This document shows positions 1 through 64,000 of a stretch of DNA of 64,000 bases, one piece after another. Within the stretch, counting starts at the first letter, position 1. Each line of letters opens with the position of its first letter. The notes under the pieces were generated by a model that was given only the letters and a program-made list of their open reading frames with translations, searched no databases and had not been told where the DNA came from. A program made the position numbers and the translations under genes. The stretch comes from Chromatiales bacterium (GTDB lineage: Bacteria; Pseudomonadota; Gammaproteobacteria; Steroidobacterales; Woeseiaceae), in assembly GCA_024679535.1 (NCBI GenBank), contig JAIBDF010000001.1, positions 85,748 to 149,747 of the forward strand. The letters are read 5' to 3'.

Positions 1-76
1 TTGCGCCGTGTACAAATTTCACTATCTCTGTGTAGGCCTGGCCCAGAATGGCCAGTGCCAGCAAAATAATCAGCAT
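1..76 (-). CDS. partial ORF at window edge, hydrophobic N-terminus (MLIILLALAILGQAYTEIVKFVHGA...)
   Basis: Reverse-strand reading from ATG at 74-76 stays open to the window edge; the frame is also open upstream so the true start is uncertain. Confidence 0.3.
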   Translation of the reverse strand, partial: MLIILLALAILGQAYTEIVKFVHGA

Positions 77-256
77 GATTTCCCTGCGGCTAAGCCGCTC
101 TGGCGCAGGCCGGATTCCGTGCTTGCTGCCTTCTGAAATCAGGTCTCGCAGGTTTGCGGGACCAAAAAATAAGTCACTTGGAGCGCCGCGGCTGGTATGC
201 CGGAGCGTCTCTGGGCGTTAATATAGCACACCTCAACAGCGCTTAAGCAACTGATC

Positions 257-1246
257 ATGCAAGAAAACTCCCCAAACGACGCCGCTACGCGGGTCTCCGG
301 CGTACGGAAGGTTCTGGTCGATGGCGACCGCGCCGGCCAGCGAATCGACAATTTTCTGCGCAGCGAGCTACCGGGGGTACCGAAGGGGCGGGTCTACCGA
401 CTGCTGCGGCGTGGTGAGGTTCGGGTGAACGGTGGCCGCATTCGGGCCGAGTACAAACTCCAGGAAGGCGATGAGGTTCGAATTCCCCCAGCTCGCATCA
501 GCACGGGTGCGCCGCCACCGCCGGCCAAACGCGCGGCGGAAATGCTCGAGCGAGTGATCTACGAAGATAAACGGCTGCTGGTAATCAACAAGCCGACAGG
601 CGTCGCGGTCCACGGCGGCAGCGGTATCAGTCATGGCGTCATCGAGTTGTTGCGACATGCGCGACCCGATCTCAAGGATCTTGGGCTCGTGCATCGCATC
701 GACCGGGAGACATCGGGTTGTCTGGTGATGGCGAAGCGGCGCAGTGCGCTTCGAGAACTACACGAGTGCTTCCGCGAAGGGCAGGTTGAGAAGAACTACC
801 TGGCGCTGGCCGTCGGGGACTGGCAGTACGGCGAGCAATTGATCGATGTACCCCTGCATGTGCAAAACCGCAAAGGGGGCGAACGGCACGTTATTGTCAG
901 TGACAGCGGCAAGTCAGCACAGACGCGCGTCAGTCTGTCGCGGACCTATGGTGTTTACAGTCTGCTGCGCTGCGCACCACTGACGGGCAGGACCCATCAA
1001 ATTCGCGTGCACCTGCAGCACGCTGGTCATCCGATCGCAGGCGATGATCGCTACGGTGACGCTGACGCCAACAAGCAGGCCAAACGTCTCGGTCTGAAAC
1101 GTTTGTTCCTGCACGCACAGTCGATAGCGTTTGCGGATAAGAGCGGCAATGATCTGCATTTCACGGCACCGCTGGCTGATGACCTTGAGCGATTCCTTAC
1201 CGTTGGGGTCATCGAGGCGCAGCGGGAGAAGAAATCAAGGCAATAA
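257..1246 (+). CDS. rluC: 23S rRNA pseudouridine synthase, RluC family (S4 + PseudoU_synth_2)
   Basis: S4-like N-terminus; catalytic LVHRIDRETSGCLVMAK motif; GRTHQIRVHLQHAGHPIAGDDRYG. Confidence 0.93.
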   Translation: MQENSPNDAATRVSGVRKVLVDGDRAGQRIDNFLRSELPGVPKGRVYRLLRRGEVRVNGGRIRAEYKLQEGDEVRIPPARISTGAPPPPAKRAAEMLERVIYEDKRLLVINKPTGVAVHGGSGISHGVIELLRHARPDLKDLGLVHRIDRETSGCLVMAKRRSALRELHECFREGQVEKNYLALAVGDWQYGEQLIDVPLHVQNRKGGERHVIVSDSGKSAQTRVSLSRTYGVYSLLRCAPLTGRTHQIRVHLQHAGHPIAGDDRYGDADANKQAKRLGLKRLFLHAQSIAFADKSGNDLHFTAPLADDLERFLTVGVIEAQREKKSRQ

Positions 1247-1828
1247 ATACCCGAGCTGCAGCAGGCGATCGGCGACCCAGATCATAGGGAGGCCGATCAG
1301 GGCCGTCGGGTCATCGGTACGCACGGCTTCAAACAGGACGAATCCGGCTCCCTCGAGTTTGAAGCTGCCGGCACAGTCGTAGGGTTCGTCGTGGCGCAGA
1401 TAGGCCTCTGCCAGGCGTCGGTCAAATTGCCGGAACCGGACGACCGTCTTGTCGGTGTGTTCGTAGCGCGCCCGGCCAACCGGGTCGAGGACACAGACGG
1501 CGGTCAGGAACGTCACCGTCTTGCCCGACGCTGCCAGCAGCTGCTCGACTGCCCGGGCATGATCGCCGGGCTTGCCCAGTACGTCGTTGTCGAGCACTGC
1601 GAGCTGGTCCGCCCCGATCACGAGACTGTTACGCGCGTTGATGGCGACCGCCTCGGCCTTCTTGCGCGCGAGATATTGCGCGAGCGCCTCGGGGCCCAGA
1701 TTCTGGGTATTGGTTTCGTCGACCTCCGGGTCCAATACTTCGTAGCTATCGAGGAAGCGATTCAGGAGATCACGGCGGTACCGGGAGGACGATGCCAGAA
1801 CGATCGCGGGTGCTGACGGATTTTGCAT
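1235..1828 (-). CDS. maf: Maf/YceF-like nucleotide pyrophosphatase
   Basis: IVLASSSRYRRDLLNR start and VIGADQLAVLDN motif; converges with rluC with 12-bp overlap. Confidence 0.9.
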   Translation of the reverse strand: MQNPSAPAIVLASSSRYRRDLLNRFLDSYEVLDPEVDETNTQNLGPEALAQYLARKKAEAVAINARNSLVIGADQLAVLDNDVLGKPGDHARAVEQLLAASGKTVTFLTAVCVLDPVGRARYEHTDKTVVRFRQFDRRLAEAYLRHDEPYDCAGSFKLEGAGFVLFEAVRTDDPTALIGLPMIWVADRLLQLGYLLP

Positions 1829-1947
1829 AAATAAATCAAAACCTTAAGACTGGGCCACGTGATTCTACCCGGTTTGCCGCGGAGGTCCGAGATTTCTGTC
1901 CGCGAGGCTTTGACTTCGACGGCGGTGGTCCTTATCATGCGCGCGCC

Positions 1948-2517
1948 ATGGGTAATCCGCTGCATGAACGCCGCTCCGCGGCCGAATGGTCGGCGAGCTC
2001 ACAAGTGATTGAATTTGCTGAGAAAATCGGTAAATTCGAACAATTGTCGGCAATTATTGAGGCAGACCTTGCAGCGCTCGATGCTGATAAGATACCCGCA
2101 GGCTGGCGCGATGCGATTGTCGCGGGGCAAATGAAATTCGGCTTTGCCGATGCGCAGCAGGCGCTGCCGATGGTGAAATGCCGGGTTACGGTGACCGTGG
2201 ATACGGTGTGCCAGCGGTGTCTTGAAGCGTTCAGGTTGCCGCTTGAGACAGAGGCCGATTTGCTTTTGCTGGCGCTTGAGCAGGAAGCCGATGGTTACGC
2301 TGAATATGAAGTTTGGGAACTGGAGGAAAGTCTGCTCCAGCCCCAGAGTATCGTGGAAGAAATGCTGATCATGGCGCTGCCGTTTTCGGCGCTGCACGTG
2401 GAGTCAGCTGCGTGCAAGGTACTGTCGCCGGTGACGGCTAAGAGTGCTGATGATGTAACGACGCCGTTTGCCGCATTGCGCGAACAAATGGCAAAAGACA
2501 CTGAAGGTTCGGCCTGA
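1948..2517 (+). CDS. yceD: YceD family (DUF177) protein
   Basis: CxxC-containing VCQRCLEAF motif; position immediately upstream of rpmF. Confidence 0.85.
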
Positions 2518-2542
2518 TACGCCGAATCGATTGGAGAAAATT

Positions 2543-2737
2543 ATGGCAGTTCAAAAAAGTCGCAGGACCCCTGCAACGCGTGGCGCTCGTCGTGCACACG
2601 ACAAGCTCAAGAACCCGGCGTTGTCGGTCGATCCCACGTCGGGCGAGACGCATCTGCGCCATCGCGTGACGCCGGATGGTTTTTACCGCGGCCATCAGGT
2701 TGTTGCGCAACCTGAGTCGATCGAAGACGAAGAGTAA
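2543..2737 (+). CDS. rpmF: 50S ribosomal protein L32
   Basis: [22 protein letters not shown]...; in-frame ATG at 2543 inside the supplied 2468-2737 ORF. Confidence 0.95.
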
Positions 2738-2779
2738 GTATCCCCTGATTGACCGGACCTGAGTCCGGTTCATCTATTA

Positions 2780-3790
2780 GTGGGCTCTCACTCGACAATC
2801 TCACTTGACGCAATGAGCGGCGATCTCGGTGCTGAGGTCGTCGTGCGTGCGGCTGCCGCCACGCTGCGTAAATACCGAAACCTCAAACTGATACTCGTCG
2901 GTGATGAGGATGAACTGCAGCGACTCGTCGGCGAGATCGTTGGCGAGGACTCCCGGCTGCATATTGCACATGCAAGCGAAGTGGTCGGCATGTCCGAGCC
3001 ACCGGCAGATGCGCTGCGCAAGAAGAAAGACTCGTCAATGCGCGTGTCGATTAACCTGGTTAAAGAAGGCGCGGCCGATGCGTGTGTCAGTGCCGGCAAT
3101 ACCGGTGCCCTGATGGCAACAGCCAAGTTTGTTCTGAAGATGCTTCCCGGCATCGATCGCCCGGCAATTATCGGTGAGCTACCCGCCAAGGGAGGCTCGG
3201 TGCACATGCTGGATCTGGGCGCGAACACGCAGGTGACCGCAGACCAGCTGTTTCAGTATGCGGTTATGGGTTCCATCGTCGCGGCCGATATTGCCGGTAT
3301 CGACAAACCACGCATTGGACTGCTCAACGTCGGCGTCGAAGACATCAAGGGGCACGAGACGGTCAGGGAGGCAGCGGCGATGCTCGTCGAAAGCACCCTT
3401 AACTATGTTGGATTCATCGAAGGCACGGACCTGACGTCTGGCAAGGTGGATGTCGTGGTTACCGACGGCTTCACCGGTAATGTCGCGCTCAAGACGATGG
3501 AGGGGACCGTTGTCCTTGGGAAGTACTATCTCGCACGCGCGTTCAAACGCAACTGGCTGACCAAGCTCCAGGCTCTGCTGGCGAGCAGTGTGCTACGTCA
3601 ACTCAGTGCCGAGTTGGATTCCCGCAACTACAACGGTGCGACTCTGGCCGGGCTGAATGGTATTGTAATCAAGAGCCACGGTGGCGCGGACGCTTACGCG
3701 TTCCAACATGCGATCGACACAGCTATTACTGAAGTGCGCAACCAGTTGCCTCAACAAATCGGTACCTTGCTGCAAAAGGAAGCTGCATGA
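2780..3790 (+). CDS. plsX: phosphate acyltransferase PlsX
   Basis: SLDAMSGDLGAEVVV, SAGNTGALMATA, VVTDGFTGNVALKTMEG motifs; GTG start. Confidence 0.93.
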   Translation: MGSHSTISLDAMSGDLGAEVVVRAAAATLRKYRNLKLILVGDEDELQRLVGEIVGEDSRLHIAHASEVVGMSEPPADALRKKKDSSMRVSINLVKEGAADACVSAGNTGALMATAKFVLKMLPGIDRPAIIGELPAKGGSVHMLDLGANTQVTADQLFQYAVMGSIVAADIAGIDKPRIGLLNVGVEDIKGHETVREAAAMLVESTLNYVGFIEGTDLTSGKVDVVVTDGFTGNVALKTMEGTVVLGKYYLARAFKRNWLTKLQALLASSVLRQLSAELDSRNYNGATLAGLNGIVIKSHGGADAYAFQHAIDTAITEVRNQLPQQIGTLLQKEAA

Positions 3791-4755
3791 CCTATTCGCG
3801 AATCGCTGGAACCGGACGTTACCTTCCCGAACGCATCATGACTAACTTCGATCTCGAGAAGATCGTTGATACTACCGATGAATGGATTCGAACGCGCACC
3901 GGAGTCGAACGTCGGCACGTCGTCGAAGAGGACCAGACGACCTCGGACATGTGCGTCCGGTCAGCGCAGAACGCGATGGACGATGCGGGCATTACGCCGG
4001 CAGATGTTGATATGGTGATCACAGGTACGACGTCACCGGACGTTGTATTTCCCAATGTCTCGTCAATTATCCAGCATCGTCTCGGTATTCCTGCCTGTCC
4101 CGCATTCAGTCTGGAAGCGGCTTGTTCCGGTTTTATTTATGCGCTGACAGTGGCCGACCAATTCATCAAGACCGGCGCGGCGAAGTGTGTGCTGGTGACC
4201 GGTGCCGAGTGCATCACGAAGCTACTTGACTGGAGTGATCGAAATACCTGCGTGTTGTTTGGTGATGGTGCAGGTTCGGCCATTGTCGTGCCGTCAGAAG
4301 AGCCCGGCATTCTGTCTTGTGAGTTGGGTGCGGACGGTCAGTACCGCGAACTACTGCATTACCCGGTAGGCGTATCGAAGAATCTGGCTGCGGCCGGGAC
4401 CGACGAGGCAAACATCATCATGCAGGGTAACGAGGTGTTCAAGGTAGCCGTCAAGACACTTGGCAGAATTGCCCAGGCGGCCCTGGACAAGGCTGGCGTC
4501 ACCAAGGAAGAACTCGACTGGCTGGTGCCGCATCAGGCAAATATTCGCATCATCCAGGCCATGGCCAAACGGCTGGATATGCCGATGGAAAAGGTCATTC
4601 TGACAGTGCAGGACCACGGCAATACCTCCGCCGCGTCGGTGCCCATGGCACTCGACGTGGGGCGCCGCGACGGGCGGGTCAAGAAGGGTCAGTTGATTTT
4701 GATGGAAGCTTTTGGTGGCGGATTCACCTGGGGCTCGGTCCTGATGCGAATGTAG
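3787..4755 (+). CDS. fabH: beta-ketoacyl-ACP synthase III
   Basis: Catalytic Cys (EAACSGFIYAL), His (VPHQANIRI) and Asn (GNTSAASVP); 4-bp ATGA overlap with plsX. Confidence 0.95.
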   Translation: MTYSRIAGTGRYLPERIMTNFDLEKIVDTTDEWIRTRTGVERRHVVEEDQTTSDMCVRSAQNAMDDAGITPADVDMVITGTTSPDVVFPNVSSIIQHRLGIPACPAFSLEAACSGFIYALTVADQFIKTGAAKCVLVTGAECITKLLDWSDRNTCVLFGDGAGSAIVVPSEEPGILSCELGADGQYRELLHYPVGVSKNLAAAGTDEANIIMQGNEVFKVAVKTLGRIAQAALDKAGVTKEELDWLVPHQANIRIIQAMAKRLDMPMEKVILTVQDHGNTSAASVPMALDVGRRDGRVKKGQLILMEAFGGGFTWGSVLMRM

Positions 4756-4757
4756 CC

Positions 4758-5303
4758 CTACCAGAGGCTGCTTTTCTTTTGCTGCGCTGAGCGGCGACGC
4801 ATACGCTGATGCAATTGCTGACGGCGACGATCGATGCGATCACGACGAATCACAGCGTCTGCGTTCTCGCCGTGCTCTTTCTCGTACTCATTCCGGAAGT
4901 GACAAAAATCATCGTACGCTTCGCGCACGTGTTGCAGTTCCCTTGCGACGAGTTCGATGATGATGACGTCGTCGAGGTAGCCAATGACCGGAATATCGTC
5001 GGGGAGAATATCCTCCGGATCCGCAAAATAGACGAAGGTTGCCAGCAGGCGTTCACGGTCTCCTGCAGGTAGCTGCCATTCATCATCGGTCAGCATGCTG
5101 ATCAATGACTCAAGCTCTGGAATACGCTTGCCGACAAAATCGGGCAGAGGCTCGCTGCCGCGAATCTCCTCCAGCACGGCCTGTATGGCCTCGATGATCT
5201 CAGTGTCTTCCGCATCCTTGACGGCTTCGCGGGATTGCCGGAGTGCTTTGCGGAAAAACGTCAGGTCGCGATCAGTCAGTTCAAAGGAGATTCGAAGGCC
5301 CAT
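4758..5303 (-). CDS. YkvA family (DUF1232) protein
   Basis: YFADPEDILPDDIPVIGYLDDVIIIELVARE is the typical DUF1232 core. Confidence 0.75.
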   Translation of the reverse strand: MGLRISFELTDRDLTFFRKALRQSREAVKDAEDTEIIEAIQAVLEEIRGSEPLPDFVGKRIPELESLISMLTDDEWQLPAGDRERLLATFVYFADPEDILPDDIPVIGYLDDVIIIELVARELQHVREAYDDFCHFRNEYEKEHGENADAVIRRDRIDRRRQQLHQRMRRRSAQQKKSSLW

Positions 5304-5385
5304 ATGGACAGGCTAACGGCAACTCCCTATGTTGGTCAACGCGCGATGGTTTACCATAGGGTCCAAGGCTGCCCGGTCCAATGCA

Positions 5386-6042
5386 ATGAAACCAACACTC
5401 GTAATAGGCAACAAGAACTACTCGTCATGGTCACTGCGGCCCTGGCTTCTCATGAAAGAAGCGGGGATCGACTTCGATGAGCGCCGTATCCTGCTCGATA
5501 TGCCGACCACAAAGAAAGAAATCGCGGCGTATTCGGAAGCCGGGCGGGTACCTATCTTGCAACTGGGCGATGTCACCGTGTGGGATTCCCTGGCGATCGC
5601 CGAGACCGTGGCGGAGCGCTGGCCCGATAAGCAGCTATGGCCGGAGCAGGCCGACGAACGTGCGCATGCACGCGCAATTTCGGCGGAAATGCACTCCGGC
5701 TTCCCGTATCTGCGCGACTGTATGCCCATGAACTGCAGGGCGATGGGGCGCAAAGTGTCAATTCCGGATCAGCTTGCCGAGGATATTGACCGGGTCATCG
5801 ATATCTGGGCAGAGTGCCACAGGCACTATGGCGACCGTGGCGGCTGGTTATTCGGAAAGTTCTCGGTCGCCGATGCCATGTATGCGCCTGTTGTGCTACG
5901 GCTCCGCACCTATGGCATTAACTTGCCGGAATCGGCCGGCTACTATCCACACCGCCTGCTCGAGAGTGAAGCCATGCAGGAATGGCTCGCGGCAGCCGAG
6001 TGCGAAACCGAAGTCATCGACGCTGACGAGAAAGGTCACTAA
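5386..6042 (+). CDS. glutathione S-transferase family protein
   Basis: MKPTLVIGNKNYSSWSLRPWLLMKEAG thioredoxin-fold N-terminus; start moved to ATG 5386. Confidence 0.85.
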   Translation: MKPTLVIGNKNYSSWSLRPWLLMKEAGIDFDERRILLDMPTTKKEIAAYSEAGRVPILQLGDVTVWDSLAIAETVAERWPDKQLWPEQADERAHARAISAEMHSGFPYLRDCMPMNCRAMGRKVSIPDQLAEDIDRVIDIWAECHRHYGDRGGWLFGKFSVADAMYAPVVLRLRTYGINLPESAGYYPHRLLESEAMQEWLAAAECETEVIDADEKGH

Positions 6043-7058
6043 TGCTCAGACGGATTTTCAGCCTGGCCGCTTTATTGCTGGTCATCACACCGGTTTACGC
6101 GGAAGTCTTCGAGCTGCCGCCCGTCGGCCACGATGTTATCGGCTCGGTATCGACAATTACGGCACGCTACGAAGATACGCTGGTCGATATTGCGCGTCGC
6201 CATGGGCTGGGCTACACCGATGTGGTGCGCGCTAATCCGGGCGTCGACGTCTGGGTGCCAGGCGAGGGCACGGAAATAGTCCTGCCCAATCGCTTTGTTT
6301 TACCACCAGGACCGCGCGCAGGGCTGGTACTGAATCTCGCTGAGTACCGCATGTACTACTTTCCGGAACCCGAGGCAGGTAAACCGGCGTACGTATACAC
6401 CTACCCGATGAGTATCGGTCGCATGGACTGGGAGACGCCGCTCGGCAACACCAAGATTGTTGCCATGGCGAAGAATCCGGCCTGGTACCCGCCACAGTCG
6501 GTGCGCGATGAACACGCGGCAGATGGCGATCCGTTGCCGCGCATTGTGAAACCCGGCCCGCAGAATCCGCTGGGATCGCGTGCGCTGCGCCTCAGTCTTC
6601 CGGGTTACCTGATCCATGGCACCAATCGCCCGGCAGGTGTTGGCATGCGTGTTTCGCACGGCTGCGTGCGGATGTTTCCCGAGGATATCGAGTTTCTGTT
6701 TGACCGGGTTCGTGTGAACACACCGGTGCGTATTATCAACGCGCCGGTGAAGATTGGCTGGGACGGGGAGACCCTGGTTGCCGAAGTGCATCCGCTGCTC
6801 GAGTCGCCACAGCCGCTGGTCGAAGAGTCTGCCGAGCAGCTTGAGCAGCTGGACGCAGATGTTGAGTTGCCGGAGCTGGATCCGAATCACAAAGATCCGC
6901 TGACGTATGTTACCGAGCAGTTTATTGCCGTGACGGCAGAGCGTGCGGGGCGGCTTGACTGGGATCGTGTGGAAGACCTGGTGGAGCGTTCCGACGGTAT
7001 CCCTGAAGCCGTTGGCACAGGCATAAAAAACGCCGCGACAAGCGCGGCGTTTGAATAA
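6042..7058 (+). CDS. L,D-transpeptidase (ErfK/YbiS/YcfS/YnhG type) with LysM-like N-terminus
   Basis: Signal peptide, LysM-like segment, catalytic HGTNRPAGVGMRVSHGCVRM motif; TAATG overlap with upstream gene. Confidence 0.92.
   Translation: MLRRIFSLAALLLVITPVYAEVFELPPVGHDVIGSVSTITARYEDTLVDIARRHGLGYTDVVRANPGVDVWVPGEGTEIVLPNRFVLPPGPRAGLVLNLAEYRMYYFPEPEAGKPAYVYTYPMSIGRMDWETPLGNTKIVAMAKNPAWYPPQSVRDEHAADGDPLPRIVKPGPQNPLGSRALRLSLPGYLIHGTNRPAGVGMRVSHGCVRMFPEDIEFLFDRVRVNTPVRIINAPVKIGWDGETLVAEVHPLLESPQPLVEESAEQLEQLDADVELPELDPNHKDPLTYVTEQFIAVTAERAGRLDWDRVEDLVERSDGIPEAVGTGIKNAATSAAFE
7028..7052 (-). terminator. Rho-independent terminator, mainly for the minus-strand lipoprotein gene
   Basis: aaacgccgcg-acaag-cgcggcgttt, 10-bp stem with 5-nt loop; on the minus strand the stem ends in a T6 run. 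Confidence 0.85.
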
Positions 7059-7076
7059 AACAATTTTTGTCCTGAT

Positions 7077-7376
7077 TTATTTGGACATAGACTTCTGGAA
7101 CATACGTTCCATGCTTTCTTTGTTTGCTTCGCAGCAAGCCTGAGCTTCCGTAGCGGCAGCAAGGGCCTGGTCAGCGGTGCTCTGTGCCGAAGAGGCAGCC
7201 TGGGCTGCACGATCAGCAGCTGCACGAGCAGCTTCAGCGGCAGATGCGGCGGCAGATGCGTCAGCAGCGGCGCGATCAGCCGTAGCCTTTACATCATCGA
7301 GCCCCGTGGTAGCGCAACCAGCGGCCATTGCGACGAACAGTGCAAGTGCGCTTGCTCTGAGTGCGGTCTTTTTCAT
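7077..7376 (-). CDS. Lpp/OprI-like alanine-zipper outer-membrane lipoprotein
   Basis: Lipobox AAGC; heptad Ala-rich helix (ADRAAADASAAASAAEAARAAADRAAQAAS); C-terminal lysine (SMSK). Start at internal ATG of the supplied ORF. Confidence 0.85.
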   Translation of the reverse strand: MKKTALRASALALFVAMAAGCATTGLDDVKATADRAAADASAAASAAEAARAAADRAAQAASSAQSTADQALAAATEAQACCEANKESMERMFQKSMSK

Positions 7377-7495
7377 TTTGGAATATTCCTTTGTTGGATA
7401 AAACTGCAGGCGCATTATTTCCCAATACGCTCCGCGCTGCAATGAAAACTCCTGTTTTTATTATCTTTTGTCTGTAGTTAGCGACAACCAGCGAT

Positions 7496-7576
7496 AGGGG
7501 ACAGTCACCTTTTGCCCGGAACACCAAAAGGTGACTGTCACTTTTTGGGCCCAAATGCAAAAGGTGACTGTCCCCT
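7496..7576. repeat. nested REP-like inverted repeat
   Basis: Perfect 20-bp arms aggggacagtcaccttttgc (7496-7515) and gcaaaaggtgactgtcccct (7557-7576), with an internal partial copy ccaaaaggtgactgtca (7524-7540). Confidence 0.9.
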
Positions 7577-7587
7577 GTCATTTGCTG

Positions 7588-7615
7588 TTGCACTGCTTTT
7601 GATACTGTATATAAT
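7588..7615 (+). promoter_or_regulatory. candidate sigma-70 promoter for lexA
   Basis: TTGCAC (7588-7593), 16-bp spacer, TATAAT (7610-7615). Confidence 0.7.
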
Positions 7616-7623
7616 CCCATATA

Positions 7624-7639
7624 CTGTGAATCCATACAG
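7624..7639 (+). promoter_or_regulatory. LexA (SOS) box
   Basis: ctgtgaatccatacag fits CTG-N10-CAG, 11 bp before the lexA ATG. Confidence 0.8.
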
Positions 7640-7650
7640 GAACTGCTCAA

Positions 7651-8268
7651 ATGCGCGAACTGACCCCACGACAAAAGGAAATTCTCGAGATGATTCAGGA
7701 GTTTATCAGTGAAACCGGTATGCCTCCGACGCGCGCTGAGATAGCTCGCCAGCTCGGTTTCAAGTCGGCCAATGCGGCTGAAGAGCATCTTCGGGCCCTG
7801 CAACGCAAGGGCGTACTTGAGCTGCTGCCGGGCGCATCGCGTGGTATCCAGCTCAAGGATTCGCTGCGTGACCAGATGGGTTTGCCGCTCGTCGGCCGCG
7901 TCGCGGCGGGCAGCCCGATTCTTGCCCAGGAACACATCGAGACGCATTACAAGATCGATCCGCAGCTTTTCAGTCCGAAACCGCACTACCTGTTGCGTGT
8001 TAGTGGCATGAGTATGAAAAACGCGGGCATTCTTGATGGTGATCTTGTCGCTGTGCATCGCACACCCGAGGTTCGCAGCCGGCAAATTATTGTTGCCCGC
8101 CTCGATGACGAGGTAACGATCAAGCGCTATCGCCAAACCGGGTCACTGGTGTCACTCCTGCCCGAAAACGATGATTTCGAACCGATCGAAGTCGATCTCA
8201 GGGAACAGGCACTGGTCATCGAAGGCGTCGTCGTCGGCGTGATTCGTGACGGCCTGCCGTTGCATTGA
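7651..8268 (+). CDS. lexA: LexA repressor
   Basis: [19 protein letters not shown]; cleavage region GRVAAGSP; catalytic Ser/Lys region [21 protein letters not shown]. Confidence 0.95.
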
Positions 8269-8271
8269 GCA

Positions 8272-8904
8272 TTGTCATCGTCGCTCGACAAGATCCTTAC
8301 GAACCCTCGCGTCTGGCGCGGGCGCGATCAGGCTGGACGAAGGGCAGGGCTGGCAAGTGGTTACCCGGAGCTCGATCGGCACCTGCCAGGGGGTGGTTGG
8401 CCCCGTGAGTCGCTGACTGAAGTTCTTACGGAATACTACGGTATTGGCGAACTGCGCCTGCTGATGCCGGCGCTTGCGCGCTTAAGCACCGAAACATCAA
8501 CCCAGGATTTTACCGAGCCCGGCTGGATCGCCTGGGTGGCACCACCATTTCAACCATACCCACCCGCACTGCAGCAATGCGGCATTGATTTGTCGCGCAT
8601 GTTGATTGTGCGCCCCCGGGATGACAGCGAAATTCTCTGGTCGGCCGAACAGGCCCTGTCATCGGGTACCTGTGCTGCTGTATTGCTGTGGCCTTCGATA
8701 CTCGACGACCAGGCCGGCCGGCGTCTGCAACTGGCTGCCGAGAAAGGGCACAGCTGGGCGATTGCGTTTCGTCCGCTGGCGGCACGCCGGCAACCTTCGG
8801 CGGCCGCATTACGCCTTGAACTGCATCCTGACGGGCAGGCTACGCGCGTTCATATCCTGAAAAGCCGCGGTGGCCGTCCGGCTGTTATCACCCAGCTTTT
8901 ATAG
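8272..8904 (+). CDS. imuA: ImuA (SulA/RecA-like) translesion synthesis accessory protein
   Basis: LASGYPELDRHLPGGGWPRESLTEVL...GELRLLMPAL; position between lexA and imuB; TTG start per track. Confidence 0.85.
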   Translation: MSSSLDKILTNPRVWRGRDQAGRRAGLASGYPELDRHLPGGGWPRESLTEVLTEYYGIGELRLLMPALARLSTETSTQDFTEPGWIAWVAPPFQPYPPALQQCGIDLSRMLIVRPRDDSEILWSAEQALSSGTCAAVLLWPSILDDQAGRRLQLAAEKGHSWAIAFRPLAARRQPSAAALRLELHPDGQATRVHILKSRGGRPAVITQLL

Positions 8905-10509
8905 ATGAAACAACGGGCCTGTAAACCGCCCGCCCTGGCGCGGGTCGCTGCCCCGACTTCCCCTGTCGTACAGCAGAATCTCCCATTTGTTGAGCAGGCA
9001 GCCGCCGTGAAAACGAAGCAACCTGTTTTACATCGGCAGGTAGCGGATCGATTGTGGTTTTGTGTGTGGTTGCCACAATTGCCACTGGAGGCTAACCGCT
9101 CATCAGAAGCTGCGACAGCGATTGTCGAGGAGCAGCACGGCATTCATCGCATCCTGTTGGCCGATGCCGAGGCGAGTGCTGCTGGTGTAATGCCGGGACA
9201 GGCCGCCAATGCGGCACTCGCATTACTACCGACACTGCAACTCGAAGAACGTAGCCTGCTAAGGGAACAACAGGCGCTCGAAGGGCTTGCCAGCTGGCTG
9301 GAGCGCTTCTCCTCGTTTGTCTCGATTGCCGACCATGATGTACTGGTGCTCGAAATCGCAGGCAGTGTGCGGTTGTTCGGTGGTTTGCAGGAACTCCGAC
9401 AAAAAATGTCGCAGGGTCTACGGGAGCTTGCTCTTACGGCCGCACTCGCCATTGCACCGACGCCACTCGCAGCCACCTGGATGGCGCGTGCCGGCCGTCG
9501 TGTCTGCATACGTGATGACAGGAATCTGGCAGCAGCTCTGCGCAAGCTGCCACTTTCCTGCATGGATTGGCCCGCGGGGTTGTGTGAAACATTGACCGGC
9601 ATGGGCGTTACAACAGTCGGTGATTGCCTGCGTTTACCGCGTGAGGGTTTCACACGGCGCTTTGGCACCGAGTATTTGTTGCAACTGGATCGTGCGCTGG
9701 GACACTTGCCGGACCCGCGTAATTCATGGCGTGCTCCCGAACGATTTTGTGTCGATTACGAAATGACCGAGGAGCAGACAGACCGTGAATTACTGCTCAA
9801 TATCTGCCGTGAGTTGCTGTTGTCACACGAACAGTTTTTGCTGGCGCGACAACTCGGCACACAGCGCATGTGTTTCAGTTTTTTCCATTTCAAAGGCCCT
9901 GCAACGGAACTACGTCTGGGTTGTGCGCGGGCAGAACGTTCCGCCGCGCGCTGGTTCGAGTTACTGGGCATTCGTTTCGAACAGCTGGCATTGCCGGGAC
10001 CTGTTATTGCTGTGCGTTTGCGCAGCGGTATGGCACAACCGCTGCAGGCCGAGTCGGGCACGTTAAGTTTTCATGACAAACCCGGTGTGACGGCGCGGCG
10101 GTTTTCCATTACGCAGCTCGCCGAGCGCCTTATTGCGCGTATCGGCGACCAGTCAGTGCAGGCGGCATCGATGGTGGCAGAACACCGGCCGGACTATGCC
10201 TGGCGTTCGCACAGTCTGCTGGCCGACTGGTCCGGCACAACGCTGGATACACCTGAGCAGTCGGTACAACGCCCGCTCTGGATGTTGCCCGAACCGACTT
10301 TGCTGCCCGCAGATAGTGGCTACCCGGTGCATCAGGGTTGCCGTTTGCGTCTCATCGACGGGCCTGAGCGTCTCGAGACCGGTTGGTGGGATGAAGATGG
10401 TATTTCCCGCGACTACTACATGGCTGCGGGTACAGATGGCAGACGGCTGTGGATATTTCGCAATCGCAATCGCACATCATCCTGGTACCTGCACGGCTAT
10501 TTTGGTTAG
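8905..10509 (+). CDS. imuB: ImuB, catalytically atypical Y-family polymerase homologue
   Basis: LWFCVWLPQLPLEA N-terminus, Y-family fold, YAWRSHSLL...RPLWMLPEP and WWDEDGISRDYYMA C-terminus. Confidence 0.88.
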   Translation: MKQRACKPPALARVAAPTSPVVQQNLPFVEQAAAVKTKQPVLHRQVADRLWFCVWLPQLPLEANRSSEAATAIVEEQHGIHRILLADAEASAAGVMPGQAANAALALLPTLQLEERSLLREQQALEGLASWLERFSSFVSIADHDVLVLEIAGSVRLFGGLQELRQKMSQGLRELALTAALAIAPTPLAATWMARAGRRVCIRDDRNLAAALRKLPLSCMDWPAGLCETLTGMGVTTVGDCLRLPREGFTRRFGTEYLLQLDRALGHLPDPRNSWRAPERFCVDYEMTEEQTDRELLLNICRELLLSHEQFLLARQLGTQRMCFSFFHFKGPATELRLGCARAERSAARWFELLGIRFEQLALPGPVIAVRLRSGMAQPLQAESGTLSFHDKPGVTARRFSITQLAERLIARIGDQSVQAASMVAEHRPDYAWRSHSLLADWSGTTLDTPEQSVQRPLWMLPEPTLLPADSGYPVHQGCRLRLIDGPERLETGWWDEDGISRDYYMAAGTDGRRLWIFRNRNRTSSWYLHGYFG

Positions 10510-10513
10510 CAGC

Positions 10514-13500
10514 ATGGCCGGTCGCTACGCCGAGTTACACGCGCTGAGTAACTTCACCTTTCTGCGCGGCGCTTCCCATCCTGAGGAACTCGTTGAAACG
10601 GCCGCAGAACTTGGTTATGAAGCGCTTGCCATTACCGATGAGTGTTCGATGTCGGGCGTTGTGCGTGCCCATGCAGCCGCAAAGGAATGCGGGCTTAAAA
10701 AATTGATTATCGGTTCCGAGTTGCGCCTGCGCAGCGGACGCAAGCTGGTGGCACTTGCACGCAACAAAGCGGGCTACGCGTCACTGTGCCGCCTGATTAC
10801 CACTGCACGCCGTGCTGCAGAGAAAGGCAGCTATGAACTGGCGCGTCTCGATTTTGAGGAAGGCCTTTCCGGATGTCTTGTACTGTGGGTGCCCGACCGG
10901 CAGTTCACGTTGGACGTTGAAGACCACTGGTTACGGGAGACGTTCCGCGATCGCCTGTGGATTGCCGTCGAATTGCTGGCAGACGGACGACAGCGTGAGC
11001 AAATGCAAAGGTTGCGCGAGGAAGGTCGGCGCCTGAAGTTACCGTTGGTCGCCAGTGGCGATGTGCATATGCATTGCCGGGCTCGGCGCATCGTGCAGGA
11101 TGCCGTGACGGCGATACGTCACGGTACGACCGTCGACAATGCTGGTTTTGCGCTGCATGCGAACGGCGAACGGCATTTGCGCCCTCTTGATGTTCTGCAA
11201 CGTGTCTACCCGGAAGACCTGCTCGAGCAAACGATATGCATCGCCGATAGCATTGACTTTTCACTCGACGAACTGCGTTACGAATACCCGAATGAAATCG
11301 TCCCTGAAGACGAGACGCCGGCGACTTATCTGCGGCACCTGACGGAGGAGGGCATGCGGCATCGCTGGCCCCGGGGCACTCCGCAAAAAGTGATACGACT
11401 CATAGAGCACGAACTCAAGCTGATTGCCGAACTCAGTTATGAACAGTATTTCCTGACGGTGTATGACATCGTCGCGTATGCACGTTCGCAAAATATTCTC
11501 TGCCAGGGACGCGGGTCGGCAGCGAATTCTGCGGTGTGTTTCTGCCTGGGAATAACCGAAGTCGACCCGGCGCGTATGGAGATGCTTGTCGAGCGTTTCA
11601 TCTCGAAAGAGCGTAACGAACCGCCCGACATCGATGTGGATTTCGAGCATGAGCGGCGCGAAGAAGTTATCCAGTATATTTACGCAAAATACGGTCGTGA
11701 GCGTGCAGCGCTTGCCGCGACCGTTATCACCTACCGACCACGAAGCGCGTTGCGCGACATGGGCAAGGTCCTCGGTCTGTGTGATCTGCAGGTTGGTCGG
11801 CTGTCACGTTCGATGCAATGGTGGGATGGCCAGTCCATCGACGATAGCCGCATTCTCGAGGCTGGTCTGTCGCCTGACAGTCCGGTTATCAAGCGTCTGC
11901 TGTATCTCGTACGGGAATTGATCGGCTTTCCCCGGCACCTGTCACAGCATGTTGGCGGTTTTGTCATTTCTGATGCGCCACTGTACGAACTGGTTCCTGT
12001 CGAAAATGCCACGATGCCGGACCGCACCGTCATCCAGTGGGAGAAAAACGACCTCGAAGACCTGGGCTTGTTGAAAGTCGACGTCCTGGGCCTGGGTATG
12101 CTCACAGCGATACGCAGGAGTTTCGACCTGATTCGCAATTTTGACGGTCGTGAGTACACCCTGGCGACGGTGCCGGCCGAAGATCCACAGGTCTACGACA
12201 TGATTTGCGACGGCGATACGATGGGGGTCTTTCAGATCGAGTCGCGTGCACAGATGACGATGCTGCCGCGGCTGCGACCGCGCTGCTATTACGATCTCGT
12301 CATCGAAGTCGCGATTATTCGCCCGGGCCCGATCCAGGGCGACATGGTGCACCCTTACCTGCGCCGGCGTAACGGTGAGGAGGCCGTCGACTATCCGAGC
12401 GAGGAAGTGAAAGGTGTGCTGCAGCGAACGCTGGGTGTGCCGATTTTTCAGGAGCAGGTTATGCAGTTGGCTATCGTCGCTGCGGGCTTTACCCCGGGCG
12501 AAGCTGATCATTTACGCCGTTCGATGGCTGCCTGGAAGCGCCGTGGCGGGCTGGGTCATTTCGAGGATAAGCTGGTCAACGGCATGCGCGAACGCGGCTA
12601 TGACGAGACCTTTGCACGGCAGATTTTCCAGCAGATCCTCGGGTTTGGTGAGTATGGTTTCCCCGAATCACATTCGGCGAGTTTTGCCCTGCTTGTGTAC
12701 GTTTCAGCATGGCTGAAGTGTCATGAGCCTGCTGCATTTACCTGTGCCTTGCTGAACAGCCAGCCGATGGGTTTTTACTCGGCATCACAGCTCGTTCAGG
12801 ACGCACAGCGTCACGGTGTAGTGATACAACCCGTCGATATTAATCACAGTGACTGGGATTGCTCGCTTGAAGCCGATGAGGCAGGAGCAGCAACGTTGCG
12901 CCTTGGATTCAGGATGGTGAAAGGACTGTCGCAGAAAGCCGGACAGCGCATCGTCGCTGAGCGTACCGGTAGCGGCTATACGCACGCGCAGGCGCTGTTT
13001 GAGGGCGCAGACCTGGACCGGCGCGAGCTTGGCGTACTGGCCTCCTCAGGAGCGCTGCGGCCACTCTCCGGGGACCGGCACCGTGCACGCTGGGCCGTTG
13101 CAGGCACCGAAAAGCCGATGCCGCTGTTTCCGAGCATGGCGCGCTACGAACCGGCGCCGTTACTGACGAAGCCCACTGAAGGCCAGAACATTGTCGCGGA
13201 CTATCGCAGTACCGGACTTACGCTCGAGCGCCACCCGATGTGCCTGTTACGGAGACACTTTGATCGTTACTGTTACGCACAGGCGAAGACCTTACCGGTT
13301 CTAGGTGACGGCCACGCGGTCAATGTGGCGGGTCTCGTGATTACCAAGCAGCGTCCGGGCACCGCCAGTGGTGTGATTTTTGTAACGCTCGAAGATGAAA
13401 CGGGACAGATCAACCTGGTGTTGTGGAAGCAAATTGCGGAGCAATATCGTGCTGAGTTGCTAAACGCACGCCTGCTCGGCGTCGCCGGGGAGTTACAGAT

Positions 13501-13594
13501 AGAAGGACAGGTGATTCACGTGATTGCGCGACGCCTGTTCGATCACTCGAACCTGCTGGGGAACTTGAGCGTCCGCTCGCGCGACTTTCGCTAA
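10514..13594 (+). CDS. dnaE2: error-prone DNA polymerase III alpha subunit DnaE2
   Basis: YAELHALSNFTFLRGASHPEELVETAAELGYEALAITDE; GRGSAANSAVCFCLGITEVDP; PPDIDVDFEHERREEVIQYIY. True ATG is at 10514; the supplied ORF extends too far 5'. Confidence 0.93.
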   Translation: MAGRYAELHALSNFTFLRGASHPEELVETAAELGYEALAITDECSMSGVVRAHAAAKECGLKKLIIGSELRLRSGRKLVALARNKAGYASLCRLITTARRAAEKGSYELARLDFEEGLSGCLVLWVPDRQFTLDVEDHWLRETFRDRLWIAVELLADGRQREQMQRLREEGRRLKLPLVASGDVHMHCRARRIVQDAVTAIRHGTTVDNAGFALHANGERHLRPLDVLQRVYPEDLLEQTICIADSIDFSLDELRYEYPNEIVPEDETPATYLRHLTEEGMRHRWPRGTPQKVIRLIEHELKLIAELSYEQYFLTVYDIVAYARSQNILCQGRGSAANSAVCFCLGITEVDPARMEMLVERFISKERNEPPDIDVDFEHERREEVIQYIYAKYGRERAALAATVITYRPRSALRDMGKVLGLCDLQVGRLSRSMQWWDGQSIDDSRILEAGLSPDSPVIKRLLYLVRELIGFPRHLSQHVGGFVISDAPLYELVPVENATMPDRTVIQWEKNDLEDLGLLKVDVLGLGMLTAIRRSFDLIRNFDGREYTLATVPAEDPQVYDMICDGDTMGVFQIESRAQMTMLPRLRPRCYYDLVIEVAIIRPGPIQGDMVHPYLRRRNGEEAVDYPSEEVKGVLQRTLGVPIFQEQVMQLAIVAAGFTPGEADHLRRSMAAWKRRGGLGHFEDKLVNGMRERGYDETFARQIFQQILGFGEYGFPESHSASFALLVYVSAWLKCHEPAAFTCALLNSQPMGFYSASQLVQDAQRHGVVIQPVDINHSDWDCSLEADEAGAATLRLGFRMVKGLSQKAGQRIVAERTGSGYTHAQALFEGADLDRRELGVLASSGALRPLSGDRHRARWAVAGTEKPMPLFPSMARYEPAPLLTKPTEGQNIVADYRSTGLTLERHPMCLLRRHFDRYCYAQAKTLPVLGDGHAVNVAGLVITKQRPGTASGVIFVTLEDETGQINLVLWKQIAEQYRAELLNARLLGVAGELQIEGQVIHVIARRLFDHSNLLGNLSVRSRDFR

Positions 13595-13601
13595 TACGAA
13601 A

Positions 13602-13901
13602 TCAGAGATCGTCGTCGAGACTGAAATCGAAGGTACTGTCGAGATCCGCATCACGTTGTTCGCGAAGCTCGTCGAGGCGTCTACGAACCTCTTGCTTGTG
13701 TGCAACCTCGTTCGGATCGGTGGATTCAAGCTTGGCGACGAGTTCCTCCACATTCAGCTCAACGGAGATATCAGCCATCGTATCGCCGCCGATATCCGGT
13801 ATGCCATCGTTATCCGACGAGGAGGACTCTACATCCAACGATTCATCATCGAGCGTCTCGTCGACATCATTGTCTTCTTTGTCGCCGTTATTTTCGATCA
13901 T
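13602..13901 (-). CDS. small acidic hypothetical protein with RRRLDELREQRDADLD C-terminus
   Basis: Open frame, Asp/Glu-rich, compact position between dnaE2 and gspF. Confidence 0.55.
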   Translation of the reverse strand: MIENNGDKEDNDVDETLDDESLDVESSSSDNDGIPDIGGDTMADISVELNVEELVAKLESTDPNEVAHKQEVRRRLDELREQRDADLDSTFDFSLDDDL

Positions 13902-13938
13902 TGCAACAACCTCATCACAGACAGGCCGGCTGAAATAG

Positions 13939-15153
13939 CTAAAGGATCAGATTGTTAATTTCGAAGATTGGAAGCAAAATTGCAAGCACTATTACCATGA
14001 CAATCGCGCCCATGGCGACGATGAGGAGTGGCTGCAGGATGCCGAGCAGGGCGGCGATTAACCCATCGACCTCTCGTTCCTGCCCACTCGCGGAACGCGA
14101 CAGCATTTCTTCAAGCCGACCGCCCGCCTCGCCACTGGAAACCAGGTGAATCATCATGGGCGGAAACAGCTTGCTCGCGGCGAGTGATTTGCTGATGCCT
14201 GCGCCTTCACGAACGCGCAGAGTGGCCTCGGTCACGGCGTCGCGCATCGGCAAGTTTTCGATAACCTCAGCCGAAATTTTCAACGCCTCGAGAATCGGCA
14301 CGCCACTGCCTGCAAGAATGCTCAGCGTGCGTGTGAACCGCGCTGTGTTCACGCCGCGTGTCAACCGCCCGATGATTGGCAGACGTAACAGCAGGCTATG
14401 GTATTTCCGCCGCGGGCCTTCTTTTTGCAGGATCCACCAGCCCAGCCAGCCAATCCCAGCTGCGCCGGCGATTACCAGCGGCCAGTAACCAACCAGAAAA
14501 TCGCTTGTGGCAATAAGCCCGGTTGTCAGGGCAGGTAGTTCGGCTGCTGTGTTTTCAAAAACACCGACAATTTTCGGCACAACGGTCGCAAGCATGAAAC
14601 TGATGATGCCGACGGCCATGACGATCAACGCCATCGGGTAGACGAGGGCATTGGTAATACGCTGTCGCAATTCCTGGCGTGCTTCGGTGTAATCGGCCAG
14701 TCGTTCAAGCACGACATCGAGGTGTCCGGACTGTTCGCCGGCAGCGACGGTTGCCCGGTAGAGTTCCGGAAATGCCTGGGGAAACTCGGTGAAGCCATCG
14801 GCGAGTGAATGGCCTTCCATGACTTTGGCGCGCACGCCCAGCAGGATGCTTTTGCTGCGCGGCTGATCATTCTGTTGTGCGACGGCGAGCAGTGCTTCCT
14901 CAAGCGGCAGGCCTGACTGAGACAGGGAGGCGAGCTGTCGTGTTATCAGCGCGAGTTCGGCCGATGACAGACCTTTGCGGAACGAAAAACTACTCTGCCG
15001 ATTGGCCTCTTTCTTCGCTACTTCGGTAACGCTGACAGGAAACAGCTTGCGATCGCGCAATATCTGGCGAACGTGCTTGGGCGTGTCGCCTTCAAGCAGA
15101 CCTTTGGCCTGCTTGCCGGACTGATCCATCGCGACATATTCAAAGGCGCCCAT
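13939..15153 (-). CDS. gspF: type II secretion inner-membrane protein GspF
   Basis: MGAFEYVAMDQSGKQAKGLLEGDTPKHVRQILRDR; repeated GspF domains; C-terminal TM segment. Confidence 0.93.
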   Translation of the reverse strand: MGAFEYVAMDQSGKQAKGLLEGDTPKHVRQILRDRKLFPVSVTEVAKKEANRQSSFSFRKGLSSAELALITRQLASLSQSGLPLEEALLAVAQQNDQPRSKSILLGVRAKVMEGHSLADGFTEFPQAFPELYRATVAAGEQSGHLDVVLERLADYTEARQELRQRITNALVYPMALIVMAVGIISFMLATVVPKIVGVFENTAAELPALTTGLIATSDFLVGYWPLVIAGAAGIGWLGWWILQKEGPRRKYHSLLLRLPIIGRLTRGVNTARFTRTLSILAGSGVPILEALKISAEVIENLPMRDAVTEATLRVREGAGISKSLAASKLFPPMMIHLVSSGEAGGRLEEMLSRSASGQEREVDGLIAALLGILQPLLIVAMGAIVMVIVLAILLPIFEINNLIL

Positions 15154-15161
15154 GGTCTGTG

Positions 15162-16676
15162 CTAATCCTCGCGAGTAACGCGCAGAACTTCTTCGACCGT
15201 TGTGCGGCCGGCCAGAACCTGACGACGACCATCAGCTCGAATGCTCGGGCTCGTCTTGCGTGCATGCCGGTCAAGTTCCTGTTCGCTGACACCTCCATGG
15301 ATCATTTCCCGCATTTCATCGTCGACCGTTATGAGTTCGTAAATACCGGCGCGTCCCAGGAACCCTCCGCTGGGTACGTCGCCAGCGTGGTAGAGCGTCG
15401 GTGGAACATCTGGATCCAGACCGAGCAGGTTGCACTCGTATTCGCGAGCCGTGTAAGGGACCTTGGACTCATCTTCGAGGACGCGCACCAGGCGCTGTGC
15501 CAGCACGCCAAGCAAACTGGATGCCAGCAGGAAGGGCTCTACTCCCATGTCGCGCAGGCGCGTGACGGCGCCGGCGGCTGTATTAGTGTGCAAAGTAGAG
15601 AGGACGAGGTGACCGGTAAGGCTGGCTTGAACCGCAATCTCGGCCGTCTCAAGATCACGTATCTCGCCGACCATCACAACGTCCGGATCCTGGCGGAGGA
15701 TAGCGCGGAGACCACGCGCAAATGTCATTTCAACCTTGGTATTGACCTGTGTCTGTCCAATGCCATCAATAAAATATTCGATCGGGTCCTCAACGGTCAT
15801 GATGTTGCGGCTGTTGTCGTTGATGCGCTCGAGCGCAGCATACAACGTCGTCGTTTTACCCGAACCGGTCGGGCCGGTAACAAGGATGATGCCGTGCGGT
15901 TTATGAATGAGGTCGTCGACCTTTTTTTCCGTTGCCAAATCCATGCCGAGCGACATCAGGTCAAGTCGACCCGCCTGCTTGTCGAGCAGGCGCAGCACCA
16001 CGCGTTCGCCATGCCCGGATGGCATCGTCGAGACGCGTACGTCGACCGCGCGCCCGGCAATACGCAGGGAGATACGGCCGTCCTGTGGCAGCCGTTTCTC
16101 GGCAATATCCAGCTTGGACATAACTTTGATGCGCGACACAACCAGCGGCGCAAGACCGCGCCTGGTTTTCAGTACCTCGCGTAAAACGCCATCGACTCGA
16201 AATCTCACGCCAAGCCGATTCTCATACGGCTCGATGTGCACGTCGGACGCGTTTTCCTTGATGGCCTGGGTAAGCACCGCATTGATGAAGCGAATAATCG
16301 GCGCATCGTCGTCGCTGTCCAGCAGGTCGGATGGTTCCTGCAATTCCTGCGCGACCTGGGTCAGGTCAAAGTCCTCATCGAGGCCATCCACCATCTGCGA
16401 CGCCTGACCCGAGTCCTGCTCGTAGGATTCCTGCAGCAGGGTGTCGAACACCTCGGATGACACGCGCGACATCTTGAGCGGCACGCCGATAAAACGCCGG
16501 GCTTCGGCAAGGCTCAGCGGCGATGCGCCACTGCGATATACCGCTTTGCCCTCGGTCGATGTGAGCTCCTGGACTAACACGCCATGCCGCTTGGCAAACG
16601 TGAAAGGCAGGTTATGCCGTGGTTCCGTTGATTCGGGTACCTCGGTCTCCAGAACGATATCGGTTTCAGCTTCCAT
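15162..16676 (-). CDS. gspE: type II secretion ATPase GspE
   Basis: Walker A GPTGSGKTTTLYAAL, Asp/His boxes, LRQDPDVVMVGEIRDLETAEIAVQASLTGHLVLSTLHTN. Confidence 0.93.
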   Translation of the reverse strand: MEAETDIVLETEVPESTEPRHNLPFTFAKRHGVLVQELTSTEGKAVYRSGASPLSLAEARRFIGVPLKMSRVSSEVFDTLLQESYEQDSGQASQMVDGLDEDFDLTQVAQELQEPSDLLDSDDDAPIIRFINAVLTQAIKENASDVHIEPYENRLGVRFRVDGVLREVLKTRRGLAPLVVSRIKVMSKLDIAEKRLPQDGRISLRIAGRAVDVRVSTMPSGHGERVVLRLLDKQAGRLDLMSLGMDLATEKKVDDLIHKPHGIILVTGPTGSGKTTTLYAALERINDNSRNIMTVEDPIEYFIDGIGQTQVNTKVEMTFARGLRAILRQDPDVVMVGEIRDLETAEIAVQASLTGHLVLSTLHTNTAAGAVTRLRDMGVEPFLLASSLLGVLAQRLVRVLEDESKVPYTAREYECNLLGLDPDVPPTLYHAGDVPSGGFLGRAGIYELITVDDEMREMIHGGVSEQELDRHARKTSPSIRADGRRQVLAGRTTVEEVLRVTRED

Positions 16677-16681
16677 GACGC

Positions 16682-18646
16682 TTACTGCTGGTCTTCCTCT
16701 GGCGTTTTGGGTTTTGTGTACTGCTCGATGGGCGGCAACATCGGACGCACCTGCCCCGGCATCATCTGCACATCTGTCCCTTCGCGGCCCTGTTGGACGT
16801 CACGGATATAGTTGTATTTCTGGTTCGTCTCGAATGACGTCTGGGTCGCATCGCGCAAGATGGTCGGGCGAATGAATATCATCAGGTTGGTCTTCAGCTT
16901 CTCGGTCCTACGTGAACGAAACAGGACGCCAAGCAGCGGGATGTCTCCGAGGATAGGTACCCGCTGGTCACTCTCGCGTAGAACGTCCTCGAGTAGTCCG
17001 CCAAGCACGAGAATTTCACCGTCGTCTACGATTACCGTCGTATCGATAGTGCGTTTGTTGACGATCAGGTCCACGGCACCCTGAGCCGACTGCGCGATGC
17101 TCGAAATTTCCTGAGAAACGTCGAGGACCATCGAGTCGCCTTCGTTAATTTGTGGCGTGATGGCGAGTTTGACGCCGACTGTTTCACGATTAATCGTCTG
17201 AAACGGATTAATGGCGCCGGCCCCTCCCGTGTTGCTGAACGAACCACTGACAAAAGGAACGTCCTGGCCGACGTTGAGTGTTGCTTCCTCGTTGTCGGTT
17301 GTGACGATCGACGGCGTCGAAATCAGGTTCGTATCGGCAGCGCCTTCGACGGCGCTAAGAATTGCGGCAAAGCTGACACCGTCATCAGTGATGCGGCCCA
17401 CACCAATAGTGCCGCCGTCGCCAATCAGTCCGGATGGGTCGGTCACACCGCCACCGCTCGCACTGCCTAGCTGCACGATTCCGGCAAGAAAGTCCGGGAA
17501 GTTTGTGACGGCGATTGGCGAGTTGGATCCACTGCCTTCTACCGCCACAGACACGCCCAGCTCCTTGGACTTGTCAATGATGACTTCGACAATAATGGCT
17601 TCAACGAGTACCTGGGCGCGCCGAATGTCGAGTTTGTCGATGATTTGCATGGTCGAGCGCATTATTTTGGGCGGCGCATTGATAACCAGTGCGTTGGTTT
17701 GTGTATCTGCCCACACACTCATTTCGTCTGCCCCGGCAGACGCCGCGGCCTGGCCTGCGGGAGATTGGGCCTGATTGGTGAAATTTTGCTGCAGCTTGGT
17801 CGCCATTTCCTCGGCGTCCGCGTAGCGCAGGTACCGGACCTGTGTCTCGCCGCCATCTTCGAGCGGTGTATCAAGATGCGCGATCAGCGTTCTGAGGCGC
17901 AGTCGCTCGTTCATGTCGCCGCCAATGAGCACGCTGTTGGTACGGGCATCGGCGACAAGACTGGTCGAAATTGATGCTCCGTCTCCACGCGGCGCGGAGG
18001 TCAGTGCGGTCATGATGCGCACAATTTCACCGGCGGATGCATGTTGCAGCGAGACGACTTCAATGTCCTCATCGCTGGCCTGGTCGATACGGCGAATGAT
18101 GCTGACAACACGTGCGACATTGGCGGCCCTGTCCGAAATCACCAGCATGTTCGAGCCGGCATGGGCGACCAGATGGCCATATTGCGGCAACAAAGGCCGC
18201 AGCAATGACACGAGTTGCGTGGCGCCGACATTGCGCAGCTGCACAACCTGCGTAGTGAGATCGTCAGGACCGTACGCACCTCCCGGGCCAATCGAAGTGG
18301 GCAACTGGCGTGCCGTTGCGTCGGGAACGACCTTGACGAGGTTGTCACTTTCAATAGCGACGTAGCCATGGACCTGGAGAATTGACAGAAACGCCTCATA
18401 CATCGCATCGGGGCCCAGTGGCGTAGGCGACAGCAATGTGACCTTGCCCGTGACCCTGGGATCCAGGATGACGTTTTTACCGGTGACGGCGGACACGGCT
18501 TCGACGACCTGCCGGATGTCGGCGTCTTTCCAGTTGACCGTGGCCGCAGGCTGCTGCGCCCAGGCCAGTGCCGCCAGGGACAGCAGACTTGATGCAGCTA
18601 GAAGCCGTAGAGTTCGGGAGAGTGTGCTTACAGATTTTTTCGTCAT
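16682..18646 (-). CDS. gspD: type II secretion secretin GspD
   Basis: N0/N1 domains; secretin core VPFVSGSFSNTGG...VPILGDIPLLGVLFRSRRTEKLKTNLMIFIRPTI. Confidence 0.93.
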   Translation of the reverse strand: MTKKSVSTLSRTLRLLAASSLLSLAALAWAQQPAATVNWKDADIRQVVEAVSAVTGKNVILDPRVTGKVTLLSPTPLGPDAMYEAFLSILQVHGYVAIESDNLVKVVPDATARQLPTSIGPGGAYGPDDLTTQVVQLRNVGATQLVSLLRPLLPQYGHLVAHAGSNMLVISDRAANVARVVSIIRRIDQASDEDIEVVSLQHASAGEIVRIMTALTSAPRGDGASISTSLVADARTNSVLIGGDMNERLRLRTLIAHLDTPLEDGGETQVRYLRYADAEEMATKLQQNFTNQAQSPAGQAAASAGADEMSVWADTQTNALVINAPPKIMRSTMQIIDKLDIRRAQVLVEAIIVEVIIDKSKELGVSVAVEGSGSNSPIAVTNFPDFLAGIVQLGSASGGGVTDPSGLIGDGGTIGVGRITDDGVSFAAILSAVEGAADTNLISTPSIVTTDNEEATLNVGQDVPFVSGSFSNTGGAGAINPFQTINRETVGVKLAITPQINEGDSMVLDVSQEISSIAQSAQGAVDLIVNKRTIDTTVIVDDGEILVLGGLLEDVLRESDQRVPILGDIPLLGVLFRSRRTEKLKTNLMIFIRPTILRDATQTSFETNQKYNYIRDVQQGREGTDVQMMPGQVRPMLPPIEQYTKPKTPEEDQQ

Positions 18647-19584
18647 TTGGTTTGCTCACCGCTCATGTCGAGCTGGCTGGTCTTGAGGACAATGGTTTGC
18701 TGCTCACCGTTGCGTTCTAGAGTGACAGTCACCTGTTCGCTGGTGCCCAGAGATTGGAAAACCTGCATGGCCTGGGTCGGATCAGTGAGGGGTTGCCCGT
18801 CGATATCCTTGATCAGGTCACCGGGACGCAGGCCGAGTGCCGCGAACTGTTGCCTGTTTCTGCCGGGATATACCCGATAACCGGTTTGTTGGCCATCGAC
18901 CGCATAGGGTGTCGGCCGAATGACATCGGACAGGCTTGCCAGGTTCTGGGACACGACGCTCTGAATGCTCTGGGCGGTTTCGTTACTTCTTGCCCGGCGT
19001 GTCGTACTGTTAGCTCGCCGTGACGTTGAGGCTTGTCCCTGCGGGAAATCCGATGGAATTCGAAGATTTGTCAGGGACCCGCTCTCGTTGAGCACAACAC
19101 GTTCGCGATAAACAGCGTGCAGCGTGGCACCCGAGGCCACCGTATCACCGATAACGTAGACTTTTTGTTCGGCATTGCCATCAGCAATGATAGCAACCGA
19201 GAACTCGGGAATTGTCGAAGCGATGGTGCCTTTAAGAATAAGATTCGTCAGGCGGGTGTCACTCAGATTGTCGTCTGCAGCGGCAACCGGCGTGGGAGCC
19301 GCCTCCGCATCCGCGACACCGAACATATGATTGTCAGCGATAGCCTGAACGTCGACCGCCGCACCGGACGGCGCAGACGCAGCCTGTTGCATACCCGGCG
19401 GAACCATAACGACATCGCCGGTTGCCGGGGCCGGCACGAGCATCCAGATGATCCTGGCAATCTGCCAGCCAATCGCAATAACCAGGAACAGGCTGACCCA
19501 GGGGGGCAGAGTCCTGTTGAGGTTAGTGAGCGCGTTGCTTCCAGCGACGCCCGAAAAGTCGGTCCAGTTTGCTTTGCTAATCAT
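18643..19584 (-). CDS. gspC: type II secretion protein GspC (C-terminal PDZ-like domain)
   Basis: YRVYPGRNRQQFAALGLRPGDLIKDIDGQPLTDPTQAMQVFQSL; 4-bp overlap with gspD; start set at internal ATG 19584. Confidence 0.85.
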   Translation of the reverse strand: MISKANWTDFSGVAGSNALTNLNRTLPPWVSLFLVIAIGWQIARIIWMLVPAPATGDVVMVPPGMQQAASAPSGAAVDVQAIADNHMFGVADAEAAPTPVAAADDNLSDTRLTNLILKGTIASTIPEFSVAIIADGNAEQKVYVIGDTVASGATLHAVYRERVVLNESGSLTNLRIPSDFPQGQASTSRRANSTTRRARSNETAQSIQSVVSQNLASLSDVIRPTPYAVDGQQTGYRVYPGRNRQQFAALGLRPGDLIKDIDGQPLTDPTQAMQVFQSLGTSEQVTVTLERNGEQQTIVLKTSQLDMSGEQTK

Positions 19585-19767
19585 GTCCTGCCATGCCAGC
19601 TTCCATTGCCACACGCCATATAAACGCAGGAACCCGATGATACGGGTTGAGACCACAGAGCTACAAGGAGGAATAGCCCAAAAATACGTTATTTGGCAAT
19701 AATATAACGGTACGGTGGTGGGGCCATATATACTGGTTCTCACTTCGCACCAGGCGACGTGCCGCTA

Positions 19768-19795
19768 TTGACATACTCTTATTTGACCGTATATC
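19768..19795 (+). promoter_or_regulatory. candidate sigma-70 promoter close to clpS
   Basis: TTGACA (19768-19773), 16-bp spacer, TATATC (19790-19795). Confidence 0.5.
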
Positions 19796-19807
19796 CGCTA
19801 ACTGATT

Positions 19808-20137
19808 ATGAGTGACCAACCTGAAAAACATGGGCAACCCGGCGGCTATGATCTTGCCGTTGAGGAGGCGCGCCCGCAAATCAAACAGCCGCCGCTGTAT
19901 CGAGTGGTGCTGATCAACGACGATTTCACGCCGATGGAGTTCGTCGTGGAGATCCTGGAGTCGGTCTTCGGGATGGAAAGGACGCGCGCAACGCAGGTCA
20001 TGCTGGAGGTTCACACGAAAGGCAAGGGCGTCTGTGGCGTATACAGCTACGAAATCGCTGAAACCAAGGTGGCGCAGGTCATGGGTATTGCCGAACAGCA
20101 TCAGCACCCCTTACTTTGTACTATGGAAGAATCCTGA
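19808..20137 (+). CDS. clpS: ClpS adaptor
   Basis: PPLYRVVLINDDFTPMEFVVEIL...VCGVYSYEIAETKVAQV. Confidence 0.95.
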   Translation: MSDQPEKHGQPGGYDLAVEEARPQIKQPPLYRVVLINDDFTPMEFVVEILESVFGMERTRATQVMLEVHTKGKGVCGVYSYEIAETKVAQVMGIAEQHQHPLLCTMEES

Positions 20138-20152
20138 AAGGAGCCGTCGACT

Positions 20153-22420
20153 ATGCTCAGCAGTGAGCTTGAATTTTGCCTGAATGAGGCCTTTCAAAGG
20201 GCCCGCGACCGCCGCCATGAATACATGACGGTCGAGCATCTGTTGCTCGCGATGCTCGACATCCCGAGAGTTCACGAAATTCTAAAAGGCTGTGAGTGCA
20301 ACATTACAGAATTGCGCCGCCAGTTAGCTGAGTGCATTGACGAACAGACACCACTCCTGCCCGACGACGATGAGGCGGATGTGCAGCCTACACTTGGCTT
20401 CCAGCGCGTGCTGCAGAGGGCGGTATTCCATGTGCAGTCGAGCGGTAAGAAGGAAGTAACGGGCAGCAACGTCCTCGTGGCGATTTTCAGTGAAAAACAG
20501 TCGCAGGCCGTGTATTTCCTGAATTTGCAGGATGTGACGCGACTTGACGTCGTCAATATTATCTCGCACGGCATGCCCCAGCTGCCGGGCGAAATGGGCG
20601 AGGAGGGTGAGACCCAGGTTGAGGCGGAGGCAGAGGCCGAGGCGTCGCCTCTGGAGCTGTATGCCAGCAACCTTAACCAGCGAGCTATTGAGGGCAAGAT
20701 CGACCCGCTGATTGGGCGTGAACTCGAGATTGAACGGACCGTTCAGATCCTCTGCCGGCGCCGCAAGAACAACCCGCTGTACGTTGGCGAAGCCGGTGTC
20801 GGCAAGACGGCGCTGGCCGAGGGGCTGGCTCGTCTAATCACTGAAGAACGCGTGCCCGAAGTGCTGCAGGACAGCACGATCTACGCGCTGGACATGGGAG
20901 CGCTGATCGCCGGCACCAAGTACCGGGGCGACTTTGAAAAGCGCCTCAAGGGTGTCATCGCCGAGATTCAGAAGGATCCGGGCGCCGTGTTGTTCATCGA
21001 TGAGATTCACACCGTGATCGGCGCGGGCGCCGCTTCGGGTGGTGTCATGGATGCCAGCAACCTGATCAAGCCGGTGCTGGCGAACGGCGAAATTCGTTGC
21101 ATTGGCTCGACGACCTACTCGGAATACCGAGGTATTTTTGAGAAAGATCATGCACTTGCGCGACGTTTCCAGAAAATAGATGTACCTGAGCCGACGATCC
21201 CCGAAACGATCGCGATCCTGAATGGACTCAAGTCGCGTTTCGAGGAACATCACGGCATTCGCTACGAGCCTGCGGCGCTGGAAGCGGCCGTTGAACTCTC
21301 TGCACGCCATATCAACGATCGTCATTTGCCGGACAAGGCGATCGATGTCATGGACGAGGCAGGCGCCAATCTGCGTCTGGTTCCGGTAGCCAACCGTGGT
21401 GAGGCCGTGACCGTGGAATTGGTCGAGAATATCGTGGCAAAGATGGCACGAATACCAGCGAAGAGTGTGTCCGCATCGGATCGGGATGCGTTGCGCACGC
21501 TGGAACGTGACCTGAAATTGACGATTTTCGGTCAGGATGGCGCGATCGAGGCGCTCGGCGGGGCCATCAAGATGGCGCGCTCGGGTTTGCGCGAAGAGGA
21601 AAAGCCGATCGGAGCCTTCCTGTTTGCGGGGCCAACCGGCGTTGGCAAGACCGAGGTGACCCGGCAACTGGCCATGCTCATGGGTGTCGAGCTGATTCGC
21701 TTTGACATGTCGGAGTACATGGAGAAGCACACCGTATCTCGCCTGATCGGCGCACCTCCGGGTTATGTCGGGTTTGATCAGGGTGGATTGCTGACCGAGG
21801 CGGTTACGCGAAATCCGCACGCGGTTGTACTGCTCGACGAGATCGAAAAAGCCGATCCCGAGGTCTTCAACCTGCTGTTGCAGGTCATGGACCACGGCAC
21901 ACTGACGGATAATAACGGCCGCAAGGCGGATTTCCGCAATGTGATCATCGTCATGACGACCAATGCGGGCGCGCAGGAGATGAGCCGTACGTCGATCGGA
22001 TTCACCCAGCAGGACAACACGACGGACGGCCTGGAGATCATCAAGAAGAAGTTCTCGCCAGAGTTCCGCAACCGTCTGGACGCAATTATTCAGTTTGCCT
22101 CGCTCGAACTCGACTCCATTATTCGGGTCGTCGACAAGCTCGTCGTCGAGCTTGAAGCCAAACTGGAGAATAATAACGTCACGCTGGAACTCGATGACGC
22201 GGCACGCTCGTGGATCGCGGAGCGTGGCTACGATCCCATGATGGGTGCGCGCCCGATGGCACGCATTATCCAGGAAAAGATCAAACGGCCACTCGCCGAG
22301 GAGCTGCTGTTCGGCAGCCTCGAAGCGGGCGGGCACGTGAAAATCACCGTGGGTGAAGACGGTAAGCTGGAGCTGATTGCGGAGCCGGTGCTGAAAGAGC
22401 TGGCGCACCTGCCAGAATAA
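20153..22420 (+). CDS. clpA: ClpA ATPase
   Basis: Two AAA+ modules ([21 protein letters not shown]), Clp_N repeats, order clpS-clpA. Confidence 0.96.
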
Positions 22421-22436
22421 GGGTCAGGACGCGGGG

Positions 22437-22655
22437 CTAACGACCACGATAGACGATACGGCCCTTGGACAGGTCGTAAGGTGTCAGTTCCACGGTGACC
22501 TTGTCACCCGTGAGTATACGAATGTAGTTCTTGCGCATTTTTCCGGAGATATGCGCCGTCACCACGTGACCGTTCTCGAGTTCAACTCGAAACATTGTAT
22601 TGGGTAGCGTCTCTGTTACGACGCCTTCCATCTGAATGGCTTCTTCTTTCGCCAA
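22437..22655 (-). CDS. infA: translation initiation factor IF-1
   Basis: [72 protein letters not shown]. Confidence 0.97.
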
Positions 22656-22739
22656 GGGTCTGTACGTCCTGTACTGCTAAAAGGCTGGCGAATTGTGCAG
22701 AAACGGCCCCGGTATTGCAATGCGCAACATCCGCAGGTC

Positions 22740-23474
22740 TCAGTCCTCAACCAATTCACTCGCCCGTATTGGGCCTTGCGGCCAGTCCTTGAACGCACTG
22801 GGTATGGCACACAGCCGGCCCAGCATCTCGACGAAGCTTGAACGTGAAATCGCTGCAGCGCCAAGGCTGAGCAGGTGACTGGATTGCACCTGACAATCAA
22901 TGATGCCGAAGGTGCCGTCAGACAACATCCCATCCAGCGCGAGCAAGGCGATCTTGGAGGCATTCGAGCGCAGGCTGAACATCGATTCGCCGAATACGGC
23001 GCGGCCAATTACAAGGCCGTACAACCCCCCAATAAGCGCGCCATCCTGCCAGACTTCGATCGAATGCGCCCAGCCGGCGCGGTGCAGGCGCTCGTAGGCT
23101 TCGATCATGTCGTTGGTAATCCAGGTTCCGTGTTCGTAGCGGCGTGGAGCGGCACAGGCCCGAATGACATCGGCGAACGCGGTATTGAAACGCACCTCTG
23201 CCGTGGACCGGCGTAACTCACGGCGCATGCGGCGTGACAGGTGCAAATCGCCTTTCCGGAACACACACCGCGGATTCGGTGACCACCACAGAAGCGGCTG
23301 TCCCTCGTCGTACCAGGGAAATATTCCCTGTTGATAAGCCGCGAGCAGGCGCTCGGGGCTGAGATCACCGCCGGCGGCCAGCAATCCGTCGGGTTCGCGC
23401 AACGCTGCCCCGACCGGCGGAAATAGCTGTGGCGGATCGTCGGGGGTCAGCCACACCAAACGGTTGTTGCTCAT
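22740..23474 (-). CDS. aat: leucyl/phenylalanyl-tRNA-protein transferase
   Basis: GLLAAGGDLSPERLLAAYQQGIFPWY...PLLWWSPNPRCVF; VFGESMFSLRSNASKIALLAL. Confidence 0.95.
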   Translation of the reverse strand: MSNNRLVWLTPDDPPQLFPPVGAALREPDGLLAAGGDLSPERLLAAYQQGIFPWYDEGQPLLWWSPNPRCVFRKGDLHLSRRMRRELRRSTAEVRFNTAFADVIRACAAPRRYEHGTWITNDMIEAYERLHRAGWAHSIEVWQDGALIGGLYGLVIGRAVFGESMFSLRSNASKIALLALDGMLSDGTFGIIDCQVQSSHLLSLGAAAISRSSFVEMLGRLCAIPSAFKDWPQGPIRASELVED

Positions 23475-24604
23475 TCCTCGTCCTTGTAGGGCGTGTGCTG
23501 ATCAACGGCGTCAATGTAGCGCTCGATATGGCGGCCTTCCTCGTCGAGGTAGCGCCCGACCGCATTGGCGAATTCGGGGTGTGCCAGCCAGTGGGCTGAC
23601 CAGGTCGTGACCGGTGAAAAGCCGCGGCTGATCTTGTGCTCGCCCTGCGTTCCGGGTTCGAACAACTGCTTGCCCGTCTCGATGCAATACTCGATGCCCT
23701 GGTAGTAGCAGGTCTCAAAATGCAGGGCGTCGAAATGCCCGTCGCTCCCCCAGTAGCGTCCATACAGCGTCGTCGGGCTCTCAAAGAAGACCGCAGCGGC
23801 GACGGGCTTGTCTTCCTGCTCGGCGAGAATGACGAGGATGTTCTCCGGCAGTTGCTCGCTGAGTCCCTCGAAAAAGGCCTGATTAAAGTAGGGCAGCGAG
23901 CCGCGCATCATGAATGTGCGGGCGATGAGTGCATACACCGTAGACCAGGTGTCGGCATCGAGTTCGGCACCGCGCAGGCGTCTGAAGCGAATGCCGTTTT
24001 CATGCACACGGCGGCGATCTCTACGCGCCTTCTTGCGCTTTGCCGACGTGAACGTGGCCAGAAAATCATCAAAGCTCCCATAGCCGCGGTTATGCCAGTG
24101 AAACTGACAGTCTTTCCTGAGCAGCAGGCCGCTGTCTTCAAACAGGCTGATTTCCTGCTCCGCCGGAAAGAGGAAGTGAACGGACGAGCAATCGGTGTCG
24201 ACGGCGAGCTGCGTGGCCGCTGCAATCAGCGCCTGTGCAGCTTCGGTGTCGTGCTTGTCTGCCAGCAGGATGCGGGTGCTCGGTGCCGGCGTAAATGGCA
24301 CGGCCGACACCAGTTTCGGGTAGTAGGCGAGGCCAGCTTCTTCGTAAGCATGCGCCCACGCCCAGTCGAACACGAACTCGCCCCAGGAATGACTCTTCTC
24401 GTAAAGCGGCAGCGCAGCGCGCAATTTCCCGTCTTTTTCAAGTGTCAGGTGCCGCGGTACCCAGCCTGCGTTCGGCGCAACACTGCCGGTGGTTTCGGCC
24501 AGTTCCAGGAAAGCATGGTCGAGAAACGGGAATGCATTCCCGGCCAAGGCGTTCCAGTCCGCGCGGGCAATTGCCGCGATGCTATCGTGGACGGTGACCT
24601 TCAA
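23471..24604 (-). CDS. GNAT/FemAB-like N-acetyltransferase (DUF482-type)
   Basis: NALAGNAFPFLDHAFLELAETTGS; FEPGTQGEHKISRGFSPVTTWSAHWL; coupled to aat. Confidence 0.85.
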   Translation of the reverse strand: MKVTVHDSIAAIARADWNALAGNAFPFLDHAFLELAETTGSVAPNAGWVPRHLTLEKDGKLRAALPLYEKSHSWGEFVFDWAWAHAYEEAGLAYYPKLVSAVPFTPAPSTRILLADKHDTEAAQALIAAATQLAVDTDCSSVHFLFPAEQEISLFEDSGLLLRKDCQFHWHNRGYGSFDDFLATFTSAKRKKARRDRRRVHENGIRFRRLRGAELDADTWSTVYALIARTFMMRGSLPYFNQAFFEGLSEQLPENILVILAEQEDKPVAAAVFFESPTTLYGRYWGSDGHFDALHFETCYYQGIEYCIETGKQLFEPGTQGEHKISRGFSPVTTWSAHWLAHPEFANAVGRYLDEEGRHIERYIDAVDQHTPYKDEE

Positions 24605-24619
24605 CCGGGCACCGTTACC

Positions 24620-25708
<1,089 letters not shown>

Positions 25709-25769
25709 TTATGCAGATCGGTGCGTTTTTGATCTGTCGCTGGGCAAGTGTAGGGAAAACAGATTCTTT

Positions 25770-28091
25770 ATGGCAAGAGCCGCTAAAGCCAGGCAGCCGG
25801 AATCGCGATTGTCATCGCAGGTTCATCGGTCATTGCGCGAGGGTGCGCTGTATGTATTCGGCGCGCTTGCGCTGATTCTTTGGTATGCGCTTTTTACCTA
25901 CGATGCAGCGGATCCAGGGTTCAATCAGGCCACGACCGATGAGACGGTGCGCAATGAGGTGGGGCGTGTCGGCGCGTATACCGCTGATTTTCTGTTCAGC
26001 GCCTTTGGTCGGCCGGCCTACCTGTTTACGCTCATGGTCTTCTACCTCGGCTGGATGCTGTATCGGGAGCAGAAGACCCAGGTTGAACTGACCAAGCTCG
26101 ATTTTGGGCTGCGGGTGAGCGGCTTCCTGGCGACGCTGATCACCAGCTGTGCGCTGTCAACGCTGCATTTTTCCTCGGCCGGGTTTGCGAATTCAGCGGG
26201 CGGCGCCCTTGGCAAGGTTGTGGGCGAGAGTCTTGAGGGCGTTATGAAGCTACTCGGGGCCAGCACCTTGCTGTTCTGTTTGTGGGTGGCATCGCTTTCA
26301 CTGTTCCTGGGTATTTCCTGGATAGTTGTGATGGACAAGATCGGGCATTGGTGCCTGGTCGGTTATGAAAGAGCATTGCTCAAGTTCGGCGAATTACGGG
26401 ACCGCGCTGAAGGCCGCAAACAGGCCGCAGCCCGTCAGGATGTCGTCAAGGTTGAGAAGAAACTGAAGGCAAATCGCGCGAAACCGCGAATCGAGCCGGT
26501 ATTGCCATCGCTCGAACCGAGCGCACGCGCAGAGAAAGAGCGCCAGGTGCCGTTGTTCGAGCCGGCCACGGCCGGCGAATTGCCGCCATTGTCGTTGCTC
26601 GACAATCCGCCCGAGCAAAAACAGGGCTATTCGAAGGACTCGCTTGAGGCCATGTCGCGGTTGGTAGAGCTCAAGCTCAAGGACTTCGGTATCGATGTCG
26701 AGGTGAAGTCGGTTTCACCGGGACCGGTTATTACGCGCTTCGAGCTTGATCCGGCGCCGGGCGTGAAGGTCAGTCAGATTGCGAATCTGTCAAAAGACCT
26801 GGCGCGATCGCTGTCCGTCGTCAGCGTGCGCATTGTCGAAGTAATCCCCGGCAAGTCATTCGTCGGCCTGGAAATCCCGAACGAGAACCGGCAGCTCGTG
26901 ACGCTCGGCGAGATTCTCAAGTCGCGCGCCTACGATGACATGGCATCGCCGCTCACGCTGGCACTGGGCAAGGACATTGGCGGCAATTCGGTTGTGGCGG
27001 ATCTTGCTCGCATGCCGCATTTGCTGATCGCCGGCACGACCGGTTCGGGTAAGTCGGTTGGTATCAATGCCATGGTGCTCAGCATTCTCTATAAGACACA
27101 ACCCGAGAATGTACGCCTGATCATGATCGACCCGAAGATGCTGGAACTATCGGTTTACGAAGGCATTCCGCACCTGCTGGCACCGGTCGTAACGGACATG
27201 AAGGAAGCGTCAAACTCATTGCGCTGGTGTGTGGCCGAGATGGACCGGCGTTACGCCCTCATGTCCAAGCTGGGCGTGCGCAACATTGGCGGCTTTAACC
27301 GCAAGGTCAGGGAAGCCATTGATGCGGGTGAGCCGCTCAAGGATCCGATTTTCAGGCCGCCCGAGATCTTCGATGAAGAAAAACCCATTGAGCATCCCAC
27401 GCTGACACCGCTGCCTTTCATTGTCGTCGTGATCGACGAGTTGGCAGACATGATGATGATCGTGGGCAAGAAGGTCGAAGAGCTGATTGCGAGGCTTGCA
27501 CAGAAAGCGCGCGCATCGGGCATACACATGATTCTCGCGACACAGCGGCCTTCCGTCGACGTGATCACAGGTTTGATCAAGGCCAACGTGCCGACACGCA
27601 TCGCGTTCCAGGTGTCGGCACGGGTGGATTCGCGGACGATTCTCGACCAACAGGGCGCCGAAAATCTGCTGGGCCACGGCGACATGCTGTACCTGCCGCC
27701 CGGTACGTCGCTGCCGGTGCGTGTACACGGGGCGTTCGTGGCCGACAACGAGGTGCATGCCGTGGTCAGGCATCTGAAGAAAACCGGATCGCCGCGCTAT
27801 ATTGATGAAATTCTTGAGGGCCCGTCAGGTCCAACTCCAGGACTGGTTGGAATTGACAAACCGTCGGCTGACAGCGCAGACGCGGAGGAGGACCCGCTCT
27901 ACGATCAGGCCGTGCAGGTTGTCATGGAAACCCGCAAAGCGTCGATCTCAGGCGTCCAGCGGCGTCTCAAGATCGGTTACAACCGCGCGGCGCGGATGGT
28001 TGAATCGATGGAAGCAGCCGGGATGGTCGGGCCTCTGCAGCCGAATGGGTCGCGCGAGATTCTCGTCCCGGCAAGTTCGTCTGAAGAATAG
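25770..28091 (+). CDS. ftsK: DNA translocase FtsK
   Basis: N-terminal TM segments, [14 protein letters not shown] Walker A, C-terminal gamma winged-helix ([35 protein letters not shown]). Start adjusted to ATG 25770. Confidence 0.95.
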
Positions 28092-28133
28092 GTGCGATGG
28101 ATGGCGGATGTACAACAGCTCAAGGATTAGCGC

Positions 28134-28802
28134 GTGACCAAACTTACCATTGTGCTCTTAGCAGTACTTGCGATCAGCCTGCCGGGTGAGGCGGCGCTGG
28201 CGCAGGCGAGAACTGACGATGTCGGCGAGAAACTGGTTAACGATTTCGTGACCAATGTCATCACATTGCAGGGCCGCTTCGAGCAGTCGCTGCTTGACGC
28301 CGGCGGGGCGGTTGTCGAGCGCTCCAGCGGAACGCTCGAGATTGAGCGGCCCGGGCGTTTCCACTGGGCGTACTCCGAACCTTACGAGCAACGGCTTGTT
28401 GCCGACGGCCTCAATATCTGGAGTTACGACGTCGATCTGGCCCAAGTGACGGTCAAGGCGCAGGCGCAGGCTCTGGCGAATACGCCCGCTTTGCTGCTCG
28501 GTGGCGATCAAGAGGCCATCGCGCAATTTCGTTTCGATGGTTCGATGGTCGAAAAGGGGACTACGTGGGTCCGCATGATTCCGGTAGATACAAAAAGCGG
28601 CTTTGAACGTATGGAACTCGGTTTCATCGGGGGTGAGTTGAGCCGGATGGTGTTCTTCGACAACCTGGACCAGAAAACGCTGGTATCGCTTTACGAGGTG
28701 ACAACTAATGAACCGATCGACGCCGAGCGGTTCGAGTTTTCGGTGCCTGACGACGCCGACCTGGTTGGCGTGCCTGTCCTCGCTGAAGAAACGTCTCCCT
28801 GA
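28134..28802 (+). CDS. lolA: outer-membrane lipoprotein carrier protein LolA
   Basis: Signal peptide; LQGRFEQSLLD...GRFHWAYSEPYEQRLVADGLNIWSYDVDLAQVTVK; GTG start between ftsK and rarA. Confidence 0.9.
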   Translation: MTKLTIVLLAVLAISLPGEAALAQARTDDVGEKLVNDFVTNVITLQGRFEQSLLDAGGAVVERSSGTLEIERPGRFHWAYSEPYEQRLVADGLNIWSYDVDLAQVTVKAQAQALANTPALLLGGDQEAIAQFRFDGSMVEKGTTWVRMIPVDTKSGFERMELGFIGGELSRMVFFDNLDQKTLVSLYEVTTNEPIDAERFEFSVPDDADLVGVPVLAEETSP

Positions 28803-29211
28803 TGTTACCGCTCAGGCACGCCCGCTGGTGGCGGGTCGTCAGTGTCCTGATCCTGGTTTTTAGCCTGATCGCGGCGATGTCACCTGCGTTCTGGTTTTTT
28901 GATAATCGCGACAAGGCCCTGTTGTGGATTCAGAACGCTGACAAGTGGCTGCACGGGCTTGCTTTTGTCGTCTTGTCGGTGTGGTTCTCCGGCATCGTCG
29001 AGAAACGCCGCTACTGGCTGGTTGCACTTGGACTGATGCTGTTCGGCTTTCTGGTTGAGTTCTGTCAGCTGCAGGTCAGCTACCGCACGGCCGACTGGCT
29101 CGACATCATGGCAAATACACTCGGTATAATCGTCGGCCTCACGATTGCGGTTGCGGGCCTGGGTGGCTGGGGTCCGCGCTTTGAAGACTGGTTCTCGAGA
29201 CGACATTCGCA

Positions 29212-29215
<4 letters not shown>
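28802..29215 (+). CDS. VanZ-like membrane protein
   Basis: [18 protein letters not shown]...[31 protein letters not shown]. Confidence 0.8.
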
Positions 29216-31850
<2,635 letters not shown>

Positions 31851-31854
31851 ATAA

Positions 31855-31881
31855 AAAAAGGGGCCCGCAGGGCCCCTTTTT
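31855..31881. terminator. bidirectional Rho-independent terminator between serS and a BI-1/YccA family gene
   Basis: aaaaaggggccc-gca-gggccccttttt, 12-bp stem, 3-nt loop. Confidence 0.93.
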
Positions 31882-31902
31882 CATAGTCCAGCTTGTTGCG
31901 TG

Positions 31903-32604
31903 TCAGTCGCGGCTCATGAACAGTCGCAGGATGTAGAAGAACATCATCGCAATCGAGGCGAAGAGTGCCATCGATGCAGCGACGTATTTGTCCTGCGGGT
32001 AGTGGTGCATGATGTTCGACGTGTCGTACAGGACAGCGACGCCGGCAAAGCCGATCATGCCGACTGAGAACCAGGTGCCGAGATTCCAGCCGAATGCCCA
32101 GGCTGCGGCAATCAGGCCGATGGCGATGAAGAAGCCCCAGACCAGGACACCTCGCAGGAATGAGAAATCCTTGCGCGTGATCATGACGGTGGCAACCAGC
32201 GCGCCGCAGCCCACAATCGTGGTAATCGCCGCACTTTCGATCATGTTGCCGCCGCTTTCTGCGTCCATCATCAGCGCAATTGCAAGAATGGGCACAAACA
32301 TGACGGCCCACAGGAATACAAAGACGCCAAATGCGGCGTACTGCGCCATCGTGGATTCAAGTCGATGCGCAACGTGGCCCGCGCCCCAGCTCAAGGCGAT
32401 GAAGCCAATTAGCACGATCATCGGGCTGCCCATCATGGCATTGGCGATCGGGGCAGCAGCGCCTGACGTGAACAGGTAGGTCTCAATGGCGACCAGCGCC
32501 AGGATTGCACCTACAACGTGGGCGTAGCACTTCCATATAAACGACGCTCTGTCCTCGGTCCCAAGGGCAGAAACTGGCGCCATCGTATTTAGATTGTCTT
32601 GCAT
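31903..32604 (-). CDS. Bax inhibitor-1/YccA family membrane protein
   Basis: Seven hydrophobic segments; VLYDTSNIMHHYPQDKYVAASMALFASIAMMFFYILRLFM. Confidence 0.9.
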   Translation of the reverse strand: MQDNLNTMAPVSALGTEDRASFIWKCYAHVVGAILALVAIETYLFTSGAAAPIANAMMGSPMIVLIGFIALSWGAGHVAHRLESTMAQYAAFGVFVFLWAVMFVPILAIALMMDAESGGNMIESAAITTIVGCGALVATVMITRKDFSFLRGVLVWGFFIAIGLIAAAWAFGWNLGTWFSVGMIGFAGVAVLYDTSNIMHHYPQDKYVAASMALFASIAMMFFYILRLFMSRD

Positions 32605-32691
32605 TCGAGCAACTCCAAATCGTTTAGTAATCGGTGGATTCTAGCAAAATTAAGCCTTGGATCTGGTGACTTATCTGCAGGTATCAAGTCA

Positions 32692-33351
32692 TTACCATGG
32701 AAGTTCATAGCCTTCGGCATGCCAGAACCCCCCTGAGTTCTCCATATTCAGCTCATCGATGCGCGCAATCAGGCCATTTGCAGATTCCTGCGCGGAGACT
32801 CCGTGCTGGGCAGTCATGTCCGTCGCAACGAGGCCCGGGTGCAGCAGGGCAACAGCAATCTTGCGTGGCTTCAGCTCGTGCATCAGGTTGGTGCCGATCA
32901 TGTTGACGGCAGTTTTTGACGCCCGATAACCCCAGTTGCCGCCCGATCCGTTGTCATCGATCGAGCCGACTCGACTCGTGATTATCGCGACCTTCGCACC
33001 CTCGACAAGATTACCAGCCAGCGCCTCGGTGACCCGCAACGGACCCAACGCATTCACTTCGTACTGCTCCAGCATGCTGGCGTAGTCGAGTTGCCCGAAC
33101 GCGTCGTGTCGCAGAATACCGGCGTTATTGATCAGCGTATCAATCGGTTCGTCGCCCAGCGCAGCTTTGAGGGCAGCCACCGAGTCACCATCTGCGACGT
33201 CGATGCCTTCGATGACGCGAATGCCGAGCTGACTGAGTTCGTCACTGGGGTGACGGCAGACGCCGATGACCGTGTCGCCACGGGCATGGAGTCGGGTGAC
33301 GAGCTGCAGGCCGATGCCGCGATTGCAGCCGGTAACGAGGGTAGTGGGCAT
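32692..33351 (-). CDS. short-chain dehydrogenase/reductase
   Basis: TGCNRGIGLQL, NNAGI, YRASKTAVNM. Confidence 0.92.
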   Translation of the reverse strand: MPTTLVTGCNRGIGLQLVTRLHARGDTVIGVCRHPSDELSQLGIRVIEGIDVADGDSVAALKAALGDEPIDTLINNAGILRHDAFGQLDYASMLEQYEVNALGPLRVTEALAGNLVEGAKVAIITSRVGSIDDNGSGGNWGYRASKTAVNMIGTNLMHELKPRKIAVALLHPGLVATDMTAQHGVSAQESANGLIARIDELNMENSGGFWHAEGYELPW

Positions 33352-33456
33352 GATCAGGTTCCTTGTTTCCAGGTGACGGGCGCCTTCGGCGTCTAAAATG
33401 CTGGCGCGTTTTATCGAACCAGTGGGTTCTCATCCATCACCCACTGCTGCAAATCA

Positions 33457-33483
33457 AAAACGGGGCCACAAGGGCCCCATTTT
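33457..33483 (-). terminator. terminator downstream of tRNA-Ser
   Basis: GGGGCC-acaag-GGCCCC stem; minus strand continues into a T5 run (gtttttga). Confidence 0.75.
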
Positions 33484-33488
33484 CAATT

Positions 33489-33581
<93 letters not shown>

Positions 33582-33700
33582 GGCGTTGCGACCGCGCATT
33601 GTGCTAGCTGAGCGGTAACGATTCAACCTTTTCGGGTCAATGCTTGCCGGATTTTAGAACCTGCTGCAGTATCGATGGTCTGAAGCCTCAGACACCGGCA

Positions 33701-34534
33701 ATGAGTATAGTGATGTCAGTTCAAGGAAAAGCTTATAAAATATTAATATTATTGGTTTTATCAGCTCCTGTGACGGCGATATCTCCAACGCTGCCGGACG
33801 GCAGTGGTTGGTACCAGAGGGCCCAGGCCGCCAGGGAGGCAAACGATTACCTGGCGGCGCATGAGGCGCTGAAGATGGCAGAACAGCATGGGTTCTTCCC
33901 GGTTCGCATCAGTCTCGAGCGCGCCCGCCTGCATATTCTGGTGGCTGACCATGATCAGGCGATAGCCGAGCTGGAGTCGATTCTTGCTAACGGGTTTACC
34001 GGTGTTGGATTCATCGTGAACGACCCCATACTGGGTACGCTGGAGGGCAATGAGCGCTACGATGCGGTCGTCGCAACGATGTCGAGATCGGCGTATCCCT
34101 GCGAGCACGATGAGGTGTTTAAGGAGTTCGATTTCTGGGTCGGGGACTGGGTGGTCCATGGTTCAGGCGGCGAGTTGGCCGGGACGAACTCGATTACGAA
34201 AGAAGAGCGGGGCTGTGTGCTGCTTGAGCATTGGGAGAATACAGCCGGTGGAACAGGTCAAAGCATCAATTATGTCGACAAGATAACCGGCGAGTGGGTG
34301 CAGATCTGGAACGCTGAAGGTGGCAGCCAGATCAATATTCGTGGTGGAATGACAGAGGATGGCATGCGCCTTACTGGTACGCTGCACACAATGGGCAATG
34401 AAACTACCATTCCGTTTCGAGCGCTATGGACGTTATGGCCGGATGGCCGGGTTCGACAGTTTTTTGAGCAGTCGACTGACGGTGGAGAGACCTGGACGAC
34501 ATGGTTTGAAGGCTTCTATACAAGGAAAGAATGA
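33701..34534 (+). CDS. exported hypothetical protein: N-terminal TPR-like half, C-terminal lipocalin/DUF1579-like half
   Basis: Hydrophobic N-terminus from the internal ATG; AREANDYLAAHEALKMAEQHG...; FKEFDFWVGDWVVHGSGGELAGTNSITKEERGCVLLEHW. Confidence 0.6.
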   Translation: MSIVMSVQGKAYKILILLVLSAPVTAISPTLPDGSGWYQRAQAAREANDYLAAHEALKMAEQHGFFPVRISLERARLHILVADHDQAIAELESILANGFTGVGFIVNDPILGTLEGNERYDAVVATMSRSAYPCEHDEVFKEFDFWVGDWVVHGSGGELAGTNSITKEERGCVLLEHWENTAGGTGQSINYVDKITGEWVQIWNAEGGSQINIRGGMTEDGMRLTGTLHTMGNETTIPFRALWTLWPDGRVRQFFEQSTDGGETWTTWFEGFYTRKE

Positions 34535-34821
34535 AATATTCGTCACTTAATCGCGGCATTCCCGCGGGCAACCCGATCGCGAATGCGCTCGTTGTCATTG
34601 TTGGCACGTTGGCTATCGGTGCGTCCATCGTGCTGGGTTTCTTTGCTTTTGTCGTCCTTGGCAGCATCGTCCTGGTGCTCGGGGCGATCATCGCGTTGCG
34701 CGTATGGTGGTTCAACCGCAGGCTTGGCAAGCAGGAGACAGGGCAGCCACCGCGGCAAGAGCCCAAGGGCGGCGTGATCGAAGGTGAATATCACGTGGTC
34801 AAAGGCGACAAAAACTCGTAA
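34531..34821 (+). CDS. small two-TM membrane protein ending in GGVIEGEYHVV
   Basis: 4-bp overlap with upstream gene; two hydrophobic helices. Confidence 0.7.
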   Translation: MKYSSLNRGIPAGNPIANALVVIVGTLAIGASIVLGFFAFVVLGSIVLVLGAIIALRVWWFNRRLGKQETGQPPRQEPKGGVIEGEYHVVKGDKNS

Positions 34822-34832
34822 AGTCGCATTCC

Positions 34833-35414
34833 ATGCGAAAACCCATTTCCGATATCGATCGTCGCAAACGCCGCAAACGGCGGCGAATCCAGATTATTGT
34901 CATCTATACAGCGCTGGCCTTTGGCCTTGCGTGGTTTCTTGAGTCGCAGGCCACGACTACCGTCATTTTCGTGCGACATGCGGAGAAGATGGCCACACCC
35001 GAGGGTGACCCCGGGCTAAGTCCCGCCGGTCGACGCCGGGTTGCTGAGCTGACCCGGCAACTGCTTGATGCCGATGTTGTCGCCGGTATCGATGCTGTCT
35101 ATGCGACACCCTTCCGCCGCACCGAGGAGACAGCACGGCCATTGGCTGATGCGCTCGGGTTGCCCCTGAACTCCTATGATGCCGCGGATACCGAGTCGAT
35201 CATGGAGCATATTGTCAGTACGCATAAGGGCAAGATCATCCTGGTTGTTGGCCACAGCAACACGTTGCCCGCACTGATCGGCAACATGGGTGCCAGCAAG
35301 AAGGTGCCGGAGATAGGCGAAAGCGAATACGACAATATCTACATCGTCTCGATTCCGTGGTTCGGGAAGACCAAAACGATACGGCTGCGTTACGGCGAGC
35401 CGTATAGGCCGTGA
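34833..35414 (+). CDS. histidine phosphatase family protein (SixA/PGM-like)
   Basis: TVIFVRHAEKM and GHSNTLPALI motifs; N-terminal TM anchor. Confidence 0.88.
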   Translation: MRKPISDIDRRKRRKRRRIQIIVIYTALAFGLAWFLESQATTTVIFVRHAEKMATPEGDPGLSPAGRRRVAELTRQLLDADVVAGIDAVYATPFRRTEETARPLADALGLPLNSYDAADTESIMEHIVSTHKGKIILVVGHSNTLPALIGNMGASKKVPEIGESEYDNIYIVSIPWFGKTKTIRLRYGEPYRP

Positions 35415-35830
35415 TCGCACAATCCGAAGTCCGGCTTGCTACCCGGGGCCGAGGCACTTACGACCTGAGTCGCGACGTGCAGTCCGCCGTCCGAGCCTCG
35501 GGCATACAGACCGGTCTTTGCCACGTTTTTATCTGTCATACGAGCGCATCGCTGATGCTTTGCGAGAATGCGGATCCCAGTGTGATGCGAGACATGGAAG
35601 CCTTCATGTCCGCCCAGGTACCTGACGGCGACCCGAAATTCACGCACACGGCGGAGGGGCCTGATGACATGGCAGCCCACGTCCGCAGTGTTCTGACAGG
35701 ATCCGACCTGAACATTCCCGTTCGCGAGGGCCGCTGTGCGTTGGGCACGTGGCAGGGCGTGTACCTTTGGGAACACCGTTACGCGCCGCATGAGCGGCGC
35801 GTGGTCGTAACGGTGCAGGGCGAAGCCTAG
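35411..35830 (+). CDS. YjbQ family (UPF0047) protein
   Basis: GLCHVFICHTSASLMLCENADPSVMRDME...LGTWQGVYLWEHR. Confidence 0.9.
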   Translation: MIAQSEVRLATRGRGTYDLSRDVQSAVRASGIQTGLCHVFICHTSASLMLCENADPSVMRDMEAFMSAQVPDGDPKFTHTAEGPDDMAAHVRSVLTGSDLNIPVREGRCALGTWQGVYLWEHRYAPHERRVVVTVQGEA

Positions 35831-36303
35831 CCTTCGGTGCGTTTACTTGCGGTTTCTCGCAGATTTACCGCTTTTTCGATGAACTCCTGATGACGCCCGA
35901 TGCGCACGTCAGCCATCACCGCGTCCTGGATCTCGCGGTCCTGAGTGATCAGAAACGTGACTCGCCGCACGCCGACGCCGAATGGACCGTCGACGTCGTA
36001 CATCCTGATCGCCACTTTCTCCGGATCGCTGAGCAAGGTAAACGGCAGGTTATGCTCTTCGCGAAAGCGTCTGTGGCTGTCTTCATCCTGAGGACTGATG
36101 CCGGCGACCTGCAGTCCGACGGACTGAATGTCGTTGTGAATATCGCGTATTGAACACGCCTCCTTGGTACAGCCCGGCGTGAAATCGGCAGGATAGAAGT
36201 AGAGGATCAGGGGGCCATCCGCCAACAGGTCCGTCAGCGATATTTCGACGCCTTCGTCATTGGTCAAGACGAACTCGGGCGCGCGCGATCCGACTTCAAG
36301 CAT
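35827..36303 (-). CDS. peroxiredoxin (Bcp/AhpC-TSA type)
   Basis: LILYFYPADFTPGCTKEACSIRDI peroxidatic and resolving Cys motif. Confidence 0.93.
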   Translation of the reverse strand: MLEVGSRAPEFVLTNDEGVEISLTDLLADGPLILYFYPADFTPGCTKEACSIRDIHNDIQSVGLQVAGISPQDEDSHRRFREEHNLPFTLLSDPEKVAIRMYDVDGPFGVGVRRVTFLITQDREIQDAVMADVRIGRHQEFIEKAVNLRETASKRTEG

Positions 36304-36626
36304 CAGTATTCTCCGTTTGAGTGTTTTGATTTACCGGCCAGCAGGCTTTCCATCACGAGATAGCCCGGTCTTGTCATACCAAGTGCCTCATAGGTCTGCT
36401 GCGCCTTCTTGTTGTTGTGCTCGACGTACAGCCGCAGTCCGATAACGCTCGGCTCCGCAGCCACGAGTGATTCTACATGGCGATAGAGTGCGCTGAATAC
36501 ACCTTTGCGCCGCCAGTCCGGATGAACATGGACGCTCTGTATCCACCAGATAGTGCCATTGCGCCGGTCACTGCACTCGTACGTGACCATTATTTGGCCA
36601 ATCGTCTCGCCAGCAGCCTCCGCCAC
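36303..36626 (-). pseudogene. N-terminally truncated GNAT acetyltransferase (possible pseudogene)
   Basis: Starts mid-domain (VAEAAGETIGQIMVTYECSDRRNGTIWWIQSVHVHPDWRRKGV); in-frame TGA TAA lie two codons upstream of the only GTG. Confidence 0.6.
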
Positions 36627-36745
36627 CGTGGCTTATCACTCGATCTTCATAGAACGTCATCATAAACGGAGTTATGGCTGATCCGAACTGAATACTCGGT
36701 TTGTCCGTATGACAATTATCCGGCGATTCCGTATAAGTCATCCCG

Positions 36746-37849
36746 GTGAAATATCTTCCACTTATTGGTCTGTGGGGTTGTCTCGGTCTGGCGGCGAACG
36801 CCGGGGCGTCCGAGCGTGATCCACTGTTCCGGAACCACACGGTACTGAAGGCCGTGCTGACCGCACCGATTGCGCAGACCTATGCACAGCGTAACTCGGA
36901 AGTGCGCCTTTATCATCCCGGACAGTGGACCTATATTGACGAATCGGGAGAGACGCAACGCCTCGATGTATCTATTCGAATTCGCGGAAATTTTCGGCGG
37001 CAATACTGCGAACTGCCACCGCTACGCCTGAATTTCAGGAAGTCGCAGGTAAAGGGCACGCTGTTCAAAGGACAGGATAAGTTGAAGCTGGTAGCACCCT
37101 GCCAGCATGGCCTGGAGTCGCAGCAAAAGCTGCTGCTCGAGTACCTGGCCTATCGGACCTACGAAATCCTGACCGACCACAGTTTCGGCACGCGTCTGAT
37201 TCGCCTTAGCTACGTTGATAGCGACGAATCCTTACGCTCCTGGACTGACCTTGCCTTCGTGATTGAAGATGAGGCAGACATAGGTAAGCGCCTTGGTCTC
37301 GACAGGGCGCATGTCCAGGAAAACCAGTTTGACGAACTGGACCAGCCGTTAACTGCACAGGTCGAGTTGTTTCAGTTACTCATTTCCAATCACGACTATT
37401 CAGTCATAAAGGGGCCGGAGGGCGAATACTGCTGTCACAACACCGTGATGTATGTCCGTGAGGAAGAGGCAGGTAAGCGTATTCCGATTCCCTACGATTT
37501 CGACATGTCGGGTCTTGTGAATGCGCGCTATGCTGCGCCACCCGAACACCTCCCTATTCGTCAGGTTCGGACACGGTTCTATCGCGGGCTCTGTCAACCG
37601 CCCGCAGTGATGGACGAGGCGCTCGCGCACATGCTGTCCAAGAAGGACGAAATCATGGCGATGTACAGGGACATGCCAGAGCTCAGTCGGACGTCAAGAA
37701 ACCGCACGCTGAACTACATAAAAAACTATTTCGCCATTCTCGAGGACGAGGGGCATCTCAAGAAATTGGTGCTGGATCGCTGTCGCGGGCGCGAACATCT
37801 CGAAGAGATGATGTCTGCAGAAGATGCGGCGGCTAAAGTTCCGACATAG
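36746..37849 (+). CDS. secreted CotH-kinase-like protein
   Basis: Signal peptide; RIRGNFRRQYCELPPLRLNF...KLKLVAPC...LLISNHDYSVIKG...CHNTVMYV...RIPIPYDFDMSG, resembling CotH core motifs; GTG start. Confidence 0.65.
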   Translation: MKYLPLIGLWGCLGLAANAGASERDPLFRNHTVLKAVLTAPIAQTYAQRNSEVRLYHPGQWTYIDESGETQRLDVSIRIRGNFRRQYCELPPLRLNFRKSQVKGTLFKGQDKLKLVAPCQHGLESQQKLLLEYLAYRTYEILTDHSFGTRLIRLSYVDSDESLRSWTDLAFVIEDEADIGKRLGLDRAHVQENQFDELDQPLTAQVELFQLLISNHDYSVIKGPEGEYCCHNTVMYVREEEAGKRIPIPYDFDMSGLVNARYAAPPEHLPIRQVRTRFYRGLCQPPAVMDEALAHMLSKKDEIMAMYRDMPELSRTSRNRTLNYIKNYFAILEDEGHLKKLVLDRCRGREHLEEMMSAEDAAAKVPT

Positions 37850-38624
37850 GGCGAATTGGGTCGTCGCGTGCCTCTTTTTCCCTGGCCTTTGCCGCCTTGG
37901 CGCTCTTGCGCCGAATCTTGCTGCGGGCCTCGTATTGTGACTCGAGGAGGCCGTCTCCAAACGTACAAACACCAAGCGATGCGTAATTGAAGAAGACAGT
38001 GATCACAACGGCGATCTCTATCGACTTAACGCCGGCAGAAATGCCCACGCCGATCGACGCGAGGATGAACAGCGTGTCGAACGTGTCGCTCAGCGCTCGT
38101 CGGAACCGCACACCAGCAACGATACCCGCAAGGCTGAATGCCAGTGCCAGACTGTGTTGAACCACCGTGACTATGCCGGCGACAACGGCCGGAAGAACGA
38201 GGGTCGTTGTATCGATTGAATGATCGTAGACGCTACCATCATGGATTGCCCGGTACACCCATGACACGGGAAGCATCAACAACAGCGTCGACGTCATGGC
38301 ATAAATCAGCGACATCGCCTCCAGTAACCACGCGGGGCCGCGCGCGAGGCGAGCGCGAGTATTCTCGCTCACGATGTCTTCGATTTGCTCATCGTCGGCG
38401 CTGAGAAGCGCCTCTTCCAGGTCGTAAATATTTGACGAACCGAAGTCTGCGATTTCGCCAACCCCGCCGAGTGGTAGCTGGTCGACGAACCCGGGTGCCA
38501 CGGCAGCGGCAAGGGCGAGGGCGGAACCGAGAATGACGTAGTAAACCGTGATTCTGAGCATCATGCGCAGCAGCAGTTGCCGATGCTGGGAGATCATTGA
38601 GTTGATCGGTGACTCTTCGTTCAT
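37833..38624 (-). CDS. DUF4956-like multi-pass membrane protein
   Basis: LVLPAVVAGIVTVVQHSLALAFSLAGIVAGVRFRRALSDTFDTLFILASIGVGISAGVKSIEIAVV; start at ATG 38624. Confidence 0.7.
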   Translation of the reverse strand: MNEESPINSMISQHRQLLLRMMLRITVYYVILGSALALAAAVAPGFVDQLPLGGVGEIADFGSSNIYDLEEALLSADDEQIEDIVSENTRARLARGPAWLLEAMSLIYAMTSTLLLMLPVSWVYRAIHDGSVYDHSIDTTTLVLPAVVAGIVTVVQHSLALAFSLAGIVAGVRFRRALSDTFDTLFILASIGVGISAGVKSIEIAVVITVFFNYASLGVCTFGDGLLESQYEARSKIRRKSAKAAKAREKEARDDPIRPMSEL

Positions 38625-38705
38625 GGCGCAACCATAAGTTGTATTACGGATAATGGCAATCGTACACACTGGTAGACTGGTGGGGGGCTGAAGAGGAGTC
38701 GTGGC

Positions 38706-39248
38706 ATGGGGAATCAGGTGGCGCTTCTGGCTGATTCGAGCAAGGAAGTTCGCAAGCGTGCGGAGGCGACTCGTCACGCGGCGGACGGCGGCATTATTCT
38801 CGTTCCGGTGGACTTTTCCGAGCATTCAGAAGCCGCTTTAGTTAAAGCATCTGAATACGCACAGGCGATGAGCGCTTCCCTTGTGGTGCTGCATGTCGTG
38901 CACGATCCGGGCGAGATGCCGGGTTACTACGCGAAGCTGATCAAGAAGAAACGGGTTACGCGAATTCAGGATATGGCAGCCGAAGCGTTTGATCAGTTCA
39001 TGAATCGAGCCAGTGAAAACGACCCGCAAAATGAGCCATTGCGAGAAGCAGACCGCCTGATGGTTTCGGGCCTGCCTGTTACCCGTATTCTGGAAATTGT
39101 GGACTATCTCGATCCGATGATGGTGGTGATGGGGAGCCAGGGACGCACCGGGCTCAAGCACCTGGTGATCGGGTCGAAAGCGGCACAGATCGTCCAGCTG
39201 TGTCCGGTGCCCGTGACGATTGTCAAGAAACGAGACCCAAACGAGTAG
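38706..39248 (+). CDS. universal stress protein (UspA) family
   Basis: GIILVPVDFSEHSEAALVKASEYAQ...VVMGSQGRTGLKHLVIGSKAAQIVQLCPVPVTIVK. Confidence 0.92.
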   Translation: MGNQVALLADSSKEVRKRAEATRHAADGGIILVPVDFSEHSEAALVKASEYAQAMSASLVVLHVVHDPGEMPGYYAKLIKKKRVTRIQDMAAEAFDQFMNRASENDPQNEPLREADRLMVSGLPVTRILEIVDYLDPMMVVMGSQGRTGLKHLVIGSKAAQIVQLCPVPVTIVKKRDPNE

Positions 39249-39260
39249 CACCAGCGACTT

Positions 39261-40988
39261 ATGCGGCCTTTTCTGCTACTGATTGCCTGTCTCGCGAGTA
39301 TCGCTCCGGCTTTTGGCGCCAGTAACGAATTCGTGCCCTCCGCTATAGGGCAGATGGCTATACAGTTGTTTGGCGGCCTTGCGTTGTTTCTGTTTGGCAT
39401 CGAACAAATGACGGACAGCCTTAAGGTCGTCGCCGGCGAACGGATGCGCGCGGTACTTTCCCGACTGACGTCGAATCGGTACATGGGCGCCCTGACAGGC
39501 GCATTCGTAACGGCAATTATTCAGTCTTCGTCAGTCACCACGGTCCTGGTTGTGGGGTTCACGACTGCCGGACTCATGTCGTTCGCCCAGTCGATCGGCG
39601 TGATCATGGGCGCCAATATCGGCACGACCGTGACCGCGCAGATTGTTGCGTTCAAGATCACGAAAGCCGCGATGTTGATGATTGCGGTTGGTTTCGGCTT
39701 CCTGTTTTTCAGTAAGAAGAGCAACCTTCGACACTACGGTGGCATCGTCATGGGTCTCGGCCTCGTGTTCTTCGGCATGAGTATCATGAGTGAGGCGATG
39801 CAGCCATTGCGGACCTACCAGCCGTTCCTCGATTTGATGATCAGCATGGAAAACCCGCTTATCGGTATTCTGGTGGCGGCGGCTTTCACCGCGCTGATTC
39901 AATCCTCGTCGGCGACAACCGCCATTGTGATTGTCCTGGCCGGGCAGGGCTTCATAACATTGCCCGCTGGTATCGCACTGGCGTTCGGGGCGAATGTCGG
40001 TACCTGCGTAACGGCTCTGCTCGCAGCGATCGGCAAGCCTCGCGAGGCTTTGCGTGCGGCCGTAACGCATGTGTTCTTCAACATCGCCGGCGTTCTTCTC
40101 TGGATTGCGTTCATCGATCAGCTGGCCGAATTCGTTACGGCAATCTCGCCGACCCACAATAATCTCTATGGCGCACAAAAACTGGCTGCAGAGGCACCGC
40201 GTCAAATAGCAAATGCGCACACGCTGTTCAACGTGGCAAACACCTTTATCTTCATTTGGTTTACGACCGTGATTGCACGTTTTATTGAATGGATGATTCC
40301 GGACCATCCGATGGATGTGGAGAGCACGGTATCAGCCAAATACCTCGACACTGACGTGCTTTCTACCCCATCGATCGCCCTCGACCTGGTGCGTCGCGAG
40401 ATTAAGCACATGGGTACGCACGTCGTCAAAATGGTTTCAGACATCATGCCGGCCATACTGCATGGCAACGCAATGGCTCTCGAGGCAGTCAGGTCGAACG
40501 ACGAGCGTGTCGACTTTTTGCATGCTGAGATCGTCATCTATCTGGGCAGGATCAGTCAGGCGGAGCTCACTGAAAAACAGACCGTGGAACTCATGCATCT
40601 TATGGACGCGGCCAATGATCTCGAAAACATTGGCGACGTCGTGGAGATGAACCTGGTCGAGTTGGGCAGGCAGCGCATCGGCAAGGGGGTGGCGATCAGT
40701 CCGCCGACGCAGGTGATGCTCAGCGAATTCCATCAGGTCGTTCTTGACGCCGTCGGCGCGGCTATTCGCGCGGTGGGCGATGACGACTATGACGTGGCGC
40801 AGTCGGTGACGGGTATGAAGAGGGAGATTACGCGTATTGCCAACTCGGCGTCGGCCCATGAAGCGCAACGCCTGGTCGCCAACGAACCGCATCGGATTGA
40901 GGCCTATACGGTCGAGATGGATATTACTGAAAAACTGCAGCGCATTTACTACTTTGCGCGGCGCATGGCGAGAACGGTCACCGAATAA
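39261..40988 (+). CDS. Na+/phosphate cotransporter (NptA/YjbB type) with C-terminal PhoU-like domain
   Basis: Repeated GANIGTTVTAQIVAFKIT / GANVGTCVTALLAAIG and QSSS motifs. Confidence 0.92.
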   Translation: MRPFLLLIACLASIAPAFGASNEFVPSAIGQMAIQLFGGLALFLFGIEQMTDSLKVVAGERMRAVLSRLTSNRYMGALTGAFVTAIIQSSSVTTVLVVGFTTAGLMSFAQSIGVIMGANIGTTVTAQIVAFKITKAAMLMIAVGFGFLFFSKKSNLRHYGGIVMGLGLVFFGMSIMSEAMQPLRTYQPFLDLMISMENPLIGILVAAAFTALIQSSSATTAIVIVLAGQGFITLPAGIALAFGANVGTCVTALLAAIGKPREALRAAVTHVFFNIAGVLLWIAFIDQLAEFVTAISPTHNNLYGAQKLAAEAPRQIANAHTLFNVANTFIFIWFTTVIARFIEWMIPDHPMDVESTVSAKYLDTDVLSTPSIALDLVRREIKHMGTHVVKMVSDIMPAILHGNAMALEAVRSNDERVDFLHAEIVIYLGRISQAELTEKQTVELMHLMDAANDLENIGDVVEMNLVELGRQRIGKGVAISPPTQVMLSEFHQVVLDAVGAAIRAVGDDDYDVAQSVTGMKREITRIANSASAHEAQRLVANEPHRIEAYTVEMDITEKLQRIYYFARRMARTVTE

Positions 40989-40991
40989 GTA

Positions 40992-41068
40992 TGGCGCGCC
41001 CGAGAGGATTCGAACCTCTGACCCCCAGATTAGGAATCTGGTGCTCTATCCGACTGAGCTACGGGCGC
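40992..41068 (-). tRNA. tRNA-Arg (anticodon CCT)
   Basis: Reverse complement gcgcccgtagctcagtcggatagagcaccagattcctaatctgggggtcagaggttcgaatcctctcgggcgcgcca; encoded CCA. Confidence 0.95.
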
Positions 41069-41125
41069 GAACGGGGTGGATTCTAGCAGACCGGAGAAAC
41101 GCTGCAATTTGAGTATAATGTCCGA

Positions 41126-41503
41126 ATGCAGGGAATTCTTCTTCGTACACTTATCGCGATGCTCGGCCTGTTCCTGGCGGCGCGCATCATTCCGGGCGTT
41201 TCAATCGAGGGCACCGGTACGTTTGTTCTGGCGGCACTGTTGCTGGGCCTGGTCAATGCGCTGGTCAGGCCGATTGCCTTCCTGATGACGTTGCCGCTGA
41301 CCATCATCACGCTCGGTCTGTTCCTGCTGGTGCTGAATGCCGCGATGTTCGGGCTGGTCGCCGCGTTTCTCGATAACTTTACCGTGTCGGGCTTCTGGGC
41401 GGCTGTTTTTGGCGCTATCGTTGTGAGTATTTCCAGCACCATTGCGTCCTGGTTCATTGGCCCCAGTGGGCGTTACGAAGTTTTCGTCATCCGACGCGAC
41501 TAG
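41126..41503 (+). CDS. phage holin family 4 / YvlD-like membrane protein
   Basis: LLLGLVNALVRPIAFLMTLPLTIITLGLFLLVLNAAMFGLVA. Confidence 0.85.
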   Translation: MQGILLRTLIAMLGLFLAARIIPGVSIEGTGTFVLAALLLGLVNALVRPIAFLMTLPLTIITLGLFLLVLNAAMFGLVAAFLDNFTVSGFWAAVFGAIVVSISSTIASWFIGPSGRYEVFVIRRD

Positions 41504-41601
41504 CGATAGGTGAACCGTTGGCCGCTGCCTGGTGTGCGTGGCTCGCCACGACTAATTTTCTTGACAATCAACTTGGCGGGCGATTGCCCGGGAGACTAAC
41601 T

Positions 41602-43335
41602 GTGAAACATATCCGATTATCTTTTGTTGCATCGCTGAGTATCGGCCTCGTGGCCTGCACAGCAGATGAAATGCCGCAGGAAAACGCTGTGGTCGAGACG
41701 GCTGGGTCTACTTCGGCGGTCATTGTCGAGGCGGCCGGCGGTAACCCGATGGCCGAGCAGGCATCGAAGGAGATCACGGGTGACTACATGCGCGGCATCG
41801 TCGTTGAGATCAGCGATGATCGCTACGAGGGGCGCGGCCCGGGCAGCGAGGGAGACAAGATGGCGCGCGACTACCTCGCGGAGCGCATGGAAGAACTCGG
41901 CCTGGAGCCGGGCGCCGCGGATGGTGGTTGGGAGCAAGTGTTCGATCTCGTCGGTGTAAACGCCTCGCAGCCGGACACCTGGACGTTCGACGGCCACGGC
42001 AAATCGATGACGTTCAAACAGTGGGACCAGTTTATCGTCGGGAGCGGGATGCAGGAAACTCGTGCTGAAATTATTGACGCGGAGGTTGTCTTCGTCGGCT
42101 ACGGCATCCAGGCGCCTGAATACGACTGGGATGACTACAAAGGTGTCGACCTCAAAGGCAAGGTGCTTCTAATGATGAACAATGACCCGGATTGGGATCC
42201 GGAATTGTTCGCCGGTGAAACGCGACTCTGGTACGGCCGCTGGGACTACAAATACCTGAGTGCAGCGCGCCAGGGTGCGGTCGGTGCGATCATCATTCAC
42301 ACGTCCCCGTCGGCGGGTTACCCGTTCCAGGTCGTACAAACCTCGTGGACCGGAGTGCAGTTCGAACTGCCTGCCGGCGACGAACCGCGCAGCCAGATTA
42401 ACGCATGGGTGACCGAGGACTCGGCGCGCGAACTTGTGGCCATGGCGGGGAAGGATCTCGATGAACTCCGCGAGGCAGCCTACAACCGCGATTTTCAGCC
42501 GGTACCGCTGGGCGTCACTACATCGCTTGCTATGAACGTGGACGTGCAGACGGTGCAATCGGCCAACATACTTGGCCTGATTCACGGCAGCGACCCTGAA
42601 CTCAAAGACGAAGTCGTGGTGTACACGGCACACCATGACCATCTCGGCATTGGCACGCCGAATGAGGACGGCGACGCCATCTATAACGGTGCAATGGACA
42701 ACGCGACCGGCGTTGCCCAGGTCATGGCGATTGCGAAGGCAATCAAGGCGATGCCGGTGCCGCCACGGCGTTCGATTCTCGTCAACCTGGTAGGTGCCGA
42801 AGAGCAGGGCCTGTTGGGATCTGAGTACTATGCGACGAACCCCACGTTTGCGCCCGGCAAGATCGCAGCCAACCTGAACTATGATGGCGGCAATATCTGG
42901 GGCCACACGCACGATGTGACGTTCGTGGGTCTTGGCAAGTCAACGGTTGATGAAATCGTCACCCTGATAGCCGAAGAGCAGGGTCGCGTCGTAAAGCCTG
43001 ACCAGTTTTCGGACAAGGGATATTTCTATCGTTCCGATCAGTTCAGCTTCGCCAAGATCGGCGTGCCCGCCATGTACCTCGATACCGGCACGGATTTTGT
43101 GGATCGACCGCCGGAGTGGGGCCGTGAGCAACAGGAACATTACACCGAGGTGAATTACCATCAGCCCACGGACGAGTACAGTCCTGCGTGGACGTTTGAC
43201 GGCATGGTCGACGATGCGCTGCTGGGCTTTTGGACGGGGCTCGCAATTGCGAACGCCGATGAGAAACCGACCTGGAATCCGGGTGATGAGTTTGAAGCGG
43301 CCCGTTTGGAAGCGCTTGAGGCGCTGGAGGAATAG
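41602..43335 (+). CDS. M28 family zinc metallopeptidase, lipoprotein
   Basis: Lipobox GLVAC; VVYTAHHDHLGIG...GAMDNATGVAQVMAIA...LVGAEEQGLLGSEYYA; GTG start. Confidence 0.9.
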   Translation: MKHIRLSFVASLSIGLVACTADEMPQENAVVETAGSTSAVIVEAAGGNPMAEQASKEITGDYMRGIVVEISDDRYEGRGPGSEGDKMARDYLAERMEELGLEPGAADGGWEQVFDLVGVNASQPDTWTFDGHGKSMTFKQWDQFIVGSGMQETRAEIIDAEVVFVGYGIQAPEYDWDDYKGVDLKGKVLLMMNNDPDWDPELFAGETRLWYGRWDYKYLSAARQGAVGAIIIHTSPSAGYPFQVVQTSWTGVQFELPAGDEPRSQINAWVTEDSARELVAMAGKDLDELREAAYNRDFQPVPLGVTTSLAMNVDVQTVQSANILGLIHGSDPELKDEVVVYTAHHDHLGIGTPNEDGDAIYNGAMDNATGVAQVMAIAKAIKAMPVPPRRSILVNLVGAEEQGLLGSEYYATNPTFAPGKIAANLNYDGGNIWGHTHDVTFVGLGKSTVDEIVTLIAEEQGRVVKPDQFSDKGYFYRSDQFSFAKIGVPAMYLDTGTDFVDRPPEWGREQQEHYTEVNYHQPTDEYSPAWTFDGMVDDALLGFWTGLAIANADEKPTWNPGDEFEAARLEALEALEE

Positions 43336-43344
43336 GGCGCCCGT

Positions 43345-44364
43345 TTAGTCCGAGATGCTGGTCGAGTTTCGACCAGCATTCTTGGCCCGATACAATGCCT
43401 CGTCGGCACGGTGCAGCCAGTCGTTGCCGTTTTCACCTTTCTTGAGTTCGGCAACGCCCAGGGAAATCGTGACCGCGTGATCCGGGACGAGTTCGTTCGC
43501 ATAGACCAGCGTCCGAAGTTGTTCCGCGAGGTGTGCGGCCCGGCTCAGGTCAGCCCCATCGAGGACGACGACAAATTCCTCACCGCCTATGCGGTACAAG
43601 CTGTCCGTCACGCGTATACGCAGGTCTATGATTTTGGAAACGCGTTTGAGGATCTGGTCGCCAACGGCATGTCCGTGAACATCATTTACCTTTTTGAAAT
43701 GATCAAGGTCGATCAGCACGAGCGACGCGTCAGTTCCAGAGCGCAGGTGGGCGTTTACCACGTCGGAGAGCTTTGCGTCGAGCGCACGACGATTGCCCGC
43801 GCCGGTCAGCGGGTCTTTCGTTGCCAGGACCAGTAACTGCTCTCGTTGTCGGCTTGTTACCATTGAAAAAGCGAATGCAAAGGCGCTGGTTACAAGGATG
43901 GTGACGAAGATAGTACCAGTCTCATGCGAATTGCTTACCGGCAAAACCGCAGGAAACAGCGCCGCAATTGTTACCACTGCGGCGAATACCGCTTCCTGAG
44001 GTTGAATCAGGTAAAACACGGCCATGAGGGCTGGGAATATCCAGTAGATCTGGACAGGTCCATTGACGTGCACGGTCGAGATAACACCGGCGACGCAGAT
44101 GAAGGCGATAGCAATACTCGCGGCCCGCACACGTCGTGTGCGATAAACATACGTTCCAAGTGCAATAAAACCGGTGACGATGATTATGTCGATAGTCGCA
44201 GCAGCCCACTCCTGCTGCATAAGGCGTTTGACCGCAAACGGCAATACGCCGATTGCACCGGCAGCGCTCAGGATGAGGGGCAGGTAGGTTTCAACGGAGT
44301 GGCTGTCCTGATTAGACCGGACGATATATCGCCAAGCGTCCATTCCCGAGTGCAGTCTTTTCAT
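43345..44364 (-). CDS. diguanylate cyclase with N-terminal membrane-sensor region
   Basis: Several TM segments; DPLTGAGNRRALDAKL; RxxD I-site (RVTD) five residues before GGEEF. Confidence 0.93.
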   Translation of the reverse strand: MKRLHSGMDAWRYIVRSNQDSHSVETYLPLILSAAGAIGVLPFAVKRLMQQEWAAATIDIIIVTGFIALGTYVYRTRRVRAASIAIAFICVAGVISTVHVNGPVQIYWIFPALMAVFYLIQPQEAVFAAVVTIAALFPAVLPVSNSHETGTIFVTILVTSAFAFAFSMVTSRQREQLLVLATKDPLTGAGNRRALDAKLSDVVNAHLRSGTDASLVLIDLDHFKKVNDVHGHAVGDQILKRVSKIIDLRIRVTDSLYRIGGEEFVVVLDGADLSRAAHLAEQLRTLVYANELVPDHAVTISLGVAELKKGENGNDWLHRADEALYRAKNAGRNSTSISD

Positions 44365-44379
44365 ACCTGTGAGAGTACC

Positions 44380-46566
44380 TCACGAACGCTTGAAGCGGCT
44401 GAAAAAACCCCCGTTTTTTTGTGGCTCATCATCGTCGTCCAGCGCACCAGGTCCGTCGCGATCCGAAATTGGAGGACGAATATTCAGGGCTTTGAGGGTC
44501 TGGGTCATCGATATGTCGATTTGATCCTCAATGGGCTGCGGCGCCTCCGCTGGCCCGGTGGAGCCGTTTGTTCCGTTGATTGGCGGCACATTTTCCGGTG
44601 CATGCAACGAGGGATGCAGGACCGCATTCAGCGCCTGTACGGTTTTTAGCCGCTGTGACGCCGAAAGGTCCAGTCCGGCTTCACCGCCGCGCTCGCGTGT
44701 CTCCAGCAAAACTTCGAGTGCGGGTTCCTCGCTGGCAACTGTTGATGCATGCGGTGTGCCCGCGGACTGTGCCATGTTAGCTGCAGCGGTATCAAACAGG
44801 GCGAGCTCTCCGTCATTTGCTGGTTCGCCCGCGGCGCCAGCCGCGACAACCTGCGAGGCGATGAGGTTTATCTCTTCGCCAAACAACGTTTCAGCAAGTT
44901 TGTCGTCCACGTCTTCGATAGTCTTGGCCCTTGCCAGTTCGGCAGCAATCTTCTCGATTTCAGCGTCCGCCTTCGTGGCTTTCTGCGGGGCGATTCGAAC
45001 TTCGGGAACGCCCTTGTCAGTCGGGCTTGCCGATGACGGATCAGGCGATGTGGCACTGACCTGGCCCGGTTCGTCAATCAGATGATCTTCGATGCGTGCC
45101 TGGATAGCGTTGTCGAGTGTAATCTCGGGAATCTCATCAATATTATCTTCGACCTTTGGTGCAGGTGGGGTCGAAACAGCACGAGCTTCGGGCTCGGGCG
45201 CCGGCTTTTCGTCCGTGTCGCCGTGCGCGAAAGCCATGGCTTTTTCCAGCGCATCAAGATCAGGTCTAAGCTCTGCGAGCGTTGGATCGCGGTCCCATTC
45301 AGGGGTGTCTTCAGCAACGTCGTCGAGGGTGGGCAGAACCTCGGGCTCAGGCCTGGGTTGCGGGTCAGCCACCAGAACCGGCGCTGGCTGAGGCTCAGGT
45401 ACGGTCTGAGGCTCCGATTCGGGTCGAGCCGCACTATCGGCAACGGGCTGCAAATCCTTCAGGTCTGGCAGGTTGTCCAGTCCCGGTATGGTCTCGCAGT
45501 GAAGCTCCGGGATGATTTCTTCCGGATCAGCCGCGACCTCTGCAGTCTCGAACTCAGGGGCCAGTATTTCCAGATTCGGCAGGGTGTCCTGAATTAATTG
45601 CGGAATGTCATCCATGAGTGGCGGGGACTCGTGCGGTGCCTCGTCCGAAAATACGATAACCGGCTCAGGGGCAGGCTCAGCTTTGAGAATCTGTGCGGGT
45701 GCTGGATCGGGTTCTGGCGCAGCTGTGGCAATAACAGGCGCGGCCTCGAAATTGTCAGCCTCAAGTCCAAATTCGTTTCTCGCGACCTCGACAACGTAAG
45801 TTGCCTCCACCTTCTGGATACCCTCTGCAGCGGCAGCCGTGAGCGCCGCCTCGACGATGTTATTGGCGTCGCGGGGAATACCGCCGCTCAGCTGATGTAC
45901 GAGGGCGGCGCAGCGATTATCGAAGATGAGATCGAAATTCGCGCCGGCGAGACGGAAGCAGTGCATCAGATAGCCCCGCAGTTCAGCGGCACTGAGCGGT
46001 GCGATAGTGAGCTGCTGCCGAGAACGTTGGTCCAGGCGTTTGAGCTGCGGGTCCTTGCAGAATGTCGCCAGACGCTCGTCGCCCATAAGGATCATCGCCG
46101 CACCGCCTGACTCCCCGGCATCTGCCGCGGTCAGGGCCTCAAGTTCAGCGAGTGTCTCAGCGCCGGCCCGCAACGCATCTTCGACCACGACGACCAGGCG
46201 CGTATTCTCCGTCTCAAGCTGTCGGAGTTGCTGCCGCAGAGCCGCGAATTGACGAATTGGGCCTTTCGGGGGCTCAGCAACGCCAAGCTCTTCGAGCAGG
46301 AATTCCAGTGCGTCCGTACCCTGAAGGTGAATACGGCCAATACGCACTATCTTGTGGCTGCCAGACAACGCATTCAGGGCTTTGGCGACCACGGTGGTCT
46401 TGCCGGATCCGGTTGGGCCGGATACGGCGACAACCGCGTCCTGCAAGGCGAGTCCCTTCATGAGGGCGGCCAGCGTATTCGCAGTTTGCGGTCCCACGAA
46501 CACATTGGTGCCAGTGGCGTTGGCCGGGAAAGGGCGCTTGTTTAGTCCAAAGTGTTGTTCGTACAT
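44380..46566 (-). CDS. ExeA/GspA/MshM-like AAA ATPase with long acidic/Pro-rich C-terminal region
   Basis: MYEQHFGLNKRPFPANATGTNVFVGPQ...GPTGSGKTTVVAKAL; C-terminal low-complexity PEPEP region. Confidence 0.8.
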   Translation of the reverse strand: MYEQHFGLNKRPFPANATGTNVFVGPQTANTLAALMKGLALQDAVVAVSGPTGSGKTTVVAKALNALSGSHKIVRIGRIHLQGTDALEFLLEELGVAEPPKGPIRQFAALRQQLRQLETENTRLVVVVEDALRAGAETLAELEALTAADAGESGGAAMILMGDERLATFCKDPQLKRLDQRSRQQLTIAPLSAAELRGYLMHCFRLAGANFDLIFDNRCAALVHQLSGGIPRDANNIVEAALTAAAAEGIQKVEATYVVEVARNEFGLEADNFEAAPVIATAAPEPDPAPAQILKAEPAPEPVIVFSDEAPHESPPLMDDIPQLIQDTLPNLEILAPEFETAEVAADPEEIIPELHCETIPGLDNLPDLKDLQPVADSAARPESEPQTVPEPQPAPVLVADPQPRPEPEVLPTLDDVAEDTPEWDRDPTLAELRPDLDALEKAMAFAHGDTDEKPAPEPEARAVSTPPAPKVEDNIDEIPEITLDNAIQARIEDHLIDEPGQVSATSPDPSSASPTDKGVPEVRIAPQKATKADAEIEKIAAELARAKTIEDVDDKLAETLFGEEINLIASQVVAAGAAGEPANDGELALFDTAAANMAQSAGTPHASTVASEEPALEVLLETRERGGEAGLDLSASQRLKTVQALNAVLHPSLHAPENVPPINGTNGSTGPAEAPQPIEDQIDISMTQTLKALNIRPPISDRDGPGALDDDDEPQKNGGFFSRFKRS

Positions 46567-46806
46567 ATCGATCCGGTCGGCTAAATTCAGGCCGTATTCC
46601 AGTCACGGCCTTATCAGACGGTCAGTTTGTGGGGTGCGGCGCTCAATTTCATGGAGTTATGTCACAAATTTGGCTCCTCGACGGGGCGCAGCACTGCCTG
46701 ACGTTGACAGCATCCAATCGAATAAAGCCCTGAATTCACGGTCAAAAGCGTTCAGAATACGGCATCGCCAGCGCCGTAATAAGAACGCATAGGGAAGACA
46801 CGAAAA

Positions 46807-47916
46807 ATGCGTAAGCTATTGATTTTTGGGATACTCGGGACAGCCGTCGCGGGTGTTATTGCCATGACCATCATGCGCCCGGAGCCGCCCAAGAAAGAGC
46901 GCATCGAGCTGGATCCGCTGGTGGAAATTCAGGTGCTCGAGTCGATGAATACGAAGTTCGAGATTCGCAGTCAGGGGACCGTCTGGCCCGGAACCGAGAC
47001 AATTTTGAGTGCAGAAGTGTCCGGAACGATTACTTCCATCTCGCCGAAATTCGTCGCTGGCGGTGTCTTCGACAAAAACGAGGTCCTGATGAGGATTGAT
47101 CCGACGAACTACGACGTCGCGGTCAAGCAAGCCACGGCCCTGGTCAAGCAGCGTCAGATCGAATTCGACGGTGCCAAACAGCTTCGCAGCCAGGGTTATC
47201 GCGCGGAGGCCGAGCTCGCATCGGCGGCGGCGGCACTTGCGACGGCTGAAGCGGACCTCGTCAGGGCCCGCCGCAACCTCGAGCGCACCGATATTCGACT
47301 GCCTTATGCTGGCATTGTTCGGGCGAAAGAAGCGGACCTGGGACAGTTCGTCAGCCCAGGCGCGCGTTTGGGTACGGTGTTCTCCACCGATTACGCGGAA
47401 GTTCGTTTGCCGTTGACCGATACTGATCTTGCTTTTGTCGACCTGCCGACTACGCGGGCTGCGTCGTCAGCAGAGGCCATAAAGGGGCCTTCGGTCCGAT
47501 TGTCGGCCGTCCAGAAGGGTCGTATAGCGCAATGGCAGGCCACGATTGTCCGAACAGAAGGCGTTGTCGACGAAAAAAGTCGTGTGACCTATGCGGTCGC
47601 ACGAATTGAGGACCCGTATCGCAGGCGCAGCGATGGTAATGAGCTGCCGGTTGGCACATTTGTGCAGGCCTCGATCGAAGGCACACTCGCTGAAGATGTC
47701 GTCAGGATTCCACGCTCGGTTGTGCGTGGTTCCGATCAGGTTGTCTTTGTGGACGATGACAATAAGCTCCTTATCAGGTCTGTCGATATTGCTCGATCTG
47801 ACGCGAATTATTTGTATGTCCGTGGCGGAGCCGCAGCGGGCGAACGTATCGTCCTCACCGCCCTGGAATCGCCCATAGGCGGCATGTCTGTCAGAACCCA
47901 GGCAAGCGGAGACTAG
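46807..47916 (+). CDS. RND efflux periplasmic adaptor subunit (MFP)
   Basis: Lipoyl/HlyD-type fold: VSGTITSISPKFVAGGVFDKNEVLMRIDPTNYDVAVKQA; LPYAGIVRAKEADLGQFVSPGARLG. Confidence 0.92.
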   Translation: MRKLLIFGILGTAVAGVIAMTIMRPEPPKKERIELDPLVEIQVLESMNTKFEIRSQGTVWPGTETILSAEVSGTITSISPKFVAGGVFDKNEVLMRIDPTNYDVAVKQATALVKQRQIEFDGAKQLRSQGYRAEAELASAAAALATAEADLVRARRNLERTDIRLPYAGIVRAKEADLGQFVSPGARLGTVFSTDYAEVRLPLTDTDLAFVDLPTTRAASSAEAIKGPSVRLSAVQKGRIAQWQATIVRTEGVVDEKSRVTYAVARIEDPYRRRSDGNELPVGTFVQASIEGTLAEDVVRIPRSVVRGSDQVVFVDDDNKLLIRSVDIARSDANYLYVRGGAAAGERIVLTALESPIGGMSVRTQASGD

Positions 47917-47919
47917 CTC

Positions 47920-50900
47920 ATGCGTGGACCTGGAATCACCAAGGAAAAAGGCATTATCGCGTGGTTTGCTGCAAATCATGTCGCGGCCAACCTGTTGATG
48001 ATCATGATTATTGTCGGCGGTTTGATCACGGTCGGCACGATTCGCAAGGAAACGAATCCGAATCTTGAATTCAACCTGATCCAGGTTCGGGTGCCATACC
48101 TGGGTGCGGCGCCGCAGGAAGTGGAGGAGGGCGTCATCCTGAAGATCGAAGAGGCCATCCAGGACCTTGTCGGCATCAAGAAAATTCGCTCGAGCGCGGT
48201 TGAGGGTTCCGGGAATGTAACTCTTGACGTATACGCAGACGCCGATCTCAACCAACTACTAAGTGACGTGAAAACTCGTATCGATGCGATCTCGACGTTT
48301 CCGGCGCTCACCGAAAAACCGATAATCTACAAACAGGAACGTAACAGGCCCGTCATCATGGTCGCGCTGCATGGTGACCTCAATCGTTTTGGGCGCAAAT
48401 CGCTTGGTAACGAAATTCGTAACGAATTGTTGCGCATGCCGGAGGTCAATAACGTTATCTACCATGGCGACACGCCATACGAAATCAGCGTTGAGGTATC
48501 CGAACAAACGCTGCGCCAGTACGGGCTGACAATGAGCGAGATTTCGTCGGCGATCAGGAGCTCGGCCGTTGACATGCCCGGTGGCACGATCAAGTCGGAT
48601 GGTGGTGACATCCTGTTGCGGACGAAAGGGCAGGTCTATACAGGCAGCGAATTCGGCCAGATCGTTTTGCGAACGTTTGCTGATGGCACTCGCCTGACGC
48701 TCGGTGATATTGCCAATATCGAAGACGGATTCGTTGAGAGCGACCGCTTCAGTCGCTTCAACGGCGAGCCCAACTCGACATTGCAGGTTGTGGCCGGGTC
48801 AAACCAGAACGAAATCGAGACGGCGCGCGTTGTCAAAGAGTACGTCGCTAACAAGCGTGCATTATTGCCGGACGGCGTTCATCTCGATACCTGGATCGAT
48901 TTACCGAAGTACCTGCAGGGCAGTCTTGATCGCATGTTAGGCAATATGGTCTCCGGAGCCATTCTGGTTTTTATTGTCCTGTCACTCTTCCTGCGTATGA
49001 AGGTCGCGTTTTGGGTGATCGTGGGCCTGCCAGTGTCGTTCCTTGGGGCCTTGTGGCTCATGCCGACCTGGCCTGTGTCGATCAATACGATGAGTCTCTT
49101 CGGCTTTATTATCGTGCTGGGTATTGTTGTCGATGATGCAATCATTATCGGTGAGAGTGCGTATACGAAGATACGCGCTGACGGGCACACGCTCGACAAT
49201 GTAATTCAGGGCGCGCATCGAGTCGCGGTCCCCGCGACGTTTGGCGTTCTGACGACAATTGCGGCGTTTGCACCAATGATGTTCATTGGTGGCGTTGTCG
49301 GCCCGTTCTTTGAGGCCATGGCGTTTGTCGTCATCCTGTGTCTCGCGTTTTCACTGGTGGAATCAAAACTGATTCTGCCGTCACATCTGGTGCAGGCCAA
49401 TATTCCTGCCATCGATGAAGAAGACCTGTTTAATCCGCAGCGCGAAATTCGTTTTATGGAACGGATACCGCGTTTCTTCCTGAAGATTCAGCGGCATGTG
49501 CAGCATGGTTTACACAGGCTGATTCACGACGTTTACAAGCCATGGCTGGAACGCGCGGTAGATAATCGCGGGCTTACGGTAACGGTCTTCACGGCGATTC
49601 TGATTCTCACTATCGGGCTGATGACCAGCGGTATCGCGCGTGTGGTGGTCTTCCCGGACTTCGCATCGGACTTCATCCAGGTCAGGATGGAAATGCACGC
49701 TGGTACACCCCCGGCGGCTCGTGACAAGGCCGCAACGACAATTCAGCAGGCCCTGCTTGATTTGAACGACGAATATGTGCGCGAGCATCCTGACTCGCTG
49801 CCTGTCATGCAGCATATCGGTATGTGGACGCCGAGCGATACGAGCATGACCGCGTTCGTCGAACTGCCCTCTGACGAGGCGCGCCCGTACGAAATGACTG
49901 ACGTCACAGAACTTTGGCGTGAGCGGGTTGGCGAGATTGCAGGGGTGAAGGAACTGAAGTTCATGGGAACCGGACACATCGGCGGCGGCGCTCCGTTGAG
50001 TTTCCGGCTGGATGGCAACAACATGAACATGCTGGAGGCGGCCGCAGCGGAGCTCGCTGCAGAACTGCAGAACTACGAGGGTATTTTTGACATCGTCAAC
50101 TCGGCGACGTCCGGCACCGAAGAGATCAAACTTAAAATCAAACCCGAGGCCGAGGCGCTTGGGCTCACGATGTCCTCGCTTGGCCGGCAAGTCCGCCAGG
50201 CTTTCTATGGCGAGGAGGCACAGCGCATCCAGCGTGGCAAGGATGAGCTGAGAGTCATGGTGCGCTACCCGATGGAGGAACGGCGCTCTATTGCCGATCT
50301 CGAGAATATGCGCATTCGCACTCCGGAAGGAGACGAAGTTCCATTTGCGTCCGTAGCCGAGGTGTCATTCGGTCAGGGCTATTCCAGAATTCAGAGGCTC
50401 GACCGTTCCAGGACGGTAACCGTATCAGCCGATATCAACTCCGACATCGTTGAGCCGGGCCAGGTGATTCGTGAAATGACGAGCGAGTTTATTCCCGGGT
50501 TACTGTCACGCTACCCTGGGGTTAAATATGGTCTTGAGGGTTCGAGCCAGGACCAGGTTGATTTCATCCGCAAGATTCAAATTGCAGCACTGGCCGCGCT
50601 GTTTCTGATTTTCGCGCTGATCGCGATTCCTCTGCATTCGTACTCACAGCCGCTCATTATCATGTCCGTCATTCCCTTCGGCGCCATTGGCGCTGTTGTC
50701 GGTCACATCATCATGGGTCGCCCGATCAGTATGTTCTCCATGTTCGGGTTGATTGCACTTGCAGGCGTGGTGGTTAACGACAGCCTGATACTCGTCGATT
50801 TCATGAACAAGGCACGGCTTAGAGGAATCGCGATACGTGACGCCGTTATTGAATCCGGTGCGGCCCGGTTCCGCGCAATTGTGCTCACATCGTTTACAAC

Positions 50901-51120
50901 AGCGGCCGGCCTGATTCCTATAATGCTGGAGACGGACCCACAGGCGCAGGCCATTATTCCAACGGCAATATCGATTGGTTACGGCATCGTATTCGCGACG
51001 GTCATTACGCTGTTCCTCGTGCCGTGTCTTTACCTGCTTCAGGAAGATGGCTTCGCCTGGATGCGTAATTTCAAGGCCTGGCTTTTTGGACGATCGGCTT
51101 CGGATAAAACGAGCGCATGA
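47920..51120 (+). CDS. RND efflux permease (AcrB/MexB family)
   Basis: 1066 aa; LGIVVDDAIIIGESAY; GVVVNDSLILVDFMNKARLRG; duplicated TM arrangement. Confidence 0.95.
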   Translation: MRGPGITKEKGIIAWFAANHVAANLLMIMIIVGGLITVGTIRKETNPNLEFNLIQVRVPYLGAAPQEVEEGVILKIEEAIQDLVGIKKIRSSAVEGSGNVTLDVYADADLNQLLSDVKTRIDAISTFPALTEKPIIYKQERNRPVIMVALHGDLNRFGRKSLGNEIRNELLRMPEVNNVIYHGDTPYEISVEVSEQTLRQYGLTMSEISSAIRSSAVDMPGGTIKSDGGDILLRTKGQVYTGSEFGQIVLRTFADGTRLTLGDIANIEDGFVESDRFSRFNGEPNSTLQVVAGSNQNEIETARVVKEYVANKRALLPDGVHLDTWIDLPKYLQGSLDRMLGNMVSGAILVFIVLSLFLRMKVAFWVIVGLPVSFLGALWLMPTWPVSINTMSLFGFIIVLGIVVDDAIIIGESAYTKIRADGHTLDNVIQGAHRVAVPATFGVLTTIAAFAPMMFIGGVVGPFFEAMAFVVILCLAFSLVESKLILPSHLVQANIPAIDEEDLFNPQREIRFMERIPRFFLKIQRHVQHGLHRLIHDVYKPWLERAVDNRGLTVTVFTAILILTIGLMTSGIARVVVFPDFASDFIQVRMEMHAGTPPAARDKAATTIQQALLDLNDEYVREHPDSLPVMQHIGMWTPSDTSMTAFVELPSDEARPYEMTDVTELWRERVGEIAGVKELKFMGTGHIGGGAPLSFRLDGNNMNMLEAAAAELAAELQNYEGIFDIVNSATSGTEEIKLKIKPEAEALGLTMSSLGRQVRQAFYGEEAQRIQRGKDELRVMVRYPMEERRSIADLENMRIRTPEGDEVPFASVAEVSFGQGYSRIQRLDRSRTVTVSADINSDIVEPGQVIREMTSEFIPGLLSRYPGVKYGLEGSSQDQVDFIRKIQIAALAALFLIFALIAIPLHSYSQPLIIMSVIPFGAIGAVVGHIIMGRPISMFSMFGLIALAGVVVNDSLILVDFMNKARLRGIAIRDAVIESGAARFRAIVLTSFTTAAGLIPIMLETDPQAQAIIPTAISIGYGIVFATVITLFLVPCLYLLQEDGFAWMRNFKAWLFGRSASDKTSA

Positions 51121-52028
51121 CGCCAGCCGCCGGGCACACCGACGCCGAGATTCGCTCCGGCGTCTTGTTTGGTCTGATCGCCTACTCGCTGTGGGGCGTC
51201 TTTCCGGTTTATTTCAAATGGATCGAGGCGGTTGCTCCGACGGAAGTACTCGTGCATCGAGTAATCTGGGCGGTTCCGTTTGGCGCACTTATGATCTTCG
51301 CGCGGCGGCAGTGGCCAGAGGTGCGCGCTGCCTTTGTGGATCGTTCCGTGCTCGCGTGGCTTACGCTCGCCGCATTGTGCATCTCCATCAACTGGCTCAT
51401 CTATATCTGGGCGGTGCAAAACGAACGTATCTTCGAAGCGAGTCTCGGCTATTACATCAATCCGCTGATCTATGTCGCCGTGGGGGTGGTCCTGTTGGGC
51501 GAGCGCCTGCGCAGAGCTCAGATTATTGCGGTTGTTATGGCATTTATTGGCGTCAGCTATCTGACGATCAGTGGTGGAGTGTTTCCCTGGGTGGCGCTGT
51601 CACTGGCCTCGTTATTTACAGCTTATGGGGTGATTCGCAAGCAGGTGGCGATCGGTGCCATGCCGGGTTTGTTTATCGAGACCTCACTGCTTTTCCCGTT
51701 TGCAGCCGCCTGGCTAGGCATTCTTTTGCTGACCGGCGATGCATCGTTCGCTGCCGGTGATTCCAACCAGTCGTTCCTCCTTATGATGGGCGGGCCGATC
51801 ACGGTAATGCCGCTGTTGCTGTTTGCGCTGTCTGCGAAGCGCCTGACGCTGACAACGATCGGTTTTATGCAATTCCTCGCGCCGACGCTGCAATTTTTCA
51901 CCGGTCTTTACTATGGTGAAACACTGAGTGCCGCCCACATAGTGTGCTTCAGCTTTATCTGGATGGCCGTCGCATTGTTCAGTTACGACGCGGTTTCGGC
52001 AGGCAGAAGAAAGCCCTCGCAAACATAG
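51117..52028 (+). CDS. rarD: RarD-type EamA transporter
   Basis: GVLFGLIAYSLWGVFPVYFKWIEAVAPTEVLVHRVIWAVPFGAL; ATGA overlap with RND permease. Confidence 0.9.
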   Translation: MTPAAGHTDAEIRSGVLFGLIAYSLWGVFPVYFKWIEAVAPTEVLVHRVIWAVPFGALMIFARRQWPEVRAAFVDRSVLAWLTLAALCISINWLIYIWAVQNERIFEASLGYYINPLIYVAVGVVLLGERLRRAQIIAVVMAFIGVSYLTISGGVFPWVALSLASLFTAYGVIRKQVAIGAMPGLFIETSLLFPFAAAWLGILLLTGDASFAAGDSNQSFLLMMGGPITVMPLLLFALSAKRLTLTTIGFMQFLAPTLQFFTGLYYGETLSAAHIVCFSFIWMAVALFSYDAVSAGRRKPSQT

Positions 52029-52039
52029 CTTGCGAGGGC
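52013..52039 (-). terminator. Rho-independent terminator for fusA, overlapping the rarD 3' end
   Basis: gccctcgcaa-acatagc-ttgcgagggc, perfect 10-bp stem; minus strand continues tttcttct. Confidence 0.8.
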
Positions 52040-52060
52040 TGGTCGGGCGCGAGGCTCCGC

Positions 52061-54145
52061 TTACTTGTTGGCTTTGCGCTCCTGCACTTCCTTGATGACT
52101 TCTTCAGCCACGTTGGTCGGGCATGGTGCGTAGTGCGAGAACTCCATTGAGAACTGGCCACGACCGGAGGTCAATGTGCGCAGGTGACCGATGTAACCGA
52201 ACATCTCGGCCAGCGGAGCATCCGCCTTAACGCGCACGCCCGTGGCGCCCGCATCCTGTGACTTGATCATGCCACGACGACGGTTAAGGTCGCCGATAAC
52301 GTCACCAACATTGTCGTCAGGGGTGAATACATCAACCTTCATAATCGGCTCAAGCAGCTGCACGCCGGCTTTCGGTATCGATTGACGATACGCCGCCTTG
52401 GTAGCGATCTCGAACGCAAGTGCAGATGAGTCGACGGCATGGAATCCACCATCTAGCAGCGTAAACTTGACGTCGAGCAGCGGATAACCGGCCAACGTGC
52501 CTTCACTCATGCAGCTCGCGAATGCCTTCTCGATAGCGCCCCAGTACTCCCGCGGAACGCTGCCACCGGTAACCTGTGACTCAAACTCGTAGCCGACGTT
52601 TTTCTCTGCCGGCTCGATCTGGTATTCGATTTTGCCGTACTGGCCTGAACCACCCGACTGTTTCTTGTGGGTGTACGAGTCTTCGATCATCTGCGTAATC
52701 GTTTCACGGTACGCAACCTGCGGTTTACCCATCTCTACGTCCACGTTATGCGTGCGACGCAGAATGTCGACCTTGATGTCGAGATGCAGCTCACCCATTC
52801 CCTTGATTAGCGTTTCGCCAGAATCCTCGTCGGTCGCAACCTGGAAGGAGGGGTCTTCCTGAACCATCTTGTTCAGCGCGACGCCCATCTTCTCGGTACC
52901 GGCCTTGTCCTTCGGTGAAATGGCGACCGAGATCACAGGATCCGGGAAGACCATCGGTTCGAGCGTTGCCGGATTCTTTGGGTCCGCCAGCGTATGGCCC
53001 GTGCGCGTGTTTTTCATGCCGAGGAGGGCGACGATGTCGCCGGCCTGGGCCATCTCGAGTTCCTCGCGCGAATCGGCATGCATCTCGACGATACGCCCGA
53101 TGCGCTCGGTCTTGCCTGTGAACGTATTCAGGACACTGTCGCCCTTGCGCAAGGTACCTGAGTAGATACGTGTGAAGGTCAGGGCGCCGTAACGATCGTC
53201 CATGATCTTGAACGCCAGCGCACGCAACGGTTTTTCTGGATCCACCGTGGCAACCTTGCCCGATTCGTTACCGTCGATGTCCATCTCCGGCTGCGGCTTG
53301 ACCTCTGTCGGATTCGGCAGGAAGTCAACCACTGCATTAAGAACATTCTGTACACCTTTGTTTTTAAAGGCGGAACCACAGTAGGTCGGGAAGAAGTCCA
53401 AAGCAATCGTACCCTTGCGAACGCATTTCTTAATGTCGTCGACCGAGGGTTCATTGCCTTCGAGGTACTGCTCGAGTAAATCGTCATCCTGCTCAACAGC
53501 CGTCTCAATGAGCTTCTCACGCCATTCTTCGACCTTGTCCTGCATGTCCTCAGGCACGTCTTTGATTTCGTACGACGACGGGTCATTTGGATCTGACCAG
53601 ACCCATGCTTTGCGGGTCAGGAGATCGACGATTCCAACGAAATTGTCTTCCACACCGATCGGCAGCACCATGACCAGCGGATTCGCGGCCAGCACGTCCT
53701 CAATCTGCTTCACAACGCTGTAGAAATCCGCGCCAATGCGGTCCAGCTTGTTGACGAAGATGATGCGTGCCACTTTGGACTCGTTGGCGTAGCGCCAGTT
53801 CGTCTCGGACTGCGGCTCTACACCACCGGAACCACAGAACACGCCCACGCCGCCGTCAAGCACTTTCAGCGAACGATAAACTTCGATCGTGAAATCAACG
53901 TGTCCGGGGGTGTCGATGATGTTCATTCGGTGGCCGTCCCATTCACAACTCGTCGCGGCCGACTGAATCGTAATACCGCGCTCTTGCTCCTGGTCCATGA
54001 AGTCCGTCGTGGCTTCGCCATCGTGAACTTCGCCTGTCTTATGAATCTTGCCAGTGAGCTTGAGAATACGCTCAGTGGTTGTCGTCTTGCCCGCATCAAC
54101 GTGGGCAAAAATACCGATGTTTCTGTAAACGCTAAGGTCTTTCAT
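52061..54145 (-). CDS. fusA: elongation factor G, stand-alone paralogue-type
   Basis: [41 protein letters not shown]; not adjacent to rpsL/rpsG/tuf. Confidence 0.92.
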
Positions 54146-54439
54146 TTCTCTGCTTCAGCTCTATTGGTCTCTTTATGGCACCGACCTGCTTGCACGACGC
54201 TAGGGCTCTCAAAGCCTTCAAAAGCGAGAACCCGGCAAATCAATCGAGGTGGGTGCACGTTGTCCCTGGCCCCCCTTCCTTGGTATTCCGGGCAGCCAGT
54301 GCGGCGCTACATTCGGGTCAGGACAGGCCTTCGGGCGCGGATAATAGCAGTGGAAAGCCCCCTAAACCAGTCCATTTCGGGTAGCCCGGAACGAGGGGCC
54401 GCAATGTCAGCATTTTTTCTTTAAAAACAGTGTGTTGAA

Positions 54440-55123
54440 CTATCGCCGCAGGATGGCTATCCAGCGTGCGATATTCACCAGGCTCATGAGGGATGCAGAA
54501 ACGTAGGTCAGGGCCGCTGCGGTTAGCAGTTTGCGGGCGTGTGGGCGGTCGCTTTTCTTGAGAATTTTGAACTCGTCGAGGAGCGGCAGTGCGCGCCCAA
54601 AACTGGCGTTGAACTCGGTCGGCAGAGTAACAAAATGAACGGCGGCACCGATGCCAAGTGTGGCCATGCCGCCAGCGAGGGTCAGCAGTCCGACATAGGG
54701 CGCGCGGGTGATCATTCCGAGAAAAGGGGATACCACCAGCACCGCCGCCCCCAGCTTTTCGATGCCGCGCGTTGCCTTGACGAGGCGCGTGCGCAGGTGG
54801 AGTGGGCGATAGCCGTCGTGGTCCTGCAGCGCATGGCCAACCTCGTGCGCGGCGACCGTAATCGCTGTCAGAGAATGGCCGTCATGTTTCTCTGGCGTGA
54901 GCCGTACTGCTTTTGCGGAGGGGTCATAGTGGTCCCCCTGATCGGTCGCTTCGACCACCACATGCTGCAGGCCACGATGGTCGAGCAGATGCCTCGCAAG
55001 CTGGGCACCTGTGCCGGAGTAGCGGTCGGCTGGTTCGCTGTAGCGCTCGATAACCCGCTTGACCCAGATTCCAGGACCCAACACGCCCACGAGAACAACG
55101 ATTATGAGGAAGAGAATGGTCAC
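54440..55123 (-). CDS. YugP-type zinc metallopeptidase (membrane)
   Basis: HEVGHALQD motif (AITVAAHEVGHALQDHDGYRPLHLR), TM helices. Confidence 0.85.
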   Translation of the reverse strand: MTILFLIIVVLVGVLGPGIWVKRVIERYSEPADRYSGTGAQLARHLLDHRGLQHVVVEATDQGDHYDPSAKAVRLTPEKHDGHSLTAITVAAHEVGHALQDHDGYRPLHLRTRLVKATRGIEKLGAAVLVVSPFLGMITRAPYVGLLTLAGGMATLGIGAAVHFVTLPTEFNASFGRALPLLDEFKILKKSDRPHARKLLTAAALTYVSASLMSLVNIARWIAILRR

Positions 55124-55165
55124 TCTGCTAATCTACCAGCGTTTGGGCCGCAGAAGGGACTGGCA

Positions 55166-56938
55166 GTGACGCAGGATCAGGGAATGCTATTCGGCTTGCT
55201 CTTTTTTGTTTTCGTGTTTCTTATTTGGGGCCGTTGGCGCTATGACCTCGTGGCATTTGTCGCATTGCTCATCGCATTGTTGACTGGGCTGGTGCCCAAA
55301 GAACTGGCATTTTCGGGATTCGGACATCCCGCAACCATCATTATCGCCCTGGTCCTGATCGTCAGCCGGGGTCTGTCCAACTCAGGCGCTATTGAACTCA
55401 TTGCCCGTGTTGCGGTTGACGCATCACGCAAACTGGCCACACACATCACCATCATGTCCGGTGTGGCGGCAGCCCTTTCAGCCGTCATGAACAATGTTGC
55501 TGCGCTTGCATTGCTCATGCCCGTCGATATGCAGGCTGCGAAGAAAGCAGGGCGTAGCCCATCACTGACTCTGATGCCCCTGTCGTTCGCCTCGATACTT
55601 GGCGGCATGATCACAATGATCGGTACGCCACCGAATATCGTCATTGCGGAGTTTCGCGGAGAAGCGCTTGGCGAGTCGTACCGTATGTTCGATTTCGCCC
55701 CCGTTGGGCTGGCCTGCGCGGTTGTCGGTGTAGCCTACGTGGCACTCATCGGCTGGCGGCTGCTGCCGCGTGAACGGCAGTCCAGCGATGCTGGCAAGGA
55801 ACTGTTCGATCTGGCGGACTACATTGTCGAGGTCCGGGTGCCTGAGGGATCGTCGGTGATTGGCAAGCGCGTCCGGGATCTTGACGACAAGGCGGAAAAA
55901 TCAGACGTGGAGGTAATCGGACTGATTCGCCGCGGTCGCCGTCTGCCCGGACTGGCACGTGTGGCTACAATCAGGGCGGACGATATCCTCATCCTCGAAG
56001 CGAGCCCCGATAGCCTCGAAGAAGCTCTGGGTGCGTTGCAGCTCGAATACGTCGGCAAAGGCACGGGCCAGCTCAGAGATGAAAATCTTGTGTTGCAGGA
56101 GGTCGTCGTGCAGGAGTCGTCGCGTCTGGCAGGCCGGTCCGCAATGTCGGTGCGGCTACTGTACCGCTACCGTGTCGCGCTGGTCGGGGTTTCGCGTGAA
56201 GGGCGCCGCTTCCGGGAAAAAGTGAGGGCGCTCAGTCTGCGGCCTGGCGACGTACTGCTGCTGCTTGGTGGGGAAGAGCGCCTGAGCGATATCACAGGAC
56301 GCCTGGGGCTCTTGCCGCTCGCCGACCGCGGGCACAGTGTGGTTCAGCGCGACAAGGCCTGGATCGCCACAGGCGTATTCGCTGCGGCCATTGCGGTCGC
56401 GAGTTTCGGGCTGGTCTATTTGCCAGTCGCCCTGGGCTGTGTGGCAGCGCTCTACGTTGTTATGAACATCGTGCCGATACGCGACGTTTACGCGTCGGTT
56501 GAGTGGCCGGTCATCGTACTTCTAGGTTCCATGATTCCTATCGGTGGGGCACTGCAATCGACCGGGGGGACTTCGCTTATTGCTGGCGGCATCGTTGATC
56601 TCTCGGCCGGGTTTTCACCGGTGGTGGTTCTGGCATTGCTGGTCGTTGTAACGATGACGCTCTCGGACGTGATGAATAACACGGCGACTGCCGTAATAGC
56701 CGCACCGATCGCCGTGGAGATTGCCTCGCGACTTGAGGTGAGTCCGGACCCTTTCCTGATGGGCGTTGCCGTCGCGGCCTCATGCGCTTTCCTGACGCCG
56801 ATCGGTCACAAGAACAACACGCTGATTATGGGCCCCGGCGGCTATCGCTTTGGCGACTACTGGCGAATGGGCCTGCCGCTCGAAATCCTGATCGTTGTTG
56901 TGTCGGTACCTGCGCTCGTTTTTTTCTGGCCATTGTAG
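55166..56938 (+). CDS. SLC13/DASS-type permease with two TrkA-C domains
   Basis: TMs, VRVPEGSSVIGKRVRDLD and VVVQESSRLAGRSAMSV TrkA-C repeats; GTG start at 55166 rather than the supplied 54539. Confidence 0.88.
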   Translation: MTQDQGMLFGLLFFVFVFLIWGRWRYDLVAFVALLIALLTGLVPKELAFSGFGHPATIIIALVLIVSRGLSNSGAIELIARVAVDASRKLATHITIMSGVAAALSAVMNNVAALALLMPVDMQAAKKAGRSPSLTLMPLSFASILGGMITMIGTPPNIVIAEFRGEALGESYRMFDFAPVGLACAVVGVAYVALIGWRLLPRERQSSDAGKELFDLADYIVEVRVPEGSSVIGKRVRDLDDKAEKSDVEVIGLIRRGRRLPGLARVATIRADDILILEASPDSLEEALGALQLEYVGKGTGQLRDENLVLQEVVVQESSRLAGRSAMSVRLLYRYRVALVGVSREGRRFREKVRALSLRPGDVLLLLGGEERLSDITGRLGLLPLADRGHSVVQRDKAWIATGVFAAAIAVASFGLVYLPVALGCVAALYVVMNIVPIRDVYASVEWPVIVLLGSMIPIGGALQSTGGTSLIAGGIVDLSAGFSPVVVLALLVVVTMTLSDVMNNTATAVIAAPIAVEIASRLEVSPDPFLMGVAVAASCAFLTPIGHKNNTLIMGPGGYRFGDYWRMGLPLEILIVVVSVPALVFFWPL

Positions 56939-57092
56939 ACTTCAACTTATGTCAACCGCTTGTCGCCATTCGCAATCAAAGTGGGGCAAAACCTGACACG
57001 CAACGTCCACGCAGGGCGCGTATTTTACCAGACGTGTAGTCGTAACACTTTGATAATAATAGACTAAGAAGAAAACTCTCTCGCCAATACAA

Positions 57093-57109
57093 TTGGCACA
57101 CCGTTTGCA
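57093..57109 (+). promoter_or_regulatory. candidate sigma-54 (RpoN) promoter
   Basis: TTGGCACACCGTTTGCA: TGGCAC-N5-TTGCA with GG-N10-GC spacing, 62 bp before the ATG at 57172. Confidence 0.75.
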
Positions 57110-57171
57110 ACTGTATCTGTAGCAGCCGAACGTCGGCGTACATTGATTCAGACAGGAAAACGGAGATTGAC

Positions 57172-57405
57172 ATGGCAAGAGCGACGATCCAGGACTGGAC
57201 GGACAGCGTTGTGTTGTTGAAATTCGACCAGCATCGCGACGTGAAGTACCAGGTTTACCGGGAACAGAACAAGCACTTCCTCGAAATACGTGACGATGCA
57301 GATACGCATATCCATACACTCGAGCTCCCCGATGGAATGAAGCTCGACCGCACCAGTTACGAAGTGCTGTTGCGTTACGTGCTACTTGACCTGGTAGCCG
57401 CGTAG
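57172..57405 (+). CDS. hypothetical 77-aa protein
   Basis: MARATIQDWTDSVVLLKFDQHRDVKYQVYREQNKHFLEIRDDADTHIHTLELPDGMKLDRTSYEVLLRYVLLDLVAA; cggaga ribosome-binding site; overlaps dipeptidase 3' end by 31 bp. Confidence 0.7.
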   Translation: MARATIQDWTDSVVLLKFDQHRDVKYQVYREQNKHFLEIRDDADTHIHTLELPDGMKLDRTSYEVLLRYVLLDLVAA

Positions 57406-58616
57406 GCCTCTACAGCTTCCCAGACACGCAGCAGGTTCTCGCCGAGAATCTTGCGGATGTCTTCTTCGCTGTAACCCCGTTTCAACAGGCCCTCGACCAG
57501 ATTTGGGTACTGGGATACATCCTTAAGCCCGATTGGCAGCGAATCGCCGACCCCGTCGAAGTCTGAACCGATACCGACGTTCTCGATGCTGGTCAGCTTT
57601 ACGACATGGTCAAAGTGATCCAGCACATCGTCGATCGATGCGAACGGCAGCGGTCCGTGGTCTTTCTCGTAGATTTCTCCGTAGCCGCGGTAGAGGAAGG
57701 CCTCGGTGAGTTCGGGATTCTCGGCGATATACGCCCGACCGGCAGCCATGCGTGCATCCCCGTAATCACGGGAAACCTGGTTTACAAACGTCGAGCCGAA
57801 ATTGATCTGAATGACACCACCATTTTTCGCCAGTGCAACAATCATTTCGTCACTCATATTGCGCTCGAATCCAGGGGTGAAATGCCGCGCCGATGAGTGC
57901 GATGCGATGGCAGGCGCTGCCGACAACTCCATGATCTGCCAGAACGCATCGTCGGACACGTGGCTGACGTCGACCATGATGCCCAGGCGATTCATTGCGG
58001 CGATCGACTCGCGGCCGAACTCGCTCAGGCCGCCCCACTGGCGGTTGGTGTCATATGACGAGTCTGAAAGGTGATTCGACAGACTGTGCGCCAGAGTCAC
58101 ATAGCGGATGCCTCGATCATAGAAGTGCTGCAGATTAGCGAGGTCACCCGCGATCGGTGAGCCATTTTCCATTCCCAGGGGCAGCGACATGATGCCAGCA
58201 TCGAACTGTTTCCTGACGTCGGCAGGCGTAAGCGCGATCGCAAACTTGTCCGGAGCACCCGCAACGATTTCCTCAACTGAATCGATCAGCTTGTCGGCAG
58301 CCTCCCGGGAGAGACCTTCGGCTTCCAGTTCGGCCGGTGTGTAGATCGACATGAAGGGCGCGTTCAGTCCGCCACGCAATGCTCGCGGATAGTCGAAGTC
58401 ACCGCTTTCGGTGGCCCGCGAAACGTCCTCGGAAGTACGTGCGAGCCGATACGGCACATCGATGTGGGAATCGACAACAATACTGGACTTGGCGATTCGC
58501 TGTGCTTCAGTCGCGAGATCGACAACGGGCTCTTCAACCGGTGTGACTTCTTTGCCGCAAGCGGCGAACAGTGTCGCGGCCACGGCCGCGGCTACTAGCA
58601 GGAGTTTGTTTGTCAT
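57375..58616 (-). CDS. membrane dipeptidase (M19), lipoprotein
   Basis: Lipobox LFAAC; VVDSHIDVPYRLA; GIMVDVSHVSDDAFWQIMELSAAPAIASHSSARHF; VGIGSDFDGVGDSLP. Confidence 0.92.
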   Translation of the reverse strand: MTNKLLLVAAAVAATLFAACGKEVTPVEEPVVDLATEAQRIAKSSIVVDSHIDVPYRLARTSEDVSRATESGDFDYPRALRGGLNAPFMSIYTPAELEAEGLSREAADKLIDSVEEIVAGAPDKFAIALTPADVRKQFDAGIMSLPLGMENGSPIAGDLANLQHFYDRGIRYVTLAHSLSNHLSDSSYDTNRQWGGLSEFGRESIAAMNRLGIMVDVSHVSDDAFWQIMELSAAPAIASHSSARHFTPGFERNMSDEMIVALAKNGGVIQINFGSTFVNQVSRDYGDARMAAGRAYIAENPELTEAFLYRGYGEIYEKDHGPLPFASIDDVLDHFDHVVKLTSIENVGIGSDFDGVGDSLPIGLKDVSQYPNLVEGLLKRGYSEEDIRKILGENLLRVWEAVEAYAATRSSST

Positions 58617-58687
58617 TGGGGAATTATTCACTGGCCCACGGGGTCGAAGATTGTAACAATAGATAGACGGTACGGTGCAAGGAGAAG

Positions 58688-59035
58688 ATGATGAGTGATA
58701 CCAACCCTCCGGCAGATCATGCGTTTGTTGATAAAAAAGAGCCGGGCAAACCCATTGAGGAGAACCTGAAGTCGCGCGCAACCTGGACGCGATTCCTGTT
58801 CATGTTCATCAGTTACCTTTTGATAAGTCTCGCCAGTATTGTCGGCACGTTTATTGTGGTCTTTGGTTTCCTCTGGGTACTGTTCACCGGCGCGGTGAAT
58901 CGCGAACTTCGTGGAGTAGGGCAAAGCCTCGCCGCTTATATTTACGAGAATGTCCGGTATCTGACGTTCAACACGGACGACCGTCCGTTCCCGTTCGGCA
59001 ACAAGTGGCCTGACGGCGGAACTGACGAGGATTAG
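58688..59035 (+). CDS. DUF4389 domain protein
   Basis: FVVFGFLWVLFTGAVNRELRGVGQSLAAYIYENVRYLTFNTDDRPFPFG. Confidence 0.85.
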   Translation: MMSDTNPPADHAFVDKKEPGKPIEENLKSRATWTRFLFMFISYLLISLASIVGTFIVVFGFLWVLFTGAVNRELRGVGQSLAAYIYENVRYLTFNTDDRPFPFGNKWPDGGTDED

Positions 59036-59036
59036 A

Positions 59037-59291
59037 TCAGACAGACAGTTCGCGCTGGCCCGGTTGCCAGTGGGTTAGATTGATGTGCGCACCCCCCATG
59101 CCGAGAGCGCGTACCCAGCGAGCGGCTGCGTCCAGAGTGACCCAGGTTCTCACTTTGCCCTTGCGCGTTTCCGCCGTAATTGGGCCGTTGGGTGTTTTCG
59201 CCTCCACATGAAAGCGTGCGCCGCTGGCAATGATGTTGATGTTCTTGATGGCACCGGCGGCGACCATCGCTTTCAACATGCGTTCATCCAT
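59037..59291 (-). CDS. small ParC-like partner protein of an RHH cassette
   Basis: MDERMLKAMVAAGAIKNINIIASGARFHVEAKTPNGPITAETRKGKVRTWVTLDAAARWVRALGMGGAHINLTHWQPGQRELSV; start overlaps RHH stop by 8 bp (ATGGATGA). Confidence 0.7.
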   Translation of the reverse strand: MDERMLKAMVAAGAIKNINIIASGARFHVEAKTPNGPITAETRKGKVRTWVTLDAAARWVRALGMGGAHINLTHWQPGQRELSV

Positions 59292-59478
59292 TTGGGTTCC
59301 CCGGGAAAAGGTCGTTCTGTTCTGGGATAGTGATGCCCGCTTCGCCACAGTGACGGCGAATCAACATCTCAACCATATTCGCAACGCTCCGGTGCTCACG
59401 TGCCGCGGCCTCGCGCACGGCTTCCTTGACGCCGGGCTCGATGCGCAGGTTCAACGTGGATACCTTGGTTTTAGCCAT
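59284..59478 (-). CDS. ribbon-helix-helix (CopG/Arc-like) DNA-binding protein
   Basis: STLNLRIEPGVKEAVREAAAREHRSVANMVEMLIRRHC is an RHH fold signature. Confidence 0.85.
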   Translation of the reverse strand: MAKTKVSTLNLRIEPGVKEAVREAAAREHRSVANMVEMLIRRHCGEAGITIPEQNDLFPGNPNG

Positions 59479-59519
59479 GCGTTACATTGTATATTAAATA
59501 AGACGAAAATGTAACGCAT
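59477..59519 (-). promoter_or_regulatory. operator/promoter of the RHH cassette
   Basis: Perfect 12-bp inverted repeat ATGCGTTACATT (59477-59488) / AATGTAACGCAT (59508-59519) with AT-rich 19-bp spacer. Confidence 0.75.
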
Positions 59520-59648
59520 TTTGCACGTAGTTTTTCGCACATCGCGAATGCGCTGACAATGCGGCGCTATACTACGGTCGTATTGCATTGCCTCTCCTGG
59601 CAATCGTGCTGGGGTGGACCAAGGTCTGGACAAGGCATAAAGGGTGTT

Positions 59649-60284
59649 ATGCGTTTAGAGAGTATTAACCTGGGCAGAGTGGCCACCATCGTCCATGGCA
59701 ACAAATCCTTTGAAACAGGAATCTGCAAGTACCCGGCTGAAGGCCCGGTGAGAGTGCACAAGCTGGGTCTTTCAGGTGACGCGATCATTGCGACGGAGCA
59801 TCATGGCGGCGCCGATCAGGCGATTTATGCATACAGTACCGATGACTACGACTGGTGGGCCGAGGAAGCCGGCCTTGACTGGTCTCCCGGGTTGTTCGGC
59901 GAAAACCTGACAATTCGCGATTTGCCCACCGATATGAACATTGGCGATCGTTTGCTAATCGGGGAGGTTGTACTGGAGGCAACAGCGCCGAGAATTCCCT
60001 GCGACACGCTGGCGGCACGGATTGAAGACCGGGGTTTTGGTATCGCATTTCGCAAAGCGGAGAGGCCCGGCATCTACTTCAGGGTCCTGAACGCTGGAGA
60101 GATCCAGTCAGGTGATGTTGTGACGCTGGTCGAAAGCGCTGAATTCAACGTCTCGATACTTGATCTGTTCCGCCATAAATACCGGCTGCAGCACGATGCA
60201 GCGGAGCTGCGGCGTCTCTTAGAGGCACCAATCGCAGCGCGATTTCGGGTCCAGATAGAAGAGAAACTCGCCGCGCTGAGCTGA
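59649..60284 (+). CDS. MOSC domain protein (YiiM-like)
   Basis: GLSGDAIIATEHHGGADQAIYAYSTDDYDWWAEE...LFGENLTIRDL; start at ATG 59649. Confidence 0.9.
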   Translation: MRLESINLGRVATIVHGNKSFETGICKYPAEGPVRVHKLGLSGDAIIATEHHGGADQAIYAYSTDDYDWWAEEAGLDWSPGLFGENLTIRDLPTDMNIGDRLLIGEVVLEATAPRIPCDTLAARIEDRGFGIAFRKAERPGIYFRVLNAGEIQSGDVVTLVESAEFNVSILDLFRHKYRLQHDAAELRRLLEAPIAARFRVQIEEKLAALS

Positions 60285-60359
60285 GTGATGCGACGCGCGA
60301 CGGTGGGGCCGCCAGGCGGCGCCGAACATTGACAAAGTCGACGGTGATATCATTGGATC

Positions 60360-60500
60360 ATGGGTAACGTGATCGCAATCGTGTCGATCATTCTGGCGCT
60401 GTTTGCGGCCGGATGTATCGTCTATATAGCGCGCGAACTGACCTCGAAAGGGAACCTCCCGGACGCGCCTGAAGAGCACGACCGGGAGGAGGATTCCTAG
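60360..60500 (+). CDS. 46-aa single-TM small protein (not in supplied ORF track)
   Basis: MGNVIAIVSIILALFAAGCIVYIARELTSKGNLPDAPEEHDREEDS; stop shares ctag with the opposing DUF3300 gene. Confidence 0.45.
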   Translation: MGNVIAIVSIILALFAAGCIVYIARELTSKGNLPDAPEEHDREEDS

Positions 60501-62149
60501 GACCTGTTCCGGCGACGATTTTCCGATCGCTGTCTGGACGATCCCGAGCTGCCGCGTTCCTGGCGCTGAGGTGCCGGAGCGGAGCGCTGTGGCGCCTGAG
60601 GTGCCGGAGCGGAGCGCTGCTGCCGCTGAGGAGCCGGGGCTGAGCGCTGCTGCCGCTGAGGTGCCGGGGCTGAGCGCTGCTGCCGCTGAGGTGCCGGGGC
60701 CGAGCGTTGCTGCCGCTGAGGTGCCGGGGTCACACGCTGCTCACGCCGCTGCGCTTGTGATGGAGCGCGTTCACGGCGCTGTTCACCCGCCTGCTGAACC
60801 GGTGCACGGCGTTGTTGCCCGGAAGTTCGCGCCGTTGTATTGCGCCGCTGTGCAACCACTTCACCACGTTGCTGGGTTTGCGGGCGCTGCTCGCGCAGGT
60901 TGGCGACGTAATCTTGATTCTGGCGTGCTGCTCCATCGTTGCGGCGTTGCCGTGTGTTGCTGCCCTGCTGAGCCCGTTGTTCGTTGGTCCGTTGCTCCTG
61001 CGCACGTCTGCGCTGACCCTGTGTCCTGGCCTGAAAATCTACAGGGCGTTCTCGAAGCGCGACAGGTTCCTGACGATTGACAGACCGGGTCCGGGCACGC
61101 TGTTCCGTGCTGCGGCGCCTGTCGCTGACCTGGCGTTGCGCGTCGCGATTTGCGACATAACGGTTGTTCGCGGCGCGCGCGTCGGTTCGAACGGAGTCGC
61201 GACGATCATGTCGCGGACGCCAGCGGTCGCCGCTGTAGTAATTATTGACCGTAACGCGTGTATTCCCAACGTAATTGTTCTGGTAGTGGCTCATGGTCGG
61301 ACGGCGGTACCACCAGTTATCCCAGTAGTGGTGTCCGTAGTAGGGATGTCCGTAATAACTGTGATGGTGAACATGCAGGCTGCTCGTGTACCAGCCAATC
61401 GAGAAAGCTGTCGTCACGCCCCAGAAGTATCCGCGGTCAAAGTAATACGCTGACGAATATGGGTAGTAGTAGACCGGGTAGGAGCGCGGGTAGTAGTAGT
61501 AAACCGGCTGCGGCTGATAGACAACGACGCGTTCCGGCTCGTAATAGGGCACGTAAATGACATCGTCTGCGACTGGCGAGATTTCGATACGGTCGTCAGT
61601 ACGCGCAACGGTCTGGTACTCGTCGCTCTTGAGGTTGCCGGCATTGTAAGCGCGATCGCGAAATGTCTCGATCGCGGAAAGCACATCCTGCTGTTGAGCA
61701 ATAACGGCTTCGCCGAGACGCCAGGTCCAGTCGATGTCATCGTGCATCAGTTCGATAACTTCGGGGTAGTTAAGTAGCGCGACGACTGAATCGTCCCACT
61801 GTGGATCGGGTTTTAGTTCCGGATTGGATTCAAGCTCTTCGAGAAAGCGCGTCGCATCGAGGATCTGCTGAGGATAGGCGGCTGCCGGCAATATGATTGC
61901 GAGCAGGTCGTCCGGGTAGAGGGCGACCGGACCAACGAGTTCCTCGAGATCGATGGCGGACATCAATGGCACGTCGCTATTGGTTGCGCCAAGGTTCTCC
62001 GCCTCGGCAGCCAGGACAGGCTCATAAGCGCCGATTACCTTGCCGTCGTCGTCCACAGGTGCCTGGGCCCATCCAGCCAGGGGCTGCAGCGCCAGCAATG
62101 TGAGTATCAGTTTTGCCGGTCCAAAGGCGGCATATCGTTGCTTGTCCAT
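60497..62149 (-). CDS. DUF3300 domain protein with Arg/Gln-rich repetitive C-terminus
   Basis: LVGPVALYPDDLLAIILPAAAYPQQILDATRFLEE...DDRIEISPVADDVIYVPYYEPERVVVY. Confidence 0.88.
   Translation of the reverse strand: MDKQRYAAFGPAKLILTLLALQPLAGWAQAPVDDDGKVIGAYEPVLAAEAENLGATNSDVPLMSAIDLEELVGPVALYPDDLLAIILPAAAYPQQILDATRFLEELESNPELKPDPQWDDSVVALLNYPEVIELMHDDIDWTWRLGEAVIAQQQDVLSAIETFRDRAYNAGNLKSDEYQTVARTDDRIEISPVADDVIYVPYYEPERVVVYQPQPVYYYYPRSYPVYYYPYSSAYYFDRGYFWGVTTAFSIGWYTSSLHVHHHSYYGHPYYGHHYWDNWWYRRPTMSHYQNNYVGNTRVTVNNYYSGDRWRPRHDRRDSVRTDARAANNRYVANRDAQRQVSDRRRSTEQRARTRSVNRQEPVALRERPVDFQARTQGQRRRAQEQRTNEQRAQQGSNTRQRRNDGAARQNQDYVANLREQRPQTQQRGEVVAQRRNTTARTSGQQRRAPVQQAGEQRRERAPSQAQRREQRVTPAPQRQQRSAPAPQRQQRSAPAPQRQQRSAPAPQRQQRSAPAPQAPQRSAPAPQRQERGSSGSSRQRSENRRRNRS
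60557..60736 (-). repeat. 30-bp tandem repeat, six units, encoding RSAPAPQRQQ
   Basis: RVTPAPQRQQ / 3x RSAPAPQRQQ / RSAPAPQAPQ / RSAPAPQRQE in the translated minus strand. Confidence 0.9.
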
Positions 62150-62408
62150 TCCTGCCTCCTGGTCCGCTGCGGTGCGGACCTGTTCATCCTGAGCATCATA
62201 CTACTCGCGACAAGCTGAACCGGCCCTTAACCGATATGAGCAATCGTGCTTGAATCCAGGGCGAGTTCGCGCGGTCCTGTGTTTATAGCAACAAAGAAGA
62301 CCAGGTGATGAAGTCCCGAGCAGAACGCATTGCCGAGCTAGAATAAAACCACTTATAAAACAATAATATACAAAGTATTATTAATAGTCTTTCTATTACA
62401 GGCCCTGG

Positions 62409-62864
62409 CTAGTCGTCGTCTCCGCCGTGCCAGGCGAGGAATTTCCAGCCATCCTCAGCGCGTACCAGGACGTCGGTATAGCGCCCATTTGATATGTCGA
62501 TCTCGCCTTCCTTGTCTTTGAAGGCGCTCGAATACAGGTAATGCGCGATCGCGACGTCGTCGTGAATGGTAATCGACAAAGGGTAGAGTTCGTAACGAAC
62601 GACGCGGCCCATTGCAGCGCGGAACCGACTCCAGTTGGAGGTTGACGTTTTCGAGCGTGGTGCCGGTGAGCCTCTGCCCCAGCCCATAAAGTCGTTTGTG
62701 AGCATGTCGTCGACCTTGTCCTGGTCGCCTTTTTGTGAGGCTTCCCATGCGCGTTCGATCACGAGCAGCACATTGGCCTCATCGTCTGAAGCGTCCTGGG
62801 CGCCGACGGCAGAAAACAGGAGTGAGCCAAACATGACTAGAATTAGCTTTGCAGGTACGTTCAT
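62409..62864 (-). CDS. exported SnoaL/NTF2-like (DUF4440-type) protein
   Basis: VIERAWEASQKGDQDKVDDMLTNDFMGWG...DGWKFLAWHGGDDD; signal peptide. Confidence 0.75.
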   Translation of the reverse strand: MNVPAKLILVMFGSLLFSAVGAQDASDDEANVLLVIERAWEASQKGDQDKVDDMLTNDFMGWGRGSPAPRSKTSTSNWSRFRAAMGRVVRYELYPLSITIHDDVAIAHYLYSSAFKDKEGEIDISNGRYTDVLVRAEDGWKFLAWHGGDDD

Positions 62865-62944
62865 CGACAGTGCCTCGTAATTACCCCGGTTATGGGACGA
62901 GTGTAGTCACTACAAGTGGGTACAACAAACGACTGGTTCTGGTT

Positions 62945-63535
62945 TCATACGCCGAAAACCAGTGCCGAAAGCTGTTGCAGATCAGTCGCAGGAAGTTCAT
63001 TGCTCGCTTCGTACTCGAACAGTCCCCGAAGATCCTGCTCTGACAGGTATTCGGGATGGTGGACCTCGAGAATAGTCGCATAATCGAATGCGACGCCTTC
63101 GCGGACCAGCACCAGTCGGTAGACGTGCAGTGCGAGATCGTGAGCGCCCGTTAGACGCATGAGTTCGCCGACCTCGGTGCGAGACTGCGGCAGACGAATG
63201 CTGCCGATGTACATTGAGTCTTTCCGAATTCCCCACCCGTTTTCCTTGAATGTGGCTCCGATTGAATTGCCTGCCAGGACTTTCGAATGCTCATCGTCAT
63301 AGTACTCGTCGTGCTGCCCCTCGAACTGCACGACGGCGTACGTGCGGCAGGTCACGGTGTCACCATCGTAGCTAAACAGGCTCGACCGTCGAAGTCCCGC
63401 TTCGCTCGCCAGCACCTCGATACCGTAGCTGCCAAAGCGATGCGCAATACGTTCACTATTGAGAATAACCGACTCGGTTGCGCATGCGCTGAGCGCGGCG
63501 GCCAGGACGCTTATCGGGAAATGTGTGTTGCGCAT
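62945..63535 (-). CDS. hypothetical lipoprotein
   Basis: MRNTHFPISVLAAALSACATESV lipobox; no recognised domain. Confidence 0.6.
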   Translation of the reverse strand: MRNTHFPISVLAAALSACATESVILNSERIAHRFGSYGIEVLASEAGLRRSSLFSYDGDTVTCRTYAVVQFEGQHDEYYDDEHSKVLAGNSIGATFKENGWGIRKDSMYIGSIRLPQSRTEVGELMRLTGAHDLALHVYRLVLVREGVAFDYATILEVHHPEYLSEQDLRGLFEYEASNELPATDLQQLSALVFGV

Positions 63536-63604
63536 GCCGGGAACTAACAACCAGGAGTGAGTGCACCATATACTCTGATACGTGGGTCGTAAAGGAGCGA
63601 TTTA

Positions 63605-64000
63605 ATGCGCGCTATGGTGCTTTCAGCGACGGCAAGCCTTGACCGGAATCCCGCCCCGCTAACGCTGGTTCAGATGCCCAGACCTGAGCCCGCCCAGGGT
63701 GAAATCCTCATCGAGGTCGCCGTTTGTGGTGTATGTCATACGGAATTGGATGAGATCGAGGGGCGGACGGCACCGCCACGCTTACCGGTTATTCCGGGAC
63801 ACGAGATTATTGGTCGCGTTGTTGTGACTGGTTCGGGTTGCAGCCGCTATCAGCCGGGTGAGCGGGTGGGCGTTGGCTGGATTCATTCGTCCACGGGGGC
63901 GCAGGACGAAAACCTGAGCGATGATTTTCGTGCGACCGGGCGTGACGCGGATGGCGGTTATGCCGAGTTTGTGGTCGTGCCGGAACGCTATGCCTATCCG
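63605..64000 (+). CDS. zinc-type alcohol dehydrogenase, N-terminal part (runs off window)
   Basis: VAVCGVCHTELDEIEGR...LPVIPGHEIIGRVV...GERVGVGWI...RDADGGYAEFVVVPERYAYP. Confidence 0.88.
   Translation, partial: MRAMVLSATASLDRNPAPLTLVQMPRPEPAQGEILIEVAVCGVCHTELDEIEGRTAPPRLPVIPGHEIIGRVVVTGSGCSRYQPGERVGVGWIHSSTGAQDENLSDDFRATGRDADGGYAEFVVVPERYAYP

Follow-up and report, generated by a model that had tools for sequence, protein, structure and literature searches.

We infer from sequence comparison that two small overlapping genes in a MAG of the marine bacterial family Woeseiaceae constitute a self-contained negative-feedback regulator that is related to regulators of defence operons and is fixed in the chromosome. 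In the mechanism that we propose, the RHH protein encoded by the first gene would bind TGCGTTACATT (core CGTTACA/TGTAACG, quasi-palindrome YGTWACR), one dimer per site, at two inverted copies spaced 31 bp from centre to centre; this is about three helical turns, so that both sites would face the same side of the helix. The first would lie over the -35 element and the second over the start codon and the end of the -10 element, and binding of the RHH protein would thereby shut off both genes. The partner, P2, would be made from the same, probably leaderless, mRNA through translational coupling, and most likely serves as a co-regulator, tuning the RHH-DNA complex, and not as a toxin. The probability of this full statement, co-regulator included, is roughly 0.55; that the operon represses itself through the operator site, whatever the role of P2, appears considerably more probable, and on comparative grounds we regard it as likely.

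The features of the locus are listed in Table 1; the window is the whole stretch of DNA that was analysed, 64,000 nucleotides in length. A sequence-only reading of the window had delimited the two genes and their overlap, and a re-check of the sequence and its open reading frames gave the same coordinates. That reading had also taken the genes to be coupled, and nearly every Woeseiaceae locus keeps the same 8-nt overlap (in L052 and L053 the genes are separated by 4 nt), which suggests translational coupling. P2 is the last gene of the operon, its downstream neighbour being convergent.

Table 1. Features of the RHH/P2 locus, in positions of the window
Feature	Position	Strand	Remarks
RHH gene, 64 aa	59284-59478	-	MetJ/Arc-type DNA-binding protein
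P2 (ParC-like partner) gene, 84 aa	59037-59291	-	predicted alpha-beta3-alpha-beta-alpha fold
RHH stop/P2 start overlap, 8 bp, ATGGATGA	59284-59291	-	
Distal operator arm, ATGCGTTACATT (minus-strand letters)	59508-59519	-	holds the -35-like GTTACA
Start-codon-proximal operator arm, AATGTAACGCAT (minus-strand letters)	59477-59488	-	overlaps the -10 end and the ATG
-35-like hexamer GTTACA	59510-59515	-	4/6 consensus match; inside distal arm
-10-like hexamer TACAAT	59486-59491	-	18-bp spacing to the -35

The two arms form a perfect 12-bp inverted repeat with a 19-bp spacer, exactly as had been reported, and the RHH start codon, which had been placed inside one arm, contributes its A and T to the proximal arm while its G lies outside. 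A single inverted repeat, taken alone, is statistically not overwhelming: repeats with all 12 pairs and a spacer of at most 40 begin at 6 positions of the 64-kb window, versus 0-1 per Markov shuffle (n = 10). Further short-spacer repeats of this kind are present in the window besides the operator, the six being the overall count. We judge the operator to be real because it is conserved across the Woeseiaceae, in the information of its arms and in register-specific pairing, and is found only once in its own genome. When 71 distinct sequences from upstream of Woeseiaceae RHH genes are compared, information is ~0.6-1.8 bits per base in the arms, falls to 0.1-0.6 in most of the spacer and is ~0.1 in the flank beyond -47, the conserved edge of the spacer being partly the -10. 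The arms pair in 53.3 of 71 in the true register versus at most 25.7 of 71 in 12 slid registers.

The core GCGTTACA occurs upstream of all 71 distinct Woeseiaceae RHH genes. The distal arm is better conserved than the proximal arm, whose (3') core is exact in 34 of the 71, and pairing is perfect over 12 pairs in only 12 and extends to at least 10 of 12 pairs in 39. Double changes that preserve pairing are seen in some members (for example, L029, L039 and L041); the idea that compensatory changes are near-universal proved wrong, most altered members being simply imperfect. The site also lies upstream of N10-type RHH genes (those with Asn at strand residue 10) in Luteimonas, HTCC2148, Thiotrichales and other gammaproteobacteria, at ~56-68% RHH identity, and distant relatives have one site, or two that stand in direct orientation or inverted at a shorter spacing (L137, L139, L165, L136). 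Since the perfect palindrome is rare and distant relatives are rearranged, the invariant element is a site of 8-11 bp and the palindrome is one arrangement of several; given the imperfect proximal arms and the few perfect palindromes, the two-site geometry is not essential. Some of the upstream regions of L047-L053 contain an extra GCGTTA in the spacer, most of these together with a degenerate proximal arm, as if binding sites were being turned over.

Comparative rather than experimental evidence thus backs the earlier proposal of an autoregulatory operator at the start codon. No second operator was found in the genome, either as the whole palindrome with up to 3 mismatches or as an exact TGCGTTACAWT, so the circuit reads as purely local, which points to regulation by the RHH protein being confined to its own locus, with no regulon.

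GTTACA-18-TACAAT is the sole promoter-like minus-strand match in 58600-59800, a match that is not informative alone, as shuffles of this region give a mean of 0.9. The AT-rich spacer had been suggested as a possible place of the -10 element, which lies there only in part, the hexamer straddling the spacer and the proximal arm. TAnnnT occupies positions -13 to -8 relative to the ATG in 60 of the 71 Woeseiaceae sequences; a Shine-Dalgarno-like motif in -18 to -4 is present in none of them, versus 4 of 12 outside the family. Because of the position of the -10 with the usual spacing, transcription is predicted to start at the A of the ATG or 1 nt before it, and the mRNA would probably be leaderless.

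The RHH protein contains the strand TLNLRI, in which T8 to R12 are invariant among homologues and T8, N10 and R12 correspond to Q9, N11 and R13 of Arc. Its best Pfam match, RHH_5, scores 22.3 bits against a cut-off of 26 (1.1e-4) and is shared by 21/21 RHH homologues; matches to other RHH models also fall below their cut-offs. The AlphaFold model (pLDDT 66) has helices at 15-26 and 30-47, the strand being unassigned in this monomer model. Thus, the polar/Arg pattern of the strand and the two model helices both agree with membership in the RHH/MetJ-Arc class, while the score stays under the curated family cut-off. Arc, CopG, MetJ and the RHH antitoxins are likewise small strand-helix-helix proteins with a polar-x-polar-x-Arg strand and an operator over their own promoter. 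The window RHH differs from these in lying below all Pfam gathering cut-offs, in having a partner that is neither a replication protein nor a recognised toxin, and in an operator that extends as far as the start codon, the gene being probably leaderless.

Strand residue 10 varies together with the operator sequence, on a possibly single split. Outside the Woeseiaceae, GCGTTACA is found upstream of 14/16 N10-type RHH genes versus 0/15 of the Thr/Ser10-type, and CAGTAC upstream of 10/15 Thr/Ser10-type versus 1/16 N10-type genes, one N10 row (L189) being probably not a true relative. The p-values for this association, 5e-7 (Fisher) and 6e-4, are descriptive, since the motif was picked after the sequences had been viewed, and the Fisher value overstates independence because one switch would suffice to explain the association, the tree being compatible with a single Asn/Thr change (support 60/28). 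Thr/Ser10-type loci next to defence genes, such as L170, carry GCAGTACATT-like repeats with a period of ~11 bp.

RHH relatives of the Thr/Ser10 type lie just upstream of defence genes. PADLOC was run on 20 large genes that follow RHH relatives, and 19 of them had a defence-family match at <=1e-5, a count to be read with the breadth of the SNF2 and AAA models in mind. These comprise all 17 scanned genes downstream of a Thr/Ser10-type RHH, mostly type I, II or III R-M with very low E-values (L169, HmaC, 2e-6, and L182, 5e-10, are the weak cases), and two of the three scanned downstream of an N10-type RHH (L140, REase_I; L157, MTase_I). The Thr/Ser10-type loci with an RHH gene immediately upstream of R-M or other defence genes are L167, L169-L171, L174-L183 and L185-L187; L172, L173, L184 and L188 lay outside the scan, and the neighbour of L184 is not defence-like. 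By comparison, 0/10 neighbours of the window pair, a small control, matched PADLOC, and the gene directly downstream is not a defence gene. The other branch of the RHH lineage would head R-M and other defence operons, and in the Woeseiaceae the pair would have become a fixed chromosomal locus devoid of a defence gene, if this is the direction of descent. A search of open-access PMC literature found no description of an RHH protein as a regulator of defence operons. It is possible, and we suggest it only tentatively, that the pair belongs to an undescribed family of RHH proteins regulating defence operons in gammaproteobacteria, as the branch that is fixed in the chromosome. In this reading a one-residue strand change (Asn10 versus Thr/Ser10) would have retargeted the operator, with GCAGTACATT giving way to GCGTTACATT, and the ParC-like co-regulator would elsewhere have become the regulatory half of ParE antitoxins.

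A parallel in position and logic is RptR, an all-alpha, small, first-gene autorepressor that heads type I R-M operons and binds TAGCTA at sites repeated over the -10 (PMC12255303). Its position before R-M genes and its logic are shared with the relatives of the window RHH; RptR is not, however, homologous to the window RHH, and the window pair is without R-M genes.

P2 homologues occur as one copy each in 53 of 60 same-genus genomes and also in four genomes of the same order; of the seven same-genus genomes without a match, several are incomplete and two are 93-96% complete. In most Woeseiaceae loci the flanking order is EF-G-like, Zn_peptidase_2, CitMHS transporter, a 77-aa protein, Peptidase_M19, DUF4389 and the pair, with MOSC beyond it at a variable distance; six Woeseiaceae-like loci (L116, L117, L121, L123, L129 and L130) are without these neighbours. 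The chromosomal housekeeping setting described by the sequence-only reading is borne out by this comparison. That reading had also held that homologues that are always chromosomal and beside an unrelated conserved neighbour would speak against a toxin-antitoxin-like or partition-like module; this constancy is found within the Woeseiaceae and breaks down outside, where the pair (in Luteimonas terricola, HTCC2148, a Thiotrichales MAG and others) has varied neighbours. No match was found in IMG/VR. The DUF3300 protein of the window (60497-62149, minus strand) has, near its C-terminus, a degenerate tandem repeat of PAPQRQQRSA-like units (60560-60740).

The role of P2 as a co-regulator is the weakest step of the proposed mechanism and an argument by analogy. 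A ParC-like domain ~30% identical to P2 makes up the first half of ~150-aa proteins encoded directly before RelE/ParE toxins, an arrangement found on plasmids and in genomes, one of these proteins having a PaaA2 tail over the Pfam cut-off. Because the domain is the N-terminal, regulatory end of antitoxins beside ParE, P2 may act in the same capacity. In the plasmid-borne pairs (L146, L147, L148, L191 and L192) the ParC-like/PaaA2-type antitoxin, with this same N-terminal domain, comes first and ParE second, the two genes overlapping or abutting; P2, unlike these antitoxins, has neither the C-terminal toxin-binding tail nor a ParE alongside, and its DNA reader is a separate RHH protein. Such antitoxin-like proteins directly before RelE/ParE were noted at L142-L148, L191 and L192, and the hosts of plasmids with the antitoxin type include Xanthomonas, Burkholderia, Serratia and Salmonella (361 plasmid records). 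Long open frames in G043, G052 and G055 had raised the possibility of an RHH-P2 fusion, which was dropped, as the loci show separate genes.

Alternatively, P2 may be an effector that stands outside the regulation, such as a nucleic-acid-binding protein, with the RHH protein keeping its dose constant. Both genes are under purifying selection, with a median dN/dS (NG86 on random pairs, many saturated pairs being excluded) of 0.06 for P2 and 0.10 for RHH, and the tighter constraint on P2, together with its invariant F27-H28, W50, W59 and W75, would fit such a role. So would its AlphaFold model (pLDDT 85), whose best PDB matches are the RNA-binding eL38 ribosomal proteins, although at E 3e-3 these and all other PDB matches are weak; P2 has no enzymatic motif or family, and it is nearly always coupled to RHH. 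One P2 homologue (L054/L131, 62% identical) has no RHH gene detected upstream, which favours an effector and which the negative-feedback model does not explain. On balance we consider an effector unlikely, though the best placed of the alternatives. A HicA-like fold, suggested by the order of secondary structure, was dropped, HicA being absent among the Foldseek matches listed, and the matches in BFVD are small, mostly unnamed phage proteins (best E 5e-6) that indicate no function.

Somewhat less likely still is a type II toxin-antitoxin system with an RHH antitoxin first, P2 as the toxin and autorepression by their complex; the sequence-only reading had proposed a toxin-antitoxin-like module as one of two options. 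Gene order, size, overlap and the operator at the start site are typical of such systems, and the RHH protein weakly matches the antitoxin-type Pfam models TacA1, FitA-like and ParD_like. P2, however, matched no toxin family at a meaningful score in Pfam, NCBIfam, PHROGs or PADLOC, and PDB yielded no toxin fold for it, the sequence and fold searches returning weak matches only; the operon ends at P2. The RHH protein, moreover, ends soon after its fold in a short, variable tail, no toxin-binding tail was found in the pair, the P2-related domain resides in antitoxins and not in toxins, and the pair is a single copy per genome in a fixed slot with vertical inheritance.

A plasmid-derived partition or incompatibility module, in which P2 would be ParC and the repeat a centromere-like site, is very improbable: RHH proteins can be centromere-binding proteins, and the faint ParC resemblance noted earlier was right as a lead, with 24/24 P2 homologues matching NF041544 (ParC family partition-associated protein) over its full length below threshold (best E 8.9e-6), but the window P2 scores 18.5 bits against a cut-off of 95, no protein in the 399 genomes of the phylum sample exceeds that cut-off, the neighbours examined (Peptidase_M19, DUF4389, MOSC, DUF3300, CitMHS and EF-G-like) are syntenic chromosomal genes that include no ParA, ParB or replication gene, the window P2 has no match in plasmids, and the site lies on the promoter, normally in two copies only.

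If the self-regulating operon is as we propose, it would offer, in compact and natural form, a test of the way in which an RHH strand residue determines the operator sequence, and a promoter-operator in which the -35, the -10, the start site and the start codon are merged. It would also correct the reflex of reading small RHH pairs automatically as toxin-antitoxin systems, and would point the way to a family of regulators of defence operons for which no description was found in open-access PMC.
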